A DNA stretch of 64,000 bases from Pseudonocardia benzenivorans CB1190 (GTDB lineage Bacteria > Actinomycetota > Actinomycetes > Mycobacteriales > Pseudonocardiaceae), in the NCBI RefSeq assembly GCF_000196675.2, contig NC_015312.1, positions 3,782,001-3,846,000 on the forward strand. Reading direction: 5' to 3'. Shown in pieces: positions 1 to 64,000 of this stretch (position 1 is its first letter; each line of letters starts with the position of its first letter). The notes under the pieces were generated by a model that was given only the letters and a program-made list of their open reading frames with translations, was not told where the DNA came from and ran no database searches. Both the position numbers and the translations under genes were made by a program.

Positions 1-2
1 CG

Positions 3-236
3 ACCTACATGGTCGTCCGGCCCGACGGAGGCGGCTACGCCGTCGGCGAGGGCACCGCGGAACTCTCGGCCCCCGCCGCGGACCCGCACGACGCGACGGT
101 CGACGAGCTGGTCGACGTCTACCGCGCGGTGCAGGGCGAGCACCCCGACTGGGACGAGTTCCGCGCCGCGATGGTCGAGCAGCGCCGCCTCGTGCTGACG
201 ATCCGCCTCGACCGCGTGTACGGCTGGGGCGCATGA
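3..236 (+). CDS. PPOX-class flavin/F420-dependent protein, C-terminal part
   Basis: Only the last 77 codons are visible; the frame runs open through the left edge, so the start lies outside the window. The tail (SAPAADP...DELVDVYRAVQGEHPDW...RRLVLTIRLDRVYGW) has the shape of the C-terminus of pyridoxamine-5'-phosphate-oxidase-like split-barrel proteins, a large actinobacterial family that binds FMN or cofactor F420: an acidic linker, a helix with a conserved W, then a last strand ending in R-x-x-x-Y/W-G. No active-site residue can be judged because the N-terminal barrel is missing. The gene converges on the spermidine-synthase-like gene on the minus strand, about 50 bp away. Family assignment is likely; cofactor and substrate are not determinable. 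Confidence 0.6.
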   Translation, partial: TYMVVRPDGGGYAVGEGTAELSAPAADPHDATVDELVDVYRAVQGEHPDWDEFRAAMVEQRRLVLTIRLDRVYGWGA

Positions 237-284
237 CCTGGCCGCTCACAGGGCCCGACCCGGTCACAGGGCGCTGGGCCTGGC

Positions 285-1163
285 TCAGGGCCCGTCGGCA
301 GGACGGCCGAAGAACCCCGCGGGCGGGACCGGTGACGGCACGGCCGTCCGGTCGGTGACCACGGCCCCCGTCCGGGCGAACCGGCGCAGCTCGGCACCGT
401 GCCGCACGCCGGCCGGGAAGGGGTCGGCGGCGGTGGCCCGCGCCAGGTCGCCGAGCGGCAGCGGGTCGGCCGAGGCGAGCAGCAGCAGGTTGCCGAAGCG
501 GCGCCCGTGCCAGACGTCGCCGGCCACGACGAGGGCGCGGTGCGCCAGTACCGTGCCGACCGTCGTGACCTGGCTGCGCGCGAACGCGAGCGGTCCGCCG
601 TCGGCCAGGTTGACCGCGAGGACACCGCCCGGTGCGAGGGCGGCGGCGGCGAGCCCGGCGAACTCGACCGACGTCAGGTGCGCCGGGATCCGGGCGCCGG
701 CGAAGACGTCGACGACCAGCAGGTCGGCACCGCCCGGGGGCAGGGCCACGGCCTCGGTGCGGGCGTCGCCGACGCGCAGCTGCCAGAGGTCGTCGTCGGC
801 CGGCAGCCGGTCGCCGACCAGCCGGGCCAGCGCCCCGTCGAGCTCGACGACCGTCTGCGGGGACCGCGGCCGCGTCGCCGCGACGTAGCGTGCCAACGTC
901 CACGCCCCGCCCCCGAGGTGCACGACACGCAGCGGCTCGCCCGCGGGGGCGAGCGCGTCGACGACGTGCCCGAGCCTGCGGACGTACTCGAACTCGAGAT
1001 GGGTCGGGTCGTCGAGGTCGACGTGCGACTGCGCGGTGCCGTCGACGAGCAGCGTCCACGACGACGGCCGGTCCGGATCGGAGACCAGCTCGGCCAGCCC
1101 GTGGTCGACCTCGACGCGCACGACGACCGACGACCCCGAGGGCCCGGGCGATGGTTCGGGCAC
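285..1163 (-). CDS. Spermidine-synthase-like SAM-binding protein
   Basis: A 292-residue protein with the polyamine-synthase/methyltransferase Rossmann core: a short N-terminal beta domain (LLVDGTAQSHVDLDDPTHLEFEYVR, residues about 39-62), a glycine-rich loop (VVHLGGGAWTLARY), the acidic strand-end residue (TVVELDG) and a DVFAG segment equivalent to the catalytic-aspartate loop. Family members transfer aminopropyl or methyl groups; many actinobacterial copies are annotated only as fused MFS/spermidine-synthase relatives, and no membrane half is present here. The GTG start lies 1 bp beyond the mltG stop, so it is almost certainly co-transcribed as the last gene of the alaS-ruvX-mltG run. The true substrate is unknown; real polyamine synthesis should be treated as unproven. 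Confidence 0.75.
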   Translation of the reverse strand: MPEPSPGPSGSSVVVRVEVDHGLAELVSDPDRPSSWTLLVDGTAQSHVDLDDPTHLEFEYVRRLGHVVDALAPAGEPLRVVHLGGGAWTLARYVAATRPRSPQTVVELDGALARLVGDRLPADDDLWQLRVGDARTEAVALPPGGADLLVVDVFAGARIPAHLTSVEFAGLAAAALAPGGVLAVNLADGGPLAFARSQVTTVGTVLAHRALVVAGDVWHGRRFGNLLLLASADPLPLGDLARATAADPFPAGVRHGAELRRFARTGAVVTDRTAVPSPVPPAGFFGRPADGP

Positions 1164-1164
1164 G

Positions 1165-3417
1165 TCAGAACGCGCCGTTGGCGATCGCCTGCCGCACGTT
1201 GTCCTGGTGCTCGGCGAGCGTCGTCCCGAAGCAGGAGGTGCCGTCGGGCCGGCAGCGGACGAAGAAGAGCCAGGGGCCGGGCTCAGGGGCGAGCGCCGCC
1301 GCCATCGCCGCCTTGCCGGGCGCCGCGATCGGGGTCGGTGGCAGTCCGGCGACGGCGTAGGAGTTGTAGGGGCCGACCTTCGCGCGGGCCTCCGCGGTCG
1401 TGCGGAGGGCCTGCACGTCGAGCGGGTAGTTGACCGTCGAGTCGAGCTCGAGGCGCTGGCCCGCGGCGAGCCGGTTGTAGACGACGCGCGCCACCTTCGG
1501 CATGTCCGGGGTGATCGCCTCCTTCTCGACGAGCGAGGAGATGATCAATGCCTGGTACGGGCTGACCCCGGTCTTCGCGCCGGCGTCGGCGACGCCGGTG
1601 GCCTCGAGGATCGGCACGGACGCCGCCAGCAGTGCCTTCCAGACGTCCGTGGCCGACGTCCCGGGTTCGACGTCGTAGAGGCCCGGTGCGACGAGACCTT
1701 CGAACCGGCGCGCCGGGTCGGCCTTGGTCACCCCGTCGACGGCCCATGCGGGGACGCCGAGCTGCGCCGGGTCGGCCTGCTCCATCGCCGCGCGCAGGTC
1801 GTCGACGCTGACGCACTGGCGCCTGCCGTCGATCTGGCCGCAGCTGGCCTGTGAGATCAGGCTGAGCACGCCGGGGCTCGTCGTCCCGTCGGGGGATCGG
1901 GTGTCGTCGAGCTGGGTACCGCCGCGGATCTCCAGCTTGCCGACGCGCGAGGCGGGGTCGACGAGCTTGCCGACCGCCGCGGCGGCCGACATCCGCCCGT
2001 TCATCTGGTAGTACCCGGGCTGCACCGCGAGGATGCGCTGGTTGCCGCGGGCCGCGTGGGTGAACGCCCCGGCGCTGGCGACGACGCCGCGGCTGGTGAG
2101 CATCGTGCCGATCTGGCTGGTGGAGTCGCCCGCCTGGACACGCACGATGACGTCGCCGCTACCGGGTCCGTCGTAGTCGGGGTCGAACAGGGAGCCGAAG
2201 AGGTAGACGCCGCCGCCCGCGATCGCACCGAGCAGCACGACCGCGGCGACGACCACCACGACGAGGCGCCTCCGCCGGTGCACCGCCGACACCGGCGCAG
2301 TCCGGCGGGCGCCGCGTCTGCCGGTCGGGGCGGCCGCGGTGCGCCGGGGTGCGGCACGGTCGGGCGGCTGATCACCGGGGTCGGCGTCGGCACGCCTGTC
2401 GCCGGTGCCGGGCGAGTACGGCTCGCCCGAACCCTCGCCGCCGTCCGGGTCGGAGTAGCGGTGGGAGTACGCGTCGCCGTCGTGGGACTCGCCCTCGTAC
2501 GGTCCGCCCCCGTCGGATTCGCTGCCGTCCGACCCGCCACCGCCGGGGTCGCCACCGCCGGGGTCGCCGCCGTAGGACCCGCCGCCGGTCGGGTGGGTGC
2601 CGTAGCGCCCGCCGCCGCGGGCGTCGTATCGGGTCTCGTACGCGCGGGCGCCGGGTCCCGGGTCCTCGCGGTACCCGCCCGGCTCGGCCGTCCCCGACCG
2701 CCGGTACCCGGCCGCGCCGCGACCGGCCCGCTCCGCCGCCGCGTAGTCGTCGTCGCCGGGGTCGCGGTAGTCCGGGTACTCCGGCCGCGGCCTGCCGACA
2801 CTTGGCCGGCCGTCCCCGTGCCGGGAATCCACGTCCCGGCCATCCCCCCGCTGGGCATCCGCACGAGCGTCCGCACGGGCGCCGACGCTGCGGGCGCGGA
2901 CGGTCTCCGCGACGGCGCCCTCGTCGGCGACCGGCTCGCGACGGCGCGCACGCGACGCCGGTGGCATCGACGGGACCGTCCCCGGGTCGTAGGGGTCGGC
3001 CGGCTCGGCACGCCGGCGCCGGCCTCCCGCGGCGCGGCGGGCCGTCGACCCGGCGGCCGGAAGCTCCGGTCCCGAGCCCGTTCCGAACGAGGTGGCCCCG
3101 AACGAGGTGGCCCCGAACGAGGTGGCGAGGTCGTCGGCATCGCGACGAGCGCGCCGGCCCCGGTATCCGGGGAGCTTCTCGGTGCCCTGCTCGGTCTCGT
3201 GCCCCGGACGCTCGCGGCGACGCCGCGGCTCGCGCGCGGGCGGCTCGCCGTTCACCCGGTGGGCACCGCTGTGCCTGCCGAGGGACGACCCCGACGGGTC
3301 GGCGGGCCCCGGGCGGGGCTCGTCGTGCCAGGGCTCCGCGCGCCGCGGTGCCGCTGCGGCGCGGCGCGGCGGCGGCCGCCCGTCGTCTCGGCCGCGGCCG
3401 TCCGACCCCTCGGTCAC
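1165..3417 (-). CDS. mltG: Endolytic murein transglycosylase MltG with long disordered N-terminus
   Basis: MltG (YceG) cleaves nascent glycan strands inside the chain at the outer face of the membrane and sets peptidoglycan chain length. The C-terminal 340 residues are typical: a LysM-like portion after the membrane anchor, then the catalytic domain with the SSLVEKEA motif (Glu about residue 631 and 633), ARVVYNRLAAGQRLELDST and GPYNSYAVAGLPPTPIAAPG. One membrane segment (about residues 386-409, after an RRRR stop) makes it type II. The preceding 385 residues are cytosolic and low-complexity (Gly, Asp, Arg, Tyr, Pro rich) with a perfect ATSFG triplication, about twice the usual total length. 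GTG start; an internal start cannot be excluded because the N-terminus is poorly conserved by nature. Follows ruvX as in mycobacteria. Confidence 0.92.
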   Translation of the reverse strand: MTEGSDGRGRDDGRPPPRRAAAAPRRAEPWHDEPRPGPADPSGSSLGRHSGAHRVNGEPPAREPRRRRERPGHETEQGTEKLPGYRGRRARRDADDLATSFGATSFGATSFGTGSGPELPAAGSTARRAAGGRRRRAEPADPYDPGTVPSMPPASRARRREPVADEGAVAETVRARSVGARADARADAQRGDGRDVDSRHGDGRPSVGRPRPEYPDYRDPGDDDYAAAERAGRGAAGYRRSGTAEPGGYREDPGPGARAYETRYDARGGGRYGTHPTGGGSYGGDPGGGDPGGGGSDGSESDGGGPYEGESHDGDAYSHRYSDPDGGEGSGEPYSPGTGDRRADADPGDQPPDRAAPRRTAAAPTGRRGARRTAPVSAVHRRRRLVVVVVAAVVLLGAIAGGGVYLFGSLFDPDYDGPGSGDVIVRVQAGDSTSQIGTMLTSRGVVASAGAFTHAARGNQRILAVQPGYYQMNGRMSAAAAVGKLVDPASRVGKLEIRGGTQLDDTRSPDGTTSPGVLSLISQASCGQIDGRRQCVSVDDLRAAMEQADPAQLGVPAWAVDGVTKADPARRFEGLVAPGLYDVEPGTSATDVWKALLAASVPILEATGVADAGAKTGVSPYQALIISSLVEKEAITPDMPKVARVVYNRLAAGQRLELDSTVNYPLDVQALRTTAEARAKVGPYNSYAVAGLPPTPIAAPGKAAMAAALAPEPGPWLFFVRCRPDGTSCFGTTLAEHQDNVRQAIANGAF
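3083..3126. repeat. Three tandem 15-bp copies inside mltG
   Basis: The unit CCGAACGAGGTGGCC occurs at 3083-3097 and 3098-3112 and, lacking its last base, at 3113-3126. On the minus strand it encodes ATSFG three times in the disordered region of MltG. Because the unit is a multiple of three, copy-number change keeps frame, so the tract may vary between strains. Confidence 0.9.
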
Positions 3418-3519
3418 CGGAGCCGGCCGGAGCTGCCGACGTCGGGCGCAACGGGGTTCACAGGTCCCGACAATACCGACGCCCCGACCGCGCGCGGACC
3501 GGCTCCTTCCTGCCGACCG

Positions 3520-3969
3520 TCACCGGGGCCGGGCGTCGAGCCAGCCCTGCAGGATCGCGACGGCCGCCGCCTGGTCGACGACCGCCCGCTGCCGCTTGCC
3601 CTTGACGCCGCGTTCGCGCAGCTGGCGGGTGGCGACGACGGTGGTCAGCCGCTCGTCGGAGAGCTCGACGGGGACGTCGAGGACGGCGACGAGGTCGTCG
3701 GCGAAGGCGCGGGCCGCCGCCGCGGCGGGACCCTCGGCACCGGCCAGCGTGCGCGGCAGCCCGACGATCACCTGCACCACGTCGTGCTCCGCCACGAGCG
3801 CGGCGATCTCGCGCAGGTCCGACCCGCTGCGGTCGCCCGCCTCCCGCAGGTCGCGCGCGACGGTGACCAGCGGCGTCGCGAGCATGCCGTCGGGGTCCGA
3901 CAGGGCCACACCGACCCTGACGGCCCCGACGTCGATCCCGAGCCGGCGGCCGCGCCGGGGAGCGCTCAC
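3520..3969 (-). CDS. ruvX: Holliday junction resolvase-like RuvX/YqgF
   Basis: A 149-residue RNase-H-fold nuclease of the YqgF family, implicated in pre-16S rRNA 5' processing and proposed to act on Holliday junctions. The first strand [20 protein letters not shown] carries the catalytic Asp, [13 protein letters not shown] the middle motif with its Gly-Leu-Pro, and [18 protein letters not shown] the conserved D-E-R segment; [16 protein letters not shown] is the usual C-terminal helix with the final acidic residue. The GTG start overlaps the alaS stop by 4 bp (GTGA), so it is translationally coupled. Length and position between alaS and mltG match the standard actinobacterial arrangement. Confidence 0.93.
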
Positions 3970-6629
3970 CCGGCGGCGAGCGCGGAGCGCAGCGCGGCGA
4001 TGGCGTCGGGGACGCCCGCCGGGTTCTGCCCGCCGCCCTGAGCGAGATCGGGCTTGCCGCCGCCGCGGCCGCCGACGGCGGGCGCGAACGCCGGGATGAG
4101 CTTCCCCGCGGCGAGGCCGCGGTCGCGCGCGGCGGCGGTCGTCGCCACGACGAAGGAGACCTTGTCGCCGTCGGTGCCGAACAGGGCGACGACACCCGGC
4201 CGGTCGCCCAGCCGCCCCCGCACGTCGGCGGCGAGCGCGCGCAGGTCGTTACCCGAGACCCCGGCCGGGGCCGCGACCGCGACCAGTGCGATCCCGGCGA
4301 CGTCCTCCGCGCCGTCGGCGAGTGCACCCGCGGCGCCCAGCGCGGCGTCGGCCCGGTGCTTCTCGAGGTCGCGCTCGGCGGTGCGCAGCCGCTCCACCAG
4401 CGCGGCGATGCGGTCTGGCAGCTCGTCGGGGCGTGCCTTGAGCTGGTCGGAGATCTGCGAGAGCAGCAGGTGCTCGGTCGAGACCTGGCGCAGCGCGTCG
4501 TTGCCGACGAGGGCCTCGACGCGACGGACGCCCGAGCCGATGGACGCCTCCGACAGCACCTTGACGATGCCCAGCTCGCCGGTGCGCGCGACGTGCGTGC
4601 CGCCGCACAGCTCGCGCGAGTAGTCCCCCATGTCGACGACGCGGACCCGGTCGCCGTACTTCTCGCCGAACAGCATCATCGCGCCGAGCCGGCGGGCCTC
4701 GTCCATGGAGGTCTCGTACGTCTCGACCTCGCGGTTCTCCTGCAGCTTCGTGTTGACCTCCTCCTCGATCTCGGCGAGCGCCGCGGCGGGCACGGCGCCG
4801 GACGGGGAGGTGAAGTCGAACCGCAGCCTGCCGGGGGCGTTGAGCGACCCGGCCTGCGCCGCCGCCGTGCCCAGGGCCCCGCGGACGCCCGCGTGCACGA
4901 GGTGGGTGGCGGTGTGGGCCCGGGAGATCGACGCGCGGCGGGCGACGTCGACCTCGGCGACGACGGCGTCGTCGACCGCGACGGTCCCGGCCTCGACGGT
5001 GCCGCGGTGCACGCGCAGCCCCGCGACCGGCGACTGCACGTCGTCGATGCGGACGATGGCCGATCCGGTGCGCAGCACGCCGTGGTCGGCCTGCTGGCCG
5101 CCCGCCTCGGCGTAGAACGGGGTGCGGTCGAGCACGACCTCGACCTGCTGGCCCTCGCTCGCGGCGGGGACCGCCGCCCCGTCGACGACGAGGCCGACGA
5201 CGGTGCCCTCGGCGGCGAGCTCGGTGTAGCCGAGGAACGTCGTGGTGCCGTGGGCGTCGAGCAGCGGGCGGTAGACCGAGCCGTCGTGGTGGCCGGTCTT
5301 GCGCGCGGCCGCGTCGGCCTTGGCTCGGGTGCGCTGCTCGGTCATGAGCGCGGCGAACCGGTCCTGGTCGACGGTGAGCCCGGCCTCGGCAGCCATCTCC
5401 AGCGTCAGGTCGATCGGGAAGCCGTACGTGTCGTGCAGCTGGAACGCCTGGTCGCCGGCGAGCGTCGTGCCGCCGGCCCTGCGGGTGTCGGCGACGGCCA
5501 CGTCGAAGATGCGCGATCCCGCGGTCAGCGTCTGCAGGAACGCCTCCTCCTCGGCGCGGACGACGGCGGAGATGCGCTCGAAGTCGGTGACCAGCTCCGG
5601 GTAGGACGGCGCCATCTCGTCGCGGACGACCTCGGCGAACGCGCCCAGCACGGGCTCCTGCACGCCGAGCAGCCGCGACGAGCGCACGATGCGGCGCAGC
5701 AGCCGCCGCAGGACGTAGCCGCGCCCGTCGTTGGAGGGGGTGACACCGTCACCGATGATCATGACGCCGGACCGGGCGTGGTCGGCGATGACGCGGAAGC
5801 GGACGTCGTCCTCGTGCGAGGCGCCGTAGCGCCGTCCGGACAGCTCCTCGGCACGGGTGATCACCGGCCGGACCAGGTCGGTCTCGTAGACGTTGTCGAC
5901 GCCCTGCAGCAGGTACGCGACCCGCTCGATGCCCAGCCCGGTGTCGATGTTCTTCGCGGGCAGCTCACCGATGATCGGGAAGTCGTCCTTGGTCCCGCCG
6001 GCGGCCCGCTCCTTCTCCATGAAGACCAGGTTCCAGATCTCCAGGTAGCGGTCCTCGTCGACGACGGGCCCGCCCTCACGGCCGTACTGCGGCCCGCGGT
6101 CGTAGTAGATCTCCGAGCACGGGCCGCACGGCCCGGCGACGCCCATCGACCAGTAGTTGTCGGCCATGCCGCGGCGCTGGATCCGCTCGGCGGGGATGCC
6201 CGCGATGCGCTGCCACAGACCGGCGGCCTCGTCGTCGTCGTGGAAGACGGTGACCCAGATGCGGTCGGGGTCGAGGCCGTACCCGCCGTCGGACGTCGAC
6301 GACGTGATGAGGCGCCACGCGTGCTCGATGGCGCCCTCCTTGAAGTAGTCGCCGAAGGAGAAGTTCCCCGCCATCTGGAAGAAGGTGTTGTGCCGCGTCG
6401 TGCGGCCCACCTCGTCGATGTCGCCGGTGCGCACGCACTTCTGGATCGACGTCGCCCGCGGGTACGGCGCCGGCGCGTCGCCGAGGAAGTACGGCTTGAA
6501 CTGGACCATGCCGGCGTTGACGAACAGCAGCGTCGGGTCGTCGAGGATCAGCGACGCGCTCGCGACGCGGGTGTGGCCGGTGCCGGTGAAGTGGTCGGTG
6601 AAGCGGCGGGCGATCTCATGGGTCTGCAC
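3966..6629 (-). CDS. alaS: Alanine--tRNA ligase
   Basis: An 887-residue class II aminoacyl-tRNA synthetase that charges tRNA-Ala. The catalytic domain starts at the N-terminus ([29 protein letters not shown], motif 2 [21 protein letters not shown], residues about 75-95). The editing domain holds the zinc-binding HTATH (572-576) and CGGTH (675-679) motifs. The C-terminal DHHA1/C-Ala part ends with [15 protein letters not shown], the glycine-rich loop typical of the family. Full length, GTG start. It heads a leftward operon with ruvX, mltG and the spermidine-synthase-like gene, and sits immediately downstream of the DUF6167 gene, as in other actinobacteria. Confidence 0.98.
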
Positions 6630-6691
6630 GGGGACGGCTCTCTACGTGATGCGGTCGGTGGGCCGAGGGGCGGGGCGGACGCGCGTGCGGG

Positions 6692-6997
6692 TCAACGCCC
6701 CGCCCGGCGCGCTCGCCGGGGGCTCGTCGCCGGGTCCTCTGCGACGGCGTCGGCGAAGGTGGGGACGGGGGTGCCGGTGCGGCGCTCGACCATGTCGGCC
6801 AGCTCCTGCTCGCGCGACTGCATGCCGGCGCGGACCTCCGCGCCGAACGCACCGAGGCCGGCACCGAGCTCGCGCAGCCCATCGGCGATGTTGGCGCCCA
6901 TCCCGGCCGGGGTGAGGCTCTGCGCGGCGCGCGTGGCACGCCTGCTGCCGTAGACGCCCGCGGCGACGCCGACGCCGAGCCAGAACAGCCGCTTCAC
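6692..6997 (-). CDS. DUF6167-type small membrane-anchored protein
   Basis: A 101-residue protein with a short hydrophobic N-terminus (MKRLFWLGVGVAAGVYGSRR) that is probably a signal anchor, followed by an amphipathic helical middle (GANIADGLRELGAGLGAFGAEVRAGMQSREQELADMVE) and a basic, disordered tail. Proteins of this form lie next to alaS in many actinobacteria and carry only a DUF6167 label; no function is known to me. The ATG overlaps the stop of the DUF948 gene upstream by 4 bp (ATGA), so the two are coupled and may act as a pair at the membrane. Confidence 0.75.
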   Translation of the reverse strand: MKRLFWLGVGVAAGVYGSRRATRAAQSLTPAGMGANIADGLRELGAGLGAFGAEVRAGMQSREQELADMVERRTGTPVPTFADAVAEDPATSPRRARRAGR

Positions 6998-7371
6998 GCG
7001 CGGGCCTTCTTCCTGCCCTTGCCCGCGCGGCGGGCCTTGATCGCCTTGTTGACGCCGTAGGAGAACGCGGCGGCACGCACGAGCGGGCCACCGAGCGTCG
7101 CGGTGAACAGCGAGGACAGGACCGACACGTTGGCGGTGACGGTGCGGGCCCCGGCGGTGATCCCGTCGACACGTTCCAGCTGCGTGTTGACCTGGTTGAG
7201 CGTGGTGTGCGCGTCGGACAGCAGCGGCGCGCTGCCCTCGTGGGCCTTGCGGATCGCGACGGTGGCCTCGTCGAGGGTGCGGCCGAGCTTGATCAGCGGG
7301 ACGGCCGCGATCAGCACCAGTACGACGAACGCGCCGGCGGCGATCAGCGCGGCGATCTGGCCAGCCGACAC
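6994..7371 (-). CDS. DUF948 domain membrane protein
   Basis: A 125-residue protein with one N-terminal membrane segment (IAALIAAGAFVVLVLIAAVPLIKLG, about residues 6-30) and a helical, probably coiled-coil-forming stretch (LDEATVAIRKAHEGSAPLLSDAHTTLNQVNTQLERVDGITAGARTVTANVS) that matches the DUF948 pattern, then a basic C-terminal tail with GKGRKKARA. The GTG start is supported by a strong AGGAGG four bases upstream. It starts the run DUF948-DUF6167-alaS-ruvX-mltG, a very common actinobacterial order; function unknown. Confidence 0.82.
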   Translation of the reverse strand: MSAGQIAALIAAGAFVVLVLIAAVPLIKLGRTLDEATVAIRKAHEGSAPLLSDAHTTLNQVNTQLERVDGITAGARTVTANVSVLSSLFTATLGGPLVRAAAFSYGVNKAIKARRAGKGRKKARA

Positions 7372-7452
7372 GTGTCCTCCTGACCCGGACGACGAGGCCC
7401 GGTGACGATGTCTGGTGATCGTCGCCAGGCTACTCCCCGGGCGGTTCGCCGC

Positions 7453-8469
7453 TCAGCCGACCCGTTCGTCCCGGTCCGCCTGCGCGGGGGACTCCGCACG
7501 GGCCCCGTCGGCGCCGTCGCCGGTCGCCTCGCCCGCCCCGTCGCCAGGGCCGTCGCCCGGTCCCCGGCCCGCGGCCGCGTCGGCCAGCAGCAGTGCCGCC
7601 GCCTCGTGGTCGACGAGAACCTGACGCAGCCGGGTGAGGGCCCGGTGCTGGGTCACCCGGACCGCGCCGGGTGTCGAGCGCACGGCGTGCGCGGTCTCCT
7701 CGGCGGACAGCCCGACGGCGACGCGGAGGACGATCACCTCGCGCTGGCGCGGGGTCAGGGTGTGCAGCAGCTCCCCCAGCCGCTCGCCGAGCTCGACGGC
7801 CAGCGCGCGGTGCTCCGGGCTCTCCGCCCCCGACACGGTGTCGGGCACCTCGGGGACCGGCTCGGACCGGTTGCGGCCGATGGCCCGGAACGCGTCGGTG
7901 ACCTTGTGGGCCGCGATGCCGTAGACGAAGGCGCGGAACGACAGTCCCTTCACGGTGTAGTTGGGCAGCGCCCGCACGACGGCGAGGCAGACGTCCTGCG
8001 CGACGTCCTCGGCGGCGCCGATCACGGACTCCTGGCGGCCGAGCCGGGCGCGGCAGTACCGCAGCACCATGGGGTGGATGAGGGCGAGCAGCGCGTCCCG
8101 GGCGGCCGGGTGACCTGCGGCGGCGTCGCCGACGAGCGCCTCCAGCTGCTCGGCGGGACCCTCCGGGACGGGCTCGGCGGCGGCCTTCGCGGCGAGCGGG
8201 TCCTCGGCGAGCGCGAGCGCGGCGTCGGCGGGGCCGACCGCCCCGTCGGGCGTCGGCGGTGCGGCCGCGTCGGGCGCGACGCGCGGGCGCGGCAGCACCG
8301 GAACGGGCGGTGTCGAGGTGGTGACCGCGGCCGCGGCACCGGATGTGGCCATGACACCGGATGTGGCTCTGACACCGGATGTGGCTCTGGCAGACGGGAC
8401 CGGGTACTTCGCGGGCGGCGTGGTGACCGGCGTCCGGGTCGTCACGGTCGCGGCGGTCGCGGCGGTCAT
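7453..8469 (-). CDS. shbA: RNA polymerase sigma factor, ShbA/SigD type
   Basis: The C-terminal 200 residues are a sigma-70 region 2 plus region 4 protein: GAAEDVAQDVCLAVVRALPNY...FRAFVYGIAAHKVTDAFRA (region 2) and LTPRQREVIVLRVAVGLSAEETAHAVRSTPGAVRVTQHRALTRLR (region 4). This pattern, including KVTDAFRA and the HRALTRLR end, is that of Streptomyces ShbA and mycobacterial SigD; ShbA is known to drive the principal sigma gene. The N-terminus is an Ala/Thr/Pro-rich extension of about 120 residues not usual for the family. ATG at 8469 was chosen as the most upstream start outside the divergent promoter region; ATG at 8352 (299 residues) is an alternative. No anti-sigma gene is adjacent. Confidence 0.8.
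   Translation of the reverse strand: MTAATAATVTTRTPVTTPPAKYPVPSARATSGVRATSGVMATSGAAAAVTTSTPPVPVLPRPRVAPDAAAPPTPDGAVGPADAALALAEDPLAAKAAAEPVPEGPAEQLEALVGDAAAGHPAARDALLALIHPMVLRYCRARLGRQESVIGAAEDVAQDVCLAVVRALPNYTVKGLSFRAFVYGIAAHKVTDAFRAIGRNRSEPVPEVPDTVSGAESPEHRALAVELGERLGELLHTLTPRQREVIVLRVAVGLSAEETAHAVRSTPGAVRVTQHRALTRLRQVLVDHEAAALLLADAAAGRGPGDGPGDGAGEATGDGADGARAESPAQADRDERVG
8338..8391. repeat. Three tandem 18-bp copies in the sigma factor N-terminus
   Basis: Units at 8338-8355, 8356-8373 and 8374-8391 share ACCGGATGTGG and differ at one to three of the last bases. On the minus strand they encode a repeated SGVRAT/SGVMAT segment in the disordered N-terminus of the sigma factor, keeping frame. 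Confidence 0.88.
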
Positions 8470-8824
8470 CGGCGTGGGGTGCCGGCGGCGGCCGGCTCTG
8501 ACGGAGCGTGCATCGGGGTCCCCTCCCTGCACCGGAGCCGCCATCGGTGGACCACCGGGCAACTCCGAATGTCCGACCGGTGCCGATCCGCGGTGAGGAA
8601 GCGGGCCCCGTTCACGGCAGCGCAAGAGGACTCGACGTCGATTCTCACCCACCGCGATCCCCCGACCGCCGGCGTGCGAGCCTCCCCCGCTGTACGGATC
8701 ATGGAGACCGCTGTGCCCGGCGGTATCTCCACGACGTTCGACTTTCAAGTACAAATCCGTATCTTGGGTGAATCCCGACTTGGAGTCAAGGGTAATTGGG
8801 CCCGGATTGGCTACGCTGCGTGTA
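8470..8824. other. Divergent regulatory region between sigma factor and tetR
   Basis: This 355-bp stretch separates two divergent starts. Its right half (about 8735-8820) is conspicuously AT-richer than anything nearby, containing GACTTTCAAGTACAAATCC and GGTAATTGGG, as expected of promoter DNA. The open frames across it have no recognisable protein features, so I regard it as non-coding. Confidence 0.55.
8812..8824 (+). promoter_or_regulatory. Candidate -10 for leaderless tetR transcript
   Basis: TACGCT at 8812-8817 fits the actinobacterial TANNNT -10 pattern and ends 7 bp before the ATG at 8825, the spacing that gives a leaderless mRNA. There is no Shine-Dalgarno sequence before this ATG. 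No convincing -35 is seen, so this rests on spacing alone. Confidence 0.4.
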
Positions 8825-9535
8825 ATGAGTCCCGCCCCCGACCCCCATTCGGCCGATCCGCGCGCGCGGGCCGCGGCCACGAAGCGCAACCGCACCCGGC
8901 GTGCGCTGCTCGATGCCGCCGACGCCACGTTCACCGCGCGGGGCTGGGTGCGCACGCGGATCGAGGACGTCGCCTCGAACGCGGGGGTCAGCTCGGCCAC
9001 CGCCTACAACCACTTCCCCGCCAAGCACGCGCTGATCGCCGAGGTCTTCGCACCGCTCATCGCCCCACTGGTCGCCGCGTGCCGCGCCGCCGCGGCGGAC
9101 GCGGCCCGGTCCGACACGCCGCCCGCCGAGGTCGTCGGCGCCCTTGTCACACAGATCCGCGCGCTGACCCGCATCGGCGTCCGCAACCGCGGGATCACCG
9201 CCGCCTACTGGGCCGCCACGCAGGACTACACGGTCCGCGTCGGCGCGCTCCCCGACCCCTCCGACGAGCAGGACCCCCGCGTGATCGCCCCCGTCGTCGA
9301 CGTACTGCTCGACCTGGTCGAGAACGGCCAGCGCAGCGGGGCGCTGCGGACCTTCCCGCCCGCCGCGCAGCTGTGCCCGTCGCTCGTCGACGTCCTGCTC
9401 GCCCGGATCGCGCTCGACACGAGTCCGGCGTCCGGGCAGCTCGCGCGCCTCGTCGCCACGCTGGCGCTGGGCGCCCTCGCGCCCGAACGCGTCGTCGAGG
9501 GGAGCGTCGACGGCTGGACACTGACCCCGTCCTGA
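8825..9535 (+). CDS. TetR/AcrR family transcriptional regulator
   Basis: A 236-residue one-component repressor-type protein. The N-terminal helix-turn-helix is clear: RRALLDAADATFTARGWVRTRIEDVASNAGVSSATAYNHFPAKHALIAEVF (about residues 24-74). The C-terminal ligand domain is divergent and Ala/Leu/Val rich, so no ligand can be guessed. ATG at 8825 was preferred to an upstream in-frame ATG at 8768 because the extra 19 residues have no family counterpart and a -10-like TACGCT sits at leaderless spacing. It is divergent from the sigma factor gene and convergent with rocD, so its target may be itself or the sigma gene. Confidence 0.85.
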   Translation: MSPAPDPHSADPRARAAATKRNRTRRALLDAADATFTARGWVRTRIEDVASNAGVSSATAYNHFPAKHALIAEVFAPLIAPLVAACRAAAADAARSDTPPAEVVGALVTQIRALTRIGVRNRGITAAYWAATQDYTVRVGALPDPSDEQDPRVIAPVVDVLLDLVENGQRSGALRTFPPAAQLCPSLVDVLLARIALDTSPASGQLARLVATLALGALAPERVVEGSVDGWTLTPS

Positions 9536-9563
9536 CCGCGTCCGGGGCCGGGGGCGGGGGCGG

Positions 9564-10799
9564 TCAGCCGGCGAGCCCGGCCAGCACCTCGCCGAGCGTC
9601 GCGAGAGCGTGCCGCAGGTCAGCCTCCGCGATGACCAGCGGCGGCGAGAGCCGCACCGTCGCACCGTGGGTCTCCTTGGCCAGCACGCCGCGGGCACACA
9701 GGGCCTCACAGACCGTCCGTCCGGTACCGAGCGCGGGGTCGATGTCGACCCCTGCCCACAGTCCGACGCTACGGAACGTGACGACGCCGCGACCGACCAG
9801 CGCCTCGAGCTCCGTGCGCAGGATTTCACCCAGCGTGACGACCTGACGGAGCAGGGCGGGCTCCGCCATCAGGCCTACCGCGGCCCGTCCGACGGCGCAG
9901 GCGAGCGGGTTCCCGCCGAACGTCGAGCCGTGCTGGCCGGGTCGCAGCACACCCAGGACGGCCTCGTCGGCGACGACGGCGGACACCGGCAGGATGCCCC
10001 CGCCCAGGGCCTTGCCCAGCAGGTAGACGTCGGCGTCGACGCCCCCGAGACCGCGCGTCGCCAGGACGTGCCCGGTGCGCCCGAAGCCGGACTGAACCTC
10101 GTCGGCCACGAAGAGGATCCCGGCGTCGGTGCAGATGTCGCGGACGGCCGCCAGGTAGCCCGGCGGCGGCACCACGACGCCGGCCTCGCCCTGCACCGGC
10201 TCGACGAGCACGGCGACGGTCTCGGGCCCGACGGCCGCCCGCAGGGCGTCCGCGTCGCCGTACGGGACGACGTCGAAGCCGGGCGCGAAGGGCCCGAACC
10301 CGTTGCGCGCCTCCGGATCCGTCGAGAAGCCGACGATGCCGATGGTGCGGCCGTGGAAGTTGTTCGCCGCGACCACGACCCGGGCCCGGTCGTGGGGCAC
10401 GCCGCGGACCTCGTAGCCCCACTTGCGGGCGACCTTCAGCCCCGACTCGACGGCCTCGGCGCCGGTGTTCATCGGCAGCACCATCTGCTTGCCGACCAGC
10501 GCCGCGAGCTCGGCGCAGAACGGGCCGAGCTGGTCGTTGCCGAACGCCCGGCCGGTGAGCGTCAGCCGGTCGAGCTGGCGGTGCGCGGCGGCCACCAGCG
10601 CGGGATGGCCGTGTCCGAAGTTGAGCGCCGAGTACCCGGCGAGACAGTCGATGTACTCGCGGCCCTCGACGTCGACGACGCGGGCACCCGAGCCGCTGGT
10701 CAGCACGACGGGCAGGGGCGCGTAGTTGTGCGCGGAACGCTCGGCGAGCAGCTGCTCGTGCCATGTGGTGGTCGCGGCGAGCGGGTCGGTCAGGGTCAC
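9564..10799 (-). CDS. rocD: Ornithine--oxo-acid transaminase
   Basis: A 411-residue class III PLP aminotransferase. RocD moves the delta-amino group of ornithine to 2-oxoglutarate, giving glutamate semialdehyde for proline/glutamate. Diagnostic segments: NYAPLPVVL and GREYIDCLAGYSALNFGHGHP near the N-terminus, PMNTGAEAVESGLKVARKWGYEVRG (ornithine aminotransferase signature), ANNFHGRTIG, FVADEVQSGFGRTG and the PLP-lysine segment LLGKALGGGILPVSA. The GTG at 10799 is chosen because GGGAGG lies 5 bp upstream; an upstream ATG at 10889 would add 30 unrelated residues. It lies downstream of an Lrp/AsnC regulator and near arcA, so the job is arginine/ornithine breakdown. Phased direct repeats lie in its upstream region. 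Confidence 0.95.
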   Translation of the reverse strand: MTLTDPLAATTTWHEQLLAERSAHNYAPLPVVLTSGSGARVVDVEGREYIDCLAGYSALNFGHGHPALVAAAHRQLDRLTLTGRAFGNDQLGPFCAELAALVGKQMVLPMNTGAEAVESGLKVARKWGYEVRGVPHDRARVVVAANNFHGRTIGIVGFSTDPEARNGFGPFAPGFDVVPYGDADALRAAVGPETVAVLVEPVQGEAGVVVPPPGYLAAVRDICTDAGILFVADEVQSGFGRTGHVLATRGLGGVDADVYLLGKALGGGILPVSAVVADEAVLGVLRPGQHGSTFGGNPLACAVGRAAVGLMAEPALLRQVVTLGEILRTELEALVGRGVVTFRSVGLWAGVDIDPALGTGRTVCEALCARGVLAKETHGATVRLSPPLVIAEADLRHALATLGEVLAGLAG

Positions 10800-10875
10800 G
10801 GCAGCCTCCCGGGTCGCGACGGGTGGTCGCGTACCTCGACGGTAGGAAGCCCCGCCGTGCACGACAATCGGCCTC

Positions 10876-10936
10876 CGTTGCGCGTCCACGGCGGATCGTT
10901 GCGCGTCCGGCGCCCGCCGTGGCGGATCGTTGCGCG
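10876..10936. promoter_or_regulatory. Three phased direct repeats upstream of rocD, putative Lrp-type operator
   Basis: CGTTGCGCG occurs at 10876-10884, 10897-10905 and 10928-10936. The last two belong to identical 16-bp copies (GGCGGATCGTTGCGCG, 10890-10905 and 10921-10936), and the first two share CGTTGCGCGTCC. Centre spacings are 21 and 31 bp, close to two and three helical turns, so all copies face the same side of DNA. They lie 77-137 bp before the rocD start, directly after the Lrp/AsnC gene. Arrays like this suit octameric Lrp-family binding. The link to this regulator is inferred. Confidence 0.6.
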
Positions 10937-10953
10937 GGCGCCGGTTCCCGCGA

Positions 10954-11424
10954 TCAGGCCCGGGGACCGGCCCCGCGGCGCAGCAGCGGCGAGAGCACCA
11001 GGACCGACCGGGTCCTGGCGACGAACGGCTCTGCCCCGATGCGCTCGAGGACCCGTTCGAAGTCGCGCATGTCGGCGGCGAGGATGTGCAACAGCGCGTC
11101 CGCGTCGCCGGAGATCGTGCTCGCGTCGACGACCTCCGCGAACGGCTCCACCGCCGCCCTGATCACCTCCGGCGGGGTCGAGGACCGGCAGAACAGCTCC
11201 ACGTAGCCCTCGACGGTCCAGCCGAGGGCCGCGGGGTCGATCGTCACCGTGAAGCCGGTGATCGCCCCGCCCGCGCGCAGCCGGTCGACGCGGCGCTTGA
11301 CCGCGGAGGCCGTCAGCCCGACGCGCCCGCCCAGGTCGGCGTAGCTGCGCCGGGCGTCGTCGGTGAGCAGGGCGATCAGCTGCTCGTCGAGCCGGTCCAG
11401 CCGCATGTGCGCATCATCGGGCAT
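10954..11424 (-). CDS. Lrp/AsnC family regulator of arginine/ornithine catabolism
   Basis: About 156 residues (150 if the ATG at 11406 is used). N-terminal AsnC-type helix-turn-helix: [52 protein letters not shown]; then the RAM/ligand domain with [18 protein letters not shown] and [26 protein letters not shown]. Proteins of this family sense amino acids and bind as dimers to octamers. It is divergent from arcA with only about 10 bp between the starts and lies directly upstream of rocD, so arginine or ornithine sensing is likely. Neither start has a Shine-Dalgarno sequence, which suggests leaderless transcripts on both sides. Confidence 0.85.
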
Positions 11425-11434
11425 CCTCGGCCAC

Positions 11435-12655
11435 ATGTACCGGGTGGACTCGGAGGTCGGCACGCTGCGCCGGGTGGTCGTGCACCGCCCCGGGCTCGAG
11501 CTCAAGCGGCTCACGCCGGGCAACAAGGACCGGCTGCTGTTCGACGACGTGCTGTGGGTCGCCCGCGCACAGGCCGAGCACGACCGGTTCGCCGCGGTGC
11601 TGCGCGAGCGCGGCGTGCAGGTCGACCTGTTCGGCGACCTGTTCCGCGAGACCCTTTCCGTCCCCGCGGCGCGCAAGCACGTCCTCGACACCGTGGTCGA
11701 CGACCGGATCTACGGCCCGCCCGCCGTCGAGGGCCTGCGCCGGTGCTTCGACGAGATGGACCTCGACACCCTCGCGGAGCACCTCGTCGGGGGCATCACC
11801 AAGCGCGAGGTGCTCGAGCGGGTCCCCGAGCCCCGCTCGATGGCCTTCCACGTCCTCGGCCTCGACGACTTCGTCCTCGAACCGCTGCCCAACCACCTCT
11901 ACACGCGCGACACGTCGGTGTGGATCCACGGCGGGGTCGCGGTGAACTCGATGCGCCGGGAGGCCCGCCGGCGCGAGTCGCTGCACTGGGAGGCCGTGTA
12001 CCGCTGGCACCCGGGGTTCGCGGGTGCCGACTTCGCGACCTGGTCAGACGGCGCGGCCGCCGGCCCGGCGACCGTCGAGGGCGGGGACGTGCTCGTCGTC
12101 GGCGGGGGCGCGCTGCTCGTCGGACTCTCCGAACGCACGACGCCACAGGGCATCGAGCTCCTCGCCCGGCGGCTGTTCGCCGCGGGCGAGGTCGACCGGA
12201 TCGTGGCGTTGCGGCTGCCGTCCGCACGCGCGCTCATGCACCTCGACACCGTCATGACGATGGCCGACCCGGAGACCCTCGTGACCTACGCCGGGCTGGG
12301 CATGCTGCCCGCCTACACCGTCCGGCCCGGCGCGAGCCCCGACGAGATGGACGTGACCGACCATCCGCCCGCCGACATGCACACCGCGATCGCCGCGGCG
12401 CTCGGGGTGCCGCGGCTGCGGGTGCTCACCGCCGCGCAGGACGTGCACTCCGCCGAGCGCGAGCAGTGGGACGACGGGTGCAACGTGCTGGCCGTCTCCC
12501 CTGGCGTGGTTGTCGCCTACGAGCGGAACGTCACCACGAACACCCACCTGCGGCGCAACGGCATCGAGGTCCTGGAGATCCCGGGGGGCGAGCTGGGCCG
12601 GGGCCGCGGCGGGCCGCGGTGCATGAGCTGCCCGGTGCTGCGCGACCCCGCCTGA
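11435..12655 (+). CDS. arcA: Arginine deiminase
   Basis: A 406-residue guanidino-group-modifying enzyme converting arginine to citrulline and ammonia. Visible family blocks: [68 protein letters not shown] and the C-terminal GGPRCMSCP with the catalytic Cys (residue 396). Full length. The ATG at 11435 directly precedes [13 protein letters not shown], the usual N-terminus; there is no Shine-Dalgarno, and CATCCT seven bases upstream could be a leaderless -10. Neither arcB (ornithine carbamoyltransferase) nor arcC is nearby, so this is not a complete ADI energy pathway in this window; citrulline must be used elsewhere. Confidence 0.95.
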
Positions 12656-12689
12656 GCACGGCCGGGGCCCCACGGGGGGCGAACCGGCG

Positions 12690-12726
12690 TAGACTGATGG
12701 TCGAACCGGTGGTCCAGACAGGGAGG
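12690..12726 (+). promoter_or_regulatory. Candidate promoter and ribosome-binding site of the FAD monooxygenase gene
   Basis: TAGACT (12690-12695) fits a -10, and GGGAGG (12721-12726) lies 5 bp before the ATG. The octamer CGAACCGG occurs twice around the -10 (12680-12687 and 12702-12709), a possible operator for the downstream TetR protein. No clear -35 is seen. Confidence 0.4.
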
Positions 12727-12731
12727 CGGAC

Positions 12732-13919
12732 ATGCGGGTGTTGATCGTCGGTAGCGGGATCGCCGGGCCCACGTTGGCCTACTGGCTGGCCAGGACGGGG
12801 CACGAGCCCACCCTTGTCGAGCGTGCGCCGCAGCCGCGGCGCGGCGGGTACCTCGTCGACTTCTGGGGTGCCGGGTTCGACGTCGCCGAGCGGATGGGCA
12901 TCGCGGCGGAGCTGCACCGCTCGGGCCACCACCTGACCGAGGCCCGCTCGGTCGACCGCCGCGGCCGGCGGGTGGCCTCGTTCCCGGCGGAGGCGGTCGT
13001 GGGAGATCTCGGCGACCGCTACGTCACGATCGCCCGCTCCGACCTGGCCTCGACGATCATGTCCGCGCTGGACGGACGCGTCGAGACCCTGTTCGGCGAG
13101 ACGGTCGCGGCGGTCGACGACGTCGACGGGGCCGTGCACGTGCGCTTCGCGAGCGGCACGTCCCGCGACTTCGATCTGGTGGTCGGCGCCGACGGGCTGC
13201 ATTCCGCGGTGCGCACGCTCACCTTCGGTGCGCAGGAGCAGTTCGAGCGCTACCTCGGGATGGTCGTGGCCGTGTTCGAGGTCGAGGGGTACGCGCCCCG
13301 GACCGAAGGTGCTGCCGTCATGCACGCCGACGTCGGGTTCCAGCTGCTGCGGGTGTCGCTGCGCGACGACGTCACGATGTTCTGCGTCTCCCTCCGCCAC
13401 GACGACGGCCTCGCAGCCGTGCCGGACGGCCCGCAGGAGCAGCAGGCGCTGCTGCGTCACCGGCTCGCCGGCGCCGGCTGGGAGACGCCGGCCGTACTGG
13501 ACGCGATGGGCGCGGCCCGCACGTTCTTCTTCGACCGCGTCAGCCAGATCCGGATGCCGTCCTGGACGCGGGGACGGGTGGCGCTGGTCGGCGACGCGGC
13601 GGCGTGCCCGTCGTTCCTCGCCGGTCAGGGTTCCGCGCTGGCGATGGTCGAGGCCTACGTCCTGGCCGTCGAGCTCGCCCGTGCCGACGGCGACCATGCC
13701 CGCGCGTTCGCCCGTTACCACGAGCGTCTCGGCCCCCTGCTGCGGTCCAAACAGGACGCAGCCGTGGGCCTCGGACTGGCGTTCGCACCGCGGAGCAGGG
13801 CCGCGCTGGCCGTGCGGAACGTCGCGATGCGGCTGATGGGCCTCCCCTACGTGCCGAACCTCGTCATGGGCCGCAGCCTGCGCGACGCCGTCGAGCTGCC
13901 GGCCGTGCCGGTCGCCTGA
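12732..13919 (+). CDS. FAD-dependent aromatic-type monooxygenase
   Basis: A 395-residue group A flavin monooxygenase (PHBH fold; TetX/UbiH-like). Residues 1-31 form the dinucleotide fold with GSGIAG and the closing acidic residue in LVERA; the GADGLHSAVR motif (DG motif, about residue 152) and VALVGDAAACPSFLAGQGSALAMVEAYVLA (second FAD motif, about 281-311) are complete. Such enzymes hydroxylate aromatic or polyketide-like substrates using NAD(P)H and oxygen, and some inactivate antibiotics. The neighbouring TetR gene begins 6 bp after its stop, so they form a two-gene operon that probably responds to the enzyme's substrate. The substrate cannot be read from sequence. Confidence 0.88.
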   Translation: MRVLIVGSGIAGPTLAYWLARTGHEPTLVERAPQPRRGGYLVDFWGAGFDVAERMGIAAELHRSGHHLTEARSVDRRGRRVASFPAEAVVGDLGDRYVTIARSDLASTIMSALDGRVETLFGETVAAVDDVDGAVHVRFASGTSRDFDLVVGADGLHSAVRTLTFGAQEQFERYLGMVVAVFEVEGYAPRTEGAAVMHADVGFQLLRVSLRDDVTMFCVSLRHDDGLAAVPDGPQEQQALLRHRLAGAGWETPAVLDAMGAARTFFFDRVSQIRMPSWTRGRVALVGDAAACPSFLAGQGSALAMVEAYVLAVELARADGDHARAFARYHERLGPLLRSKQDAAVGLGLAFAPRSRAALAVRNVAMRLMGLPYVPNLVMGRSLRDAVELPAVPVA

Positions 13920-13925
13920 GCCGCC

Positions 13926-14546
13926 GTGGTCCGCCCTCGCTTCGCCAGACTCCCCCCGGCCCAGCAGCAGGCGATCCTGCGCGCCGCGCTCGACGAGTTC
14001 GCCACCCACGGCTTCCACGACGCCTCGCTCAACCGGGTCATCGACGCCGCCGGCATCTCCAAGGGCTCGATGTACTACTACTTCGACGACAAGGCAGACC
14101 TGTTCGCACACGTCGCACGGGTCGAGTTCGAGCGCCTGCTCGCCGACGTCGGGCCCGTCGCCCGCCCGCCCGAGCCCGGCCCCGACGCCTTCTGGTCGGC
14201 CGTCGAGCGCTTCTACCGCGACGCCCTCACCCGGCTGGCCGCCCACCCCCGGGTGGCCTCGCTGGCGCGCACCTGGCTCGGGGCGTCGGAGAACCCCGCC
14301 CTCCAGCGGGCGCAGCTCGAGCTGGAGGCGACGGTCATGCCGTGGCTGGAACGCGTTCTCGTCCTCGGCCAGTCCAGCGGTGCGGTACGCACGGACCTTC
14401 CGTCCGACCTGCTGATCGCCGTCGCGATCGGCATGGGCAGGGCGATGGACACCTGGCTGCTGTCCCGACCGCCCGACGACACCGCGCCACCGCCGACCGG
14501 CGCGCTGGTCGGGATGCTCCGCCGCGCCCTCGAACCGCAGACGTGA
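13926..14546 (+). CDS. TetR/AcrR family regulator paired with the monooxygenase
   Basis: A 206-residue regulator with a canonical helix-turn-helix (QQAILRAALDEFATHGFHDASLNRVIDAAGISKGSMYYYFDDKADLFAHV, about residues 16-63) and a C-terminal helical ligand domain. GTG start 6 bp after the monooxygenase stop, indicating co-transcription. As is common for such pairs, it probably represses its own operon until a small aromatic ligand binds; the duplicated CGAACCGG before the monooxygenase gene is a candidate site. The IS5 element starts 58 bp downstream of its stop. Confidence 0.88.
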   Translation: MVRPRFARLPPAQQQAILRAALDEFATHGFHDASLNRVIDAAGISKGSMYYYFDDKADLFAHVARVEFERLLADVGPVARPPEPGPDAFWSAVERFYRDALTRLAAHPRVASLARTWLGASENPALQRAQLELEATVMPWLERVLVLGQSSGAVRTDLPSDLLIAVAIGMGRAMDTWLLSRPPDDTAPPPTGALVGMLRRALEPQT

Positions 14547-14604
14547 ACGGCTCCGCGGCGGCCGTCGGCACCGGCCGACCGTCGCCGCCGGTCCTGCCCG
14601 CTCA

Positions 14605-14630
14605 GAGAGTGTTGTAGAACCTCGGTGGTC
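14605..14630. repeat. Left terminal inverted repeat of the IS5 element
   Basis: Reads GAGAGTGTTGTAGAACCTCG and continues GTGGTCA. Compared with the reverse complement of the other end it agrees over about 26 positions, with three mismatches and one single-base gap. Confidence 0.85.
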
Positions 14631-15513
14631 AGTCTTTGAGGTCTTCTGCTAGTCGGCGGGCGGCTTCCTTCTCAATGTCACTGCGGGGAGCGGGGAGTTC
14701 CTCACCGGCGAGGCGGGCGGCCATCAGCCGGATCATCGCGAACTTGATCATCGCCTCGGCGTGGGCGGTCTTGCGTTCGTAGTCCCGGGCCAACCGTCTA
14801 CACCTCGTCAACCAGCCGAAGGTTCTCTCGACCACCCACCGGCGGGGCAGCACCTGGAACCCTTTCACGTCGGCGTTACGCGGCACCGCGACCACCTCCA
14901 GCCCCTCACTGCGCCGGGCCCAACCGACCAGGCCCGCGTCCACCGAGTTGACATAGCCGCCGTCGACCCACACCAACCCGAGCAGCGGGAACCGGGCCCG
15001 GGCACCGGACAGCATCAACCGGGCCCCGGCCCGGTCCTGCACCGACGCCGAGTGCACCACCACGTGCAGCACCAGGCCCAGGGTGTCGACCAGCAGGTGG
15101 CGCTTGCGGCCCCGGACGCGTTTACCGGCGTCGTAGCCGATCTGTTCACCGCCCTCGCTGGACTTCGCCGACTGGGAGTCCAGCACCGCCGCCGAGGGCT
15201 GCGGGTCACGCCCGTCGGCGATGCGGACCCGTTCACGCAGCACCTCGTGGACCCGGTCCCAGGTGCCGTCGCGGGTCCAGGCCCGAAACCACTGGTAGGC
15301 GATGCTCCACGGGGCCAGATCGTGCGGGACCAGCCGCCAGGCGCACCCGCTGACCAGCACATAAGAGATCGTGTCGATGATCAACCGGCGGGAGTGCACG
15401 TATGGGCGTCCGCCCAACACCGCCGCCGGGCGGGGCAGCAACGGCTCGATCAACACCCACTGGGCGTCGGTCACCGAGGAGTCATACGCCGGTTTGCAGG
15501 TACAGACACACAC
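14629..15513 (-). CDS. IS5-family DDE transposase
   Basis: A 294-residue single-frame transposase. The N-terminal part (SVTDAQWVLIEPLLP, GCAWRLVPHDLAPWSIAYQWFRAWTRDGTWDRVHEVL) and the catalytic core (VLDSQSAKSSEGGEQIGYDAGKRVRGRKRHLLVDTLG, VWVDGGY, LPRRWVVERTFGWLTRCRRLARDYER) are typical. Catalytic residues by eye are Asp112, Asp184 and Glu229, all present with no stop or frameshift, so activity is plausible. The C-terminus carries an extra acidic tail (APRSDIEKEAARRLAEDLKD). The start is the first ATG inside the right inverted repeat; a start slightly downstream is possible. Confidence 0.93.
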   Translation of the reverse strand: MCVCTCKPAYDSSVTDAQWVLIEPLLPRPAAVLGGRPYVHSRRLIIDTISYVLVSGCAWRLVPHDLAPWSIAYQWFRAWTRDGTWDRVHEVLRERVRIADGRDPQPSAAVLDSQSAKSSEGGEQIGYDAGKRVRGRKRHLLVDTLGLVLHVVVHSASVQDRAGARLMLSGARARFPLLGLVWVDGGYVNSVDAGLVGWARRSEGLEVVAVPRNADVKGFQVLPRRWVVERTFGWLTRCRRLARDYERKTAHAEAMIKFAMIRLMAARLAGEELPAPRSDIEKEAARRLAEDLKD

Positions 15514-15563
15514 CCGACCGGATGATCAACAGGTCCGGGCGACTACTACGGCCGCCACGCCGA

Positions 15564-15590
15564 GTGATCACCAGGTTTCACAACACTCTC
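15564..15590. repeat. Right terminal inverted repeat of the IS5 element
   Basis: Its reverse complement begins GAGAGTGTTGTGAAACCTGG and continues TGATCA, pairing with the left end. It lies just upstream of the transposase start. Confidence 0.85.
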
Positions 15591-17033
15591 TCAGACCGCC
15601 GAGATCGGAGGCCGTCGATGCGCCCATGGGGCTTCGGCCTCCAGCTGGCCGGCGAGGCCGAGCAGGATGTGCTCCTCGCCGAGTCTCGCAACGGCCTGGA
15701 CCCCGACAGGCAGTCCGTCGGCCGTCCAGTGCAGTGGCAGGGAGACCGCCGGCTGCCCCGTCGCGTTCTGGAGCTGCGTGAACGGCGCGAACGACCACAT
15801 CCGTCGACGGACCTCGAACGGGTCCGCGCCGGGCTCGGTCACGAACGATCCGATGGGCACGGGCGGCAGTCCGAGCGTCGGGGTGAGCATCACGTCGAAG
15901 TCCTCGTGGAAGCGTGCGACCTGCCGACTCACGGCCTGTAGGTCCTGCACGGCCGTGAGGTACTCGCCACCGCTGATGTTCTCGCCGCGTCGGGCCATCA
16001 GCCACACCAGCGGCTCGATCTCGTCCTCGCGGGGCTCCCGTCCCCGCAGCCGCGTGACGTCGCGGAGACCGGCGGCGACGGCCACCGCGAGCATGCGGGT
16101 GAAGTTGCCGAACAAGACGTCCTCGTCGATGGCGGGCCGGGCCTCGACCACCTTGTGCCCCAACGACTCGCAGAGCGCGGCGGCGTGTCGAACCGCCGCC
16201 CGGCACTCCTCGTGGATGGCGTTCCCGCCGTATGTGTGCTCGGTGAACGCGATCGTCAGCGGCCGATCCACGCGGCCGGTGGCCTCGAGGAACGTCGTGG
16301 GCGGATTCCCGAACCAGTACGGCGCACCCGTGTCCGGCCCGTGCGTGGCGTCGAGGGCCGCCGCGGTGTCGCGCACGCTGCGGCTGACGACGTGTTCGGC
16401 GACCAGCCCTCCCCAGACCTCGCCGTAACGGGGGCCGAGCGGATTGCGGCCCCGGCTCGGCTTGAGGCCCACCAGCCCACAGCACGACGCCGGGATGCGG
16501 ATCGACCCGCCGCCGTCGTTCGCGTGTGCGAGAGGGACGAGGCCGGCCGCGACGGCCGCAGCTGCCCCGCCGCTCGAACCGCCGGTCGACATGTCCGGGT
16601 TCCACGGATTCCGGGTCGCACCGAACAGTACGGGCTCGGTCGAGGGACCGACGGCCATCTCGGGCAGGTTGGTCTTGCCGAGGATGATCAGGCCCGCTGC
16701 CTTGTACCGCCTCGTCAGCTCCGCGTCCTCGCTCGACACGTTGCCCTCGAGGAACCTGCTGCCCGCCCGGTAGGGCTGTCCCGCGTACTCGGCGAGCAGG
16801 TCTTTCAACAGGAACGGGACGCCGTGGAGCGGCCCGGTCGGAGCAGCCGCCGACGGGGCCCGCCGCGCGGCTGCCAGGCCTTCGTCGAACATGTAGTGGA
16901 TCACCGCGTTGATCCGTGGGTTGAGCGCCTCGATCCTCGAGATGGCCGCGCGCGCGAGCTCTTCGGAGGTGACCTCGCCCTCGCGGACGAGCTCTGCCTG
17001 ACCGACTGCGTCCACCTCAGCGGCTACCGACAT
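15591..17033 (-). CDS. Amidase-signature family hydrolase
   Basis: A 480-residue amidase of the Ser-cisSer-Lys class, which hydrolyses amides to acid and amine. Triad by eye: Lys77 ([10 protein letters not shown]), Ser153 in TGGSSGG and Ser177 in [12 protein letters not shown], with the usual spacing of 76 and 24. GatA-like core but no GatB/GatC partner, so this is a free catabolic amidase. ATG at 17033 has GGAGG ten bases upstream. The stop codon TGA is the target-site duplication of the adjacent IS5 element; the last residues RRPPISAV appear natural. It is divergent from hyuA across a 418-bp region and is probably regulated together with the hyu genes. Confidence 0.92.
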
Positions 17034-17451
17034 TCCTCGACGACCTCCGGCTTCGTCCCGCCGCCGGCGTCCGCGGACGCGGTACCGGCACCTACGCACG
17101 ACGGTAGGCGGCGGTGTGCCCGGGATCGATGGGCAGACATCGAGTGCCGCCGCCTCGGGGCTCGACATGTGCTCAACGACCGCGGGAGCGAGGCGGCCGC
17201 CGGGACCGCGGCGAGGACGCCCCGGACGTGTGCGGGCGCACCGAGTTCGGGTGACCCGACGCCTCCTCCCGCCCACCGGACTGCAACTGCACAACCGGTC
17301 CCGGTCAAGGCTGTGAGCCTGTCGCTTGTGACGCAACGTGCCCGCGTCTGTACTGGGCTCGCCGGTCCGCGTGTGCCAGGTCACCCCACAGCGGGTCCGA
17401 TTCCAGCGGCCGCCCACCCACCGGCAGTCGAGCAACCGAAAGGGACACCAC
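17034..17451. other. Divergent control region between amidase and hyuA
   Basis: A 418-bp stretch with no supportable gene. It separates the amidase and hyuA starts, so it should carry both promoters and any site for the PucR-type regulator. I see no clean -10/-35 pair or strong palindrome. The ribosome-binding site of hyuA (GAAAGGGA, about 17437-17444) is at its right end. Confidence 0.5.
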
Positions 17452-19542
17452 ATGACGTGGCGAGTTGGCATTGACATCGGGGGGACGTTCACAGACGTCG
17501 TCGCGATCGAGGAGGAGACCGGACGGCGTGTCTACGAGAAGGTCCCGTCGACCCCCTGGGATCCCTCGGAGAGCTTCGCGAACGGGCTCGACGGCCTGAC
17601 CGGGCACGGAGTCGCCGCCGACGAGACGACCATGGTCATGCACGGCACCACCGTCGCGACCAACGCGATCCTCGAGAGCAAGTACAGCGAGGCCGGCCTG
17701 ATCGTCGCCCACGGACACCGCGAGGTCCTCGAGTGCGCTCGCCAGACCGTGCCGGGCGGGTTCGGCAACATCGCCTACTGGGAGAAGCCACCGCGGGTGG
17801 TGCCGCTCGAGCTCGTCCGTGAGGTGAAGGGCCGCATGGCCCATACCGGGGACGAGATGGTTCCCCTCGACTCCGAGTCCGTCCGCGCGGTCGCCGAGGA
17901 GTTCAGGAGCATGGGGATCGAGGCCGTGGCGGTCTCGTTGCTCAACAGCTACCGCAACCCGGTCCACGAGGAGGCCGTCCGCGCGATCTTCACGGAGGTC
18001 TACCCGGAGTGCTACCTCACGCTGTCCTCCGAGCTGAGCCGGGAGTACCGCGAGTACGAGCGCACGCTGAGCACCTGCCTCAACACCGCCCTCATGCCCG
18101 CCCTGACGCGCTACGTCAAGCAGCTGTCCAGCGCGATCGCCCGCAGCGGCGGCAAGTCCGAGCTGTTCGTCATGCAGTCCAACGGCGGCCTCGTCCCGGA
18201 TGCGGACATCGCCACCCAGCCGATCAAGGCCGTCCTGTCCGGCCCGGCCGCCGGTGTGCTGGCCGCGTGCGCCTTCGGACGAGTGGCCGACGAGCCGGAC
18301 CTGATCACCCTCGACATGGGCGGCACCAGCACGGACATCTGCCTCATCGAGAACGGGCGCCCGCACATGCTGGCCGAGGGCAAGATCGAGCACTACAACA
18401 TCAAGACTCCGATGGTCGACATCACGACGCTCGGCGCCGGCGGCGGCTCGATCGCGACGATCGTCGGCGACGACTCCCTGCGCGTCGGACCCCAGAGCGC
18501 CGGTGCCAGCCCGGGCCCGGCGGCCTACGGCAAGGGCGGCACGCAGGCGACGGTGACCGACGCCCACGTCGTCCTCGGCCGAATCCCCGAAGCCACGCTG
18601 GGCGACGGGTCGATCACGGTCGACCGCGACGCCGCGCGCAAGGCCATCGCCGACAACATCGCCGACAAGCTCGGCGTGACCCCGGAGGAGGCGGCGCTCG
18701 GCATCCTCCGGCTCGCGAGCGAGAACATGGCCCGCGGCATCAGCCTGACCAGTGTCGCCCGCGGACGCGACCCGCGCCGGTTCACGCTCTTCCCGTTCGG
18801 CGGCGCGGGAGGCCTGCACGCGTGCCGGTGTGCGGAGATCATGCAGACCCGGAAGGTCCTCGTGCCGCTGGCCCCGGGTCTTGCCTGTGCCGAGGGCCTG
18901 CTCATGACCGACCTCCGGACGGATGCCGTGTACACCTACGTGCGGCGCGAGGACGAGATCGACCTGCCCGAGCTGCAGCAGGCCTACCGCAAGATCGCGG
19001 AGGAGGCGCTCGCGTCCGCCCGCCGCGAGAGCGTCGACCAGCAGCGGGTCGGCGTCGAGACCTTCCTCGACTTCCGCTACAGCAGCCAGGCGTACGAGAT
19101 CCGCGTACAGGTCGACTCCCACTACGACGGCGACCCCAACGAGCTGTCCGAGGAGGCCTGGCAGAAGGCGATCGAGGAGTTCCACGCCGCTCACGAGCGG
19201 ACCTACGGCTACTCCTACAAGGGCCAGGACCCCGTGGAGATCGTCGCGCTCGCGGCGGCCGGCATCGGGGAGCTCCGTCGGCCGCCCATCAACGAGGTCG
19301 CGTCGAAGAACACCGGCTGGGACGAGGCGAACCTCGGTGACACGCAGGTCTTCTTCGAGGCGAAGGCCGGTCACGAGGGTGGCTGGGTGTCGACCCCCGT
19401 CTACCCCCGCGACGGCCTGCCCGTCGGCCTGTCGACCTCCGGACCGGCGATCGTGGTGCAGGAGGACGCGACGTTCGTGCTGGAGCCGGGCTGGTCGATG
19501 ACCGTGGACAAGAACGGCCAGATCCTCGCCACCCGCGACTGA
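17452..19542 (+). CDS. hyuA: Hydantoinase/oxoprolinase family protein, subunit A
   Basis: A 696-residue ATP-dependent HyuA-type subunit with an actin-like ATPase fold. N-terminus MTWRVGIDIGGTFTDVVAIEEETG is the phosphate-1 loop; HGTTVATNAILE, LSSELSREYREYERTLSTCLNTALMP, MQSNGGL, SGPAAGVLAA and TLDMGGTSTDICLI (phosphate 2) follow, then TLGAGGGSIA and FGGAGGLHAC. The family includes N-methylhydantoinase, 5-oxoprolinase, caprolactamase and acetone/acetophenone carboxylases, which use ATP to activate a ring amide or ketone; sequence alone does not separate them. ATG at 17452 has GAAAGGGA in front. hyuB follows 24 bp after its stop, so the two form one enzyme. Confidence 0.9.
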   Translation: MTWRVGIDIGGTFTDVVAIEEETGRRVYEKVPSTPWDPSESFANGLDGLTGHGVAADETTMVMHGTTVATNAILESKYSEAGLIVAHGHREVLECARQTVPGGFGNIAYWEKPPRVVPLELVREVKGRMAHTGDEMVPLDSESVRAVAEEFRSMGIEAVAVSLLNSYRNPVHEEAVRAIFTEVYPECYLTLSSELSREYREYERTLSTCLNTALMPALTRYVKQLSSAIARSGGKSELFVMQSNGGLVPDADIATQPIKAVLSGPAAGVLAACAFGRVADEPDLITLDMGGTSTDICLIENGRPHMLAEGKIEHYNIKTPMVDITTLGAGGGSIATIVGDDSLRVGPQSAGASPGPAAYGKGGTQATVTDAHVVLGRIPEATLGDGSITVDRDAARKAIADNIADKLGVTPEEAALGILRLASENMARGISLTSVARGRDPRRFTLFPFGGAGGLHACRCAEIMQTRKVLVPLAPGLACAEGLLMTDLRTDAVYTYVRREDEIDLPELQQAYRKIAEEALASARRESVDQQRVGVETFLDFRYSSQAYEIRVQVDSHYDGDPNELSEEAWQKAIEEFHAAHERTYGYSYKGQDPVEIVALAAAGIGELRRPPINEVASKNTGWDEANLGDTQVFFEAKAGHEGGWVSTPVYPRDGLPVGLSTSGPAIVVQEDATFVLEPGWSMTVDKNGQILATRD

Positions 19543-19566
19543 CCCGCGCCTCGGACGGAGACCGAC

Positions 19567-21546
19567 ATGACCCAGGAAATCACGCACTTCACGATCGACA
19601 TGACCCCGTACGAGGACCGCACGCGGTTCGAGCCCATGCGGCTCAAGAGCTGGCCGCGCGACGACGCCGCATGGGAGCGCATCCAGAAGCTGAAGCCGAC
19701 GCTCGACTCCCTCACCATCGACGTCATCGGCGGCGCCCTCCAGTGGGCCGTCGAGGAGGGCGAGGCCGTCGTCGAGCGGATGGCGCGCAGCAGCATCATC
19801 CGCGAGCAGCACGACTACCGCGCCTCGATCAACTCGATCGACTGCGACAACGTGACCACGGTGTCGTGGGCCGCGACCGCCGACCCGATCCGCGACACCT
19901 ACTCGCTCGAGGAGATCCTCCCGGGCGACGTGTACATCTACAACGACGTCCACGGTTCGTGCGCCACGATCGGCCACCTGCCCGACTACTGCATCGTCAT
20001 CCCGATCTTCGGAGAGGGCCGCCTCATCGGCTTCTCCCAGGTGTTCGGCCACGTCACCGACGTCGGCGGCGCGGTGCCCGGCAGCTGGCCCATCCGTTCG
20101 ACCAGCATCTACGAAGAGGGCACGATCTGCCCGGTCGTCAAGCTGTTCGACGCCGGCAGGCTCAACGCGGACGCGCTGAAGATCCTGCTGCGCAACAGCC
20201 GCTTCCCGGGCGAGCTCCAGGGCGACATCGACGGGTTCATCGCCTGCGCGCGGCTGATGGAGCGCCGGGTGCTCGAACTCGTCGACCAGTACGGCGCGGA
20301 CGTCGTCGAGGCGGCGTTCTACGCGATCATGGACCGCTGCGAGAGCGACGCTCGCGCACACGCGCTGCCCAACATCCCCGACGGCACCTACGTCGGCGAG
20401 GACTTCATCGAAGAAGACGGCATCTCGAACAAGCCCATCAAGATCAAGTACACCATCCACAAGGACAAGGACCGCATGGTGATCGACGCCAGCGGGACCG
20501 GTCCGGTGGCGGAGGGCCCGGTCAACTGGGCGATGGACGGCCGCCACTACATCAAGTGGCTCGGCGCCTTCCTCGCCGGCGAGGCAGGCCAGGAGCTCCT
20601 CGTCAACGAAGGCATGGGCCGGGTGATGCAGATGATGATCCCGCCCGACACCGTCCTGTCGGCGCGGCATCCCGCACCCGTCGTCGACCGCATGGAATGC
20701 ATGCTGGTCATGATCAACGCCTACACGGCGGCGCTGGCGAAGGCGCACAAGGGAAACGTCATCGCCGGGATGATGAACATCCAGCTCTACGGCATCTGGG
20801 GCCACGACGACGACGGCAACGAGTACCTCTACCGCGAGATCTTCGGTGCCGGCTCGGGTGCACGCCCCTGGGCCGACGGGACCGACACCGTCGACCTCGT
20901 CCCCCACTCCAAGAACCTGCCAGCGGAGTTCATCGAGCAGCGGTACCCGATCGTCGTCGAACGAGTCGGCCTCTACAAGGACTCCGGCGGGGCCGGGCTC
21001 TACCGGGGCGGGCTGGGGTACCTCAAGGACGTGCGCTGCCTCGCCGACGGGTTCCTCTCGATCACCGCGTACCGCACGGTGTTCGGCCCGTTCGGCGTCA
21101 ACGGCGGCAAGGCCGGCCTCCCGGGCGTGTGCTGGATCAACCCCGGCACACCCGACGAGGTCAAGCTGGTCCACCGTCAGCAGATGGTCCCGGTGAAGAA
21201 GGGCGACATCGTCCGTATCACGACCCCCGGCGGCGGCGGATGGGGCGACCCGCTCAAGCGCGACCCCGAAGCCGTGCGCCTCGACGTCCACCGCGCCCTC
21301 GTGTCGCCGGAGAGCGCTCGTGACCACTACGGAGTCGTCCTCGTCGACAGCGACGACCCGCGCCACCCCATTGCGGTCGACACCGAGGCGACCGCCGACC
21401 GACGGCGCGAGCTCGCCGCCAACCGCGCCCCGCTCAAGCTCATCGACCGCGGCGAGGCCTTCAACAAGATGGTCGAGGAAGGCCTCATCGAGGTCAGTGA
21501 CTACGACGACCTCGCCTACGACGAGAACGGCAACCCGGTCGGCTGA
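19567..21546 (+). CDS. hyuB: Hydantoinase/oxoprolinase family protein, subunit B
   Basis: A 659-residue HyuB-type catalytic subunit. The core has LDSLTIDVIGGALQWAVEEGEAVVERMARSSIIREQHDYRASI, ILPGDVYIYNDVHGSCATIGHLPDYCIVIPIF, FGHVTDVGGAVPGS, EEGTICPVVKLF, and the C-terminal SGGAGLYRGGLGYLKDV and TPGGGGWGDPL signatures. About 40 residues precede the usual start and about 80 follow the GGGGWG motif (through DYDDLAYDENGNPVG); both additions recall the longer acetone/acetophenone carboxylase-type members rather than simple oxoprolinases. No acetone carboxylase gamma subunit is nearby, so a carboxylase role is only one option. ATG with purine-rich leader (CGGAGACCGAC). Confidence 0.9.
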   Translation: MTQEITHFTIDMTPYEDRTRFEPMRLKSWPRDDAAWERIQKLKPTLDSLTIDVIGGALQWAVEEGEAVVERMARSSIIREQHDYRASINSIDCDNVTTVSWAATADPIRDTYSLEEILPGDVYIYNDVHGSCATIGHLPDYCIVIPIFGEGRLIGFSQVFGHVTDVGGAVPGSWPIRSTSIYEEGTICPVVKLFDAGRLNADALKILLRNSRFPGELQGDIDGFIACARLMERRVLELVDQYGADVVEAAFYAIMDRCESDARAHALPNIPDGTYVGEDFIEEDGISNKPIKIKYTIHKDKDRMVIDASGTGPVAEGPVNWAMDGRHYIKWLGAFLAGEAGQELLVNEGMGRVMQMMIPPDTVLSARHPAPVVDRMECMLVMINAYTAALAKAHKGNVIAGMMNIQLYGIWGHDDDGNEYLYREIFGAGSGARPWADGTDTVDLVPHSKNLPAEFIEQRYPIVVERVGLYKDSGGAGLYRGGLGYLKDVRCLADGFLSITAYRTVFGPFGVNGGKAGLPGVCWINPGTPDEVKLVHRQQMVPVKKGDIVRITTPGGGGWGDPLKRDPEAVRLDVHRALVSPESARDHYGVVLVDSDDPRHPIAVDTEATADRRRELAANRAPLKLIDRGEAFNKMVEEGLIEVSDYDDLAYDENGNPVG

Positions 21547-21634
21547 CGGACCGCGCGACGCCGGGGTGACGGCCCGACCCGTCCCCCGGCGTCGCGGCCT
21601 GCCCTCTCCCATCCGCACCTCTCTAGGAGTCACG

Positions 21635-23971
21635 ATGAGTCAGCAGGACGTGCCTGCCGACCGACGCGTCCACGATGTCCCCGGTCTCGGATCGCCGGTC
21701 GAGATGGTCATCGACCGTTGGGGCGTCACCCACATCTACGCCTCGTCGTCGCACGACGCGTTCCTCGCCCAGGGCTACAACGCCGCCCGCGACCGGCTGT
21801 GGCAGATCGACCTGTGGCGACGCCGCGGCCTGGGGCTCCTGTCCGAGGTGTTCGGACCGCAGTTCGTCGAGCGTGACCGGGCCGCCCGGCTGTTCCTCTT
21901 CCGCGGCGACATGCGCCAGGAATGGCTCGCGTACGGTTCCGACACCAAACGGATCGCGTCCGCGTTCGTCGCCGGCGTCAACGCGTACGTCGATCTGGTG
22001 CGTTCCTCGCCCGACCTGCTGCCGCCGGAGTTCCGCCGGCACGGCTACCTGCCGTCGCACTGGCACGCGGAGGACGTCGCCCGCATCCGCAGCCACGGCC
22101 TGTTCCAGAACGTCCGCGAGGAGGTCGCCCGGGCGCGGACGGTCAGGGACTACGGCGCCGCGGTCGAGGAGCTGCGCAAGGCCCGGGAGCCGTTCGTCCC
22201 GCTCACGGTGCCCGACGGCCTGGACCTGCACGCGATCCCCGACGACGTCCTCGACGTCTACGAGCTCGCGACGACCTACCCGGACTTCACCGAACCCGCC
22301 CGCGTGCCCTCCTCGGCCGCCGTCCTGATGGAGGGCAGCAACAACTGGGTTCTCGGCGGGCAGGTCACCGAGACGGGGCGGGCGATCGTCGCCAACGACC
22401 CGCACCGGGCGCTGTCGCTGCCGTCGCTGCGCTACCTCGTCCATCTGAGCACCCCCTCGTTCAGCGTCATCGGCGGCGGGGAGCCGGCACTGCCCGGGGT
22501 CTCGATCGGGCACAACGGCGCGCTGGCGTTCGGGATGACGCTGTTCAGCGTCGACCAGGAGGACCTCTACGTCTACGAGCTCGATCCCGACGACCCGACG
22601 CGCTACCGCTACGGCGACGGCTGGGAGCGGATGCGGGTCGAGCGCGACGTGGTGCCGGTCCGGGGAGGCACCGAGGTCGAGATCGAGTTCCTCTTCACCC
22701 GGCACGGTCCGGTCGTCCGCACGACGCGGACGCACGCGTTCGCCGTCCGCGCCGCGTGGCTCGAGCCGGGCATGGCACCCTACCTCGGCAGCGTGGACTA
22801 CATGCGGGCCACGGACTTCGAGAGCTTCGGCGCGGCCATGAACAGATGGGGCGCGCCCGCGGAGAACCAGATCTACGCCGACGTCCACGGGAACATCGCC
22901 TGGAAGGCGGCCGGACTCGCCCCGCGTCGCCCGAACTGGGACGGGACGATGCCCGTGCCGGGCGACGGACGCTACGAGTGGGACGGCTTCTACGACGCCG
23001 ACGAGCTGCCCGGGATCGAGAACCCCGAGCCGGGATGGTTCGCATCGGCGAACGAGATGAACCTCCCGCCCGACCATCCCGCGGGGAAGACGGTCACCCA
23101 CGACTGGTACGCACCCGATCGGAAGCACCGTATCGACGCGGCGATCGCGGGCGGACTGGTGCGGTCGGTCGGCGACGCCGCCCGCTTGCAGAACGATGTG
23201 ACGAGTCTTCCTGCGCAGCGGATCCTCCGGGTTCTCGGGCCGCTCACCGACGGCGACGCCGCGCCCGGCCTGGCGATGCTCAGGGAGTGGGACGGCGTCC
23301 TCGAGGCGACGTCGGCGGCCGCGGCTCTCTTCGAGGTGTGGCACCGGCGCCATCTGCGCCCGGCGGTGCTCGCCGCAGCGCTGCACCGCCTGCTGCCTGC
23401 CGCCGAGGTCGACGATGCGGTCGCCCGACTCGTGCCCGACGAGTCGCTGCTCGCCGACTCGCGGGTCCTGCTCGACCTGCTCGAGGATCCCGGCGATCGC
23501 CTCGGACCGGACCCGGCCGACACGCTGCGCCACGTCATGATCTCGTCGCTCAAGGCCGCGTTCGCCGAGTGCGAGTCGCTGATGGGCAACGACCCCGCGA
23601 CGTGGGCGTGGGGACGGCTGCACGTCTCCGTGCTCCGTCACCCCCTCGGGGTCACCGACGACCGGACCGGAGACGTCGTGACGGTCGGGCCGGTCCCTCG
23701 TGGTGGGAGCGGGGACACGGTGTGCGACACCGCCTACGACTCCGCCTTCGTGCAGACGGGCGGATCGACGTTCCGTGTGGTGATCGACGTGGGCGACTGG
23801 GACGCGTCACTCGCGCTGAACCACCCCGGCCAGTCCGGCGACCCGCGCTCACCGCACTTCGCCGACCTCGTGGACGGCTGGGCGCGGGGGCAGTACTTCC
23901 CGCTGCTCTACAGCCGGTCCGCCGTCGAGTCGGCGGCCGAGCTGGTGCTCGAGCTGCGGCCTCCGGACTGA
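21635..23971 (+). CDS. Penicillin acylase family Ntn-hydrolase, probably cytosolic
   Basis: A 778-residue precursor of the penicillin G acylase/acyl-homoserine-lactone acylase family, which cleaves itself and then hydrolyses N-acyl amides. The autocatalytic site MEGSNNWVLGG puts the nucleophile at Ser235 (alpha about 234, beta about 544 residues), followed by NDPHRALSLPSLRYLVHLS, GVSIGHNGALAFGMTLFSVDQEDLY and, near the end, LALNHPGQSGDPRSPHFADLVDGWARGQYFPLLY, the conserved C-terminal block. No signal peptide is present, unlike periplasmic or secreted relatives, so it should work in the cytoplasm. ATG follows an AGGAG ribosome-binding site. It is the third gene of the hyuA-hyuB run, 88 bp after hyuB. 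Confidence 0.9.
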   Translation: MSQQDVPADRRVHDVPGLGSPVEMVIDRWGVTHIYASSSHDAFLAQGYNAARDRLWQIDLWRRRGLGLLSEVFGPQFVERDRAARLFLFRGDMRQEWLAYGSDTKRIASAFVAGVNAYVDLVRSSPDLLPPEFRRHGYLPSHWHAEDVARIRSHGLFQNVREEVARARTVRDYGAAVEELRKAREPFVPLTVPDGLDLHAIPDDVLDVYELATTYPDFTEPARVPSSAAVLMEGSNNWVLGGQVTETGRAIVANDPHRALSLPSLRYLVHLSTPSFSVIGGGEPALPGVSIGHNGALAFGMTLFSVDQEDLYVYELDPDDPTRYRYGDGWERMRVERDVVPVRGGTEVEIEFLFTRHGPVVRTTRTHAFAVRAAWLEPGMAPYLGSVDYMRATDFESFGAAMNRWGAPAENQIYADVHGNIAWKAAGLAPRRPNWDGTMPVPGDGRYEWDGFYDADELPGIENPEPGWFASANEMNLPPDHPAGKTVTHDWYAPDRKHRIDAAIAGGLVRSVGDAARLQNDVTSLPAQRILRVLGPLTDGDAAPGLAMLREWDGVLEATSAAAALFEVWHRRHLRPAVLAAALHRLLPAAEVDDAVARLVPDESLLADSRVLLDLLEDPGDRLGPDPADTLRHVMISSLKAAFAECESLMGNDPATWAWGRLHVSVLRHPLGVTDDRTGDVVTVGPVPRGGSGDTVCDTAYDSAFVQTGGSTFRVVIDVGDWDASLALNHPGQSGDPRSPHFADLVDGWARGQYFPLLYSRSAVESAAELVLELRPPD

Positions 23972-23994
23972 GTACCGCTCGGTCCTCGTGCTCG

Positions 23995-25170
23995 CTACGG
24001 GGTGCCGCCGGCCGGCTTCCCGGCGCTCATCGCGAAGAGGAAGCCGGCCGCGTCCCGAGGTCGGCGGACGTCCACACCGGTCAGGCTGCGGAGGCGTTCG
24101 AGACGGTTCAGCACCGTGTTCCGATGACAGAAGAGCTCGCCGGCGGCGCGCGAGACCGTGCCGTCCCCGTCACAGAACACCCGCGCGGTCTCGAGGAGCA
24201 CATCCCCGTCCTGCACGTTCTCCAGACAGCGATGGATCCGGTCGGCCAACGCCTGGGTCACGAGCGGAGCCTGGGTCGCCGCGACCGAGAGCCACGCATC
24301 CTCGAGCAGGCCCGGCGAGCTCCGGTCCTCGGGGAGCGCCGCGAGGATGTCCGACGCGATCCTCGTCGCGCGCGGCACCTCGTCCAGCCCGTGAGCCGGC
24401 GGGGCGACGGCACACCGGATCCCCCCGAGGCAGATCATGACGCGCTTGTCCTGCTCCTGCGTGCTCTGGATGACGAGCAGGTCGCCACCTTCGACCTCCT
24501 GGTAGTGGAAGGACCACCGCAAGGCCATGAGCGCGTCGCGCGCGTCACGGAGACGCCCCGCGTGCTCGCGGGTCGCGATCACGACCCGGAACCGCCCCTC
24601 CACCGGGAGCTCGAGCACCTCCGCCGCGTTCTTGACGACATCGGGACGCTCCCCGTCGCACTTGAGCAGGCGTCGGAACCACTCACGTCGACGGTCGTCG
24701 GAAAGGTCGTCGAGTTCGTTCGACCGACGTCGGTAGGCCTCGGTGATCCGTTGCGTGTGGTCCTCGACGATCGCCCAGATCGCCGGGGCATGCTGCAACA
24801 GCGCTGCCGCCTCGTGGTCGTCCGCCTCCGCCAGCATCGCCTCCCAGACGACCTGGAAATCGCGGTTGGCCGCGGCCTGCACCTCGCTGAGCGGGACACC
24901 CTGCTCCGCCCGCCGGACCCCGACCCGGTGGGACACCTCGGCGAGATGCTCGGCGACCTCGAACCCGGCGATGCGACGCCAGATGAGCTCGAACACCTCG
25001 AGTGCCTTCGCCCGGAGCTCGTCGTGATCGACCCACGAATCGCCGTACAACCCGGACCGCCTCAGCAGCACGAGCCATGCGCGGTACTGGTCGTCCACCC
25101 GGGGCAGGCAACGACCCGCCACGGCCCTGAGCGCATGTCGCGAGGACTCGTCCACGTCGGGGTGACCCAC
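23995..25170 (-). CDS. PucR/CdaR-type transcriptional regulator
   Basis: About 391 residues, with the PucR C-terminal helix-turn-helix: TARVFCDGDGTVSRAAGELFCHRNTVLNRLERLRSLTGVDVRRPRDAAGFLFAM. The middle part (EGRFRVVIATREHAGRLRDARDALMALRW...GGDLLVIQS) resembles the CdaR GGDEF-like domain, and the N-terminal third is helical (SHRVGVRRAEQGVPLSEVQAAANRDFQVVWEAML). Family members usually activate catabolism of purines, amino acids or sugars. GTG at 25170 is chosen because the extra 38 residues from an ATG at 25284 have no family character; TATCGT a few bases upstream would suit a leaderless start. It converges on the acylase gene with 23 bp between stops, so it is the likely regulator of the amidase/hyu/acylase cluster. 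Confidence 0.82.
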   Translation of the reverse strand: MGHPDVDESSRHALRAVAGRCLPRVDDQYRAWLVLLRRSGLYGDSWVDHDELRAKALEVFELIWRRIAGFEVAEHLAEVSHRVGVRRAEQGVPLSEVQAAANRDFQVVWEAMLAEADDHEAAALLQHAPAIWAIVEDHTQRITEAYRRRSNELDDLSDDRRREWFRRLLKCDGERPDVVKNAAEVLELPVEGRFRVVIATREHAGRLRDARDALMALRWSFHYQEVEGGDLLVIQSTQEQDKRVMICLGGIRCAVAPPAHGLDEVPRATRIASDILAALPEDRSSPGLLEDAWLSVAATQAPLVTQALADRIHRCLENVQDGDVLLETARVFCDGDGTVSRAAGELFCHRNTVLNRLERLRSLTGVDVRRPRDAAGFLFAMSAGKPAGGTP

Positions 25171-25249
25171 ATCGTCACGATAGGGCAGGCGAGCTGATGC
25201 CGACGTGCTCCAGTCGGCCTGAATGTCCGTTTCTCCGAATGTCCTCACC

Positions 25250-25675
25250 GTGATGCAGGATCGGGTCGTGCCGCACCGCCCCATCCGGCTGTCGCGGTGA
25301 TCGTCCTCGAGGGAGCCGGGCGCGCGTTCTGCTCCGGCGCCGACCTCGACGACCCACCCGGACCGGCACCTGTCGGCGGCTCACCGGAAACCAGGCGAGA
25401 GGCCGCCCGCTTCGGCGAACGTGCCGTCCGCGCGATCCGCGAGGCCCGGCCGGTCACCGTCGCGCGCGTCCACGGCCACGCGATCGGCGGCGGCCTCCTG
25501 CCGGCAGCCGCCAACGACATCCGGGTCGCCGGAGCTGGGCGCGGGCGCTGCGCGCGAGTTGATCCTTCTCGGGACCGAGGTGCCTGCCCCGGAGGCGAAG
25601 CGTCCCGGGCTCGTGCACGACGTGGCCGACGGGATCGCCGCCCTCGACGCCGCGGTCGCCGAACGGGTCAGCCAT
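25250..25675 (+). pseudogene. Enoyl-CoA hydratase/isomerase relic
   Basis: Translated pieces of a crotonase are present but in two frames. The first (about 25279-25535) reads HPAVAVIVLEGAGRAFCSGADLDD...IREARPVTVARVHGHAIGGGLLPAAANDIRVAG, equal to the middle of the fold with the oxyanion-hole GAD and GGG segments. The second, in a different frame from about 25530, reads ELGAGAARELILLGTEVPAPEAKRPGLVHDVADGIAALDAAVAERVSHKGG, the later part of the fold. The first roughly 40 residues, the catalytic central helix and the C-terminus are missing and the frame is broken, so no enzyme can be made. It sits at the right edge of the accessory cluster. Confidence 0.75.
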
Positions 25676-25719
25676 AAAGGTGGCCCTCCGGCGACGCCGC
25701 ACGACCCGGACGCCTCGGG

Positions 25720-26211
25720 TCACCTGGCCGACGGAGAGAGGCGGACCGGACAGGCGACGGCGAGGTCCAGCACCGCGTTGATGCGGCCCAGTGCCAGCCA
25801 CTTCGACGTCGACACGACGAGCGCCACGATCTCGGCGGGCTCGAACGTCGCTCGCATGCGTGACCAGAACGGCTCGTCGAACGCCTGCGTCCCGGCGACG
25901 AAGCGCTCGGCGAACTCGATCGCCAGCGCCTCCTCGGGGGCGTAGCGGTCGCGGAGGTCCGGATCCCCGACGCCGGTGTAGAACGCCTCGTCCATCCCGT
26001 GCGCCGCGAGGTCGTCCACCCGGGTGTCGCGGCACACCTGGCAGCCGTTCAGCTCGGCGACGCGCATCCGCGCCGCCTCGGCGACCCGGACCGGCAGCCG
26101 GGTGTCAGCCTGGACCGTCGCGCTGAAGGCCTCCGTCGCCGGGCCGAGCTCCGGGCACAGCTGCCACAGCGGGGCGCGGCCCTCGCCGGGCGGCAGGTCG
26201 AACGGGCTCAT
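25720..26211 (-). CDS. Carboxymuconolactone decarboxylase-like (AhpD-fold) protein
   Basis: A 163-residue AhpD-fold protein. Helices with RVAEAARMRVAELNGCQVCRDTRVDDLAAHGM hold Cys57 and Cys60 of the CxxC redox/catalytic motif; the histidine three residues after the second Cys in most relatives is replaced by Arg64. EALAIEFAERFVAG and PAEIVALVVSTSKWLALGRINAVLDL complete the usual pattern. Such proteins act as peroxidase partners or as ring-opening decarboxylases; which applies here is unknown. ATG is preceded by GAGGAG at 6 bp. It is divergent from a SnoaL-like gene, with which it may share a substrate. Confidence 0.85.
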   Translation of the reverse strand: MSPFDLPPGEGRAPLWQLCPELGPATEAFSATVQADTRLPVRVAEAARMRVAELNGCQVCRDTRVDDLAAHGMDEAFYTGVGDPDLRDRYAPEEALAIEFAERFVAGTQAFDEPFWSRMRATFEPAEIVALVVSTSKWLALGRINAVLDLAVACPVRLSPSAR

Positions 26212-26223
26212 CCGCTACTCCTC

Positions 26224-26252
26224 ATAATCCATGTATATGATGATGATGTCAG
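26224..26252 (-). promoter_or_regulatory. Candidate promoter for the AhpD-fold gene
   Basis: On the minus strand CTGACA (26252-26247) and GATTAT (26229-26224) are separated by 17 bp, but initiation from GATTAT would cut into the ribosome-binding site. TATACA (26237-26232) is an alternative -10 that leaves it whole. This AT-rich stretch is plainly the control region of the divergent pair. Confidence 0.4.
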
Positions 26253-26309
26253 GGCGGTCCTCCGAGGTCGAGCCCGCAGCGCCCCGATCCCTTCGTCCGG
26301 AGTGAGCCC

Positions 26310-26879
26310 ATGACCATCGACGACGACCGGCTGCGCCCGCTCCTGGACCGGGCCGAGATCCACGACGTGCTGATGCGCTACTGCCGCGGGGTCGACCGTG
26401 CCGACGTCGAGCTGATCCGCTCCGTCTACCACCTCGACTCCGTCGACGACCACGGCTACTGGACCGGCCCCGGCCCGGACTTCGCCGAGTTCATCGTCGG
26501 ACGGCTGACGGCGAACGCGCTGCGCACCACGCACGCCGTGGCGAACGAGCTGATCGAGCTCGACGGGGACACGGCGCGGGTCGAGACCTACGTCTTCGCC
26601 TACCTGTGGCGGGCGACCGGGGACGGCGGGAGCGCCGAGGCGCTCGACGTGTTCGCCGGTCGCTACGTGGACCTGTTCGCGCGCAGGGACGGGCAGTGGC
26701 GGATCGCGAGCCGCACGGTGGTGCACGACTGGTCGTGCACCCCGCAGGTCCTCCCACCGGGGTTCGGGCTGCCCCTGGACACGTTCGCGCAGGGCACGCG
26801 CGACCGTTCCGACCACTCCTACGGGCTCCTGGGGACGAGCGGCGCGGCGCAGGTCCCACCCTCGGCACGCGCGCGATAG
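26310..26879 (+). CDS. SnoaL-like / NTF2-like domain protein
   Basis: A 189-residue alpha+beta barrel protein of the SnoaL_4 kind. It starts LRPLLDRAEIHDVLMRYCRGVDRADVELIRSVYHLDSVDDHGYWTGPGPDFAEFIV, the typical first helix and acidic pocket segment, followed by TTHAVANELIELDGDTARVETYVFAYLW and YVDLFARRDGQWRIASRTVVHDWS. Relatives include aromatic dioxygenase beta-like proteins, steroid or bile-acid dehydratases and polyketide cyclases; substrates are usually hydrophobic rings. ATG follows GGAGTGAGCCC. It is divergent from the AhpD-fold gene with about 100 bp between them. Specific reaction unknown. Confidence 0.82.
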   Translation: MTIDDDRLRPLLDRAEIHDVLMRYCRGVDRADVELIRSVYHLDSVDDHGYWTGPGPDFAEFIVGRLTANALRTTHAVANELIELDGDTARVETYVFAYLWRATGDGGSAEALDVFAGRYVDLFARRDGQWRIASRTVVHDWSCTPQVLPPGFGLPLDTFAQGTRDRSDHSYGLLGTSGAAQVPPSARAR

Positions 26880-27227
26880 ACGGCGCACGACCGGCTCGGC
26901 GGCGCCCATGTCGGCCGCGCGGACGAGGCCCGGCTCGGCGGTGCGGTGACCCGCGTCCTGCGGAGTCCGGTGCCCGTCCGCCCCGGCCGTCGGAGGTTCG
27001 TCACTCCTGCCGCACCGGCCCACGAGCCGATCCACGGCCCAGCGACGAGACCGCCCGGCCACGTCGCCACGCGCATCGTCGCGACGGTGCCGGCGCGCGG
27101 GTCGGCTCCGGCCCGTGGAGCGGGCTGCGTCGCGTCGGGTGACGATTCGGTACGTCTCGGACACGGGGCGTGACCGCGGTGGGGACCGGTCGTTCAAGGG
27201 GGTAGCCACCGGCAGAAAGGCCCGCTC
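26880..27227. other. Gap between SnoaL-like gene and protease
   Basis: About 350 bp without a supportable gene; the open frames here encode only Arg/Pro/Gly-rich sequence with no family feature. The last 90 bp should hold the protease promoter; GAAAGG about 12 bp before its GTG is the likely ribosome-binding site. Confidence 0.5.
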
Positions 27228-28130
27228 GTGCCCTCCCGTCTCCGCCGCGCCCTCTGCGGCGTCGCACTGGTCGCCGCCACCGTCACCACGGCGCTGGGGA
27301 TGACCGTCTCCGCCGGGGCCGCCGACGCCGCGCCGGTCACCGCTCTCCTCGACCCCGCGGCCGTGATGGGCCTGCTCGACGCCCGCGCCGCCCTGGGACT
27401 GCCGGCGGAGATCGCCGACTACGGCGTCGACGAGCAGGCCCACCGCGTCGTCGTCGATCTCACCGGTGCCGGTCGCACGCCCGCCGTCGACACGTTGCTG
27501 TCCGGGATCGACCCGTCGGTGCTGCAGGTGCACACCGGCGTCCCGGCGCCGCACCACGACGCCGCGCTCGAGGGCGGCGACACGATCGTCAGCGGCGACC
27601 TGCGCTGCACCGCCGGGTTCCCCGCGACCGGTGGCGGGCGCACGTGGCTGCTCACGGCCGGGCACTGCACGCGCGGTACCGGCACGTGGTCGGTCGAGAC
27701 GGCGGACGGCGAGCTGGTGCCGATCGGGTCGGGCGCCCGCACGGCGGCGGCGGGCACCGACGTCGGCGCCGTCCCGGTGACCGCCGGCGGCTGGCACGTC
27801 CGGGCCGCGGCCGGCACCGTCGCGGTGCGCGGCGCGACCGAGGCGGGCCCCGGCGCGGCGGTGTGCCTCTACGGTTCGACGAGCGGGAAGGTGTGCGGCA
27901 CCGTCATCGCCCGCAACCGCACCGTCAACTTCGACGGCACCGTCCAGTACGGGATGACGGCGACGACGATCTGCTCCGCCGAGGGCGACTCCGGCGGACC
28001 CTACGTGACACCGTCGGGGCAGGCGCAGGGCATCCACAGCGGCGGGGGCATCGGCAGCGGCTGCACCAGCTACTTCACGCCGGTGTCGGTCGCCGTGTCG
28101 GCGTTCGGCCTGCGGCTGTCGACGAGCTGA
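27228..28130 (+). CDS. Secreted S1-family serine protease (streptogrisin/alpha-lytic type)
   Basis: A 300-residue secreted chymotrypsin-like protease. A Sec signal peptide with RRALCGVALVAATVTTALGMTVSAGAADA ends near residue 35; a short propeptide-like part follows to about residue 115. The catalytic triad is complete: His146 (LLTAGHC), Asp178 (AAGTDVGAV) and Ser255 (AEGDSGGPYV). Six cysteines at 127/147, 213/223 and 249/279 would make the three disulfides usual in this group. The pro-region is much shorter than in alpha-lytic protease, so it may fold without a large pro-domain or may be an atypical member. GTG start with GAAAGG upstream. Ends 11 bp from the convergent rarA. Confidence 0.9.
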   Translation: MPSRLRRALCGVALVAATVTTALGMTVSAGAADAAPVTALLDPAAVMGLLDARAALGLPAEIADYGVDEQAHRVVVDLTGAGRTPAVDTLLSGIDPSVLQVHTGVPAPHHDAALEGGDTIVSGDLRCTAGFPATGGGRTWLLTAGHCTRGTGTWSVETADGELVPIGSGARTAAAGTDVGAVPVTAGGWHVRAAAGTVAVRGATEAGPGAAVCLYGSTSGKVCGTVIARNRTVNFDGTVQYGMTATTICSAEGDSGGPYVTPSGQAQGIHSGGGIGSGCTSYFTPVSVAVSAFGLRLSTS

Positions 28131-28141
28131 CCGGCGGCCAC

Positions 28142-29512
28142 TCAGCCCCGGGCGTCCCCCCGGACCGCGCGGCGCAACCGCGGGAGCCGCTCCGCGAGCA
28201 CCCGCTCGGACCCGCGCGTCGTCGGGACGTAGTAGTCGCGGCCGACCAGGTCGTCCGGCGGGTACTGCTGGGCGAGCACGCCGTCGGCGTCGTCGTGCGG
28301 GTAGCGGTAGCCCACGGCGTTGCCGAGCTTCTCGGCGCCGGAGTAGTGCCCGTCGCGCAGGTGCGGGGGCACCGAACCGACCGCCCCCGCCCGGACCTCG
28401 GCCATCGCGGCGTCGATCGCCGTGATCACCGCGTTGGACTTCGGCGCCGTGGCCAGGTGCAGCGTGGCCTGGGCCAGCGCGATCCGTGCCTCCGGCATCC
28501 CCACGAGCTGCACCACCTGCGCCGCGGCCGTCGCGGCCTGCAGCGCCGTCGGGTCGGCGAGGCCGATGTCCTCGCTCGCGTGGATCATCAGCCGGCGGGC
28601 GATGAACCGCGGGTCCTCCCCCGCGACGATCATCCGGGCCAGGTAGTGCAGGGCCGCGTCGGGATCCGACCCGCGGATCGACTTGATGAAGGCGCTGATG
28701 ACGTCGTAGTGCTGGTCGCCCGCCCGGTCGTAGCGGACGGCGACCTCGGTCACGGCGCGCTCGACGTCAGCGAGGCCGATGCTGTGCCCGCCTGCCGACC
28801 GCACCCCGTCGGCCGCGGCCTCGAGCGCCGTCAGCGCCCGCCGCGCGTCGCCCGCCGCGAGCCGGACCAGCGCGTCCTCACCGTCGTCGGCGAGCTCGAC
28901 CGAGCCGCCCAGGCCCCGCCCGTCGACGACGGCGCGACGCAGCAGGGCGCGCAGCTCGTCGGGTTCCAGGGAACGCAGCTGCAGGATCAGCGAGCGCGAC
29001 AACAGCGGTGAGACGACCGAGAACGACGGGTTCTCGGTGGTCGCCGCCACGAGCAGCACCAGCCGGTCCTCGACGGCGCCGAGCAGCGCGTCCTGCTGCG
29101 TCTTGGAGAAGCGGTGCACCTCGTCGATGAACAAGACCGTCGACCGGCCGTCACGGTCGAGGCGGCGCCGCGCGTCCTCGATCACCGCGCGCAGCTCCTT
29201 GACCCCCGCCGAGAGCGCCGAGAGCGCGACGAAGTGCCGGCTGCCGCCACCCGAGCGGGCCATGAGCCGCGCCAGGGTCGTCTTGCCGGTGCCGGGCGGG
29301 CCGTAGAGCAGCACCGACGCGGGCGCCCCACCCTCGAGCAACCGGCGCAGCGGCGCCCCCGGCCCGAGCAGGTGCCGCTGGCCGACGACCTCGTCGAGCG
29401 AGCGCGGCCGCATCCGCACCGCCAGCGGCGCGCCCTCGCGGACCTGCGGCTCGGCGGGCCCGCCGAACGCGTCGTCCGGCTCGGCGATGTCGAAGAGACC
29501 GTCGGTAGTCAT
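28142..29512 (-). CDS. rarA: Replication-associated recombination protein A (MgsA family AAA ATPase)
   Basis: A 456-residue AAA+ clamp-loader-related ATPase acting at stalled forks. [31 protein letters not shown] is the N-terminal signature; Walker A is [12 protein letters not shown], Walker [11 protein letters not shown], sensor 1 AATTENPSF. The C-terminal tetramerisation part is complete: [71 protein letters not shown] at 29512 is chosen because the 18 residues before it are not conserved. This is the position of Rv2559c in the mycobacterial order, marking the return from accessory to core sequence. Confidence 0.96.
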
Positions 29513-29804
29513 CGACGACCAGCCTGCCACCGCGGCCCGACAACCCTGCGCCGGCCGTCCGCGCACACCCGGCGGCGTCGCCGGGACGTTTCGGATACTG
29601 GGATCACAGTTCCGGATCGCAGGATGCTGGCGGAGAATGGGCTACGGGACGGGCCCACCCGGTCGCGTCCCGTTCCTCTCGCAGTGATCGATCCGCGCGG
29701 GACCGCGGTCGGGCGCCGAACCAGCGCCCGACCCCACTCCGTCGTCCGACGACGGAATGCCCGCCCCGCGTCCGCCGGGCGGTCACCGCGACCGGGAGGC
29801 CGAC

Positions 29805-31058
29805 ATGTGCTCCGCACCCGCACGTCCCGTCCATCCCGCCCCGGAGCCCGTCCCTGCAGGCCCTGTGCCGCTGGCGGCCCGGATGCGGGCCGTCCGAGGC
29901 TCGGCGATCCGTGACCTGCTGACCCTCACCGCGCGCCACGACGTGCTCAGCCTCGCCGGCGGGCTGCCGGCCGTCGACCTCATGCCGCACGAGCGCATCG
30001 CCGCCGCCACCGCCCGCGCGCTCGCCGCACCGGCGGCCGTCCAGTACAGCGAGACGGCAGGCATCGGCGCCCTGCGCGAGGCCGTCGCCGCGCACGAGTC
30101 GGCCCGGACGGGCCGCGACCTGGGCCCCGCCGACGTCGTCGTGACGAGCGGGTCGCAGCAGGCGCTGGACCTGCTCGCCCGCGCGACGCTCGACCCCGGC
30201 GCGGCGGTCGTCGTCGAGGATCCCGCCTACGTCGGGGCACTGCAGGTGTTCCAGGCCGCGGGCGCGGTGCTGCACGGCGTCCCCGTCGACGCCGACGGCA
30301 TGGACCTCGACGCGCTCGAGCGCCTGCTCGACGGGGGTCTGCGGCCACGCCTGGTGCACACCGTCGCGAGCTTCCACAACCCGCGCGGGGTCACCCTGTC
30401 CCAGCAGCGACGGGCCCGCCTCGCGCGGCTGGCCGACAGGTACGGCTTCCTCGTCGTCGAGGACGACCCGTACGGACTGATCGCGTTCGAGGGACCGCCG
30501 CCGGTGCCGGTCGCGGCCCACGGCGACCGGGTGGCGCGGCTCGGCAGCGCGTCGAAGATCCTCGCGCCCGCCCTGCGGGTGGGCTGGCTCGTCGCGCCGC
30601 CCGAGGTGGGCGCGGCCGTCGAACGGCTCAAGCAGTCCACCGACCTGTGCGGGTCGGCGCTGACCCAGACCGTCGCGGCGGAACTGCTCGCCGACACCGA
30701 CTGGCTGCAGCGCCATCTCGACGGCCTGCGCGTGGCCTACCGATCCCGGGCCCGCGCGTTCACCGCGGCCGTCGACGAGGCGTTCGGCGACGCCGTCGAG
30801 CGCAGCACCCCGACGGGCGGGATGTTCTGCTGGCTGCGGTTCACCGACGGCCGCGACACCTCCGCCCTGCTGGCCCGCGCGATCGAGCACGGCGTCGCGT
30901 TCGTGCCGGGCTCCGCGTTCGCCGTGCACGACCCGCTGACATCGGCCTTGCGCTGCAGCTTCGCGACCTACCCCGAACCCGTCCTCCAGGACGCGGTGCG
31001 CAGACTGGCCCGCGCGGCGGCGCCCTCGACGGCCCCCTCGACGGCCACGGCGTCGTAG
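29805..31058 (+). CDS. PLP-dependent aminotransferase (fold type I, LysN/ARO8-like)
   Basis: A 417-residue class I/II aminotransferase of the 2-aminoadipate/kynurenine aminotransferase group. Features: ISLAGG-like start (DVLSLAGGLPAVDLMPHERIAAA), QYSETAGIGALREAVAAHE, VVTSGSQQALDLLARATLDPGAAVVVEDPAYVGAL, TVASFHNPRGVTLSQQRRARL, VVEDDPYGLI and the PLP-lysine segment RLGSASKILAPALRVGWLVAP. ATG at 29805 has a perfect GGGAGG 6 bp upstream. The next gene, an Lrp-type regulator, begins 11 bp after the stop, making this the first gene of a three-gene amino-acid operon. Substrate unknown; a branched or aromatic amino acid or aminoadipate is plausible. Confidence 0.88.
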   Translation: MCSAPARPVHPAPEPVPAGPVPLAARMRAVRGSAIRDLLTLTARHDVLSLAGGLPAVDLMPHERIAAATARALAAPAAVQYSETAGIGALREAVAAHESARTGRDLGPADVVVTSGSQQALDLLARATLDPGAAVVVEDPAYVGALQVFQAAGAVLHGVPVDADGMDLDALERLLDGGLRPRLVHTVASFHNPRGVTLSQQRRARLARLADRYGFLVVEDDPYGLIAFEGPPPVPVAAHGDRVARLGSASKILAPALRVGWLVAPPEVGAAVERLKQSTDLCGSALTQTVAAELLADTDWLQRHLDGLRVAYRSRARAFTAAVDEAFGDAVERSTPTGGMFCWLRFTDGRDTSALLARAIEHGVAFVPGSAFAVHDPLTSALRCSFATYPEPVLQDAVRRLARAAAPSTAPSTATAS

Positions 31059-31069
31059 GGTTGGCGACC

Positions 31070-31561
31070 GTGCGGGAGATCCTCGAATTGCTGGAGCGTG
31101 ACTCGGCGCTGAGTCACGACACCATCGCGACGATGCTCGGCCTGCCGGTCGAGGAGGTGTCGGCGCGGATCGCGGAGTGGGAGGCCGCGGGCGTCATCCG
31201 GCGCTACAAGGCCGTCGTCAACTGGGAGGCCGTCGACGACACCATCGCCCGGGAGAAGGTGGTGGCGTTCATCGACGTCGCGGTCGCGCCGGCGCGCGGG
31301 GTCGGCTTCGACGACGTCGCCCTGCGGATCTCCCGGTTCGACGAGGTCAGGAGCGTGCACCTCGTCTCCGGCGGGCACGACCTGCGCTGCACCGTCGTGG
31401 GTCGCGACATCCGCGCGGTCAGCGACTTCGTGAGCCAGCGGCTGTCGACGATCGACCGGGTGCAGTCGACCGCCACGCACTTCGTCCTCAAGACCTTCAA
31501 GCGCGACGGCGACGTCTTCGCCGAGCCGGAGCCCGACCACCGGCTCCGCGTCACCCCGTAG
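31070..31561 (+). CDS. Lrp/AsnC family regulator
   Basis: A 163-residue AsnC-type regulator: helix-turn-helix ILELLERDSALSHDTIATMLGLPVEEVSARIAEWEAAGVIRRYKAVVNWEAV, then a RAM domain with KVVAFIDVAVAPARGVGFDDVALRISRFDEVRSVHLVSGGHDLRCTVVGRDIRAVSDFV and a C-terminal VQSTATHFVLKTFK. The GTG at 31070 is 9 bp after TAGGG of the upstream gene's stop region; TTG at 31061 is an alternative. A matching pair of this type of regulator and the following type of aminotransferase is well known in Bacillus (yugG/yugH, AlaR/AlaT). It probably controls its own operon in response to an amino acid. Confidence 0.87.
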   Translation: MREILELLERDSALSHDTIATMLGLPVEEVSARIAEWEAAGVIRRYKAVVNWEAVDDTIAREKVVAFIDVAVAPARGVGFDDVALRISRFDEVRSVHLVSGGHDLRCTVVGRDIRAVSDFVSQRLSTIDRVQSTATHFVLKTFKRDGDVFAEPEPDHRLRVTP

Positions 31562-31570
31562 GAGGTCCCG

Positions 31571-32725
31571 GTGAAGCCGCTCAACGAGGTCATCTCCGCG
31601 TGTCCGCCGTCGGGCATCCGGCGGTTCTTCGACATCGCCGCCGAGATGGACGACGTGATCTCCCTCGGCGTCGGCGAGCCCGACTTCGTGACGCCCTGGC
31701 GCATCCGCGAGGCCGGCATCTACGCCCTCGAGCACGGGTACACGACGTACACGTCCAACGCGGGCCTTCCCGCGCTGCGGATGCTGATCTGCTCTCAGCT
31801 GCAGGAGCGCTACGCCGCGGAGTATGCGTGGGACAGCGAGTGCCTCATCACGACGGGCGTGTCCGAGGGCCTGGACCTCGCGCTGCGGGTGCTGCTCAAC
31901 CCCGGCGACGAGGTGATCGTCCCGGAGCCCTGCTACGTCGCGTACGAACCGTGTGTGGCCTTCGCGGGCGGGGTGGCGGTCACCGTGCCGACGCGCTGGG
32001 AGGACGGCTTCGCGATCGACGTCGACACCGTCGCCGCGGCGATCACCCCGCGCACCAAGGCGATCCTGATCGGGTCGCCCGCCAACCCGACCGGTGCCGT
32101 GCAGCCCCGCGCCGCGCTGCAGGCGCTCGCGGAGCTCGCCGCGCGGCACGACCTGTACCTGATCTCCGACGAGATCTACGACCGGCTGACCTACAACGGC
32201 GTGCACACCTGCCTCGGCGCGATCCCGGCGGCCCGGGAGCGGACCGTCGTGCTCGGCGGGTTCTCCAAGGCACAGGCGATGACGGGTTGGCGCGTCGGCT
32301 GGATCTGTGCGCCCCAGCCGATCGCCGAGCTGTGCGTCCGGGTGCACCAGTACACGATGCTGTGCGCCCCGCACGTCTCCCAGCTCGCCGCGGTCGAGGC
32401 GTTGACCTCGGCCAACACCGACGTCGAGGAGATGGTCGCCGACTACGACCGACGGCGGCGGGTGTTCGTCAAGGGACTGCGCGAGACCGGCCTGGAGTGC
32501 CCCGAGCCGGAGGGCGCGTTCTACGCGTTCCCGAGCATCCGATCGTCGGGACTCGACTCCGAGACCTTCGCCGAGCGGCTGCTCAAGGAGCAGGGCGTCG
32601 CGGTCGTACCGGGGAACGTCTTCGGGCCGTCGGGCGAGGGCCACGTCCGGTGCTCCTACGCGACGGCGCTGCCGCTGCTGGAGCAGGCGGTCGATCGGAT
32701 CGGGGACTTCCTCCGGTCGCTCTGA
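31571..32725 (+). CDS. Class I aminotransferase (AlaT/PatA-like)
   Basis: A 384-residue PLP aminotransferase. It shows ISLGVGEPDFVTPWRIREAGIYALEHGYTTYTSNAGLPALR, TTGVSEGLDLALRVLLNPGDEVIVPEPCYVAYEP, GSPANPTGAV, YLISDEIYDRLTYNG and the PLP lysine in VLGGFSKAQAMTGWRVGWI. This pattern belongs to the subgroup next to AlaR-type regulators, where alanine or aromatic/N-acetyldiaminopimelate substrates have been assigned. GTG start at 31571 with GGAGG five bases upstream, and the GGAGG itself overlaps the stop region of the regulator, so the genes are closely coupled. The exact amino donor is not readable from sequence. Confidence 0.9.
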   Translation: MKPLNEVISACPPSGIRRFFDIAAEMDDVISLGVGEPDFVTPWRIREAGIYALEHGYTTYTSNAGLPALRMLICSQLQERYAAEYAWDSECLITTGVSEGLDLALRVLLNPGDEVIVPEPCYVAYEPCVAFAGGVAVTVPTRWEDGFAIDVDTVAAAITPRTKAILIGSPANPTGAVQPRAALQALAELAARHDLYLISDEIYDRLTYNGVHTCLGAIPAARERTVVLGGFSKAQAMTGWRVGWICAPQPIAELCVRVHQYTMLCAPHVSQLAAVEALTSANTDVEEMVADYDRRRRVFVKGLRETGLECPEPEGAFYAFPSIRSSGLDSETFAERLLKEQGVAVVPGNVFGPSGEGHVRCSYATALPLLEQAVDRIGDFLRSL

Positions 32726-32793
32726 GGCGGGAGGCGACGGGTCGGGCCGAGGGGCCCGACGCGGGCCGGCGGCCGAGTCCGGCCGGCACGGCC

Positions 32794-32839
32794 GATCGTC
32801 ACGGCCGGTCGTCACGGCCGGTCGTCACGGCCGGTCGTC
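32794..32839. repeat. Tandem 13-bp repeat in the intergenic region
   Basis: GATCGTCACGGCC (32794-32806) is followed by GGTCGTCACGGCC at 32807-32819 and 32820-32832 and a partial fourth copy (GGTCGTC, 32833-32839). It lies 69 bp after the aminotransferase stop, outside any gene. Each copy contains GGCC, so the array can fold locally, but no classical terminator is formed. Confidence 0.85.
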
Positions 32840-32883
32840 GGACGTCCGAGAGTCGCCGGTCCGAGGGTCGGGGCCGGGACGGA

Positions 32884-32942
32884 GTTGCGGGATCGCAACG
32901 CGCCCGGGGCACGTCGTTCACAGTTCCGCAACAGCGTTGCGG
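32884..32942. promoter_or_regulatory. Two GTTGCG-type palindromes before the four-cysteine gene
   Basis: Palindrome 1 is GTTGCG-GGAT-CGCAAC (32884-32899). Palindrome 2 is CCGCAAC-AGC-GTTGCGG (32926-32942), ending 12 bp before the ATG. The four half-sites are the same hexamer in the orders forward-reverse and reverse-forward. This looks like a paired operator, or an RNA hairpin near the start codon; the binding protein is unknown. Confidence 0.55.
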
Positions 32943-32954
32943 CACGCTGCCGAC

Positions 32955-33164
32955 ATGGACGCCACGAGCACCCGTCACGGGGCCTGCCTCACCTGCGCGC
33001 GGCCCCGCACCCTCGACGACGTACACAGCCTCGAGTGGAGCAGCGAGCACGCTCCCGACGGCACCATCGGTTTCCGCTGCGGCCCGTGCACCCGCGAGCA
33101 GCTGTGGCGGATCGAGGCGCTCCTCGCGCCCGAGCCCGTCGCCGCGGCACCCGTCGCCGCCTGA
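32955..33164 (+). CDS. Small four-cysteine (zinc-ribbon-like) protein
   Basis: A 69-residue protein with two CxxC pairs, Cys11/Cys14 (ACLTC) and Cys42/Cys45 (RCGPC), spaced like a treble-clef or zinc-ribbon knuckle, followed by a helix (REQLWRIEALL) and an Ala/Pro tail. It also has His24 and His32. I do not recognise a named family; a metal-binding adaptor or DNA/RNA-binding micro-protein is a guess. The ATG at 32955 is chosen since residues coded from an upstream ATG at 32937 lie inside the palindrome. No Shine-Dalgarno is obvious. The palindrome pair upstream suggests specific regulation. Confidence 0.6.
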   Translation: MDATSTRHGACLTCARPRTLDDVHSLEWSSEHAPDGTIGFRCGPCTREQLWRIEALLAPEPVAAAPVAA

Positions 33165-33303
33165 CGTCCGCCCGCCGGGAGCGGCCACTCCCAGAGATCC
33201 GGGCGCTCGTGGACGCGCGCGTTCGTCGCGTCGTCGTGCACGGCGCACTGCGCGGCTGCTCACGCCTGCGCCACCCCGGGGCGCCGTGTCCTCCGGCCGG
33301 GAC

Positions 33304-34599
33304 CTACGGCTCCGTGCGCCCGCCGCGCAGCCCGTCGACCAGTCCGAGCGCGATCACGGGCCCCAGGTCGCCGGCGCGGCGCACCAGCCACGGCAGCCCC
33401 TTGACGACGAGCCAGGCGATCCGGTGCGTCGTCGTCACCCGGCGACCGCCGGAGCATTCCGGCGACACCGGCTCCGGCACCGCCCAACCCGCGGCGGCGA
33501 CGACGTCCGCGAGGGCCCCCGCGAGCAGCCGGTGGCCGAACTCCGACGGATGCAGCCGGTCGACCGCCCAGGCCGAACGTTCGTAGCCCCCCGGCAGCGC
33601 GTCGAGATCGAGCACGGTCGCCCCGGCCCGGTCGGCCGCCGCATCGATCGCGGCGTTGAGCAGCTCGATCCGCGTCCGGAGGGCCCGCCGCAGCGGGGCC
33701 GGGAGCCGGAAGACACGGGTGTGGTCGTGGTAGCGCAGGACGACGACCAGCGCCCCCGCTTCCCGCAGGGCCGCGAGCGTCGCGGCGCAGTCCGCCTCGA
33801 GTGCGGCGGGATCGAAGTCCGAGCGCAGGGTGTCGTTCATCCCGGCGCAGACGATCGCGATGTCGGGGCTGGACCCGAGGGCCGCGGGGAGCTGCTCGGT
33901 GCGCAGCCGGCGCATCCGGGCGCCGGAGCGAGCGAGGTTCGTCAGCCGGGTCCGCGGGGCGGGCTCGCCGGCGGTGCCCGGGTGCTCGCGACGGGTGTGA
34001 TCGGCACCGGTCTGCCCGACGGTCCGTCCGGCCGTCTGTCCGGCGGTCTGTCCGGCGGTCTGTCCGGCGGTCTGTCCGGCGGCAGCGCGACCGGCGGCGG
34101 CCTGACCGGCAGTGGCGTGACCGGCGATGGCGGGTGGTGCGTCCAGGGCGTCGCGCAGCAGGACGGGGAACCCGCGCCAGCCGCCGCCCGCCGCGGGGTC
34201 CCCGATTCCGACCGCCGTCGAGTCGCCGAGGACGGCGAGTCGCTCGACCCGCCTCCCGCCCCCGGCGGGCCCCGGGCGTCTCGCTGCCGCCGCGTGCGCG
34301 CACCGCGACACGGATTGCCCGGCGAGGACCGGCGCGGCCGGCGGGTGCCCCACGGGCGCGGGGGGCGGCGGCGTCACCGACCACGGCCGGGCCGCCCCGG
34401 CGGACGCGGCCCTCGACGGCGCCACCGGCTCGGGATGTAGCGGCCCCGGGGGCAGGCCGCCGTCGGGTGGGCTCACGGCGCCCGTGGGTTCCGGGTCGTC
34501 CGCGGCACGCGCGGGCCCCGGACGGGACGCGGTCGTCCGCCCCTCGGCGCTGGTCGGGGCGGCGGCGGGCCGGAGCGACGGGGCGGGCGGCGCGATCAC
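33304..34599 (-). CDS. SGNH/GDSL-type hydrolase with low-complexity N-terminus
   Basis: The recognisable enzyme is the C-terminal 315 residues: block I RLAVLGDSTAVGIGD (nucleophile Ser), block III IVCAGMNDTLRSDF (oxyanion Asn), and block V WAVDRLHPSEFGHRLLA (Asp and His), as in the SGNH esterase family of actinobacteria. A GQTA-type repeat array (about residues 170-190) lies between blocks I and III. The GTG at 34599 gives 431 residues but the first about 115 are Pro/Ala-rich with no signal peptide or membrane segment; the true start may be closer to the VERLAVLGDS segment. Substrate unknown; acyl or acetyl esters are usual. It converges on the four-cysteine gene. Confidence 0.8.
   Translation of the reverse strand: MIAPPAPSLRPAAAPTSAEGRTTASRPGPARAADDPEPTGAVSPPDGGLPPGPLHPEPVAPSRAASAGAARPWSVTPPPPAPVGHPPAAPVLAGQSVSRCAHAAAARRPGPAGGGRRVERLAVLGDSTAVGIGDPAAGGGWRGFPVLLRDALDAPPAIAGHATAGQAAAGRAAAGQTAGQTAGQTAGQTAGRTVGQTGADHTRREHPGTAGEPAPRTRLTNLARSGARMRRLRTEQLPAALGSSPDIAIVCAGMNDTLRSDFDPAALEADCAATLAALREAGALVVVLRYHDHTRVFRLPAPLRRALRTRIELLNAAIDAAADRAGATVLDLDALPGGYERSAWAVDRLHPSEFGHRLLAGALADVVAAAGWAVPEPVSPECSGGRRVTTTHRIAWLVVKGLPWLVRRAGDLGPVIALGLVDGLRGGRTEP
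34021..34085. repeat. Tandem 12-bp repeats inside the SGNH hydrolase gene
   Basis: GGTCTGTCCGGC is repeated perfectly at 34045-34056, 34057-34068 and 34069-34080, with a diverged copy before it (34033-34044). On the minus strand it encodes consecutive AGQT units. The 12-bp unit allows in-frame copy-number change. Confidence 0.88.
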
Positions 34600-34683
34600 G
34601 CGCTCACGATCGCTCCCGCCGCCGGACCGGCGGTGTGCGTGCGGTGACGCGTCGCGGGCGGCCCGGGGAACGTCCGGTGCGCG

Positions 34684-35880
34684 TCAGACCGCGCTGCGGA
34701 ACGCCGGGTACAACGGCAACGCCGCCGGCGCGTCGGAGAACCGGGCGCGCAGCGCCGCCGTCACGGCGTCGGCGAGCTCGACCGTCGCCGCGAGCCCCTC
34801 GGCCTCGGCCGCGGCCGTGCCGAGCCGGCGCCAGTAGTCGCACAGCGCTGTGCTGATCCGCGGCGAGCGCCCGGGCTCCGGTCCCATCGAGGTGTCCCGT
34901 TCACGGATCCGTGGCAGCAGCCACCACGTGCACAGCCACACCCACAGCAGCTGGGCGTCGAGCAGGCGGCGGTCCAGGCGCAACGGGTCGTCGAGGTCGG
35001 GCCAGACGACGGCGATCTCGTCGCGCCACGCTTCGAGCATCGCCTCGCTCATCCCCTCGGGCATCGCGAAGCTCGCCCGGCACCCCGGGAACGGCACCCG
35101 GAAGTAGGCGGCGTCGAGCGCCACGTCGCGGAAGCAGCCCCATTCGAAGTCGACGAACCGCACGCCGCGGCTGGTGACGAGGTTGTTGTCCGGGCACGTG
35201 TCCGACGGGCTGAACGCCCGGTACCGGGTGCCGCCGAGCAGTCGCGCGGTCTCGTGGACCTGCGCCGTCGCCGCCGCGGAGACCTGCACCCCGAGCACGG
35301 ACTCCAGCAGGCCGGGCAGCCCGGCGATCGCGGCGCGGGCCTCGTCGGCCACGGGATCGCGCCAGGTCTTCTCACCGAGGCGGCGCAGCAGCGCCCCGAA
35401 GTCGTTCTCCCGGCCCGCCGTGGCGGCCTGCATCCGGCCGAGGGCCCGCGCCCAGCTGATCAGGTAACGCTGGGCGGCGGCCGCGTCGGGTCCGAAGAGC
35501 TTGTCCGCCAACGTCGAGCTGCGGCCCAGGTCCTCCAGCACGAGCAGCCGGGCCTGCGGGTCGTGGGCGATGATCACCGGGCTGGGCCGGGCGTCGGCCG
35601 GCATCGCGGTGAACAGCTGGCAGCTCGCGACCTCGAAGTGGAACGGGTCGGGCCGGTCGGAGTCGGCGTCGCCGACGTAGTGCTTGACGACGACCGTTCG
35701 GCGCATCGAGAACGGGTTGCGCGCCACGCGGGCGCGCGCGACCACCGACCGGTCGCTGCCACCCAGGTCCTCGGGGTCGGCCAGGACCACCGACGCGCCG
35801 TAGCGTCGGGTCAGGAGGCGCTCCGCGGCAGCCAGCGCCGCGAGCACCGGCCTGGGGAAGTCGGCCAGGTCACGAACCAT
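34684..35880 (-). CDS. Aminoglycoside-phosphotransferase-like kinase
   Basis: A 398-residue protein of the APH/choline-kinase fold. N-lobe strands (RTVVVKHYV with the lysine, FHFEVASCQLFTAMPADARPSPVIIAHDPQARLLVLEDLGRSSTLADKLFG) are clear. The catalytic loop reads FSPSDTCPDNNLVTSRGVRFVDFEWGCFRDVALD: the usual H-G-D-x-H-x-x-N loop appears as S-x-S-D-T-C-P-D-N-N, keeping Asp and Asn but not the histidines, and VDFEWG equals the Mg-binding I-D-F/W-E motif. Activity is thus possible but atypical. ATG at 35880 is preceded by AAGGTC. No resistance or choline gene is near; substrate unknown. Confidence 0.75.
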   Translation of the reverse strand: MVRDLADFPRPVLAALAAAERLLTRRYGASVVLADPEDLGGSDRSVVARARVARNPFSMRRTVVVKHYVGDADSDRPDPFHFEVASCQLFTAMPADARPSPVIIAHDPQARLLVLEDLGRSSTLADKLFGPDAAAAQRYLISWARALGRMQAATAGRENDFGALLRRLGEKTWRDPVADEARAAIAGLPGLLESVLGVQVSAAATAQVHETARLLGGTRYRAFSPSDTCPDNNLVTSRGVRFVDFEWGCFRDVALDAAYFRVPFPGCRASFAMPEGMSEAMLEAWRDEIAVVWPDLDDPLRLDRRLLDAQLLWVWLCTWWLLPRIRERDTSMGPEPGRSPRISTALCDYWRRLGTAAAEAEGLAATVELADAVTAALRARFSDAPAALPLYPAFRSAV

Positions 35881-36321
35881 CGGCGATGACCTTACCCGGC
35901 GAGAGCCTGGTTCCCCCGATGGAGCGGCGTCGATCTGCGCAGGGCTGGTGTCAGCGCCCGCGGTCCCAGGGCCGCAACACGTCTCGTCGCTCCGCCCGGC
36001 GGGCCGCGCCGCAGCCCGCAGAGCAGCGACGACCGCCGCAGCCCCGACCACGGACCGAACCCGCGGGCGCGGGCCGCACCCGGCGCCCACGCTCCCGGGG
36101 GAGACGGCGTGTCGCAGCGCGGCGCCGGAGCGGCGACGGCCTTCGTGGGTCCGACCGGACCGCTGCTGCCGACCGCGAACAGAGCCCGGCCACATGCCCC
36201 GCGCTGCTCCCGCGGATACCGGCCGACCGAGTGCCGCCCGAACGCACATGCCGCCCCACCGCGGATCGAGCCCGACTGCGGGGCGCGGGCTGCCCCGCGC
36301 GGACACTGCCGACCGACGGGG
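35881..36321. other. Gap between the kinase gene and aspS
   Basis: 440 bp without a supportable gene; open frames across it are Arg/Pro/Ala-rich shadows. It holds the kinase promoter at its left end and a possible aspS terminator hairpin at its right end. Confidence 0.5.
36278..36298 (-). terminator. Possible hairpin terminator downstream of aspS
   Basis: GCGGGGC (36278-36284) pairs with GCCCCGC (36292-36298) around a 7-base loop, 24 bp beyond the aspS stop. There is no U-tract, as is common in actinobacteria, so support is modest. Confidence 0.35.
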
Positions 36322-38106
36322 TCAGCTCCCGGCGGGCGGTTCGGCCTGGTCCTTGGGCTTCGGCGGGGTCGCGTCGACACCCGCCTCCTTGCGCTGTGCC
36401 GCCGTGATCGGCGCGGGCGCCTGGGTCAGCGGGTCGAACCCGCCACCGGTCTTCGGGAACGCGATGACGTCGCGCAACGACTCCGCCCCCGAGAGCAGCA
36501 TGCAGATGCGGTCCCAGCCGAACGCGATGCCGCCGTGCGGCGGCGGGCCGTACTGGAAGGCGTCGAGCAGGAAGCCGAACTTCTCCTGCTGCTCGGCCTC
36601 GTCCATGCCGAGCAGGGCGAACACCCGCTGCTGCACGTCGGAACGATGGATACGGATCGAGCCGCCGCCGATCTCGTTGCCGTTGGCGACGATGTCGTAG
36701 GCGTAGGCCAGCGCCTGGTCGGGCGCCTCCTCGAAGCGGTCGAGCCAGTCCTCGTTCGGGGAGGTGAAGGGGTGGTGCACGGCGGTCCAGCCGATCTCCT
36801 CCCCCTTGTCGTCGCGGACGCGCTCGAACATCGGCGCGTCGACGATCCACACGAACGACCAGGCGCTCTCGTCGACCAGGCCGACGCGGCGGGCGATCTC
36901 GCCGCGTGCCGCACCCAGCAGCGCGCGGGCGTCCGACGGGTGACCCGCGGCGAAGAAGATCGCGTCGCCGGGGTCGGCGCCCACGGCCTTGGCCAGCCCG
37001 TCGCGCTCGACGTCGGACAGGTTCTTGGCGACGGGACCGCCGAGCGTGCCGTCCTCGCCGACGGTGACGTAGGCGAGGCCGCGGGCACCGCGCTGACGGG
37101 CCCACTCCTGCCACGCGTCGAACTGCCGACGCGGCTGCGACGCGCCACCGGGCATCACGACCGCGCCCACGTAGTCGGCCTGGAAGACGCGGAACGACGT
37201 CGCGGAGAAGTACTCGGTGAGCTCGGTGAGCTCGATGCCGAAGCGCAGGTCGGGCTTGTCGGACCCGTAGCGCGCCATGGCCTCCGCGTAGGTCATCCGC
37301 GGGATCGGCAGCGGGATCTCGTAACCGGCGAGCTCGCGCCACAGCGCCGCGGTGACGGCCTCGCCCAGCTCGATGACGTCGTCCTGGGAGACGAAGCTCA
37401 TCTCGATGTCGAGCTGGGTGAACTCGGGCTGACGGTCGGCGCGGAAGTCCTCGTCGCGGTAGCAGCGGGCGATCTGGTAGTAGCGCTCGGTGCCCGCGAC
37501 CATCAGCAGCTGCTTGAACAGCTGCGGGCTCTGCGGCAGGGCGTACCAGGAGCCGGGCCGCAGCCGCGCCGGGACCAGGAAGTCGCGCGCGCCCTCCGGG
37601 GTCGACCGGGTCAGCGTCGGCGTCTCGACCTCGACGAAGTCGCGCTCGTGCAGCACGGTGCGCGCGATCCGATTGGCCTCGCTGCGCATCCGCAGCGCGG
37701 CCGCCGGACCGGTACGGCGCAGGTCGAGGTAGCGGTGCTTGAGCCGGATCTCCTCGCCCACCTCGGTGTGGTCGTCGATCGGGAAGGGCAGCGGCGCCGA
37801 CTCCGACAGCACGGTCAGGTCGGTGGCCAGTACCTCGATCTCGCCCGTCGCGAGCTCGGGGTTCTCGTTGCCCGCGGGGCGTCGCGCCACCTCGCCGGTG
37901 ACCTGGACGACGAACTCCGACCGCAGCCGGTGCGCCCGCTCGGCCATCTCGCCCTCGCGGAACACGACCTGCGCGGAACCGGACGAGTCGCGCAGGTCGA
38001 TGAAGATCACGCCGCCGTGATCGCGACGGCGGGCCACCCAACCGGCGAGGGTCACGGTCTGTCCGGCATGGTCGGCACGCAACGTGCCGGCGGGGTGGGT
38101 GCGCAT
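36322..38106 (-). CDS. aspS: Aspartate--tRNA(Asp/Asn) ligase
   Basis: A 594-residue class II synthetase. The OB-fold anticodon domain begins [35 protein letters not shown]; motif 2 region is [26 protein letters not shown], a bacterial-type GAD insertion follows (residues about 300-410), and motif 3 is [29 protein letters not shown]. The tail has Pro/Lys-rich residues. Actinobacteria often use this enzyme as a non-discriminating synthetase with GatCAB; that is not decidable here. ATG at 38106 is chosen from conservation of the [10 protein letters not shown] start. Confidence 0.97.
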
Positions 38107-38266
38107 CACGGGGAGCAAGGCTATCCGGCGCCCCGACGGTGACGGCCAGCAGGTTTCCGCTCCCCCGGCGCACCGTGCGGCGACGCGGCGACGCGAGGAC
38201 GTCCCGACGTGTCGGTGCCCCGCGACGACCCGGTGTGCCGGGGCCCAGCGGGCCGCGAGCGGCGGC

Positions 38267-40954
38267 TCACAACAGGCTGAGCTGGTCGCCCGCCGCACCG
38301 CTGCGGTCGTCCCTGCCGGCAGACGGGCGTGCCGCCGCCGCCACCTCCGGGTCCCGGTCGGACGTCGGCCGTGTCCCCGGGTCGGCGCGACCCGCGGCGC
38401 CCAGGTCGACGTCGGCGGCACGGCCGCGGAAGCGCATCGCCGTCACCGAGCCGTCGAGCCCGTGCCGGCGCAGCAGCGGTGCGACGCGTTCGGCCAGCGC
38501 GGTGCGGTAGGCGCCGTCGACGTATGCCCCGCGGCGGTACAGCCGCCCGTACGCGTCGACGAGCCCGGGATGCTCGCGCTGCAGCCACGCGAGGAACCAT
38601 TCCCTGGTCCCGGGGCGCAGGTGCAGCGCCATCACGCTCGCGCCCGTCGCGCCCGCCGCCGCGATACGTCCGAGCAGCGCGTCGAGCGCCTCCGCCGAGT
38701 CGGTGAGCAGCGGCAGCACGGGCGCGACCATCACCCCGCAGGGCAGACCGGCGTCCGTGATCCGCCGCACCAGGTCGAGCCGGGCCCGCGGACTCGGCGC
38801 CCCCGGTTCGAGACGGGCCTGCAGCGACCGGTCGAGCAGCGCGATCGACACCCCGAGCCCGACCGGGACGTCCTGGGCTGCGGACGCGATCAACGGCAGG
38901 TCGCGGCCGAGGACGGTCCCCTTGGTGAGCACGGAGAAGGGCGTTCCCGATCCGGCGAGCGCCCGCACGATGCCCGGCATCAACCGGTAACGCCCCTCGG
39001 CCCGCTGGTACGGGTCGGTGTTGGTGCCCATCGCCACGGGCTCACGGCGCCACCGCGGCCGATTCACCTCGCGTTCGAGCACTCGTGCAGCGTTGACCTT
39101 GACGATGATCTGGCTGTCGAAGTCGGCGCCCGCATCGAGGTCGAGATAGGTGTGGGTGTTGCGCGCGAAGCAGTTGTGGCTGATCACGCCTTCGGCGACG
39201 AAGTCACCGGTCCCCGTCGTGATGTCGAACATCGGCCGCGACTCCGGGAGCGGTTCCACGGCCACGACCTCGGGCCCGGCCGCCGCGACGACCGACCCGC
39301 CGGGCTCGCGGATCCCGGTGGCCGACGGGTCGACACAGCCGGCGAGCCGGGTGAGCGTGCGCGCATCCGCCGGCAGGACCGCCGTGTGCAGCGCCTCCCC
39401 GGCGCCCGGGCCCGGAGCATGCCGGACGAACCGCAACCCGAGCTCCCGGCCCGCGGCGACGAACCGGTCGAGCAGGTCGCCACCGGCGGGGCCGACGGCC
39501 CGCACCTCCAGCGCCGCGCCGGAGCGGGACCCGAGCGCATCGAGCACGCCCGCGACGAAGCCGGCCTTCCACTCCCGACCGGGCCGCAGCGGCCACCCGG
39601 CCGGACCCACGGCCGCGGCCGACCCGACCCGCACCCCGCCCCCCGCGGGCAGCGGCACCCGCCGGGCGGCCGTCGCGACCGGGGTCGCCGCGGCCACGGA
39701 AGCGACCGGCGCTCCGGGAGCTTCCGCCACTGCGAGGGATCCGGACGGTTGCACCGAGCCGACCGGCACTGCCCGCCCGGCTGAGCCCGTCGAGCCCGTC
39801 GAGCCCGTCGAGCCCGTCGAGCCGACGGGCCCTGCCGAGCCCGACGACGCTGTCGCGGCTGCCGGCAGCGAGGCTGCCCCGGCCCGCCGCGATGCACGCC
39901 CACCCGGCCGGGGCCGACGCGCCTCGGGGCGGGTGGTGCGGGTCGGCCCCGAGGCCGACGTCCACACCCCTGGCATCGCCACGGCACGGGCCCAGCCACC
40001 GCCGCGGGCGAGCGCCGCCGGGGAGCTCCCCGCAGCCGCTGACGCCGGGACCGTCGTCACCGGAACCGTCGCCCGTGCCGGGCCTCCGGCGGCACCGGGC
40101 TCGGCGCCACCGGCTCCGGGGCCCGCGGCGGCACCGGCCCCGCCCCCGGCGCCGACCGCGACACCGACCTCGGCCATGCGGCCGAGCACGCCCGCGTCGA
40201 GGTGGGCGACCAGATCGCGTGCGGCCGGACCGGCGGCGGCCCCGTCGGCGTCGGCGAGCATCCGGTGGACCCGCGCCAGTGCCTCCAGCGGGATCCGGCC
40301 GGACGGGAACGCCTCACCCGACGCGGCGGGATGCACCGCGTCGGCCCGGGTGATCCCACAGAGGTAGCCCACCCGGTACGCGGGCTCGGACGCCGGCGAG
40401 GGCGTCGGCGCACCGGGCCCGAGCAGGCGCGACCCCGGCCGCAGGTGCGGACGCCGGCCACTGCGGCACCACCCCGGCGACACGTGGCGCCATCCCTCAC
40501 TGGTGAGGAAGCGGTGCTCTCCGCTGGTGACGAGGTCCGTGCCGTCGCTGAGCACGACACGGCGGGCCGGGCGCACCGTCGACCAGTGCGCCAGTACCCG
40601 GGTGCGGACGTAGCGGCGGACACCGTCGGGACCCACCTCGGTGCCGACCACCGCATCGCGGACCGTCACGTCGGCGATGGGCCGCCATCGACCGTCGGCC
40701 AGCAGCACGCGCGCCGACCCGTCAAGGCAGTAGACGCACGCGTGCGAGCAGCCGCGGTACGGATTGACCGTCCAGGCGAACGGCATGCGCGAGGGCGCCG
40801 GCACCCGGTTGAGCACCGACTTCGCCTCGACCTCGTGGAAGACGGTGCCCGCGAACTCCGGCGTCCGGACGCTGCGCAGCAGCCCCCGGAGGCCCGGCAA
40901 CGCCGCGTCGCCGCCCACCCCGTCGTCCCGCACCTGCTGCCCGCTCCACCGCAC
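38267..40954 (-). CDS. Rv2578c-family radical SAM protein containing an intein
   Basis: An 895-residue precursor. The extein (about 376 residues after splicing) is a SplB-like radical SAM protein: [37 protein letters not shown] + [13 protein letters not shown], then [35 protein letters not shown] and [16 protein letters not shown]. The CxxxCxxC cluster is Cys69, Cys73 and, after splicing, Cys595. The intein runs from Cys76 to Asn594. GTG at 40954 (VRWSGQQV) is chosen since a perfect SOS box occupies the DNA just upstream, which an ATG at 40981 would place inside the gene. Function of the family is unknown but linked to DNA damage; it is the last gene before a divergent gluconokinase. Confidence 0.9.
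39173..40729 (-). mobile_element. Class 1-type intein with decayed homing endonuclease
   Basis: 519 codons inserted in frame. The N-terminal block A is [21 protein letters not shown]; block [14 protein letters not shown] has the conserved TxxH; the C-terminal block F is [24 protein letters not shown] followed by the +1 Cys. Cys1, block B His, penultimate His and terminal Asn are all present, so splicing should work. The middle has remnants of LAGLIDADG motifs ([12 protein letters not shown] about residues 195-206, [13 protein letters not shown] about 464-476), separated by roughly 190 residues of Ala/Gly/Pro/Ser-rich filler. The second motif has Leu in place of the catalytic acid, so homing activity is probably lost. 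Confidence 0.88.
39783..39818. repeat. Tandem 9-bp repeat in the intein
   Basis: GAGCCCGTC is repeated four times without interruption (39783-39818). On the minus strand it encodes [12 protein letters not shown] in the low-complexity filler between the two endonuclease remnants. A 9-bp unit keeps frame on expansion. Confidence 0.9.
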
Positions 40955-40962
40955 CCCGGGAT

Positions 40963-40978
40963 TCGAACACATGTTCGA
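40963..40978 (-). promoter_or_regulatory. Perfect actinobacterial SOS (LexA) box
   Basis: TCGAACACATGTTCGA matches the mycobacterial/Streptomyces LexA consensus TCGAAC-N4-GTTCGA at all 12 defined positions. It ends 8 bp before the GTG of the intein-containing radical SAM gene and 63 bp before the divergent gluconokinase start. I recall Rv2578c being in the M. tuberculosis LexA regulon, which supports a role here; repression of the radical SAM gene is the main expectation. Confidence 0.88.
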
Positions 40979-41041
40979 CACCCCTGCAAGCCGCTATCCC
41001 CACCCGTTGGCCGCCGTGCGCCGACCGCGCATCCTGGACCG

Positions 41042-41596
41042 GTGAACGGGACACCGTCGGCCCCGCACGGGGCGCCGCAGGTCCGGACGACGACCGTCGT
41101 CGTCTCGGGGGTGTCCGGCACGGGCAAGTCGACCGTCGCCCGCCTGCTCGTGGAGCGGACCGGCTGGGACTTCGCCGAGGGCGACGACCTGCATCCGGCG
41201 GCCAACCGCCGCAAGATGACCGCCGGGACACCCCTCGACGACGCGGACCGGCTGCCCTGGCTGCGCCGGATCGCCGCGTGGGTCGGGACGTGCGAGGCGG
41301 ACGGTCGGAACGCCGTGGTCACCTGCTCGGCCCTGCGCCGCAGCTACCGCGACCTGCTGCGCGCGGGCCACCCGTCGGTGTGGTTCGTCCAGCTCACGGC
41401 CGGGCCCGAGGACCTCGACCGGCGGCTGCGGACCCGGCGGGGCCACTTCATGCCCGCCTCACTGCTCGGCAGCCAGCTCACGACGCTCGAGCCCCTCACC
41501 CCCGACGAGCCCGGCGCCGTGTATCCCTCCGACGGCGGCCCGCTGCGCGTCGCCGAGCGCGTCCTCGGCGACCTCCGGACGCGGCCCGGCCGCTGA
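41042..41596 (+). CDS. gntK: Gluconokinase
   Basis: A 184-residue GntK/IdnK-type carbohydrate kinase that phosphorylates gluconate to 6-phosphogluconate. P-loop GVSGTGKST (residues 23-31), EGDDLHPAANRRKMTAGTPLDDADRLPWLRRIAAWV (the substrate segment), VTCSALRRSYRDLLR and RRGHFMPASLLGSQLTTLEPLTPDEPG (lid and adenine-contact segment) are all standard. GTG start at 41042; no strong ribosome-binding site. It is transcribed away from the radical SAM gene, from a region of under 90 bp that also has the SOS box. No gluconate permease is next to it. Confidence 0.92.
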   Translation: MNGTPSAPHGAPQVRTTTVVVSGVSGTGKSTVARLLVERTGWDFAEGDDLHPAANRRKMTAGTPLDDADRLPWLRRIAAWVGTCEADGRNAVVTCSALRRSYRDLLRAGHPSVWFVQLTAGPEDLDRRLRTRRGHFMPASLLGSQLTTLEPLTPDEPGAVYPSDGGPLRVAERVLGDLRTRPGR

Positions 41597-41704
41597 CCCC
41601 GCCCGCTCAGCCCGCCCGCTCGGCCGCACCCGGCGCCGGGCACTGCCCGGAGCCGACTGCCGACCCGGTCCGGAGGCCCGGCACCGCGTTGGAAGAATGC
41701 ACCG

Positions 41705-43255
41705 GTGTCGCAGGCCGATCCCGATCGCCGCGATCCCGATCGGTCCGGGGCCGCGGGCCGTGCCACGACACGGCCACAGCACACCCGCGCCCGTGACACG
41801 GCCGGCGACACGGCCCACGGCTCCGACGCCCCGACGGTCGAGTTCGCCGCGGTCCCCGCCGGTGTCCCGGCGGGCGACGACCGGCCGCACACCCGAGCGG
41901 CCCGCCGGACCACCGCCCGGCCCGGCTCCGGACCCACCCGCCGCGACCCCGGGAACGGCGACACCGCCCAGGGAGACACCGCGCACGCAGACACCGCCCA
42001 CGCCGACACCGCGCACGGAGACACCGACCGCGCCCGCGACGACGACGGTCGTCCCGGCCGGGCACGGGACACCCCCAGGCCGAGCCACGGTCACGGCCAC
42101 TCGCACTCGAACGCGCCGGCCGGGCCGTCGGCCCGCCGGGTCCGGATGTTCATCGCCGCACTGCTCGTGCCCTGCGCGCTCGCGACGGTCGTGGGCGTCG
42201 TCCTGCTCTGGCCGCGCCAGGGGCCGCCGGCCACGACGCAGCAGCCGGGCACGCCGGTTGACGCCCAGGTCGTCGCGACCCAGCGGGCCGACTGCACACC
42301 CGGGGACGGCACGGGCGCCTGCCTCGGCCTCACCGTGCACATGACCGACGGGCCGCTGCCCGGCCGGGATCTCGTGCAGATCCTGCCCGTCGAACCGTCC
42401 ACGCCGCGGTTCGCGGTCGGCGACGGGGTCGTGCTGCAGTGGTCCGGCGCGGACCCGCTCGATCCGGGCTCGTACCAGGTCGTCGACTTCCAGCGCGGCC
42501 CGCCGCTGGTCTGGCTCGCGGTGCTCTTCGCGGCGGCGGTGCTGGTGCTGGGCGGGTGGCGCGGGCTCGCGGCGCTCGTCGCGCTGGGCCTGACGTTCGT
42601 CGTGCTGCTGGTGTTCGTGCTGCCGTCCGTCATCGCGGGCCACGACCCGCTGGCTGTGGCGATCGTCGGTGCGTGCCTGGTCATGTTCGTGGTGCTCTAC
42701 CTGACCCACGGGCTCTCGGCCCGCACGTCGACGGCGGTACTGGGGACGCTGGTCTCGCTGGGGGTCATCGGGGCGCTCGGCGCGGTCTTCGCGGCCGCCG
42801 CGAAGCTGACGGGTCTCGACGACCAGACCGCCAACCTCATCGCCACCCTCGGGGCGCCGGTGGACGCCCGCGGCCTGCTGCTCGCGGGCTTCGTGATCGG
42901 GGCGCTGGGCGTCCTCGACGACGTGACGGTCACCCAGACCAGCGCGGTCTGGGAGCTGCGCGCCGCCAACCCCGACCTCGGTGCGGGTGCCCTGTTCGCC
43001 GCGGCGATGCGCATCGGCCGCGACCACGTGTCGTCGGCCGTCAACACCCTCGTGCTGGCCTACGCGGGCGCGTCGCTGCCGTTGATGCTGGTGTTCTCGT
43101 TGTCCGGCAACGGGTTGGGCCACGTCCTCACGATCGGCGACGTCGCGACGGAGATCGTGCGGACCCTCGTCGGGAGCATCGGGCTGGTGGCCTCGGTGCC
43201 GATCACGACGGGGCTGGCGGCGCTGGTGGCGAGCCAGGAACCGCGCCCGGTGTGA
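41705..43255 (+). CDS. YibE/F family multi-spanning membrane protein
   Basis: 516 residues. The first about 140 are hydrophilic (Asp/Arg/Thr/His-rich with a DTAHA-like repeat) and end with a His-rich HGHSHS patch. The first membrane helix is ARRVRMFIAALLVPCALATVVGVVLLWP, then an extracytoplasmic domain of about 100 residues (CTPGDGTGACLGLTVHMTDGPLPGRDLVQILPV...) and the YibE/F block of about seven helices (LAVLFAAAVLVLGGWRGLAALVALGLTFVVLLVFVLPSVI, ALGVLDDVTVTQTSAVWELR, SLPLMLVFS). The family has no confirmed function; transport has been suggested. GTG start. Its last 53 bp overlap the end of the opposite-strand methyltransferase gene. Confidence 0.87.
   Translation: MSQADPDRRDPDRSGAAGRATTRPQHTRARDTAGDTAHGSDAPTVEFAAVPAGVPAGDDRPHTRAARRTTARPGSGPTRRDPGNGDTAQGDTAHADTAHADTAHGDTDRARDDDGRPGRARDTPRPSHGHGHSHSNAPAGPSARRVRMFIAALLVPCALATVVGVVLLWPRQGPPATTQQPGTPVDAQVVATQRADCTPGDGTGACLGLTVHMTDGPLPGRDLVQILPVEPSTPRFAVGDGVVLQWSGADPLDPGSYQVVDFQRGPPLVWLAVLFAAAVLVLGGWRGLAALVALGLTFVVLLVFVLPSVIAGHDPLAVAIVGACLVMFVVLYLTHGLSARTSTAVLGTLVSLGVIGALGAVFAAAAKLTGLDDQTANLIATLGAPVDARGLLLAGFVIGALGVLDDVTVTQTSAVWELRAANPDLGAGALFAAAMRIGRDHVSSAVNTLVLAYAGASLPLMLVFSLSGNGLGHVLTIGDVATEIVRTLVGSIGLVASVPITTGLAALVASQEPRPV
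41960..42019. repeat. Four tandem 15-bp copies in the YibE/F gene N-terminus
   Basis: GACACCGCSCASGSN-type units at 41960-41974, 41975-41989, 41990-42004 and 42005-42019, followed by a partial copy. They encode DTAQG/DTAHA/DTAHA/DTAHG in the hydrophilic N-terminal region. Confidence 0.85.
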
Positions 43256-43796
43256 CCTCGCGGCGCCGCGCGAGCAGCGTGGCCGCGCCGTCGCCCTCCT
43301 CGTGGGTGAGCACGTCGAGCCCGGGGAACGCGGCGGCCAGCTCACCGGGCCCGGCCCGGAACGGCCCGGGCTCGTCGTCGACCTCGGACAGCACGGTGAG
43401 CACGAGCAGCCCGCCCTCGGCGAGCAGGCGCGCGAACGCCGGGTACAGGCGGGGGTCGCGGAACCGCTGGCAGACGACGAGGTCGTAGGGCCCGGTACAC
43501 GCGGCCGGGAGACCGGCGTCGAGGTCGGCCACGTGCCACGCGACCTCGACGTCCTGCGCGGCGGCCAGCGCGGCGCCGGCGGCCAGCGCGACCGGCGAGA
43601 CGTCGACCGCGTCGACGACGAACCCGCGCGCGGCCAGCCACACCGCGACGCTCCCCCGGCCGCAGGCGACGTCGAGCGCCCGACCGCCCGCGGGCAGCAG
43701 GTCCTCGCGGCCGCGCAGTGCATCGGGCGGCGCCGGCTGCCCGACACCGGCGACGGCGTGCCGCGCGTCCCAGCGCTCCCGGTCGGTGACGGCCAT
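43203..43796 (-). CDS. Class I SAM-dependent methyltransferase (TehB-like)
   Basis: A 197-residue Rossmann methyltransferase: DRERWDARHAV at the start, GGRALDVACGRGSVAVWLAARGFVVDAVDVSPVAL with the SAM-binding glycine loop and the acidic strand end, HVADLDAGLP, and YDLVVCQRFRDPRLYPAFARLLAEGGLLVLTVLSEV. Similar small enzymes include TehB, but no tellurite link is evident here. ATG start 6 bp before hisS ends in the same direction on the minus strand, i.e. it follows hisS in one transcript. The Pro-rich C-terminus overlaps the YibE/F gene by 53 bp on the other strand. Confidence 0.87.
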   Translation of the reverse strand: MAVTDRERWDARHAVAGVGQPAPPDALRGREDLLPAGGRALDVACGRGSVAVWLAARGFVVDAVDVSPVALAAGAALAAAQDVEVAWHVADLDAGLPAACTGPYDLVVCQRFRDPRLYPAFARLLAEGGLLVLTVLSEVDDEPGPFRAGPGELAAAFPGLDVLTHEEGDGAATLLARRREVTPGAVPGSPPAPPAPS

Positions 43797-43802
43797 GCGC
43801 AG

Positions 43803-45119
43803 TCAGCCGTGGATGCGGCCGGCGACCGTCTCCACCACCGCGTCGAGTGCGACGGCGTCCTGGTCGCCGGAGCCGAGGTCCTTGACCCCGACGGTGCCGG
43901 CCTCGATGTCGCGCTCGCCGAGGACCAGCGCGAACCGGGCGCCGGACCGGTCGGCCGCCTTCATCGACCCCTTGAGGCCGCGGCCGCCGTAGGCGATGTC
44001 GACCCGCACGCCGGCGGCCCGCAGCTTCGCCGCGACGACGACGAGCCGGTCGCGCGCGGCGTCGCCCAGCGGCACGCAGAAGACGTCGACGCGGGGCGCG
44101 TCGTCGATCGCGACGCCCTCGGCCCGGCACGCCAGCAGGGTGCGGTCGACGCCGATCCCGAACCCGACGCCCGAGAGCGGCTGCCCGCCCAGCACCTCCA
44201 TCAGCCCGTCGTAGCGGCCGCCGCCGCCGATGCCGGACTGCGCGCCGAGGCCGTCGTGGACGAACTCGAACGTCGTCTTCGTGTAGTAGTCCAGCCCGCG
44301 GACCATCCGGGGGTTCTCGACGTAGGCCACGCCGAGGTCGTCGAGGTGGCGCTTGACCGCCGCGTGGTGCGCGGCCGAGGCCTCGGAGAGGTGGTCGACG
44401 AGCAGCGGCGCGTCCGCGAGCAGCGCCCGCACCTCGGGACGCTTGTCGTCGAGCACGCGCAGCGGGTTGATCGCCGCGCGGTGCCGGGTCGCCTCGTCGA
44501 GCGGCAACCCGGCGAGGAACTCCTGCAGGCGCTCCCGGTACGGCGGGCGGCAGTCGGCGTCGCCCAGCGACGTCAGCTCCAGGCGGTAGCCGGTGAGCCC
44601 GAGCGAGCGGAAGCCCTCGTCGGCGACGGCGATCACCTCGGCGTCCAGCGCCGGGTCGTCGACGCCGATCGCCTCGACGCCGACCTGCTGCAGCTGCCGG
44701 TAGCGTCCGGCCTGCGGGCGCTCGTAGCGGAAGAACGGCCCGGCGTAGCGCAGCTTGACCGGCAGCCCGCCGCGGTCGAGGCCGTGCTCGATCACGGCCC
44801 GCACGACGCCCGCGGTCCCCTCGGGCCGCAGCGTCACCGACCGCTCGCCCCGGTCGGCGAAGGAGTACATCTCCTTGCTGACGACGTCGGTCGACTCCCC
44901 CACGCCGCGGGCGTAGAGGCCGGTGTCCTCGAAGACCGGCAGCTCGATGTGGCCGTAGCCGGCCCGGTCCGCGGCGGCGACCAGCGCGTCGCGGACCCGG
45001 ACGAAGCCGTCGGCGGGCAGGTACTCCGGGATGCCCTTCGGCGCGGCGAAGGGTTGGGCGCGGCCCGTTCCCGGCGTGGTCCCGGTCGACGTCCCCGAGC
45101 CCGTGTCCGTCGCGCTCAC
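43803..45119 (-). CDS. hisS: Histidine--tRNA ligase
   Basis: A 438-residue class II synthetase. [23 protein letters not shown] leads into motif 1 ([51 protein letters not shown]); motif 2 [30 protein letters not shown]; histidine A motif [14 protein letters not shown]; and motif 3 [12 protein letters not shown]. The C-terminal anticodon-binding part is present. The N-terminus has a short Ser/Thr/Gly extension. GTG start overlaps the MBL-hydrolase stop by 4 bp (GTGA), as in the Rv2580c-Rv2581c pair. Confidence 0.97.
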
Positions 45120-45808
45120 AGTCCCCTCCGTGCGGGCGGCTGCTCGCCCAGATCCTGCAGGAACGGGTTGCTCGCCCGCTCCCGGCCGATGGTGGTCGCC
45201 GGGCCGTGGCCGGGCAGCACGAACCCGGAGTCGTCGCGCACGAGCAGCTTGTCGCGCACGCTGGCCAGCAGCTGGCGGTGCGAGCCGCCCGGCAGGTCGG
45301 TACGGCCGACCGACCCGGCGAAGAGGGTGTCGCCCGCGAGGATGACCTCGGTCCCGTCATCGGACGGCGTGGTGAAGACGACCGAGCCCGGCGTGTGGCC
45401 CGGGGTGTGGTCGACGCGCAGGGTCAGCCCGGCGAGCTGCAGGTCCGACCCGTCGGCGAGCAGCTCCACCGAGCGCGGCTCGCGCAGCTCCAGCCTGCCG
45501 CCGAAGAACGCGGCGGACTCCGCCGAGATGCCCTTCAGCGGGTCGGCGAGCAGCTCCCGGTCGTCGGGGTGGATCCAGGCGGGGATGTCGTTGCCGTCGC
45601 ACACCGGCGCGACGCTGAACGTGTGGTCGAAGTGCCCGTGGGTGAGCAGCACCGCGACCGGCGTCAACCGGTGTTCGGCGAGCAGTTCCTCGAGCGGTTC
45701 GACCGCGTCCTGTCCGGGGTCGACGACGATGCACGCCTCCCCCGCCTCACGGGCGAGGACGTAGCAGTTGGTCTGGAACGACCCGGCGGGAAAGCCTGCG
45801 ACGAGCAC
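45116..45808 (-). CDS. MBL-fold metallo-hydrolase (glyoxalase II-like)
   Basis: A 230-residue metallo-beta-lactamase-fold hydrolase with the metal motif THGHFDH (His57, His59, Asp61, His62), then [33 protein letters not shown] and [15 protein letters not shown], which matches the hydroxyacylglutathione-hydrolase-like family (Rv2581c in M. tuberculosis). Actinobacteria lack glutathione, so the substrate is probably a mycothiol thioester or another thioester. GTG start; next gene hisS is overlapped by 4 bp. The upstream neighbour, the cyclophilin gene, is divergent. Confidence 0.93.
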
Positions 45809-45921
45809 ACGAGCAGCCTAGACGCGCCCACCCAGGTTCCTCTCAGGCACGGTGGATAGGCTCGCCGCCGCCGGCAGCGCCCGCTGGGCGCCGGTTGCCG
45901 AGGACAGGAGGATGCACCGCG

Positions 45922-46722
45922 GTGGCGACCAACCAGATGCGACGCGAGGCGGCCAAGCGCAAGCTCGCCAGCCAGCAGCAGCGGCGGGCCGAACAGGCAC
46001 GCCGACGCAAGCGGGTCGCGACGATCACCACCGCCGCGGTCGTCGTCGTCGTGGTCGTCGGCGTGGTGCTGCTGACCACGATCGGCTCCGGCGGCGGCTC
46101 GGGCAACCAGGCGGCGGCACCCACGACGGCCTGCAGCTACCCCACCGAGACCGGTGCGGCCAAGCCCAACAACCCCCCGTCGACCGACGACGTCCCCGAC
46201 ACCGGCACCGTCGGCGTCGCGCTGACCACGTCGGCCGGGCCCATCGGGCTGACCCTGGACCGCGCCGAGGCGCGCTGCACCGTCAACAGCTTCGTGAGCC
46301 TGGTGAACCAGAAGTACTTCGACGACACGATCTGCCACCGGCTCACCACCGGTGAGGGGCTGAAGGTCCTGCAGTGCGGCGACCCGACCGGCACCGGCAC
46401 CGGCGGCCCCGGCTACACCATCCCCGACGAGCCGCCGACGAAGCTGGCGCCCGCGCCGGGCGGGAGCGGATCGGTCATCTACCCGCGCGGCACGGTCGCG
46501 ATGGCGAAGACGTCGGCCCCGAACTCGGGCGGCAGCCAGTTCTTCCTCGTCTACGGCGATTCGACGCTGCCGCCGGACTACACGGTCTTCGGCACCGTCG
46601 ACGCGGCCGGCCTCGCGACCCTGGACAAGATCGCCGCGGGCGGCGAGGACGACTCCAACGGGACCGGCGACGGCAAGCCGAAGACCGAGGTCCGCATCCA
46701 GACCGCGACGCTCACCTCCTGA
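45922..46722 (+). CDS. ppiB: Membrane-anchored cyclophilin-type peptidyl-prolyl isomerase
   Basis: A 266-residue protein: cytosolic basic N-terminus (RREAAKRKLASQQQRRAEQARRRKR), one membrane segment (VATITTAAVVVVVVVGVVLLTTI), a Ser/Gly linker and an extracytoplasmic cyclophilin domain (GPIGLTLDRAEARCTVNSFVSLVNQKYFDDTICHRLT, GTVAMAKTSAPNSGGSQFFLVYGDS, YTVFGTVD). It should help fold secreted proteins. GTG at 45922 is used because GGAGG lies ten bases upstream; an ATG at 45895 would precede the ribosome-binding site. It corresponds to Rv2582, and is divergent from the MBL gene and convergent with relA, with a strong terminator between. Confidence 0.93.
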   Translation: MATNQMRREAAKRKLASQQQRRAEQARRRKRVATITTAAVVVVVVVGVVLLTTIGSGGGSGNQAAAPTTACSYPTETGAAKPNNPPSTDDVPDTGTVGVALTTSAGPIGLTLDRAEARCTVNSFVSLVNQKYFDDTICHRLTTGEGLKVLQCGDPTGTGTGGPGYTIPDEPPTKLAPAPGGSGSVIYPRGTVAMAKTSAPNSGGSQFFLVYGDSTLPPDYTVFGTVDAAGLATLDKIAAGGEDDSNGTGDGKPKTEVRIQTATLTS

Positions 46723-46776
46723 CCGTCACACCCTGACCGTCGGCTCCCGATCGGCGGCTCCCGATCGTCGACGGGC

Positions 46777-46815
46777 CACCGGGCCCGGTCCGCCCTCCGC
46801 GGACCGGGCCCGGTG
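46777..46815. terminator. Strong bidirectional hairpin terminator
   Basis: CACCGGGCCCGGTCCGC (46777-46793) pairs perfectly with 46799-46815 around the loop CCTCC: a 17-bp uninterrupted stem. It lies between convergent stops, 54 bp after the cyclophilin gene and 19 bp after relA, so it can end both. No U-tract, as usual in this group. Confidence 0.85.
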
Positions 46816-46834
46816 TCGTCGCGGGCCGAGCCGC

Positions 46835-49300
46835 TCAGCCGGCCGACGTCACCCGGTACACGTCGTAGACGCCCTCGACGTTGCGCACCGTGCGCAGCAG
46901 GTGGCCGAGGTGCTTCGGGTCGCCCATCTCGAAGCTGAACCGCGACACCGCGACGCGGTCGCGCGAGGTCGTCACCGACGCCGAGAGGATGTTCACCCGC
47001 TCGTCGGCGAGCACCTTGGTGACGTCGGAGAGCAGCCGGTGCCGGTCGAGCGCCTCGACCTGGATGGCGACGAGGAACACCGACCCCGGCGACACGGACC
47101 ACGCGACGTCGACCAGGCGTTCCTGGCGGCTCTGCAGGTCGTGGGCGTTGGTGCAGTCGGTGCGGTGCACGCTGATGCCGCCGCCGCGGGTGACGAACCC
47201 GAGGATGTCGTCGCCCGGCACCGGGGTGCAGCAGCGCGCCAGCTTGGTGTACATGTCGCCCGCCGAGGTGCCGTCGGGGTTGACGACGGTGACCCCCGCG
47301 TCGCCGGTGGGCCTGCGCTGCCGGACGGTCGACGGGGTGGCCCGCTCGGCGAGCTCCTCCTCCGCGTCCTCCATGCCGCCGAGCAGCGCCACCAGCCGTT
47401 GGACGACGTGGCGGGCACTCGCGTGGCCCTCCCCGACCGCGGCGTAGAGCCCCGACAGGTCCGGGTAGTGCAGCTCGCGGGCGAGCGCGGCCATCGAGTC
47501 CGGCGAGGCGAGCCGCTGCAACGGCATGCCGGTGCGGCGCGCCTCCCGGGTGATGGCGTCCTTGCCCGCCTCGATGGCCTCCTCGCGGCGTTCCTTCGCG
47601 AACCAGTGCTTGATCTTGGTCTTGGCCCGCGGCGACGCGACGAACTGCAGCCAGTCGCGGCTCGGGCCCGCACCCTCGGCCTTGGACGTGAAGATCTCGA
47701 CGACGTCGCCGGACTCCAGCGTCCGCTCCAGCGCGACCAGCCGGCCGTTGACCCGGGAGCCGATGCAGCGGTTGCCGACCTCGGTGTGCACGGCGTAGGC
47801 CAGGTCGACCGGCGTCGAGCCCGTCGGCAGCGTGACGACGTCGCCCTTCGGGGTGAAGACGAAGATCTCCTGCGAGGCGAGGTCGAACCGCAGCGACTCC
47901 AGGAAGTCGCCGGGGTCGGCGGCCTCCCGCTGCCAGTCGAGCAGCTGGCGCATCCACGACATCTCGTCGATCTCGACGGTGCCGGCCGTGGCCGCGTGGG
48001 ACCCCCTGCTCTCCTTGTAGCGCCAGTGCGCCGCGATCCCGAACTCCGCGGTGCGGTGCATCTCGCGGGTCCGGATCTGCACCTCGAGCGGCTTCCCGTC
48101 CGGGCCGATCACGGTGGTGTGCAGCGACTGGTAGACACCGAAGCGCGGCTGGGCGATGTAGTCCTTGAACCGGCCGGGCATCGGCTGCCACAGCGCGTGC
48201 ACCATGCCCATCGCCGCGTAGCAGTCGCGGACCTCGTCGACGAGGACCCGGACCCCGACGAGGTCGTGGATGTCGTCGAAGTCGCGGCCCTTGACGATCA
48301 TCTTGCGGTAGATCGAGTAGTAGTGCTTGGGCCGGCCCTCGACCGTCGCCGTGATGCGTGCGCCCTCGAGCTGCTGCATCACCTCGTCGATGACCTGCTT
48401 GAGGTAGGTGTCGCGCGACGGCGCCCTGGTGGCGACGAGGCGCACGATCTCCTCGTACTTCTTGGGGTGCAGGATCGCGAACGACAGATCCTCGAGCTCC
48501 CACTTGACCGTGGCCATGCCGAGGCGGTGCGCCAGCGGGGCCATCACCTCGAGGGTCTCGCGGGCCTTCTTGGCCTGCTTCTCCGGCGGCAGGAAGCGCA
48601 TCGTGCGCATGTTGTGCAGCCGGTCGGACAGCTTGATGACGAGCACCCGCGGGTCGCGGGCCATGGCGACGACCATCTTGCGGATCGTCTCGGCCTCGGC
48701 CGCGGTGCCGAACTCGACCTTGTCGAGCTTCGTCACGCCGTCGACCAGGTGCGCGACCTCGTCGCCGAAGTCGGTGCGCAGCCGCTCCAGCGAGTAGTCG
48801 GTGTCCTCGACGGTGTCGTGCAGCAGGGCCGCGACCAGCGTCGTCGTGTCCATACCGAGCTCGGCCAGGATCGTCGCGACGGCGAGCGGGTGGGTGATGT
48901 ACGGGTCGCCCGACTTGCGCTTCTGGTGGGCGTGCTTGGCCTCGGCGACGTCGTACGCGCGCTGCAGCAGCCCCAGGTCGGCGTTGGGGTGCAGCGTGCG
49001 GTGCACGGTGGCCAACGGCTCGAGCACCGGCTTGACGATCGCGACCCGCTGCGGGGTCATCCGCCGGGCGATCCGCGCCCGCACGCGACGCGTCGCCGAC
49101 GGCTTCGTCACCGCGGTGCCGGTCGGCGCCGGGTTCGACGGCGCGGGGTTCGACGGCGCGGGGCTCGACCGCCCGGTGCTCGACGGCGCGGGGCCCGTCG
49201 GCGCAGTGTTCGCCGCCGAGTTCGTCGCCGCCCTGGCGGCCGCCGTGCCGGGGCCCTCCGGACCGGGCACGGGCGGCGCCGCCGGCTGCAGATCCGTCAT
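46835..49300 (-). CDS. relA: Bifunctional (p)ppGpp synthetase/hydrolase
   Basis: An 821-residue RelA/SpoT-homologue that makes and breaks the stringent alarmone. HD hydrolase domain with [16 protein letters not shown] (His161, Asp162) near residues 115-260; synthetase domain with [17 protein letters not shown] and [40 protein letters not shown] domain ([31 protein letters not shown]); helical and ACT-type C-terminus ([42 protein letters not shown]). The first 80 residues are Ala/Pro/Ser-rich with short repeats. ATG with GGAGGTGGAG before it. Both activities should be present. Position equals Rv2583c. Confidence 0.97.
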
Positions 49301-49333
49301 GCGCGCTCCACCTCCGGAAGGATAACCCTGCCG

Positions 49334-49897
49334 CTAGTACGTGAGCAGCGAGTGCACCGCGACGTCGCCGACGAGCCGGTCGCGGCCGCCGAGCGCGCGC
49401 AGCTCCACGAGCGCGCCGAAGCCGGTGACCTCCGCACCCACGTCGCGCAGCAGCGCGCAGGCCGCGCCGGCGGTCCCGCCGGTGGCCAGCACGTCGTCGA
49501 CGACGAACACCCGGTTCCCGGACGTGACGACGCCCTCGGGGAGCTCGAGGGTGGCCTCCCCGTACTCCAGGGCGTAGCGCCGGCTGGCCGCGACGCGGGG
49601 CAGCTTGCCCGCCTTGCGGACGGGTACGACACCCACGCCCGCGACGACGGCGACCGCCGAGCCGATGAGGAACCCGCGCGCCTCGACGCCCGCCACGATG
49701 TCGGCCACGCCGACCAGCGCGGCCAGCTCGGTCGCCACGACGGTGAAGGCCTCGGCGTCGGCGAGGACGGGCGTGATGTCGCGGAACAGCACACCCGGCT
49801 CCGGGAAGTCGGGCACGTCGCGGACCAGCGCCGCGACCGGCGCCATCCGCTCCGCGGTCTCGGGGTCCAGGCCGGCGACGGCGTCGAGCGCGGTCAC
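49334..49897 (-). CDS. apt: Adenine phosphoribosyltransferase
   Basis: A 187-residue type I phosphoribosyltransferase that salvages adenine to AMP. FPEPGVLFRDITPVLAD, GVEARGFLIGSAVA and the PRPP-binding VFVVDDVLATGGT (residues 130-142) are diagnostic. The GTG start overlaps the secF stop by 4 bp, so it is translated from the yajC-secD-secF transcript; relA follows 33 bp downstream. Same order as Rv2584c with its neighbours. Confidence 0.96.
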   Translation of the reverse strand: MTALDAVAGLDPETAERMAPVAALVRDVPDFPEPGVLFRDITPVLADAEAFTVVATELAALVGVADIVAGVEARGFLIGSAVAVVAGVGVVPVRKAGKLPRVAASRRYALEYGEATLELPEGVVTSGNRVFVVDDVLATGGTAGAACALLRDVGAEVTGFGALVELRALGGRDRLVGDVAVHSLLTY

Positions 49898-51120
49898 CGG
49901 CGACGCTTCCCGCTCGGGCGTGCCGACTTGCCCGTCGGCCGCGCGCCCGAACGCTGCGGTTGCCGGCGCGGGTTCCGGTCGGGGGTCGACGCCGCCGCGG
50001 CCACCGCCCGCTCACGGCGCAGCTCGCGGCCGAGCGTCTCGTCGTCGACGAGGTCGGGCTCATCGTCGTCGAACGTCCCGGCGCCGCGCTGCGCGGCCGC
50101 CGCCCGCGCCCGCCGTGCGGCGACGCGCTCGGCCTGCTTGCGGAACCGCGGATCGCGCATCTTGAGGTCGACGAGCAGCGGCGTGGCCAGGGCCAGCGAC
50201 GACAGCGCACCGGCGACGATGCCGACGAGCTGGACGAGTGCCAGGTCGGCGAGGGTGCCGACGCCGAGCAGCCCGACGCCGACGACGAGCAGCCCCAGCA
50301 CCGGCAGCACCGCGATCAGCGAGGTGTTGATCGAGCGCATCAGCGTCTGGTTCAGCGCGAGGTTGGCCGCCTCGCCGTAGGTCCGCCGGGTCAGCCCGAG
50401 CAGACCGCGGGTGTTCTCCCGGACCTTGTCGAACACGACGACCGTGTCGTAGAGCGAGAAGCCGAGGATCGTGAGCAGGCCGATGACGGTCGCCGGGCTC
50501 ACCTCGAAACCGACGATCGAGTAGATGCCCGCCGTGACGACGACGTCGTGCAGCAGCGCGACGAGCGCCGCGATCGCCATCGACCGTTCGAAGTAGAACG
50601 CGAGGAAGATCGTCACGAGCACGAGGAACACGGCGAGCGCGATGATCGCCTGCCGGGTGATCTGGCCACCCCAGGTGCCGCTCACGTCGCTGTCGCTGAT
50701 CACCTGCTGGGAGGGCTGACCGTCGGGCCCCAGGGGCTGGAGCTCCTGGAAGAGCGCCTGCTTGAGCGCGGCGGTCTGGCCCACGTCCAGCGGCTCGGAC
50801 CGGAGCTGGATCGTCTCCGACGCACCGGTCCCCGCCGACTGCACCGACGCCGCCGGGATGCCGACGCTCTTCTCGTAGACCTGGCTGACCTGGGTCGTCG
50901 TGATCTGGCCCTGGGCGCCGGCCGCGGGGAACTGGATCTGGGTGCCGCCGGTGAAGTCGATCCCGAGGTTGAAGCCCCGGAAGATGATCGAGACCAGGCA
51001 CACGAGCACGAGCGCGCCGAAGAACGCGTACCAGATCTTGCGCTTGCCGACGATGTCGAACGCGCCGGTGCCGGTGTAGAGCCCGGAGAACTTGCCGGGC
51101 CGCGTCGTGGTGGCCGCCAT
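49894..51120 (-). CDS. secF: Protein translocase subunit SecF
   Basis: A 408-residue SecDF-type RND subunit that pulls secreted proteins across the membrane using proton force. IWYAFFGALVLVCLVSIIFRGFNLGIDFTGGTQI contains TM1 and the GIDFTGGT signature; the periplasmic P4 part follows, and TM2-TM6 (IIALAVFLVLVTIFLAFYFE, LLHDVVVTAGIYSIVGFEVSPATVIGLLTILGFSLYDTVVVFDKVREN, SLIAVLPVLGLLVVGVGLLG) are complete. The tail is basic and disordered (RPTGKSARPSGKRRR). Starts 1 bp after the secD stop. Confidence 0.96.
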   Translation of the reverse strand: MAATTTRPGKFSGLYTGTGAFDIVGKRKIWYAFFGALVLVCLVSIIFRGFNLGIDFTGGTQIQFPAAGAQGQITTTQVSQVYEKSVGIPAASVQSAGTGASETIQLRSEPLDVGQTAALKQALFQELQPLGPDGQPSQQVISDSDVSGTWGGQITRQAIIALAVFLVLVTIFLAFYFERSMAIAALVALLHDVVVTAGIYSIVGFEVSPATVIGLLTILGFSLYDTVVVFDKVRENTRGLLGLTRRTYGEAANLALNQTLMRSINTSLIAVLPVLGLLVVGVGLLGVGTLADLALVQLVGIVAGALSSLALATPLLVDLKMRDPRFRKQAERVAARRARAAAAQRGAGTFDDDEPDLVDDETLGRELRRERAVAAAASTPDRNPRRQPQRSGARPTGKSARPSGKRRR

Positions 51121-51121
51121 G

Positions 51122-52945
51122 TCAGGCCCCCTTCCCGGCCGTCGCGGCCGCCCGTCGCCGTTGCGCGCCGATCGCCGCGACGCTCCCCAGCCCGGAGAGC
51201 TTCGGGCTGGAGAACACGCGGGAGTTCGACGCCAGCGCCACCAGCGGGTGCGTCACCAGGAACACGACGATCAGGTCGAGCACCGTCGACATGCCGAGGG
51301 TGAACGCGAAGCCCTTCACCTGGCCGACGGCCAGGATGTAGAGCACCGCGGACGCGAGGAAGCTGACCGCGTCGGCCGACAGGATCGTGCGCCGGGCCCG
51401 GACCCAGCCGCGCGGGACCGCCGCCCGGAACGAACGGCCCTCCCGCATCTCGTCCTTGAGCCGTTCGAAGAAGATGACGAACGAGTCGGCCGTGATCCCG
51501 ATCGCGACGATGAAGCCCGCGACGCCGGCGAGGTCGAGCGTGAGCCCGACCCAACGCCCGAGCAGCACCAGGACGGCGTAGACGACGACCCCGGACAGGG
51601 CCAGCGACAGGATCGTCAGGACGCCGAGCACGCGGTAGTAGAACAGGCAGTAGACGAACACCAGCGCCAGCCCGATCGCGCCGGCGATGAGCCCGGCCTC
51701 CAGCGAGGCGAGCCCCAGCGTCGCCGACACCGTCTGCGCCTGCGACGACTCGAACGACAGCGGCAGCGAGCCGTAGCGCAGCACGCCGGCCAGCTGTTGC
51801 GCGCTCTGCTGGTTGAAGTTCCCGGAGACCTGCGTGACGCCGTAGAGCGCGCTCTGGATCGTCGGCGCCGACACGACCTGACCGTCGAGCACGAAGGCCG
51901 CCTGCTGACCGATGTGCTGGGCGGTGTAGTTGCCCCACGCCGTCGAGCCCGCGCTCTTGAACGACAGGTTGACGACGTAGTCGAGACCCTGCTGGTTCTG
52001 GCCGGCCTGCGCGTTGTCGATCTGGGTGCCCTCGACGATCGTCGGGCCCAGCACGTACTTGGTGACCCCGTCCTGGCCGCACGTGACGAGCGGCTGGTCG
52101 GGCAGGTCGTAGCCGCGCAGCGGGTCGTCGGCGCAGTTCAGCGTCGCGAGACCCTGCAGCTGGGTGGTGGGGTCGCTGCTCTGCCGGACCTGGCGCGCCT
52201 GCGTGACCTCCGCGGCCAGCGTCGGGTCGCTCGGCGAGGACGCCGTCGCGTCGCCCGCGGGCGGCGGGGTCTGCGCCCCGGTCGGCGGGGTCTGCTCACC
52301 GGTCGGCGGGGGCGTCGGGGTCGGGGTCTGCGCCGGGACCGAGTACGCGGCCGGTGCGATGCGCCCGGCCGACGTGCCCATGCCCTGCGGCTGCGTCCCG
52401 GTGCCACCGGTCGCCGGGGCACCGCCCGTCCCGGTTCCCCCGGCGGGCGGGGTGCCCGGCGTGGCCGAGCCCGGCTGGCCGCCCGCACCCGGCTGCCCGC
52501 CCTGCTGCGCCTGCTGCTGCGCCGCGGCGTAGATGTCGCACGGGGTGTTGCCGCCCTGCGACGGCTGGCTCGTGTCGCACACGACGCCGCGGATCCGGAG
52601 CTGCGCGGTCTGCCCGAGGGACTTGGCCTGCTCACCCGCGTCGCCCGGGACGGTGATCACGAGGTTGGTGCCGTCGAGCACCACCTGCGCGCCGCTCACG
52701 CCGAGCCCGTCGACCCGCTGCTGGATGATCTGCTGCGCCTGCACGAGCTGGTCGCGCGGTGGCTGGCCGCCGTCGGCGGTCCGCGCGCTCAGCGTGACCT
52801 GTGTGCCGCCCTGCAGGTCGATGCCGAGCTTGGGGGTGGGCTTGCCGTCCCCGGTGAAGAACACCAGGGCGTACAGCACTACGACGATGCCGGCGAAGAT
52901 CGCCAGGTACCGCCAGGGGCGGATACGCCCCGGGGTCGTTGCCAC
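51122..52945 (-). CDS. secD: Protein translocase subunit SecD
   Basis: A 607-residue RND subunit partnering SecF. N-terminal TM RYLAIFAGIVVVLYALVFF, the signature KLGIDLQGGTQVTLSA, the P1 head, and the C-terminal five-helix block (SLEAGLIAGAIGLALVFVYCLFYYRVLGVLTILSL, IGITADSFVIFFERLKDEMREG) are present. Between residues about 130 and 250 there is a Pro/Gly/Gln/Thr-rich insertion (QAQQGGQPGAGGQPGSATPG...), as in other high-GC actinobacteria, likely a flexible extracytoplasmic linker. GTG at 52945 has GGAG eight bases upstream; the open frame upstream is not conserved. Confidence 0.95.
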   Translation of the reverse strand: MATTPGRIRPWRYLAIFAGIVVVLYALVFFTGDGKPTPKLGIDLQGGTQVTLSARTADGGQPPRDQLVQAQQIIQQRVDGLGVSGAQVVLDGTNLVITVPGDAGEQAKSLGQTAQLRIRGVVCDTSQPSQGGNTPCDIYAAAQQQAQQGGQPGAGGQPGSATPGTPPAGGTGTGGAPATGGTGTQPQGMGTSAGRIAPAAYSVPAQTPTPTPPPTGEQTPPTGAQTPPPAGDATASSPSDPTLAAEVTQARQVRQSSDPTTQLQGLATLNCADDPLRGYDLPDQPLVTCGQDGVTKYVLGPTIVEGTQIDNAQAGQNQQGLDYVVNLSFKSAGSTAWGNYTAQHIGQQAAFVLDGQVVSAPTIQSALYGVTQVSGNFNQQSAQQLAGVLRYGSLPLSFESSQAQTVSATLGLASLEAGLIAGAIGLALVFVYCLFYYRVLGVLTILSLALSGVVVYAVLVLLGRWVGLTLDLAGVAGFIVAIGITADSFVIFFERLKDEMREGRSFRAAVPRGWVRARRTILSADAVSFLASAVLYILAVGQVKGFAFTLGMSTVLDLIVVFLVTHPLVALASNSRVFSSPKLSGLGSVAAIGAQRRRAAATAGKGA

Positions 52946-53024
52946 GTGCAGGTCTCCAGAGGTATCCCGGGACCCCGACCGTCGGGGCCCGGGTGGGCGA
53001 CCCCGGTGGCCGCCCTGGGGTTCG

Positions 53025-53540
53025 TCAGTTGCGGGAGCCCGGCGTGCCGCCCGTCTGGGCGTCGTCGTCGGTGGCGCCCGCAGCGCCGTTGGTGCTGCCG
53101 TTGGTGCTGCCGTTGCTGCCGGCGGTGCCGCTGCCGGCAGGGGCGCCGGAGTCGGTCCGGCCCGCGGCCGGGTCCTTCTTCTCCAGCGACGGCGGGGTCG
53201 ACGGCTCCGAGGTCGCGGACGGGATGTCGTCCCCGACGGCCGGGTCACCGGTCAGCGACGAGGCGTCGTCCGGGACCGTGGTGGTGTCGACCTTGTCGCG
53301 GACGGCGGCGCGCAGCCACGTCGTGACCACGCCGTCGGCGATCTCCAGGTCGATGGTGTCCTCGTAGGAGGCGTCGACGACGGTGCCGCGGAGACCGGAG
53401 GTCGTGGTGACCACGTCGCCCGGCTCCAGCGAGGTCTGCAGCCTCTGCATCTCCTGCATGTTCCGGCGCTGCTTGCGCCCGGACAGGAAGATGGGGATGA
53501 ACAGCACCAGGATGAGCAGGGGGAAGAGCAGCGTTTCCAT
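53025..53540 (-). CDS. yajC: Preprotein translocase subunit YajC
   Basis: A 171-residue SecDF-associated protein. METLLFPLLILVLFIPIFLSGRKQRRNMQEMQRLQTSLEPGDVVTTTSGLRGTVVDASYEDTIDLEIADGV is the whole conserved part (one membrane helix plus a small beta domain). The remaining 95 residues are a disordered Ser/Gly/Thr/Asn-rich tail, with GSTNGSTNG tandem units. ATG at 53540 is chosen because the membrane helix begins there. Starts the yajC-secD-secF-apt run. Confidence 0.94.
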   Translation of the reverse strand: METLLFPLLILVLFIPIFLSGRKQRRNMQEMQRLQTSLEPGDVVTTTSGLRGTVVDASYEDTIDLEIADGVVTTWLRAAVRDKVDTTTVPDDASSLTGDPAVGDDIPSATSEPSTPPSLEKKDPAAGRTDSGAPAGSGTAGSNGSTNGSTNGAAGATDDDAQTGGTPGSRN

Positions 53541-53629
53541 GATCTTCTGAGATCTCCGTATCTTCGCAGGTCGGCCCGAGTCTGCCAGCCCCGCGGATCG
53601 CGCGACGCCCGACCCTCGACCGCCTCCGT

Positions 53630-54670
53630 TCAGAACAACGGCTGGGACGTCTGACCGGTGACGTCCGGAGGAGGGGTCACACCCAGATGGCCCCATGCCG
53701 CGGCGGTCGCGACCCGGCCCCTCGGAGTGCGGGCCAGCATGCCTGCGCGCACCAGGTACGGCTCGCAGACCTCCTCGACGGTACCGGGTTCCTCGCCCAC
53801 TGCCACGGCCAGCGTCGATACACCCACCGGACCGCCGCCGAACGACTTGACCAGCGCGGACAGCACCGCGCGGTCGAGCCGGTCCAGACCGAGCTCGTCG
53901 ACGTCGTAGACGGCCAGCGCCTCGCGGGCCACGTCGAGGGTGACGGCGCCGTCCGCGCGGACCTCCGCGAAGTCGCGCACCCGGCGCAGCAGCCGGTTGG
54001 CGATGCGGGGCGTGCCCCGGGACCGGCGCGCGATCTCCGCGGCCCCGTCGGGGCGCAGGTCGACCTCGAGGATGGCCGCGGCACGGCGCAGCACCAGCTC
54101 CAGCTCGGCCGGCTCGTAGAACTCCATGTGCCCGGTGAACCCGAACCGGTCGCGCAGCGGCCCGGTGAGCGCACCGGCTCGCGTCGTGGCCCCGACCAGC
54201 GTGAACGGCGCGATGTCGAGCGGGATGGACGTGGCGCCGGGGCCCTTCCCGACGACGACGTCGACGCGGAAGTCCTCCATCGCGAGGTAGAGCATCTCCT
54301 CGGCCGGCCGGGCGATGCGGTGGATCTCGTCGATGAACAGGACGTCGCCGGGCATGAGGTTCGACAGCATCGCCGCGAGGTCGCCCGCGCGTTCGAGCGC
54401 GGGCCCCGACGTCAGCCGGATCGCGGCGCCGAGCTCGGCGGCCACGATCATCGACAGGCTCGTCTTCCCCAGCCCCGGCGGGCCGGACAGCAGGATGTGG
54501 TCCGGTGGCGTGCCCCGCCGGCGGGCGCCCTCGAGCACCAGCTCGAGCTGCTCGCGCACGCGGGGCTGGCCGATGAACTCCGACAGCCGGCGCGGCCGCA
54601 GCGTGCCCTCGACGTCGAGGTCCTCCTCGAGCACCTCGCCGCCCACGTCGCGCAGGTTCTCCTCGCTCAC
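53630..54670 (-). CDS. ruvB: Holliday junction branch-migration ATPase RuvB
   Basis: A 346-residue AAA+ motor: [57 protein letters not shown] (N-terminal signature and Walker A), [12 protein letters not shown] (Walker B), [27 protein letters not shown] (sensor 1 and arginine finger region), and the winged-helix C-terminus with [32 protein letters not shown] at 54670 follows ruvA by 25 bp. Last gene of the ruvCAB operon. Confidence 0.97.
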
Positions 54671-54695
54671 CGAGGTCCCCCCGGGCCTGGGCCCG

Positions 54696-55295
54696 TCACG
54701 TCCGACCCAGGGTCGCCAGTGCCGAGCGCAGCAGCGCCGCGGGCTCGGCGTCCGGGTCGCCCGCGAGGATGCCGTCGACCGCGGCCTCCGCCGGCCGCGC
54801 GGTGAACCCGAGCCCGACGAGCGCCTCGACGACCTGGTCGCGGTGGGCGTTGCCGGTGACGAGCGGGCGCACGTCGCCGGCCAGGACCGGAGCGGGCGCG
54901 ACGACCTTGTCGCGCAGCTCGACGACGAGCCGCTCGGCGCTCTTGCGCCCGACGCCCGGGATGCGGGTGAGCGTCGCGGTGTCGCCGTCGGCCAGGGCGC
55001 GGCGCAGCGACTGCGGGTCGAGGACCGCGAGGGTGGCCAGCGCGAGCCGCGGGCCGACGCCGCTGACGGTCTGCAGCAGCACGAACAGCTCGCGTTCCTC
55101 GGCGTCGGCGAAGCCGTAGAGGGTGAGCGAGTCCTCGCGGACGACGAGCAGCGTCTCCAGCCGGGCCTCCTGCCCACGCCGGAGCCCGCCGAGGGTCGCG
55201 GGCGTGGCGAACACGGCGAAGCCGACCCCGCCCACCTCGACGACGGCGTGGTCGAGGCCGACGGAGAGGACCTCGCCACGGACGCTGGAGATCAT
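54696..55295 (-). CDS. ruvA: Holliday junction DNA helicase subunit RuvA
   Basis: A 199-residue tetrameric junction-binding protein. [35 protein letters not shown] is the OB-fold; the helix-hairpin-helix pair is [20 protein letters not shown] and [23 protein letters not shown]; the C-terminal RuvB-contact domain ([26 protein letters not shown]) is present. The ATG overlaps the ruvC stop by 4 bp. Confidence 0.96.
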
Positions 55296-55864
55296 CGGGC
55301 TCCCTTCGCCGCGGCGGCGAGCCGGGCCTTGTGGTGCCGGGCGAGCTCCGCCGCACGGGCCTGGGCCTGCGCCATCCTGTCCTGCATCGGGCCGCGCCAG
55401 CAGTGGCAGATGGCGAGCGCCAGCGCGTCGGCCGCGTCGGCGGGCCGGGGCGGCGCGTCGAGCCGCAGCAAGCGCGTCACCATCGTGGTGACCTGCGCCT
55501 TGTCGGCCCGGCCGGCGCCGGTGACCGAAGCCTTGACCTCGCTGGGCGTGTGGAACGCGACGGGCAGCCCGGCCCGCGCCGCGGCGAGCGCGATGACCCC
55601 GCTGGCCTGGGCGGTGCCCATCACGCTGCGGACGTTGTGCTGGCTGAACACGCGCTCGACGGCCACGACGTCGGGCGAGAACGCGGCGATCCACCGGTCC
55701 GCCGCGTCGGCGACGGCCAGCAGCCGGGCGGGCAGCGGCGCGTGGGCGGGGGTGCGCACCACGTCGACGGCGACGAACTCGACGCCGCGCCCGCCGGTGG
55801 AGTCGACGACCCCGATGCCGCAGCGGGTCAGCCCCGGGTCCACTCCGAGCACCCGCACCCGCAC
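55292..55864 (-). CDS. ruvC: Crossover junction endodeoxyribonuclease RuvC
   Basis: A 190-residue resolvase that cuts Holliday junctions. [19 protein letters not shown] has the first catalytic Asp; [39 protein letters not shown] the Glu; [26 protein letters not shown] and [17 protein letters not shown] the remaining acids. GTG start. A near-perfect SOS box sits 12 bp before it, so ruvCAB is likely DNA-damage induced, as I recall for mycobacterial ruvC. Confidence 0.96.
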
Positions 55865-55875
55865 CCTCCGATCGC

Positions 55876-55891
55876 ACGAACAGCCGTTCGA
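55876..55891 (-). promoter_or_regulatory. SOS (LexA) box before ruvC
   Basis: ACGAACAGCCGTTCGA matches TCGAAC-N4-GTTCGA at 11 of 12 defined positions (first T is A). It ends 12 bp upstream of the ruvC GTG on the minus strand. Confidence 0.75.
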
Positions 55892-55982
55892 GGCCGAAGG
55901 CTACCGGCCGGGCCGTCCGGCTCGTGCGGGGCACGCCGGTGGCGCGTCACGCGGTCGGACCCGGCGGGTCGGGTGCCCCGGA

Positions 55983-56375
55983 TCAGGACCCGGGGTCGGC
56001 CTTGTCGTTGACGAACAGCACCCGACCCTCCGGGTCGACGACCTGGATGTAGCTGCCCGAGGGCTCGTGGGTGGGACCGTCGACCTCGATCCCGGCGGCA
56101 CGCAGCGTCTCGGCGGTGGCGAGCAGGTCGTGGCACGACAGGGTCAGCGCGTACAGCCGGTCGGGCTCGCGGTGGTACGCCCTGGCCGGCGTGAGCACGA
56201 TGCTCGTCTGCGCGCCCGGCAGCGCCACCTCGACCCAGCGCGCGCCCGGCCACAGCGACCGGTCGACGGTCTTCGCGAAGCCCAGCTTCTCGAAGAAGGC
56301 GACCATGACGTCCTGGTTCTCGACGGCCAGCATCGCCCCGGCGATGCGCGCGATGACGGGCGGTCCGACGTCCAT
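55983..56375 (-). CDS. VOC-superfamily (glyoxalase/bleomycin-resistance-like) protein
   Basis: A 130-residue one- or two-module VOC protein: IARIAGAMLAVENQDVMVAFFEKLGFAKTVDRSLWPGARWVEVALPGAQTSIVLTP, then YALTLSCHDLLATAETLRAAGIEVDGPTHEPSGSYIQVVDPEGRVLFVND. Family members bind a divalent metal and act on small electrophiles or bind antibiotics. Here His/Glu metal ligands are few (His99-like CHD and the final E), so enzyme activity is doubtful. ATG at 56375 has AGGA eight bases upstream; an ATG at 56384 is also possible. Not coupled to neighbours. Confidence 0.82.
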   Translation of the reverse strand: MDVGPPVIARIAGAMLAVENQDVMVAFFEKLGFAKTVDRSLWPGARWVEVALPGAQTSIVLTPARAYHREPDRLYALTLSCHDLLATAETLRAAGIEVDGPTHEPSGSYIQVVDPEGRVLFVNDKADPGS

Positions 56376-56482
56376 GACGATCATCCTGACCGACGTGCGG
56401 ACGGTGCGCACCCACCCGGCGGGTGAGCGGGCCGGGCACACATCCGGCGTCGTCGCGACGCCGTGCCGCGACGGCGCCGGCG

Positions 56483-57646
56483 TCACGACGCGGCGAGGCC
56501 GCCGAACAGCCGGTTGGACAGGCACGCGCGCAGGTAGGGCGCCCCTGCGGTGTAGCCGGAGCCGGGCGCGTCGCCGAGCATCCGGACGGCCAGTCCGTGG
56601 TGCGCCGCCTTCCAGCGCTGATGGCCGGCCTCGAGCCTGCCGAGCGCCCGGTCGAGCGCCGCGCGCCCGACGGCGCCGAGAGCCGCGTCGGCCTCGCGGC
56701 GGGCATCGGAGAGCGTGTCGACGCCCGCCTCGACCGCGGACCGCACGCGTGGGACACCGGCGAACGCCGCGGAACCCAGGCGCGTCCCGCTCGGCCTGCC
56801 GCAGACGACCTCGAACCGCTTGTACTGCTCGGACTGGATCGCGCTGGCGCCCTCGGTGTGCTCGCGGAAGTCGAGGAAGGCGTCGACGCGCAGCGTCGCG
56901 ACCAGCCGGAACAGCATCGCCGCCCGGGCGAACACGCGGTCGGCGCGCTCGACGCGGGCGATGGCCTGCTCGGTCCGGCCCGCCCGCAACGCGGCGGTCG
57001 CGGCGACCATCTCGTCGGCCAGCGTGGTGAAGATCATCTCGCGTGTCTGCAGGGCACGGATGAAGAAGTACTCGTCGTGACGGGTCGACACCGGCAGCAC
57101 CGACAGGCCGAACCAGGTGGCGAGCCCGGTCGCGGGCAGCTCGGGCAGCGCGACCGCGTCGAGCTGGTCGTCGGCGGTGACCGGGTGGTCGTCGGAGGCG
57201 GCGACGAAGCGCAGCGCGTGCCGGATCCGCTTGCGCCGCGTCGGCGGGTCGGGCAGGTCCGGGCCGGCCGCGCTCCGCTCGACGCGGACGACGTCGGCCA
57301 TCAGCAGCGCGGCGAGCCGGTCGGGGGCGAGCCCTGCCGCGGCGCGTACCCGCTCGAGGAGCGGAAGCGCGAGGTAGGTGCGGTTGGAGAAGCGGCACTC
57401 GTGGCGGGCGAGGACGCAGCCGAGGTACGCGTCGAGGAACGGATGTCCGGCGCCGTGTCGGCGCCGCAGCTCACCGAGCCGGACCAGCATCGCGACCGGC
57501 AGCGCATGCGTACCGGTCCGCCGCACCTGGGCGGCCACGGCGGTCGCGATCGCCGGAGCGTCCAGCGCGGCGCCGCGCGGGACCATCGGCACCGCGACGT
57601 GCGTCGCCGGCCCGGGCAGCGGGTCCCCGCTCGTGAACGCGTCCAT
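56483..57646 (-). CDS. Tryptophan 2,3-dioxygenase-like heme protein lacking the distal His
   Basis: 387 residues. The last 200 align with bacterial tryptophan 2,3-dioxygenase: RHDEYFFIRALQTREMIFTTLADEM, FLDFREHTEGASAIQSEQYKRFEVVCG and HQRWKAAHHGLAVRMLGDAPGSGYTAGAPYLR. By eye the proximal heme ligand is His349 and the substrate-carboxylate Arg is Arg261, but the distal His (HQ in TDO) is Leu199. The N-terminal 190 residues are not in classical TDO (about 280 residues in total). Related heme-dependent aromatic oxygenases (MarE, PrnB, TyrH types) act on altered indoles or tyrosine, so a specialised-metabolite role is possible. No kynureninase-type neighbour. Two small gaps flank it. Confidence 0.72.
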   Translation of the reverse strand: MDAFTSGDPLPGPATHVAVPMVPRGAALDAPAIATAVAAQVRRTGTHALPVAMLVRLGELRRRHGAGHPFLDAYLGCVLARHECRFSNRTYLALPLLERVRAAAGLAPDRLAALLMADVVRVERSAAGPDLPDPPTRRKRIRHALRFVAASDDHPVTADDQLDAVALPELPATGLATWFGLSVLPVSTRHDEYFFIRALQTREMIFTTLADEMVAATAALRAGRTEQAIARVERADRVFARAAMLFRLVATLRVDAFLDFREHTEGASAIQSEQYKRFEVVCGRPSGTRLGSAAFAGVPRVRSAVEAGVDTLSDARREADAALGAVGRAALDRALGRLEAGHQRWKAAHHGLAVRMLGDAPGSGYTAGAPYLRACLSNRLFGGLAAS

Positions 57647-57973
57647 GACGGTCCACGGTCGCGGAGCGGGCCCGACCGCGCGATCGGGTGCACCCCCGGA
57701 TCGCGCCGGTCAGCCCCACGGGGCAAACCCCCGGCAACCGGCCCCGGCGTCCGCTGAGCAGCCGCTCGTGGACGTGCTCCCCCGGTCGAACCCGGTACGT
57801 CGGCCGCCGCCAGGGGGTGTCTGACGGATCGCCGTCGATGGGCTCGGTGACCCGGGCGGTTCGTGGCAAGGCGGAACCGGGTCGGCATACCGGGCGTATT
57901 CGGGCCCGGCGACAACGCAGCCACGGGCCGTCCGGGCGCCGAGACCGCGACGAGTGATCCGTCAGCCGCCCCC
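57647..57973. other. Gap between the TDO-like gene and polA
   Basis: About 330 bp with no supportable gene. The right half is enclosed by a 19-bp inverted repeat. The left part should carry the promoter of the TDO-like gene. Confidence 0.5.
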
Positions 57974-57974
57974 T
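57812..57974. repeat. 163-bp element bounded by a 19-bp imperfect inverted repeat
   Basis: AGGGGGTGTCTGACGGATC (57812-57830) is matched by the reverse complement of 57956-57974 with 17 of 19 positions identical. The 125 bp between them has no gene. The right arm ends at the first base of the polA stop codon. It could be a small non-autonomous element, or a processing structure; no clear target duplication is visible. Confidence 0.55.
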
Positions 57975-60793
57975 TAGTGCGCCGCGGCGTCCCAGCTCGC
58001 GCCGTAGCCGACCGAGACCTCCAGCGGCACCGAGAGCTCGTGCGCGGCGGCCATCTCGCGGCGGACCAGCGCGTCGACCGCGTCCCGCTCACCGTCGGCG
58101 ACCTCGAGGACCAGCTCGTCGTGCACCTGTAGCAGCATCCTGCTGCGCAGGCCCTCGGCCTGCAGCGCCGCGTGCACGCGCAGCATCGCGACCTTGATGA
58201 TGTCGGCGGCGCTGCCCTGGATCGGCGCGTTGAGCGCCATCCGCTCGGCCATCTCGCGACGCTGCCGGTTGTCGCTGGTGAGGTCGGGCAGATAGCGCCG
58301 CCGGCCGAGCATCGTCGCCGTGTAGCCGTCCTTGCGGGCCACGTCGACGATGCTGCGCAGGTAGTCGCGCACGCCGCCGAAGGTCTCGAAGTAGTCGTCC
58401 ATCAGCCCGCGCGCCTCCTCGGTGGAGATGCGCAGCTGGCCGGACAGCCCGAACGCCGACAGCCCGTAGGCCAGGCCGTAGTTCATCGCCTTGATCTTGG
58501 CGCGCTGCTCGGGAGAGACGTCGGCCGCGTCGACGCCGAACACCTTCGACGCCGTCTCGGAGTGGAAGTCGCGCTGCGACCGGAACGCCTCGATGAGCGC
58601 GGCGTCCTCCGAGAGGTGCGCCATGATCCGCATCTCGATCTGGCTGTAGTCGGCCGTCATCAGCTGGGAGAAGCCGTCGCCGACGACGAACGCCGTGCGG
58701 ATCCGGCGGCCCGCGGCGGTGCGGATCGGGACGTTCTGCAGGTTCGGCTCCGTCGACGACAACCGGCCGGTGGCGGCGATCGTCTGGGAGTACGTCGTGT
58801 GGATGCGCCCGTCGGCCGCGATCGACTTGAGCAGCCCGTCGACGGTGACCTTGAGCCGGGTGGCGTCGCGGTGCAGCAGCAGGTGCTGCAGGAACTCGTG
58901 CCCGGTCTGCTCGAACAGCCCGGCCAGCGCGTCGGCGTCGGTGGTGTAGCCGGTCTTGGTGCGCTTGGTCTTGGGCATGCCCAGCTCGTCGAACAGCACG
59001 ACCTGCAGCTGCTTGGGCGAACCGAGGTTGATCTCCTTGCCGATGACGGCGTAGGCGTCCTGCGCCGCCTGCGCGACCTGCCCGGCGAACTCGGCCTCCA
59101 GCGACTCCAGGTTCGCCCGGTCGACCGCGATGCCCGCGGCCTCCAGGTCGGCGAGCACGAAGGCCAGCGGCTGCTCCAGCTCGAGCAGCAGCCCGTTCTG
59201 CTCCTTCTCCGCCAGCTCGGCCCCCAACGCGTCGGCCAGCTCGGCGACCGCGGACGCGGCCACCATCTCCGCGTCGGCGTGCGCGCGGTCGGCCTCCTCC
59301 TCACCGCCGAGCAGCGACAGCTGCCCGTCGGCCGGGGCGCCCTCCATCGCCAGCTCGCGGCGCAGGTAGCGCAGGGCGAGGTCGGCCAGGTCGAACGAGC
59401 GCTGACCGGGCTTGGCCAGGTAGGCCGCGAGGGCGGTGTCGCTGGTGAGGCCCGCCAACGTCCAGCCCCGCCCGCGCAGGGCGTGCAGCACGGCCTTCAC
59501 GTCGTGCGACGCCTTGGGCACCGCCGGGTCGGCCAGCCACTCCCCGAGCGCCGCCTCGTCGTCCGGGGTGAGGCCCCGCACGTCGAGGTAGCCCGCGACG
59601 GGCACCCCCGCCAGCGCGCCGTCGGCCCTGGCCTCGACGCTCGGCTCGCCCGCGGCGAGCGCGATGCCGGTGAAGTCGCGCTCGGTGATACCGCCGGTGA
59701 CGCCGGAGAACGCCACCCCGACGCGGCGGCCGTCGCGCGCGTTCGCGTCGAGCCACGCCCGCACCGACCCCGGGGCGACGACGGTGCCCTGCACCTCGAA
59801 CCCCGACTCTGCTTCCGGCTCGGCGCTCTGCAGCGTCGAGAACAGGCGTTCGCGCAGGACGCGGAACTCCAGCTCGTCGAACAGCCGGTGCACGGCGTCG
59901 CGGTCCCACGGCCGGACCTCGAGATCGGCCGGCGACGCGTCGAGCGTCACGTCGCGCACCAGCTCGGTGAGCTGCCGGTTGAGCAGGACGTTGGCCAGGT
60001 TCGCCCGCAGCGCGTCGCCGGCCTTGCCCTTGACCTCGTCGACCCGGTCGGTCAGCTCGGCGAGCGAGCCGAACTCGCGCACCCACTTCGCCGCGGTCTT
60101 CTCCCCCACGCCGGGGATCGAGGGCAGGTTGTCGCTCGGGTCGCCGCGCAGTGCCGCGAAGTCGGGATACTGCTCCGGGGTGAGCCCGTAGCGGTTGTCG
60201 ACCTCCGCCGGGTCGATCCGGCCCAGGTCGGACACCCCGCGCTTGGGGTAGAGCACCGTCACGTTCTCGGTGACGAGCTGGAACGCGTCGCGGTCACCGG
60301 TGGTGATGAGCACCTGGAACCCGTCGGCCTCGGCCTGGGTGGTCAGCGTCGCGATGATGTCGTCGGCCTCGTAGCCCTCGACGGCGAACACCGGGATGTT
60401 CAGCGCGCCGAGCACCTCCTTGATCAGGTCGACCTGGCCGCGGAAGTCGTCCGGCGTCGTCGTCCGGTTGGCCTTGTAGTCGGCGTAGCGCTCGGAGCGG
60501 AACGTCCTGCGCGAGACGTCGAACGCGACCGCGAGGTGGGTCGGCTGCTCGTCGCGCAGCAGGTTGATCAGCATCGAGGTGAAGCCGTAGACCGCGTTGG
60601 TGGTCTGCCCCGTGCCGGTGCGGAAGTTCTCCGCGGGCAGGGCGAAGAACGCCCGGTAGGCCAACGAGTGCCCGTCGAGCAGGAGCAGCCGCCTGCCGCC
60701 CGCGGGCACGGGGGTGGCGGCGGACGTCGCTGTCGTGGACACGGTCGACGACGCGGCCGGCTTCTTCGCGGTGGTTCCTGTGGCGGGGCTCAT
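57974..60793 (-). CDS. polA: DNA polymerase I
   Basis: A 939-residue family A polymerase. N-terminal 5'-nuclease: [69 protein letters not shown]. The central 3'-5' exonuclease-like domain lacks the DxE and YxxxD acids (only [27 protein letters not shown] remains), so no proofreading is expected, as in mycobacteria. Polymerase motifs: [53 protein letters not shown] at 60793 begins MSPATGTT, a short Ala/Thr-rich leader. It is divergent from the ter genes. Confidence 0.97.
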
Positions 60794-60906
60794 CGCGCGC
60801 GAGTCTATGACCGGGCACCGACGGTTCCGCGCGCGCGTTCGCACGCCCGCCCGCACGGCCCCGCCCGCCGCGCCCGCCGTGGCCCCACGACGAGTTCGGC
60901 CGATCC

Positions 60907-60932
60907 GGAACCATCTGCGACGCCCGTTCGTT
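60907..60932 (+). promoter_or_regulatory. Candidate SigR/SigH-type promoter of the ter operon
   Basis: GGAAC (60907-60911) and GTT (60930-60932) are 18 bp apart, the spacing of Streptomyces SigR / mycobacterial SigH promoters (GGAAT-N18-GTT). It points to terD with a leader of about 110 bases. The motif is short, so chance occurrence is quite possible. Confidence 0.3.
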
Positions 60933-61046
60933 CCGATCATACGAACTGCACGGTTGCTGGCGTTTTGTCCTGTTCAGCCGCTGTTCGGTGACACCGCATC
61001 ACCTCTCTCGGACCAATCACGGACCTCGACAGATTCGGAGCACGAC

Positions 61047-61622
61047 GTGAGCGTCAGCCTCACCAAGGGTGGAAATGTCAGTCTGACCAAGGAGGCCCCG
61101 GGCCTCAGCAACGTCGTCGTCGGCCTCGGGTGGGACGTGCGCACCACCACCGGCACCGAGTTCGACCTGGACGCCTCGGCGATCGCCGTGGGTGCCGACG
61201 GCAAGGTCCTGTCGGACAAGCACTTCGTCTTCTTCAACAACCTCACGAGCCCCGACGGCGCCATCGAGCACACCGGCGACAACCTCACCGGCGAGGGCGA
61301 GGGCGACGACGAGCAGGTCAAGGTCAACCTGGCCGGGCTGGGCGCGGAGGTCGACAAGGTCGTCTTCCCGGTCAGCATCTACGACGCCGACTCCCGCGCG
61401 CAGAGCTTCGGCCAGGTGCGCAACGCGTTCATCCGCGTCGTCAACGCCGCCGACCAGAAGGAGCTCGCCCGCTACGACCTCACCGAGGACGCCTCGACCG
61501 AGACGGCGATGGTCTTCGGCGAGCTGTACCGCAACGGGTCGGACTGGAAGTTCCGCGCGGTCGGCCAGGGCTACGCGTCGGGTCTCGCGGGCATCGCCCG
61601 CGACTTCGGCGTCAACGTCTGA
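61047..61622 (+). CDS. terD: TerD-family stress protein
   Basis: A 191-residue calcium-binding TerD protein. The start [87 protein letters not shown] (acidic calcium loops), [27 protein letters not shown] and [25 protein letters not shown] are the full canonical pattern. TerD proteins are linked to tellurite, oxidative and phage-related stress and sit on the inner membrane face. GTG with GGAG seven bases upstream. First gene of the ter run, 8 bp before the TerA-like gene. Confidence 0.96.
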
Positions 61623-61630
61623 GGCCCACG

Positions 61631-62332
61631 GTGGCGATCGACTACACCAAGCGCCCCAAGCCCCCCGCCCCGGCGACGCCCCCCACCGCGGCGCCCGCCG
61701 GGAACGGCGGCGGGGTGTCCCTGTCGAAGGTCACGCTCACCAAGGCGCAGCCGAGCGTCTCGCTCAGCAAACGCGGCGCCACCGGCGGGCAGCTGCGGGT
61801 CAACCTGCAGTGGAGCACCGGTGCGCAGCCGGTGAAGCGGGGGCTGTTCAGCCGCGGCGGCTCCGGGGCCATCGACCTCGACCTCGCCTGCCTGTGGGAG
61901 TTCACCGACGGCAGCAAGGGCGTCGTGCAGGCGCTCGGCAACGCGTTCCAGGCGCCGACGCACGGCGTCCCGATCATCAGCCTCGACGGCGACGACCGTT
62001 CCGGCTCGGTCGCGGGCGGCGAGAACATGCGGATCGACCTCGCGCGCGTCGCCGAGATCCGCCGGATCCTGGTGTTCACCTTCATCTACGAGGGCGTGCC
62101 CAACTGGGCCAGCGCCGACGGGGTCGTCACGCTCTACCCGGCGTCGGGCCCGGAGATCGAGGTCCGGCTCGACGAGCCCGACCCGCAGGCCCGCACGTGC
62201 GTCATCGCGATGCTGGAGAACCGGGGCGGCGACCTCGTCGTCCAGCGCGAGATGAACTACATCCGCGGCGGCCAGTCCGACGTCGACCAGGCCTACGGGT
62301 GGGGCATGCAGTGGGCGCGCGGCCGCAAGTGA
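61631..62332 (+). CDS. TerA-like tellurium-resistance family protein
   Basis: A 233-residue relative of TerA/TerD. After a Pro-rich leader (KRPKPPAPATPPTAAPAGN), GVSLSKVTLTKAQPSVSLSKRGATGGQLRVNLQW resembles the TerD N-terminus, followed by FSRGGSGAIDLDLACLWEFTDGSKGVVQALGNAFQAPTHGVPIISLDGDDRSG and ARTCVIAMLENRGGDLVVQREMNYIRGGQSDVDQAYGWGMQW. The C-terminus keeps the NYIRGGQ...YGWGM end of TerA. GTG start. Works with terD as the membrane/chaperone part of the ter system. Confidence 0.9.
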   Translation: MAIDYTKRPKPPAPATPPTAAPAGNGGGVSLSKVTLTKAQPSVSLSKRGATGGQLRVNLQWSTGAQPVKRGLFSRGGSGAIDLDLACLWEFTDGSKGVVQALGNAFQAPTHGVPIISLDGDDRSGSVAGGENMRIDLARVAEIRRILVFTFIYEGVPNWASADGVVTLYPASGPEIEVRLDEPDPQARTCVIAMLENRGGDLVVQREMNYIRGGQSDVDQAYGWGMQWARGRK

Positions 62333-62390
62333 CGGCACCCCGTCCGCGCGGGGCGGCCGGCACGGCGGCGCTCTCCCCGAGAGGCGGGCC

Positions 62391-63569
62391 GTGCGCCACT
62401 TCGGCTCGCTGACCGCCTCCGACGCGGCGACGCTGTTCGAGCGGCCACCGGAGGAGTTCGACCGCGACAGCGGCCGCGAGCTCCTGTCGGTGGCCCTCGG
62501 CGCCACCCTCTACATGCCCGGCGACCGGCCCGCCCTGGCCGCCGACATCGCCAAGCAGGCGACGGCCGGGGTGACCTCGGTCGTCGTCTGCCTGGAGGAC
62601 GCCGTGCCCGACGACCGGGTCGCCGAGGCCGAGGACATCGTCGTCGCGACGCTGCGCGACCTGCACGCGGGCCGGCCGAGCGACCTGCCGCTGCTGTTCG
62701 TGCGTGTCCGCACGCCCGAACAGATCCCGGCGCTGGTCGACCGGCTCGGCCCGGCGGTCGCGCTGCTCGACGGGTTCGTCCTGCCCAAGTTCACCGCGGC
62801 GGGCGGCATCGCGTTCCTCGCCGCGCTCGACGACGCCGAACGCCGCCGGGCCGACGACCTGCGGGGCACCCGGCTGCTGGCGATGCCCGTCATCGAGTCC
62901 GGCGCGGTCCTGTACTCCGAGACGCGTGTCGACGAGCTCGCCCGGCTCGGCGCGGTCCTGAACCGGGAGCGGGAGCGCGTGCTCGCCGTCCGGCTCGGCG
63001 CCACCGACCTCTGCGCGCTGTACGGGCTGCGCCGCACCGCCGACTTCTCGATCTACGACGTGAAGGTCGTCGGCGACCTCATCGCCGACGTCGTCAACGT
63101 GCTGGGCCGCGTCGACGGCAGCGGGTTCACCGTCACCGGTCCGGTGTGGGAGTACTACGGCCACGCCGAGCGGCTGTTCAAGCCGCAGCTGCGGCGCACA
63201 CCGTTCGAGGAGCACGACGAGGCGGAGCTGCGCGGCCGGCTCGTGTCCCGCGCGATCGACGGCCTGATCCGGGAGGTGCAGCTCGACCGGGCCAACGGGC
63301 TCGTCGGCAAGACCGCGATCCACCCGAGCCACGTCGCGATCATCAACGCGATGTCGGTCGTGTCGGCGGAGGAGTACCACGACGCGCTCGACATCGCGGG
63401 CACCGCCCGCCCGGGCGGGGTGATGGCGTCGGGGAGCGGCGACCGGATGAACGAGATCCGCCCGCACACCGCCTGGGCCCGGCGGACCCTGTTGCGCGCC
63501 AGGGTGTTCGGGGTGGCCGCGCCGGACGTGTCGTTCGTCGACCTGCTCGCGTCGAGCCTGTCGCGGTGA
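62391..63569 (+). CDS. HpcH/HpaI aldolase / citrate-lyase-like protein of the ter module
   Basis: A 392-residue TIM-barrel protein related to citrate lyase beta and HpcH aldolases. SVALGATLYMPGDRPALAADIAKQATAGVTSVVVCLEDAVPDDR has the conserved R/E-D segment, then LLFVRVRTPEQIPAL, GFVLPKF, LLAMPVIESGAVLYSE and DRANGLVGKTAIHPSHVAIINAMSVVSAEEYHDA (the usual C-terminal block). In ter operons such enzymes belong to a predicted biosynthetic module with phosphoribosyltransferase, HAD and ATP-grasp proteins, for an unidentified nucleoside-like metabolite. GTG start; stop overlaps the next start (GTGA). Confidence 0.9.
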   Translation: MRHFGSLTASDAATLFERPPEEFDRDSGRELLSVALGATLYMPGDRPALAADIAKQATAGVTSVVVCLEDAVPDDRVAEAEDIVVATLRDLHAGRPSDLPLLFVRVRTPEQIPALVDRLGPAVALLDGFVLPKFTAAGGIAFLAALDDAERRRADDLRGTRLLAMPVIESGAVLYSETRVDELARLGAVLNRERERVLAVRLGATDLCALYGLRRTADFSIYDVKVVGDLIADVVNVLGRVDGSGFTVTGPVWEYYGHAERLFKPQLRRTPFEEHDEAELRGRLVSRAIDGLIREVQLDRANGLVGKTAIHPSHVAIINAMSVVSAEEYHDALDIAGTARPGGVMASGSGDRMNEIRPHTAWARRTLLRARVFGVAAPDVSFVDLLASSLSR

Positions 63570-64000
63570 CCTCGCTCGTACCGCGGTCCGGCGTCGTCGA
63601 CCGGATGGGCGTCCGGGTGGACGACGCCGGTGGACCCGGCGACGCCGACCCTGCCGTCCTGCTCGGGATCGCGTTGCGGCGCAACCCCCGCCGGGCACAG
63701 CTGCTGGTGTCGCGGGTGCTCGGCAAGCACGTCCCGACCGACCCGCGGCTCGTCCGCGGCGCCGGGCTGCTGCTGGGCGGGCGGGTCGCCGACGCCCTCG
63801 ACGGCGTCCCGGCGCGGCCGCTGCCGGTCGCCGACCTGCACGCCGCCGTCGACGGTGACCGGGCGGCCGCGACCCGGCTGCACTCCGGTGCCGAGCCGGG
63901 CGCGGTCGCCCGTGCGGGCCGGCTCGCCCGCGACGTCCTGGTGCTGAGCTTCGCCGAGACCGCGACGGGGCTGGGGCACTGCGTCGCCGAGGCGCTGCAC
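63566..64000 (+). CDS. Phosphoribosyltransferase-domain protein of the ter module, 5' part
   Basis: The visible 145 codons run off the right edge. VLLGIALRRNPRRAQLLVSRVLGKHVPTDPRLVRGAGLLLGGRVADAL is the conserved N-terminal part, and VLVLSFAETATGLGHCVAEALH contains the PRPP-binding-type E-T-A-T-G-L-G motif. These proteins accompany the citrate-lyase-like gene in ter operons. GTG start overlaps the preceding stop by 4 bp (GTGA), so translation is coupled. The C-terminal (TRSP) half cannot be seen. Confidence 0.85.
   Translation, partial: MTSLVPRSGVVDRMGVRVDDAGGPGDADPAVLLGIALRRNPRRAQLLVSRVLGKHVPTDPRLVRGAGLLLGGRVADALDGVPARPLPVADLHAAVDGDRAAATRLHSGAEPGAVARAGRLARDVLVLSFAETATGLGHCVAEALH

Follow-up and report, generated by a model that had tools for sequence, protein, structure and literature searches.

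Does an intein that begins with a cysteine at the very position of a cluster ligand act as a switch for its radical SAM host, or is it an ordinary intein at a site that ordinary rules would favour? The question is raised by a gene of strain CB1190 that lies within the window, the whole stretch of 64,000 nucleotides that was analysed. The first-pass annotation had placed the intein at 39173..40729 and had suggested that cluster occupancy or redox state could block or trigger splicing. The interval proved exact to the base, in agreement with the ORF translation, the family profile NF038136 and both junctions. The gene is organized as follows.

38267..40981, minus strand: gene of the Rv2578c-family radical SAM precursor, 904 aa including the intein
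40730..40981, minus strand: N-extein, aa 1–84, with the last residues C78-S-H-A-C82-V-Y84
39173..40729, minus strand: intein, aa 85–603, 519 aa from Cys1 to Asn
40727..40729, minus strand: intein Cys1, occupying the third cluster cysteine position in the precursor
40415..40729, minus strand: N-terminal splicing (Hint) part with block B SGEHRF (SxxH); its boundary near intein residue 105 is approximate
39173..39277, minus strand: C-terminal splicing part with blocks F and G
39170..39172, minus strand: Cys+1 (aa 604), C-extein nucleophile and, once spliced, third [4Fe-4S] ligand
38267..39172, minus strand: C-extein, aa 604–904, the rest of the radical SAM domain

The start codon is likely the ATG at 40972–40970, which matches the start of the relative P0001. 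The precursor scored 776 bits with NF038136, the profile of the intein-containing Rv2578c family radical SAM proteins (cutoff 700; profile positions 1–574 of 574), and 511 bits with NF038135, the Rv2578c equivalog without intein (cutoff 430). The radical SAM profile PF04055 was passed with 29.6 bits against 29.5, and splicing would yield the radical SAM motif as CSHACVY+C. With 98% identity, the closest database protein is from Pseudonocardia dioxanivorans and is already named as an intein-containing Rv2578c family radical SAM protein. The protein type is thus known, being a named and catalogued family in NCBIfam, and the idea of a novel insertion was dropped since NF038136 already names the family. 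A literature search outside subscription journals found no study of the Rv2578c intein; in the accessible part of PMC3655853 the intein host is ribonucleotide reductase, which is unrelated. Nearby in the window lie, among others, genes for an aspartate-tRNA ligase and for a gluconokinase of the GntK type.

The precursor reads NPYRGC78SHAC82VY|C85...SHN603|C604FARNTH, with the Cys1 codon at 40729–40727 (aa 85) and the Asn codon at 39175–39173 (aa 603). At the N-junction C-S-H-A-C-V-Y|C the place of the third cluster cysteine is taken by Cys1 of the intein, as had been proposed, so that the precursor retains a complete CxxxCxxC built with this residue. The proposed double role of a single residue also holds at sequence level, Cys604 being the predicted C-extein nucleophile and, after splicing, a cluster ligand. 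The sequence has the features of a class 1 intein, namely a nucleophile at position 1, block B (T/S)xxH, penultimate His, terminal Asn and Cys+1. Among the catalytic residues of the CB1190 copy are Cys1, the block B S-x-x-H, the block F Asp, His-Asn and Cys+1. Block B opens with Ser in place of the Thr of the textbook motif, as is usual in this intein family. General intein models stayed below their cutoffs, which are detection thresholds and not biochemical features (PF14890 15.2/35.8, TIGR01445 18.3/24.5, TIGR01443 12.1/15.6 bits). A chance HINT match was considered and rejected on account of the uninterrupted sites in relatives and the conserved intein ends. The search of solved structures by sequence gave seven weak matches, the strongest lying in the low-complexity stretch, and no match carried the name of a radical SAM enzyme or an intein.

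Comparison with relatives confirms the conservation of these ends. All 119 database proteins that could be parsed without fixing this position have Cys1; a 120th, P0105, gave no parse. If 146 genomic loci are added to the 119 proteins, two partly overlapping sets, Cys1 and His-Asn are found in 265/265 relatives and the block F Asp in 264/265, the parse having demanded Cys1 for 66 and His-Asn for 80 of them. The length is far less constant. At 519 aa the CB1190 intein is the longest among the 146 loci measured, the maximum in the 119 database proteins being 516, and it is in this respect that it differs from the P. dioxanivorans/NF038136 type in the same host protein. Forms of only 137–190 aa are found at the same site in other relatives.

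The splice points are confirmed by homology with genes that have no intein. All 42 intein-free sequences put through the parse, of which 12 belong to the genus and 30 to the rest of the phylum, read CxxxCxYC[FY]AR without interruption and with Tyr at −1, although the parse itself seeks such a motif. Within Pseudonocardia, 36 of 62 genomes pass the NF038136 cutoff, 12 carry an intein-free gene, 5 are without a proper match, and a further 9 show parts of the intein, where the frame is broken, at the edge of a contig or spread over different contigs, the two ends not both being confirmed. A search of 396 genomes across the phylum, made with the model that has no intein, gave 30 loci as its best-scoring ones, all of them intein-free; ranking by this score favours such genes. 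Another 30 loci with a long span, chosen by hand among the matches listed, which held further long-span rows, had an intein of 150–355 aa at the identical site in every case. When genome contigs were scanned with a mini-intein profile, at least 294 relatives were confirmed. The best 80 of these all have Cys-7, Cys-3, Cys1, Asn and Cys+1 at the same site, partly by construction, since most of these positions belong to junction motifs already written into the scan patterns and the parse. The taxa include Micromonospora, Plantactinospora, Jiangella, Amycolatopsis, Actinokineospora and Cellulosimicrobium; MAGs of Acidimicrobiia, Solirubrobacterales and Thermoleophilaceae were matched as well. The insertion, for which a survey of related genomes had been suggested, is accordingly common to many Pseudonocardia genomes and other actinobacteria at one and the same site.

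Does the coincidence of nucleophile and ligand call for a special explanation? At +1 an intein requires one of the residues Cys, Ser and Thr. Across the 108 exteins that were aligned, no cysteine other than the three cluster ligands is invariant; the parse of these exteins demanded the three, and a separate alignment of 48 proteins yields the same C78, C82 and C604. A Cys+1 intein at a conserved site is therefore expected at CxxxCxxC. Three Ser/Thr columns of the exteins reach a conservation of 95% or more, hence alternative +1 positions existed for an intein that uses Ser or Thr. In local conservation (15-residue windows) the insertion site ranks fifth among the 36 Cys, Ser and Thr of the CB1190 exteins. 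The accessible part of PMC5050341 likewise describes that inteins often adjoin conserved motifs and sit after invariant residues. The shared identity is real at sequence level, yet not surprising, and ordinary intein rules explain the placement.

The middle of the CB1190 intein carries the remains of a homing endonuclease.

40337..40369, minus strand: altered LAGLIDADG motif 1 (GYLCGMIRGDG in intact relatives); RADA, with Asp kept and both flanking Gly changed to Ala
39530..39562, minus strand: decayed LAGLIDADG motif 2 (GFLAGIFDAEG in intact relatives); DALG, with Leu at the catalytic acid position
39783..39847, minus strand: tandem array with a 9-bp unit that codes for (GST)n, within the expanded low-complexity spacer

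With the acid of motif 2 and the glycines of motif 1 lost, the endonuclease must be regarded as decayed; an active LAGLIDADG enzyme has catalytic acids in both motifs, and this is not the case here. The low-complexity spacer spans roughly 39574–40255. Compared with the 98% identical relative P0001, its (GST)n array has 3 additional aa, from which it follows that intein length varies between near relatives. Asp or Glu at both catalytic acid positions occurs in 2/36 Pseudonocardia inteins versus 18/30 from elsewhere, mini-inteins being scored as without acids. By a strict pattern the motifs are intact in 2/37 Pseudonocardia loci and in 27/109 loci outside the genus. Mini-inteins of up to 200 aa make up 59/109 of the latter, a share that is inflated by the mini-intein query. 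The locus sets include at least two genomes twice (L108/L156 and L045/L120).

The substitution rates are in accordance with this decay. In 12/12 pairs with overlapping species, dN/dS was lower in the N-terminal splicing part (0.04–0.38) than in the middle region (0.23–0.47). The exteins gave 0.06–0.19 (N-extein) and 0.05–0.22 (C-extein) in 12 pairs, and the values of the C-terminal splicing part, with its 35 codons, scattered between 0.04 and 0.81. This pattern indicates that the splicing function is being kept and the endonuclease is not.

Within the genus, Hint and extein distances are well correlated (Mantel r 0.74, 0/2000 permutations as high), and the splicing domain is more diverged than the extein (0.310 vs 0.178). 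Outside the genus the correlation is weak (Mantel r 0.19, 50/2000 permutations), and in the 30 loci L040–L069 divergence is lower in the splicing domain than in the host protein (0.389 vs 0.487). The weak correlation together with the less diverged Hint domain fits homing between actinobacterial hosts, to which unequal constraint may add. A quick tree of 54 exteins, 48 of them from the genus, requires at least 6 changes of the intein label, 4 of which are forced by well-supported branches, compared to a mean of 14.5 for shuffled labels; the outgroup does not fall on one side of this tree and some branches are long.

We conclude, with a probability of about 0.8, that the element is an ordinary class 1 cis-splicing intein in a Rv2578c-family radical SAM protein, with homing origin, a decayed endonuclease and a retained splicing domain. 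What the sequences show directly is the insertion site with its residues, the protein family, the decay of the endonuclease and the pattern of selection. The intein probably arrived by means of a LAGLIDADG homing endonuclease that targeted the conserved DNA coding for CxxxCxxCFAR. The endonuclease of this Pseudonocardia lineage has decayed, and its region has drifted to become a long low-complexity linker. Splicing would still take place and cluster assembly would follow it; the splicing domain is presumably kept because, before extein ligation, the enzyme is missing the genuine third ligand of its cluster. To account for the arrangement, dedicated regulation is not needed.

Whether the CB1190 copy itself still splices deserves separate consideration. 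The first-pass annotation had stated that all splicing residues are present. This is correct for the catalytic residues; at two near-invariant positions of block A, CB1190 deviates.

40712..40714, minus strand: intein residue 6, Ala (Thr in 260/265)
40658..40660, minus strand: intein residue 24, Arg (Gly in 263/265)

In the partly overlapping sets of relatives Ala6 occurs in 5/265 and Arg24 in 1/265, and the 98% identical P. dioxanivorans protein has Thr6 and Gly24. For the N-terminal splicing part, dN/dS of CB1190 against two sister species amounts to 0.38 and 0.23, each of which exceeds at least 9/10 other pairs. T6A and G24R may thus affect splicing, and with the raised dN/dS of this part, splicing in CB1190 is not assured. 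In principle, the two changes could weaken folding or the first splicing step to such an extent that the enzyme is poorly made or not made at all. Such a failing intein is unlikely in our view. Residues 6 and 24 are non-catalytic, the other four Ala6 inteins are all Jiangella loci, and the reading frame and exteins of CB1190 are intact and constrained.

Gating of the splicing reaction by cluster or redox state, the idea put forward initially, appears improbable. According to this model, Cys1 would ligate a [4Fe-4S] cluster with Cys-7 and Cys-3, or would form a disulfide with Cys-3 under oxidation. Either state would block the N–S acyl shift and hold back the oxygen-labile enzyme until conditions suit. 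The residues needed are all in place, as Cys-7, Cys-3, Cys1 and Cys+1 occur together in 119/119 parsed database proteins and in the 80/80 scanned loci (in the 66 other loci they were required by the parse), and a cluster bound by the first three in the precursor is conceivable. But these cysteines are needed anyway by the enzyme and for splicing, so that their conservation tests nothing. Moreover, the gene is intein-free in 12/62 Pseudonocardia genomes and in the 30 loci that headed the search of 396 genomes, with its ranking in favour of such genes. Presence and absence within one genus argue against an essential regulatory role. The active-site cysteine of a Hint fold may also be unable to reach a cubane.

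Precedents for such a control have been described. MoaA is a radical SAM enzyme, and its intein in Pyrococcus abyssi is reportedly the subject of Callahan 2011. In the accessible parts of PMC10663303 and PMC3922620, a disulfide between Cys-3 and Cys1 under oxidizing conditions is given as the redox block of MoaA splicing. From the Cys-3/Cys1 spacing stated there, we deduce that the insertion point of this intein is the third Cys of CxxxCxxC. The CB1190 intein shares this feature of the MoaA-type redox switch, a Cys-3 beside Cys1. The MoaA intein differs in being archaeal and in having a host of another radical SAM family; a cluster-bound precursor is not among the features described in these excerpts. 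For the DnaBi1 intein of M. smegmatis, an oxidative stress sensor, the excerpt of PMC6195587 describes a reversible block of splicing by oxidation of the catalytic Cys; in contrast to the CB1190 intein it is of class 3, with a disulfide inside the intein and a helicase as host. According to the same excerpt, not all inteins are subject to redox inhibition through Cys, which speaks against the gating model. The M. tuberculosis SufB intein likewise combines Cys1 and Cys+1 in an iron–sulfur related host, which differs, according to the part of PMC8891592 that was available, in being a cluster-assembly protein and in having no radical SAM motif.

The further-reaching proposal that a [4Fe-4S] cluster bound in the precursor, or a Cys-3/Cys1 disulfide, acts through Cys1 as a phylum-wide post-translational iron or redox gate derived from a decayed selfish element, with iron supply or oxygen determining how fast the radical SAM enzyme is released, is more doubtful still. 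That the central segment is a lineage-specific domain insertion which stays in the mature enzyme is hardly credible, for although general intein models stay below threshold and the segment is largely of low complexity, the strict conservation of Cys1, His-Asn and the block F Asp given above (partly imposed by the parse), the uninterrupted sites of relatives and the short forms at the same site all speak against it.

Although the protein type is catalogued, a single position in a cluster motif offers intein-free forms, mini-inteins and forms with intact and decayed endonucleases, and thus a large natural panel for deciding if an intein at a metal-binding cysteine serves as a switch or is merely a tolerated parasite. 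If gating were true, a selfish element would have been turned into a cofactor sensor in many actinobacteria. If it were false, the reading of active-site placement as a sign of the intein as a regulator would lose a tempting example.

A phage or plasmid route of the intein was sought and not seen. Viral contigs scanned with part of the C-extein and with the mini-intein profile contained no relative; for the mini-intein L108, the plasmid collection held no match and the phage collection a single distant one, located in a terminase and 29% identical. A MAG labelled Armatimonadota (L188) has the same intein and junctions, by transfer between phyla or by contamination. Four Pseudonocardia assemblies (L076–L079) have the intein gene in two frames with breaks at different places; split inteins were considered here, but the differing positions, taken from the match ends, fit sequencing error or decay better. 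Finally, in the fragmented assembly G053 the N-extein and the intein (L111) are followed by unrelated sequence right after the C-junction Cys, and the C-extein (L112) lies on a separate contig, preceded by unrelated sequence, a picture that suggests an interrupted C-junction or an artefact of binning.
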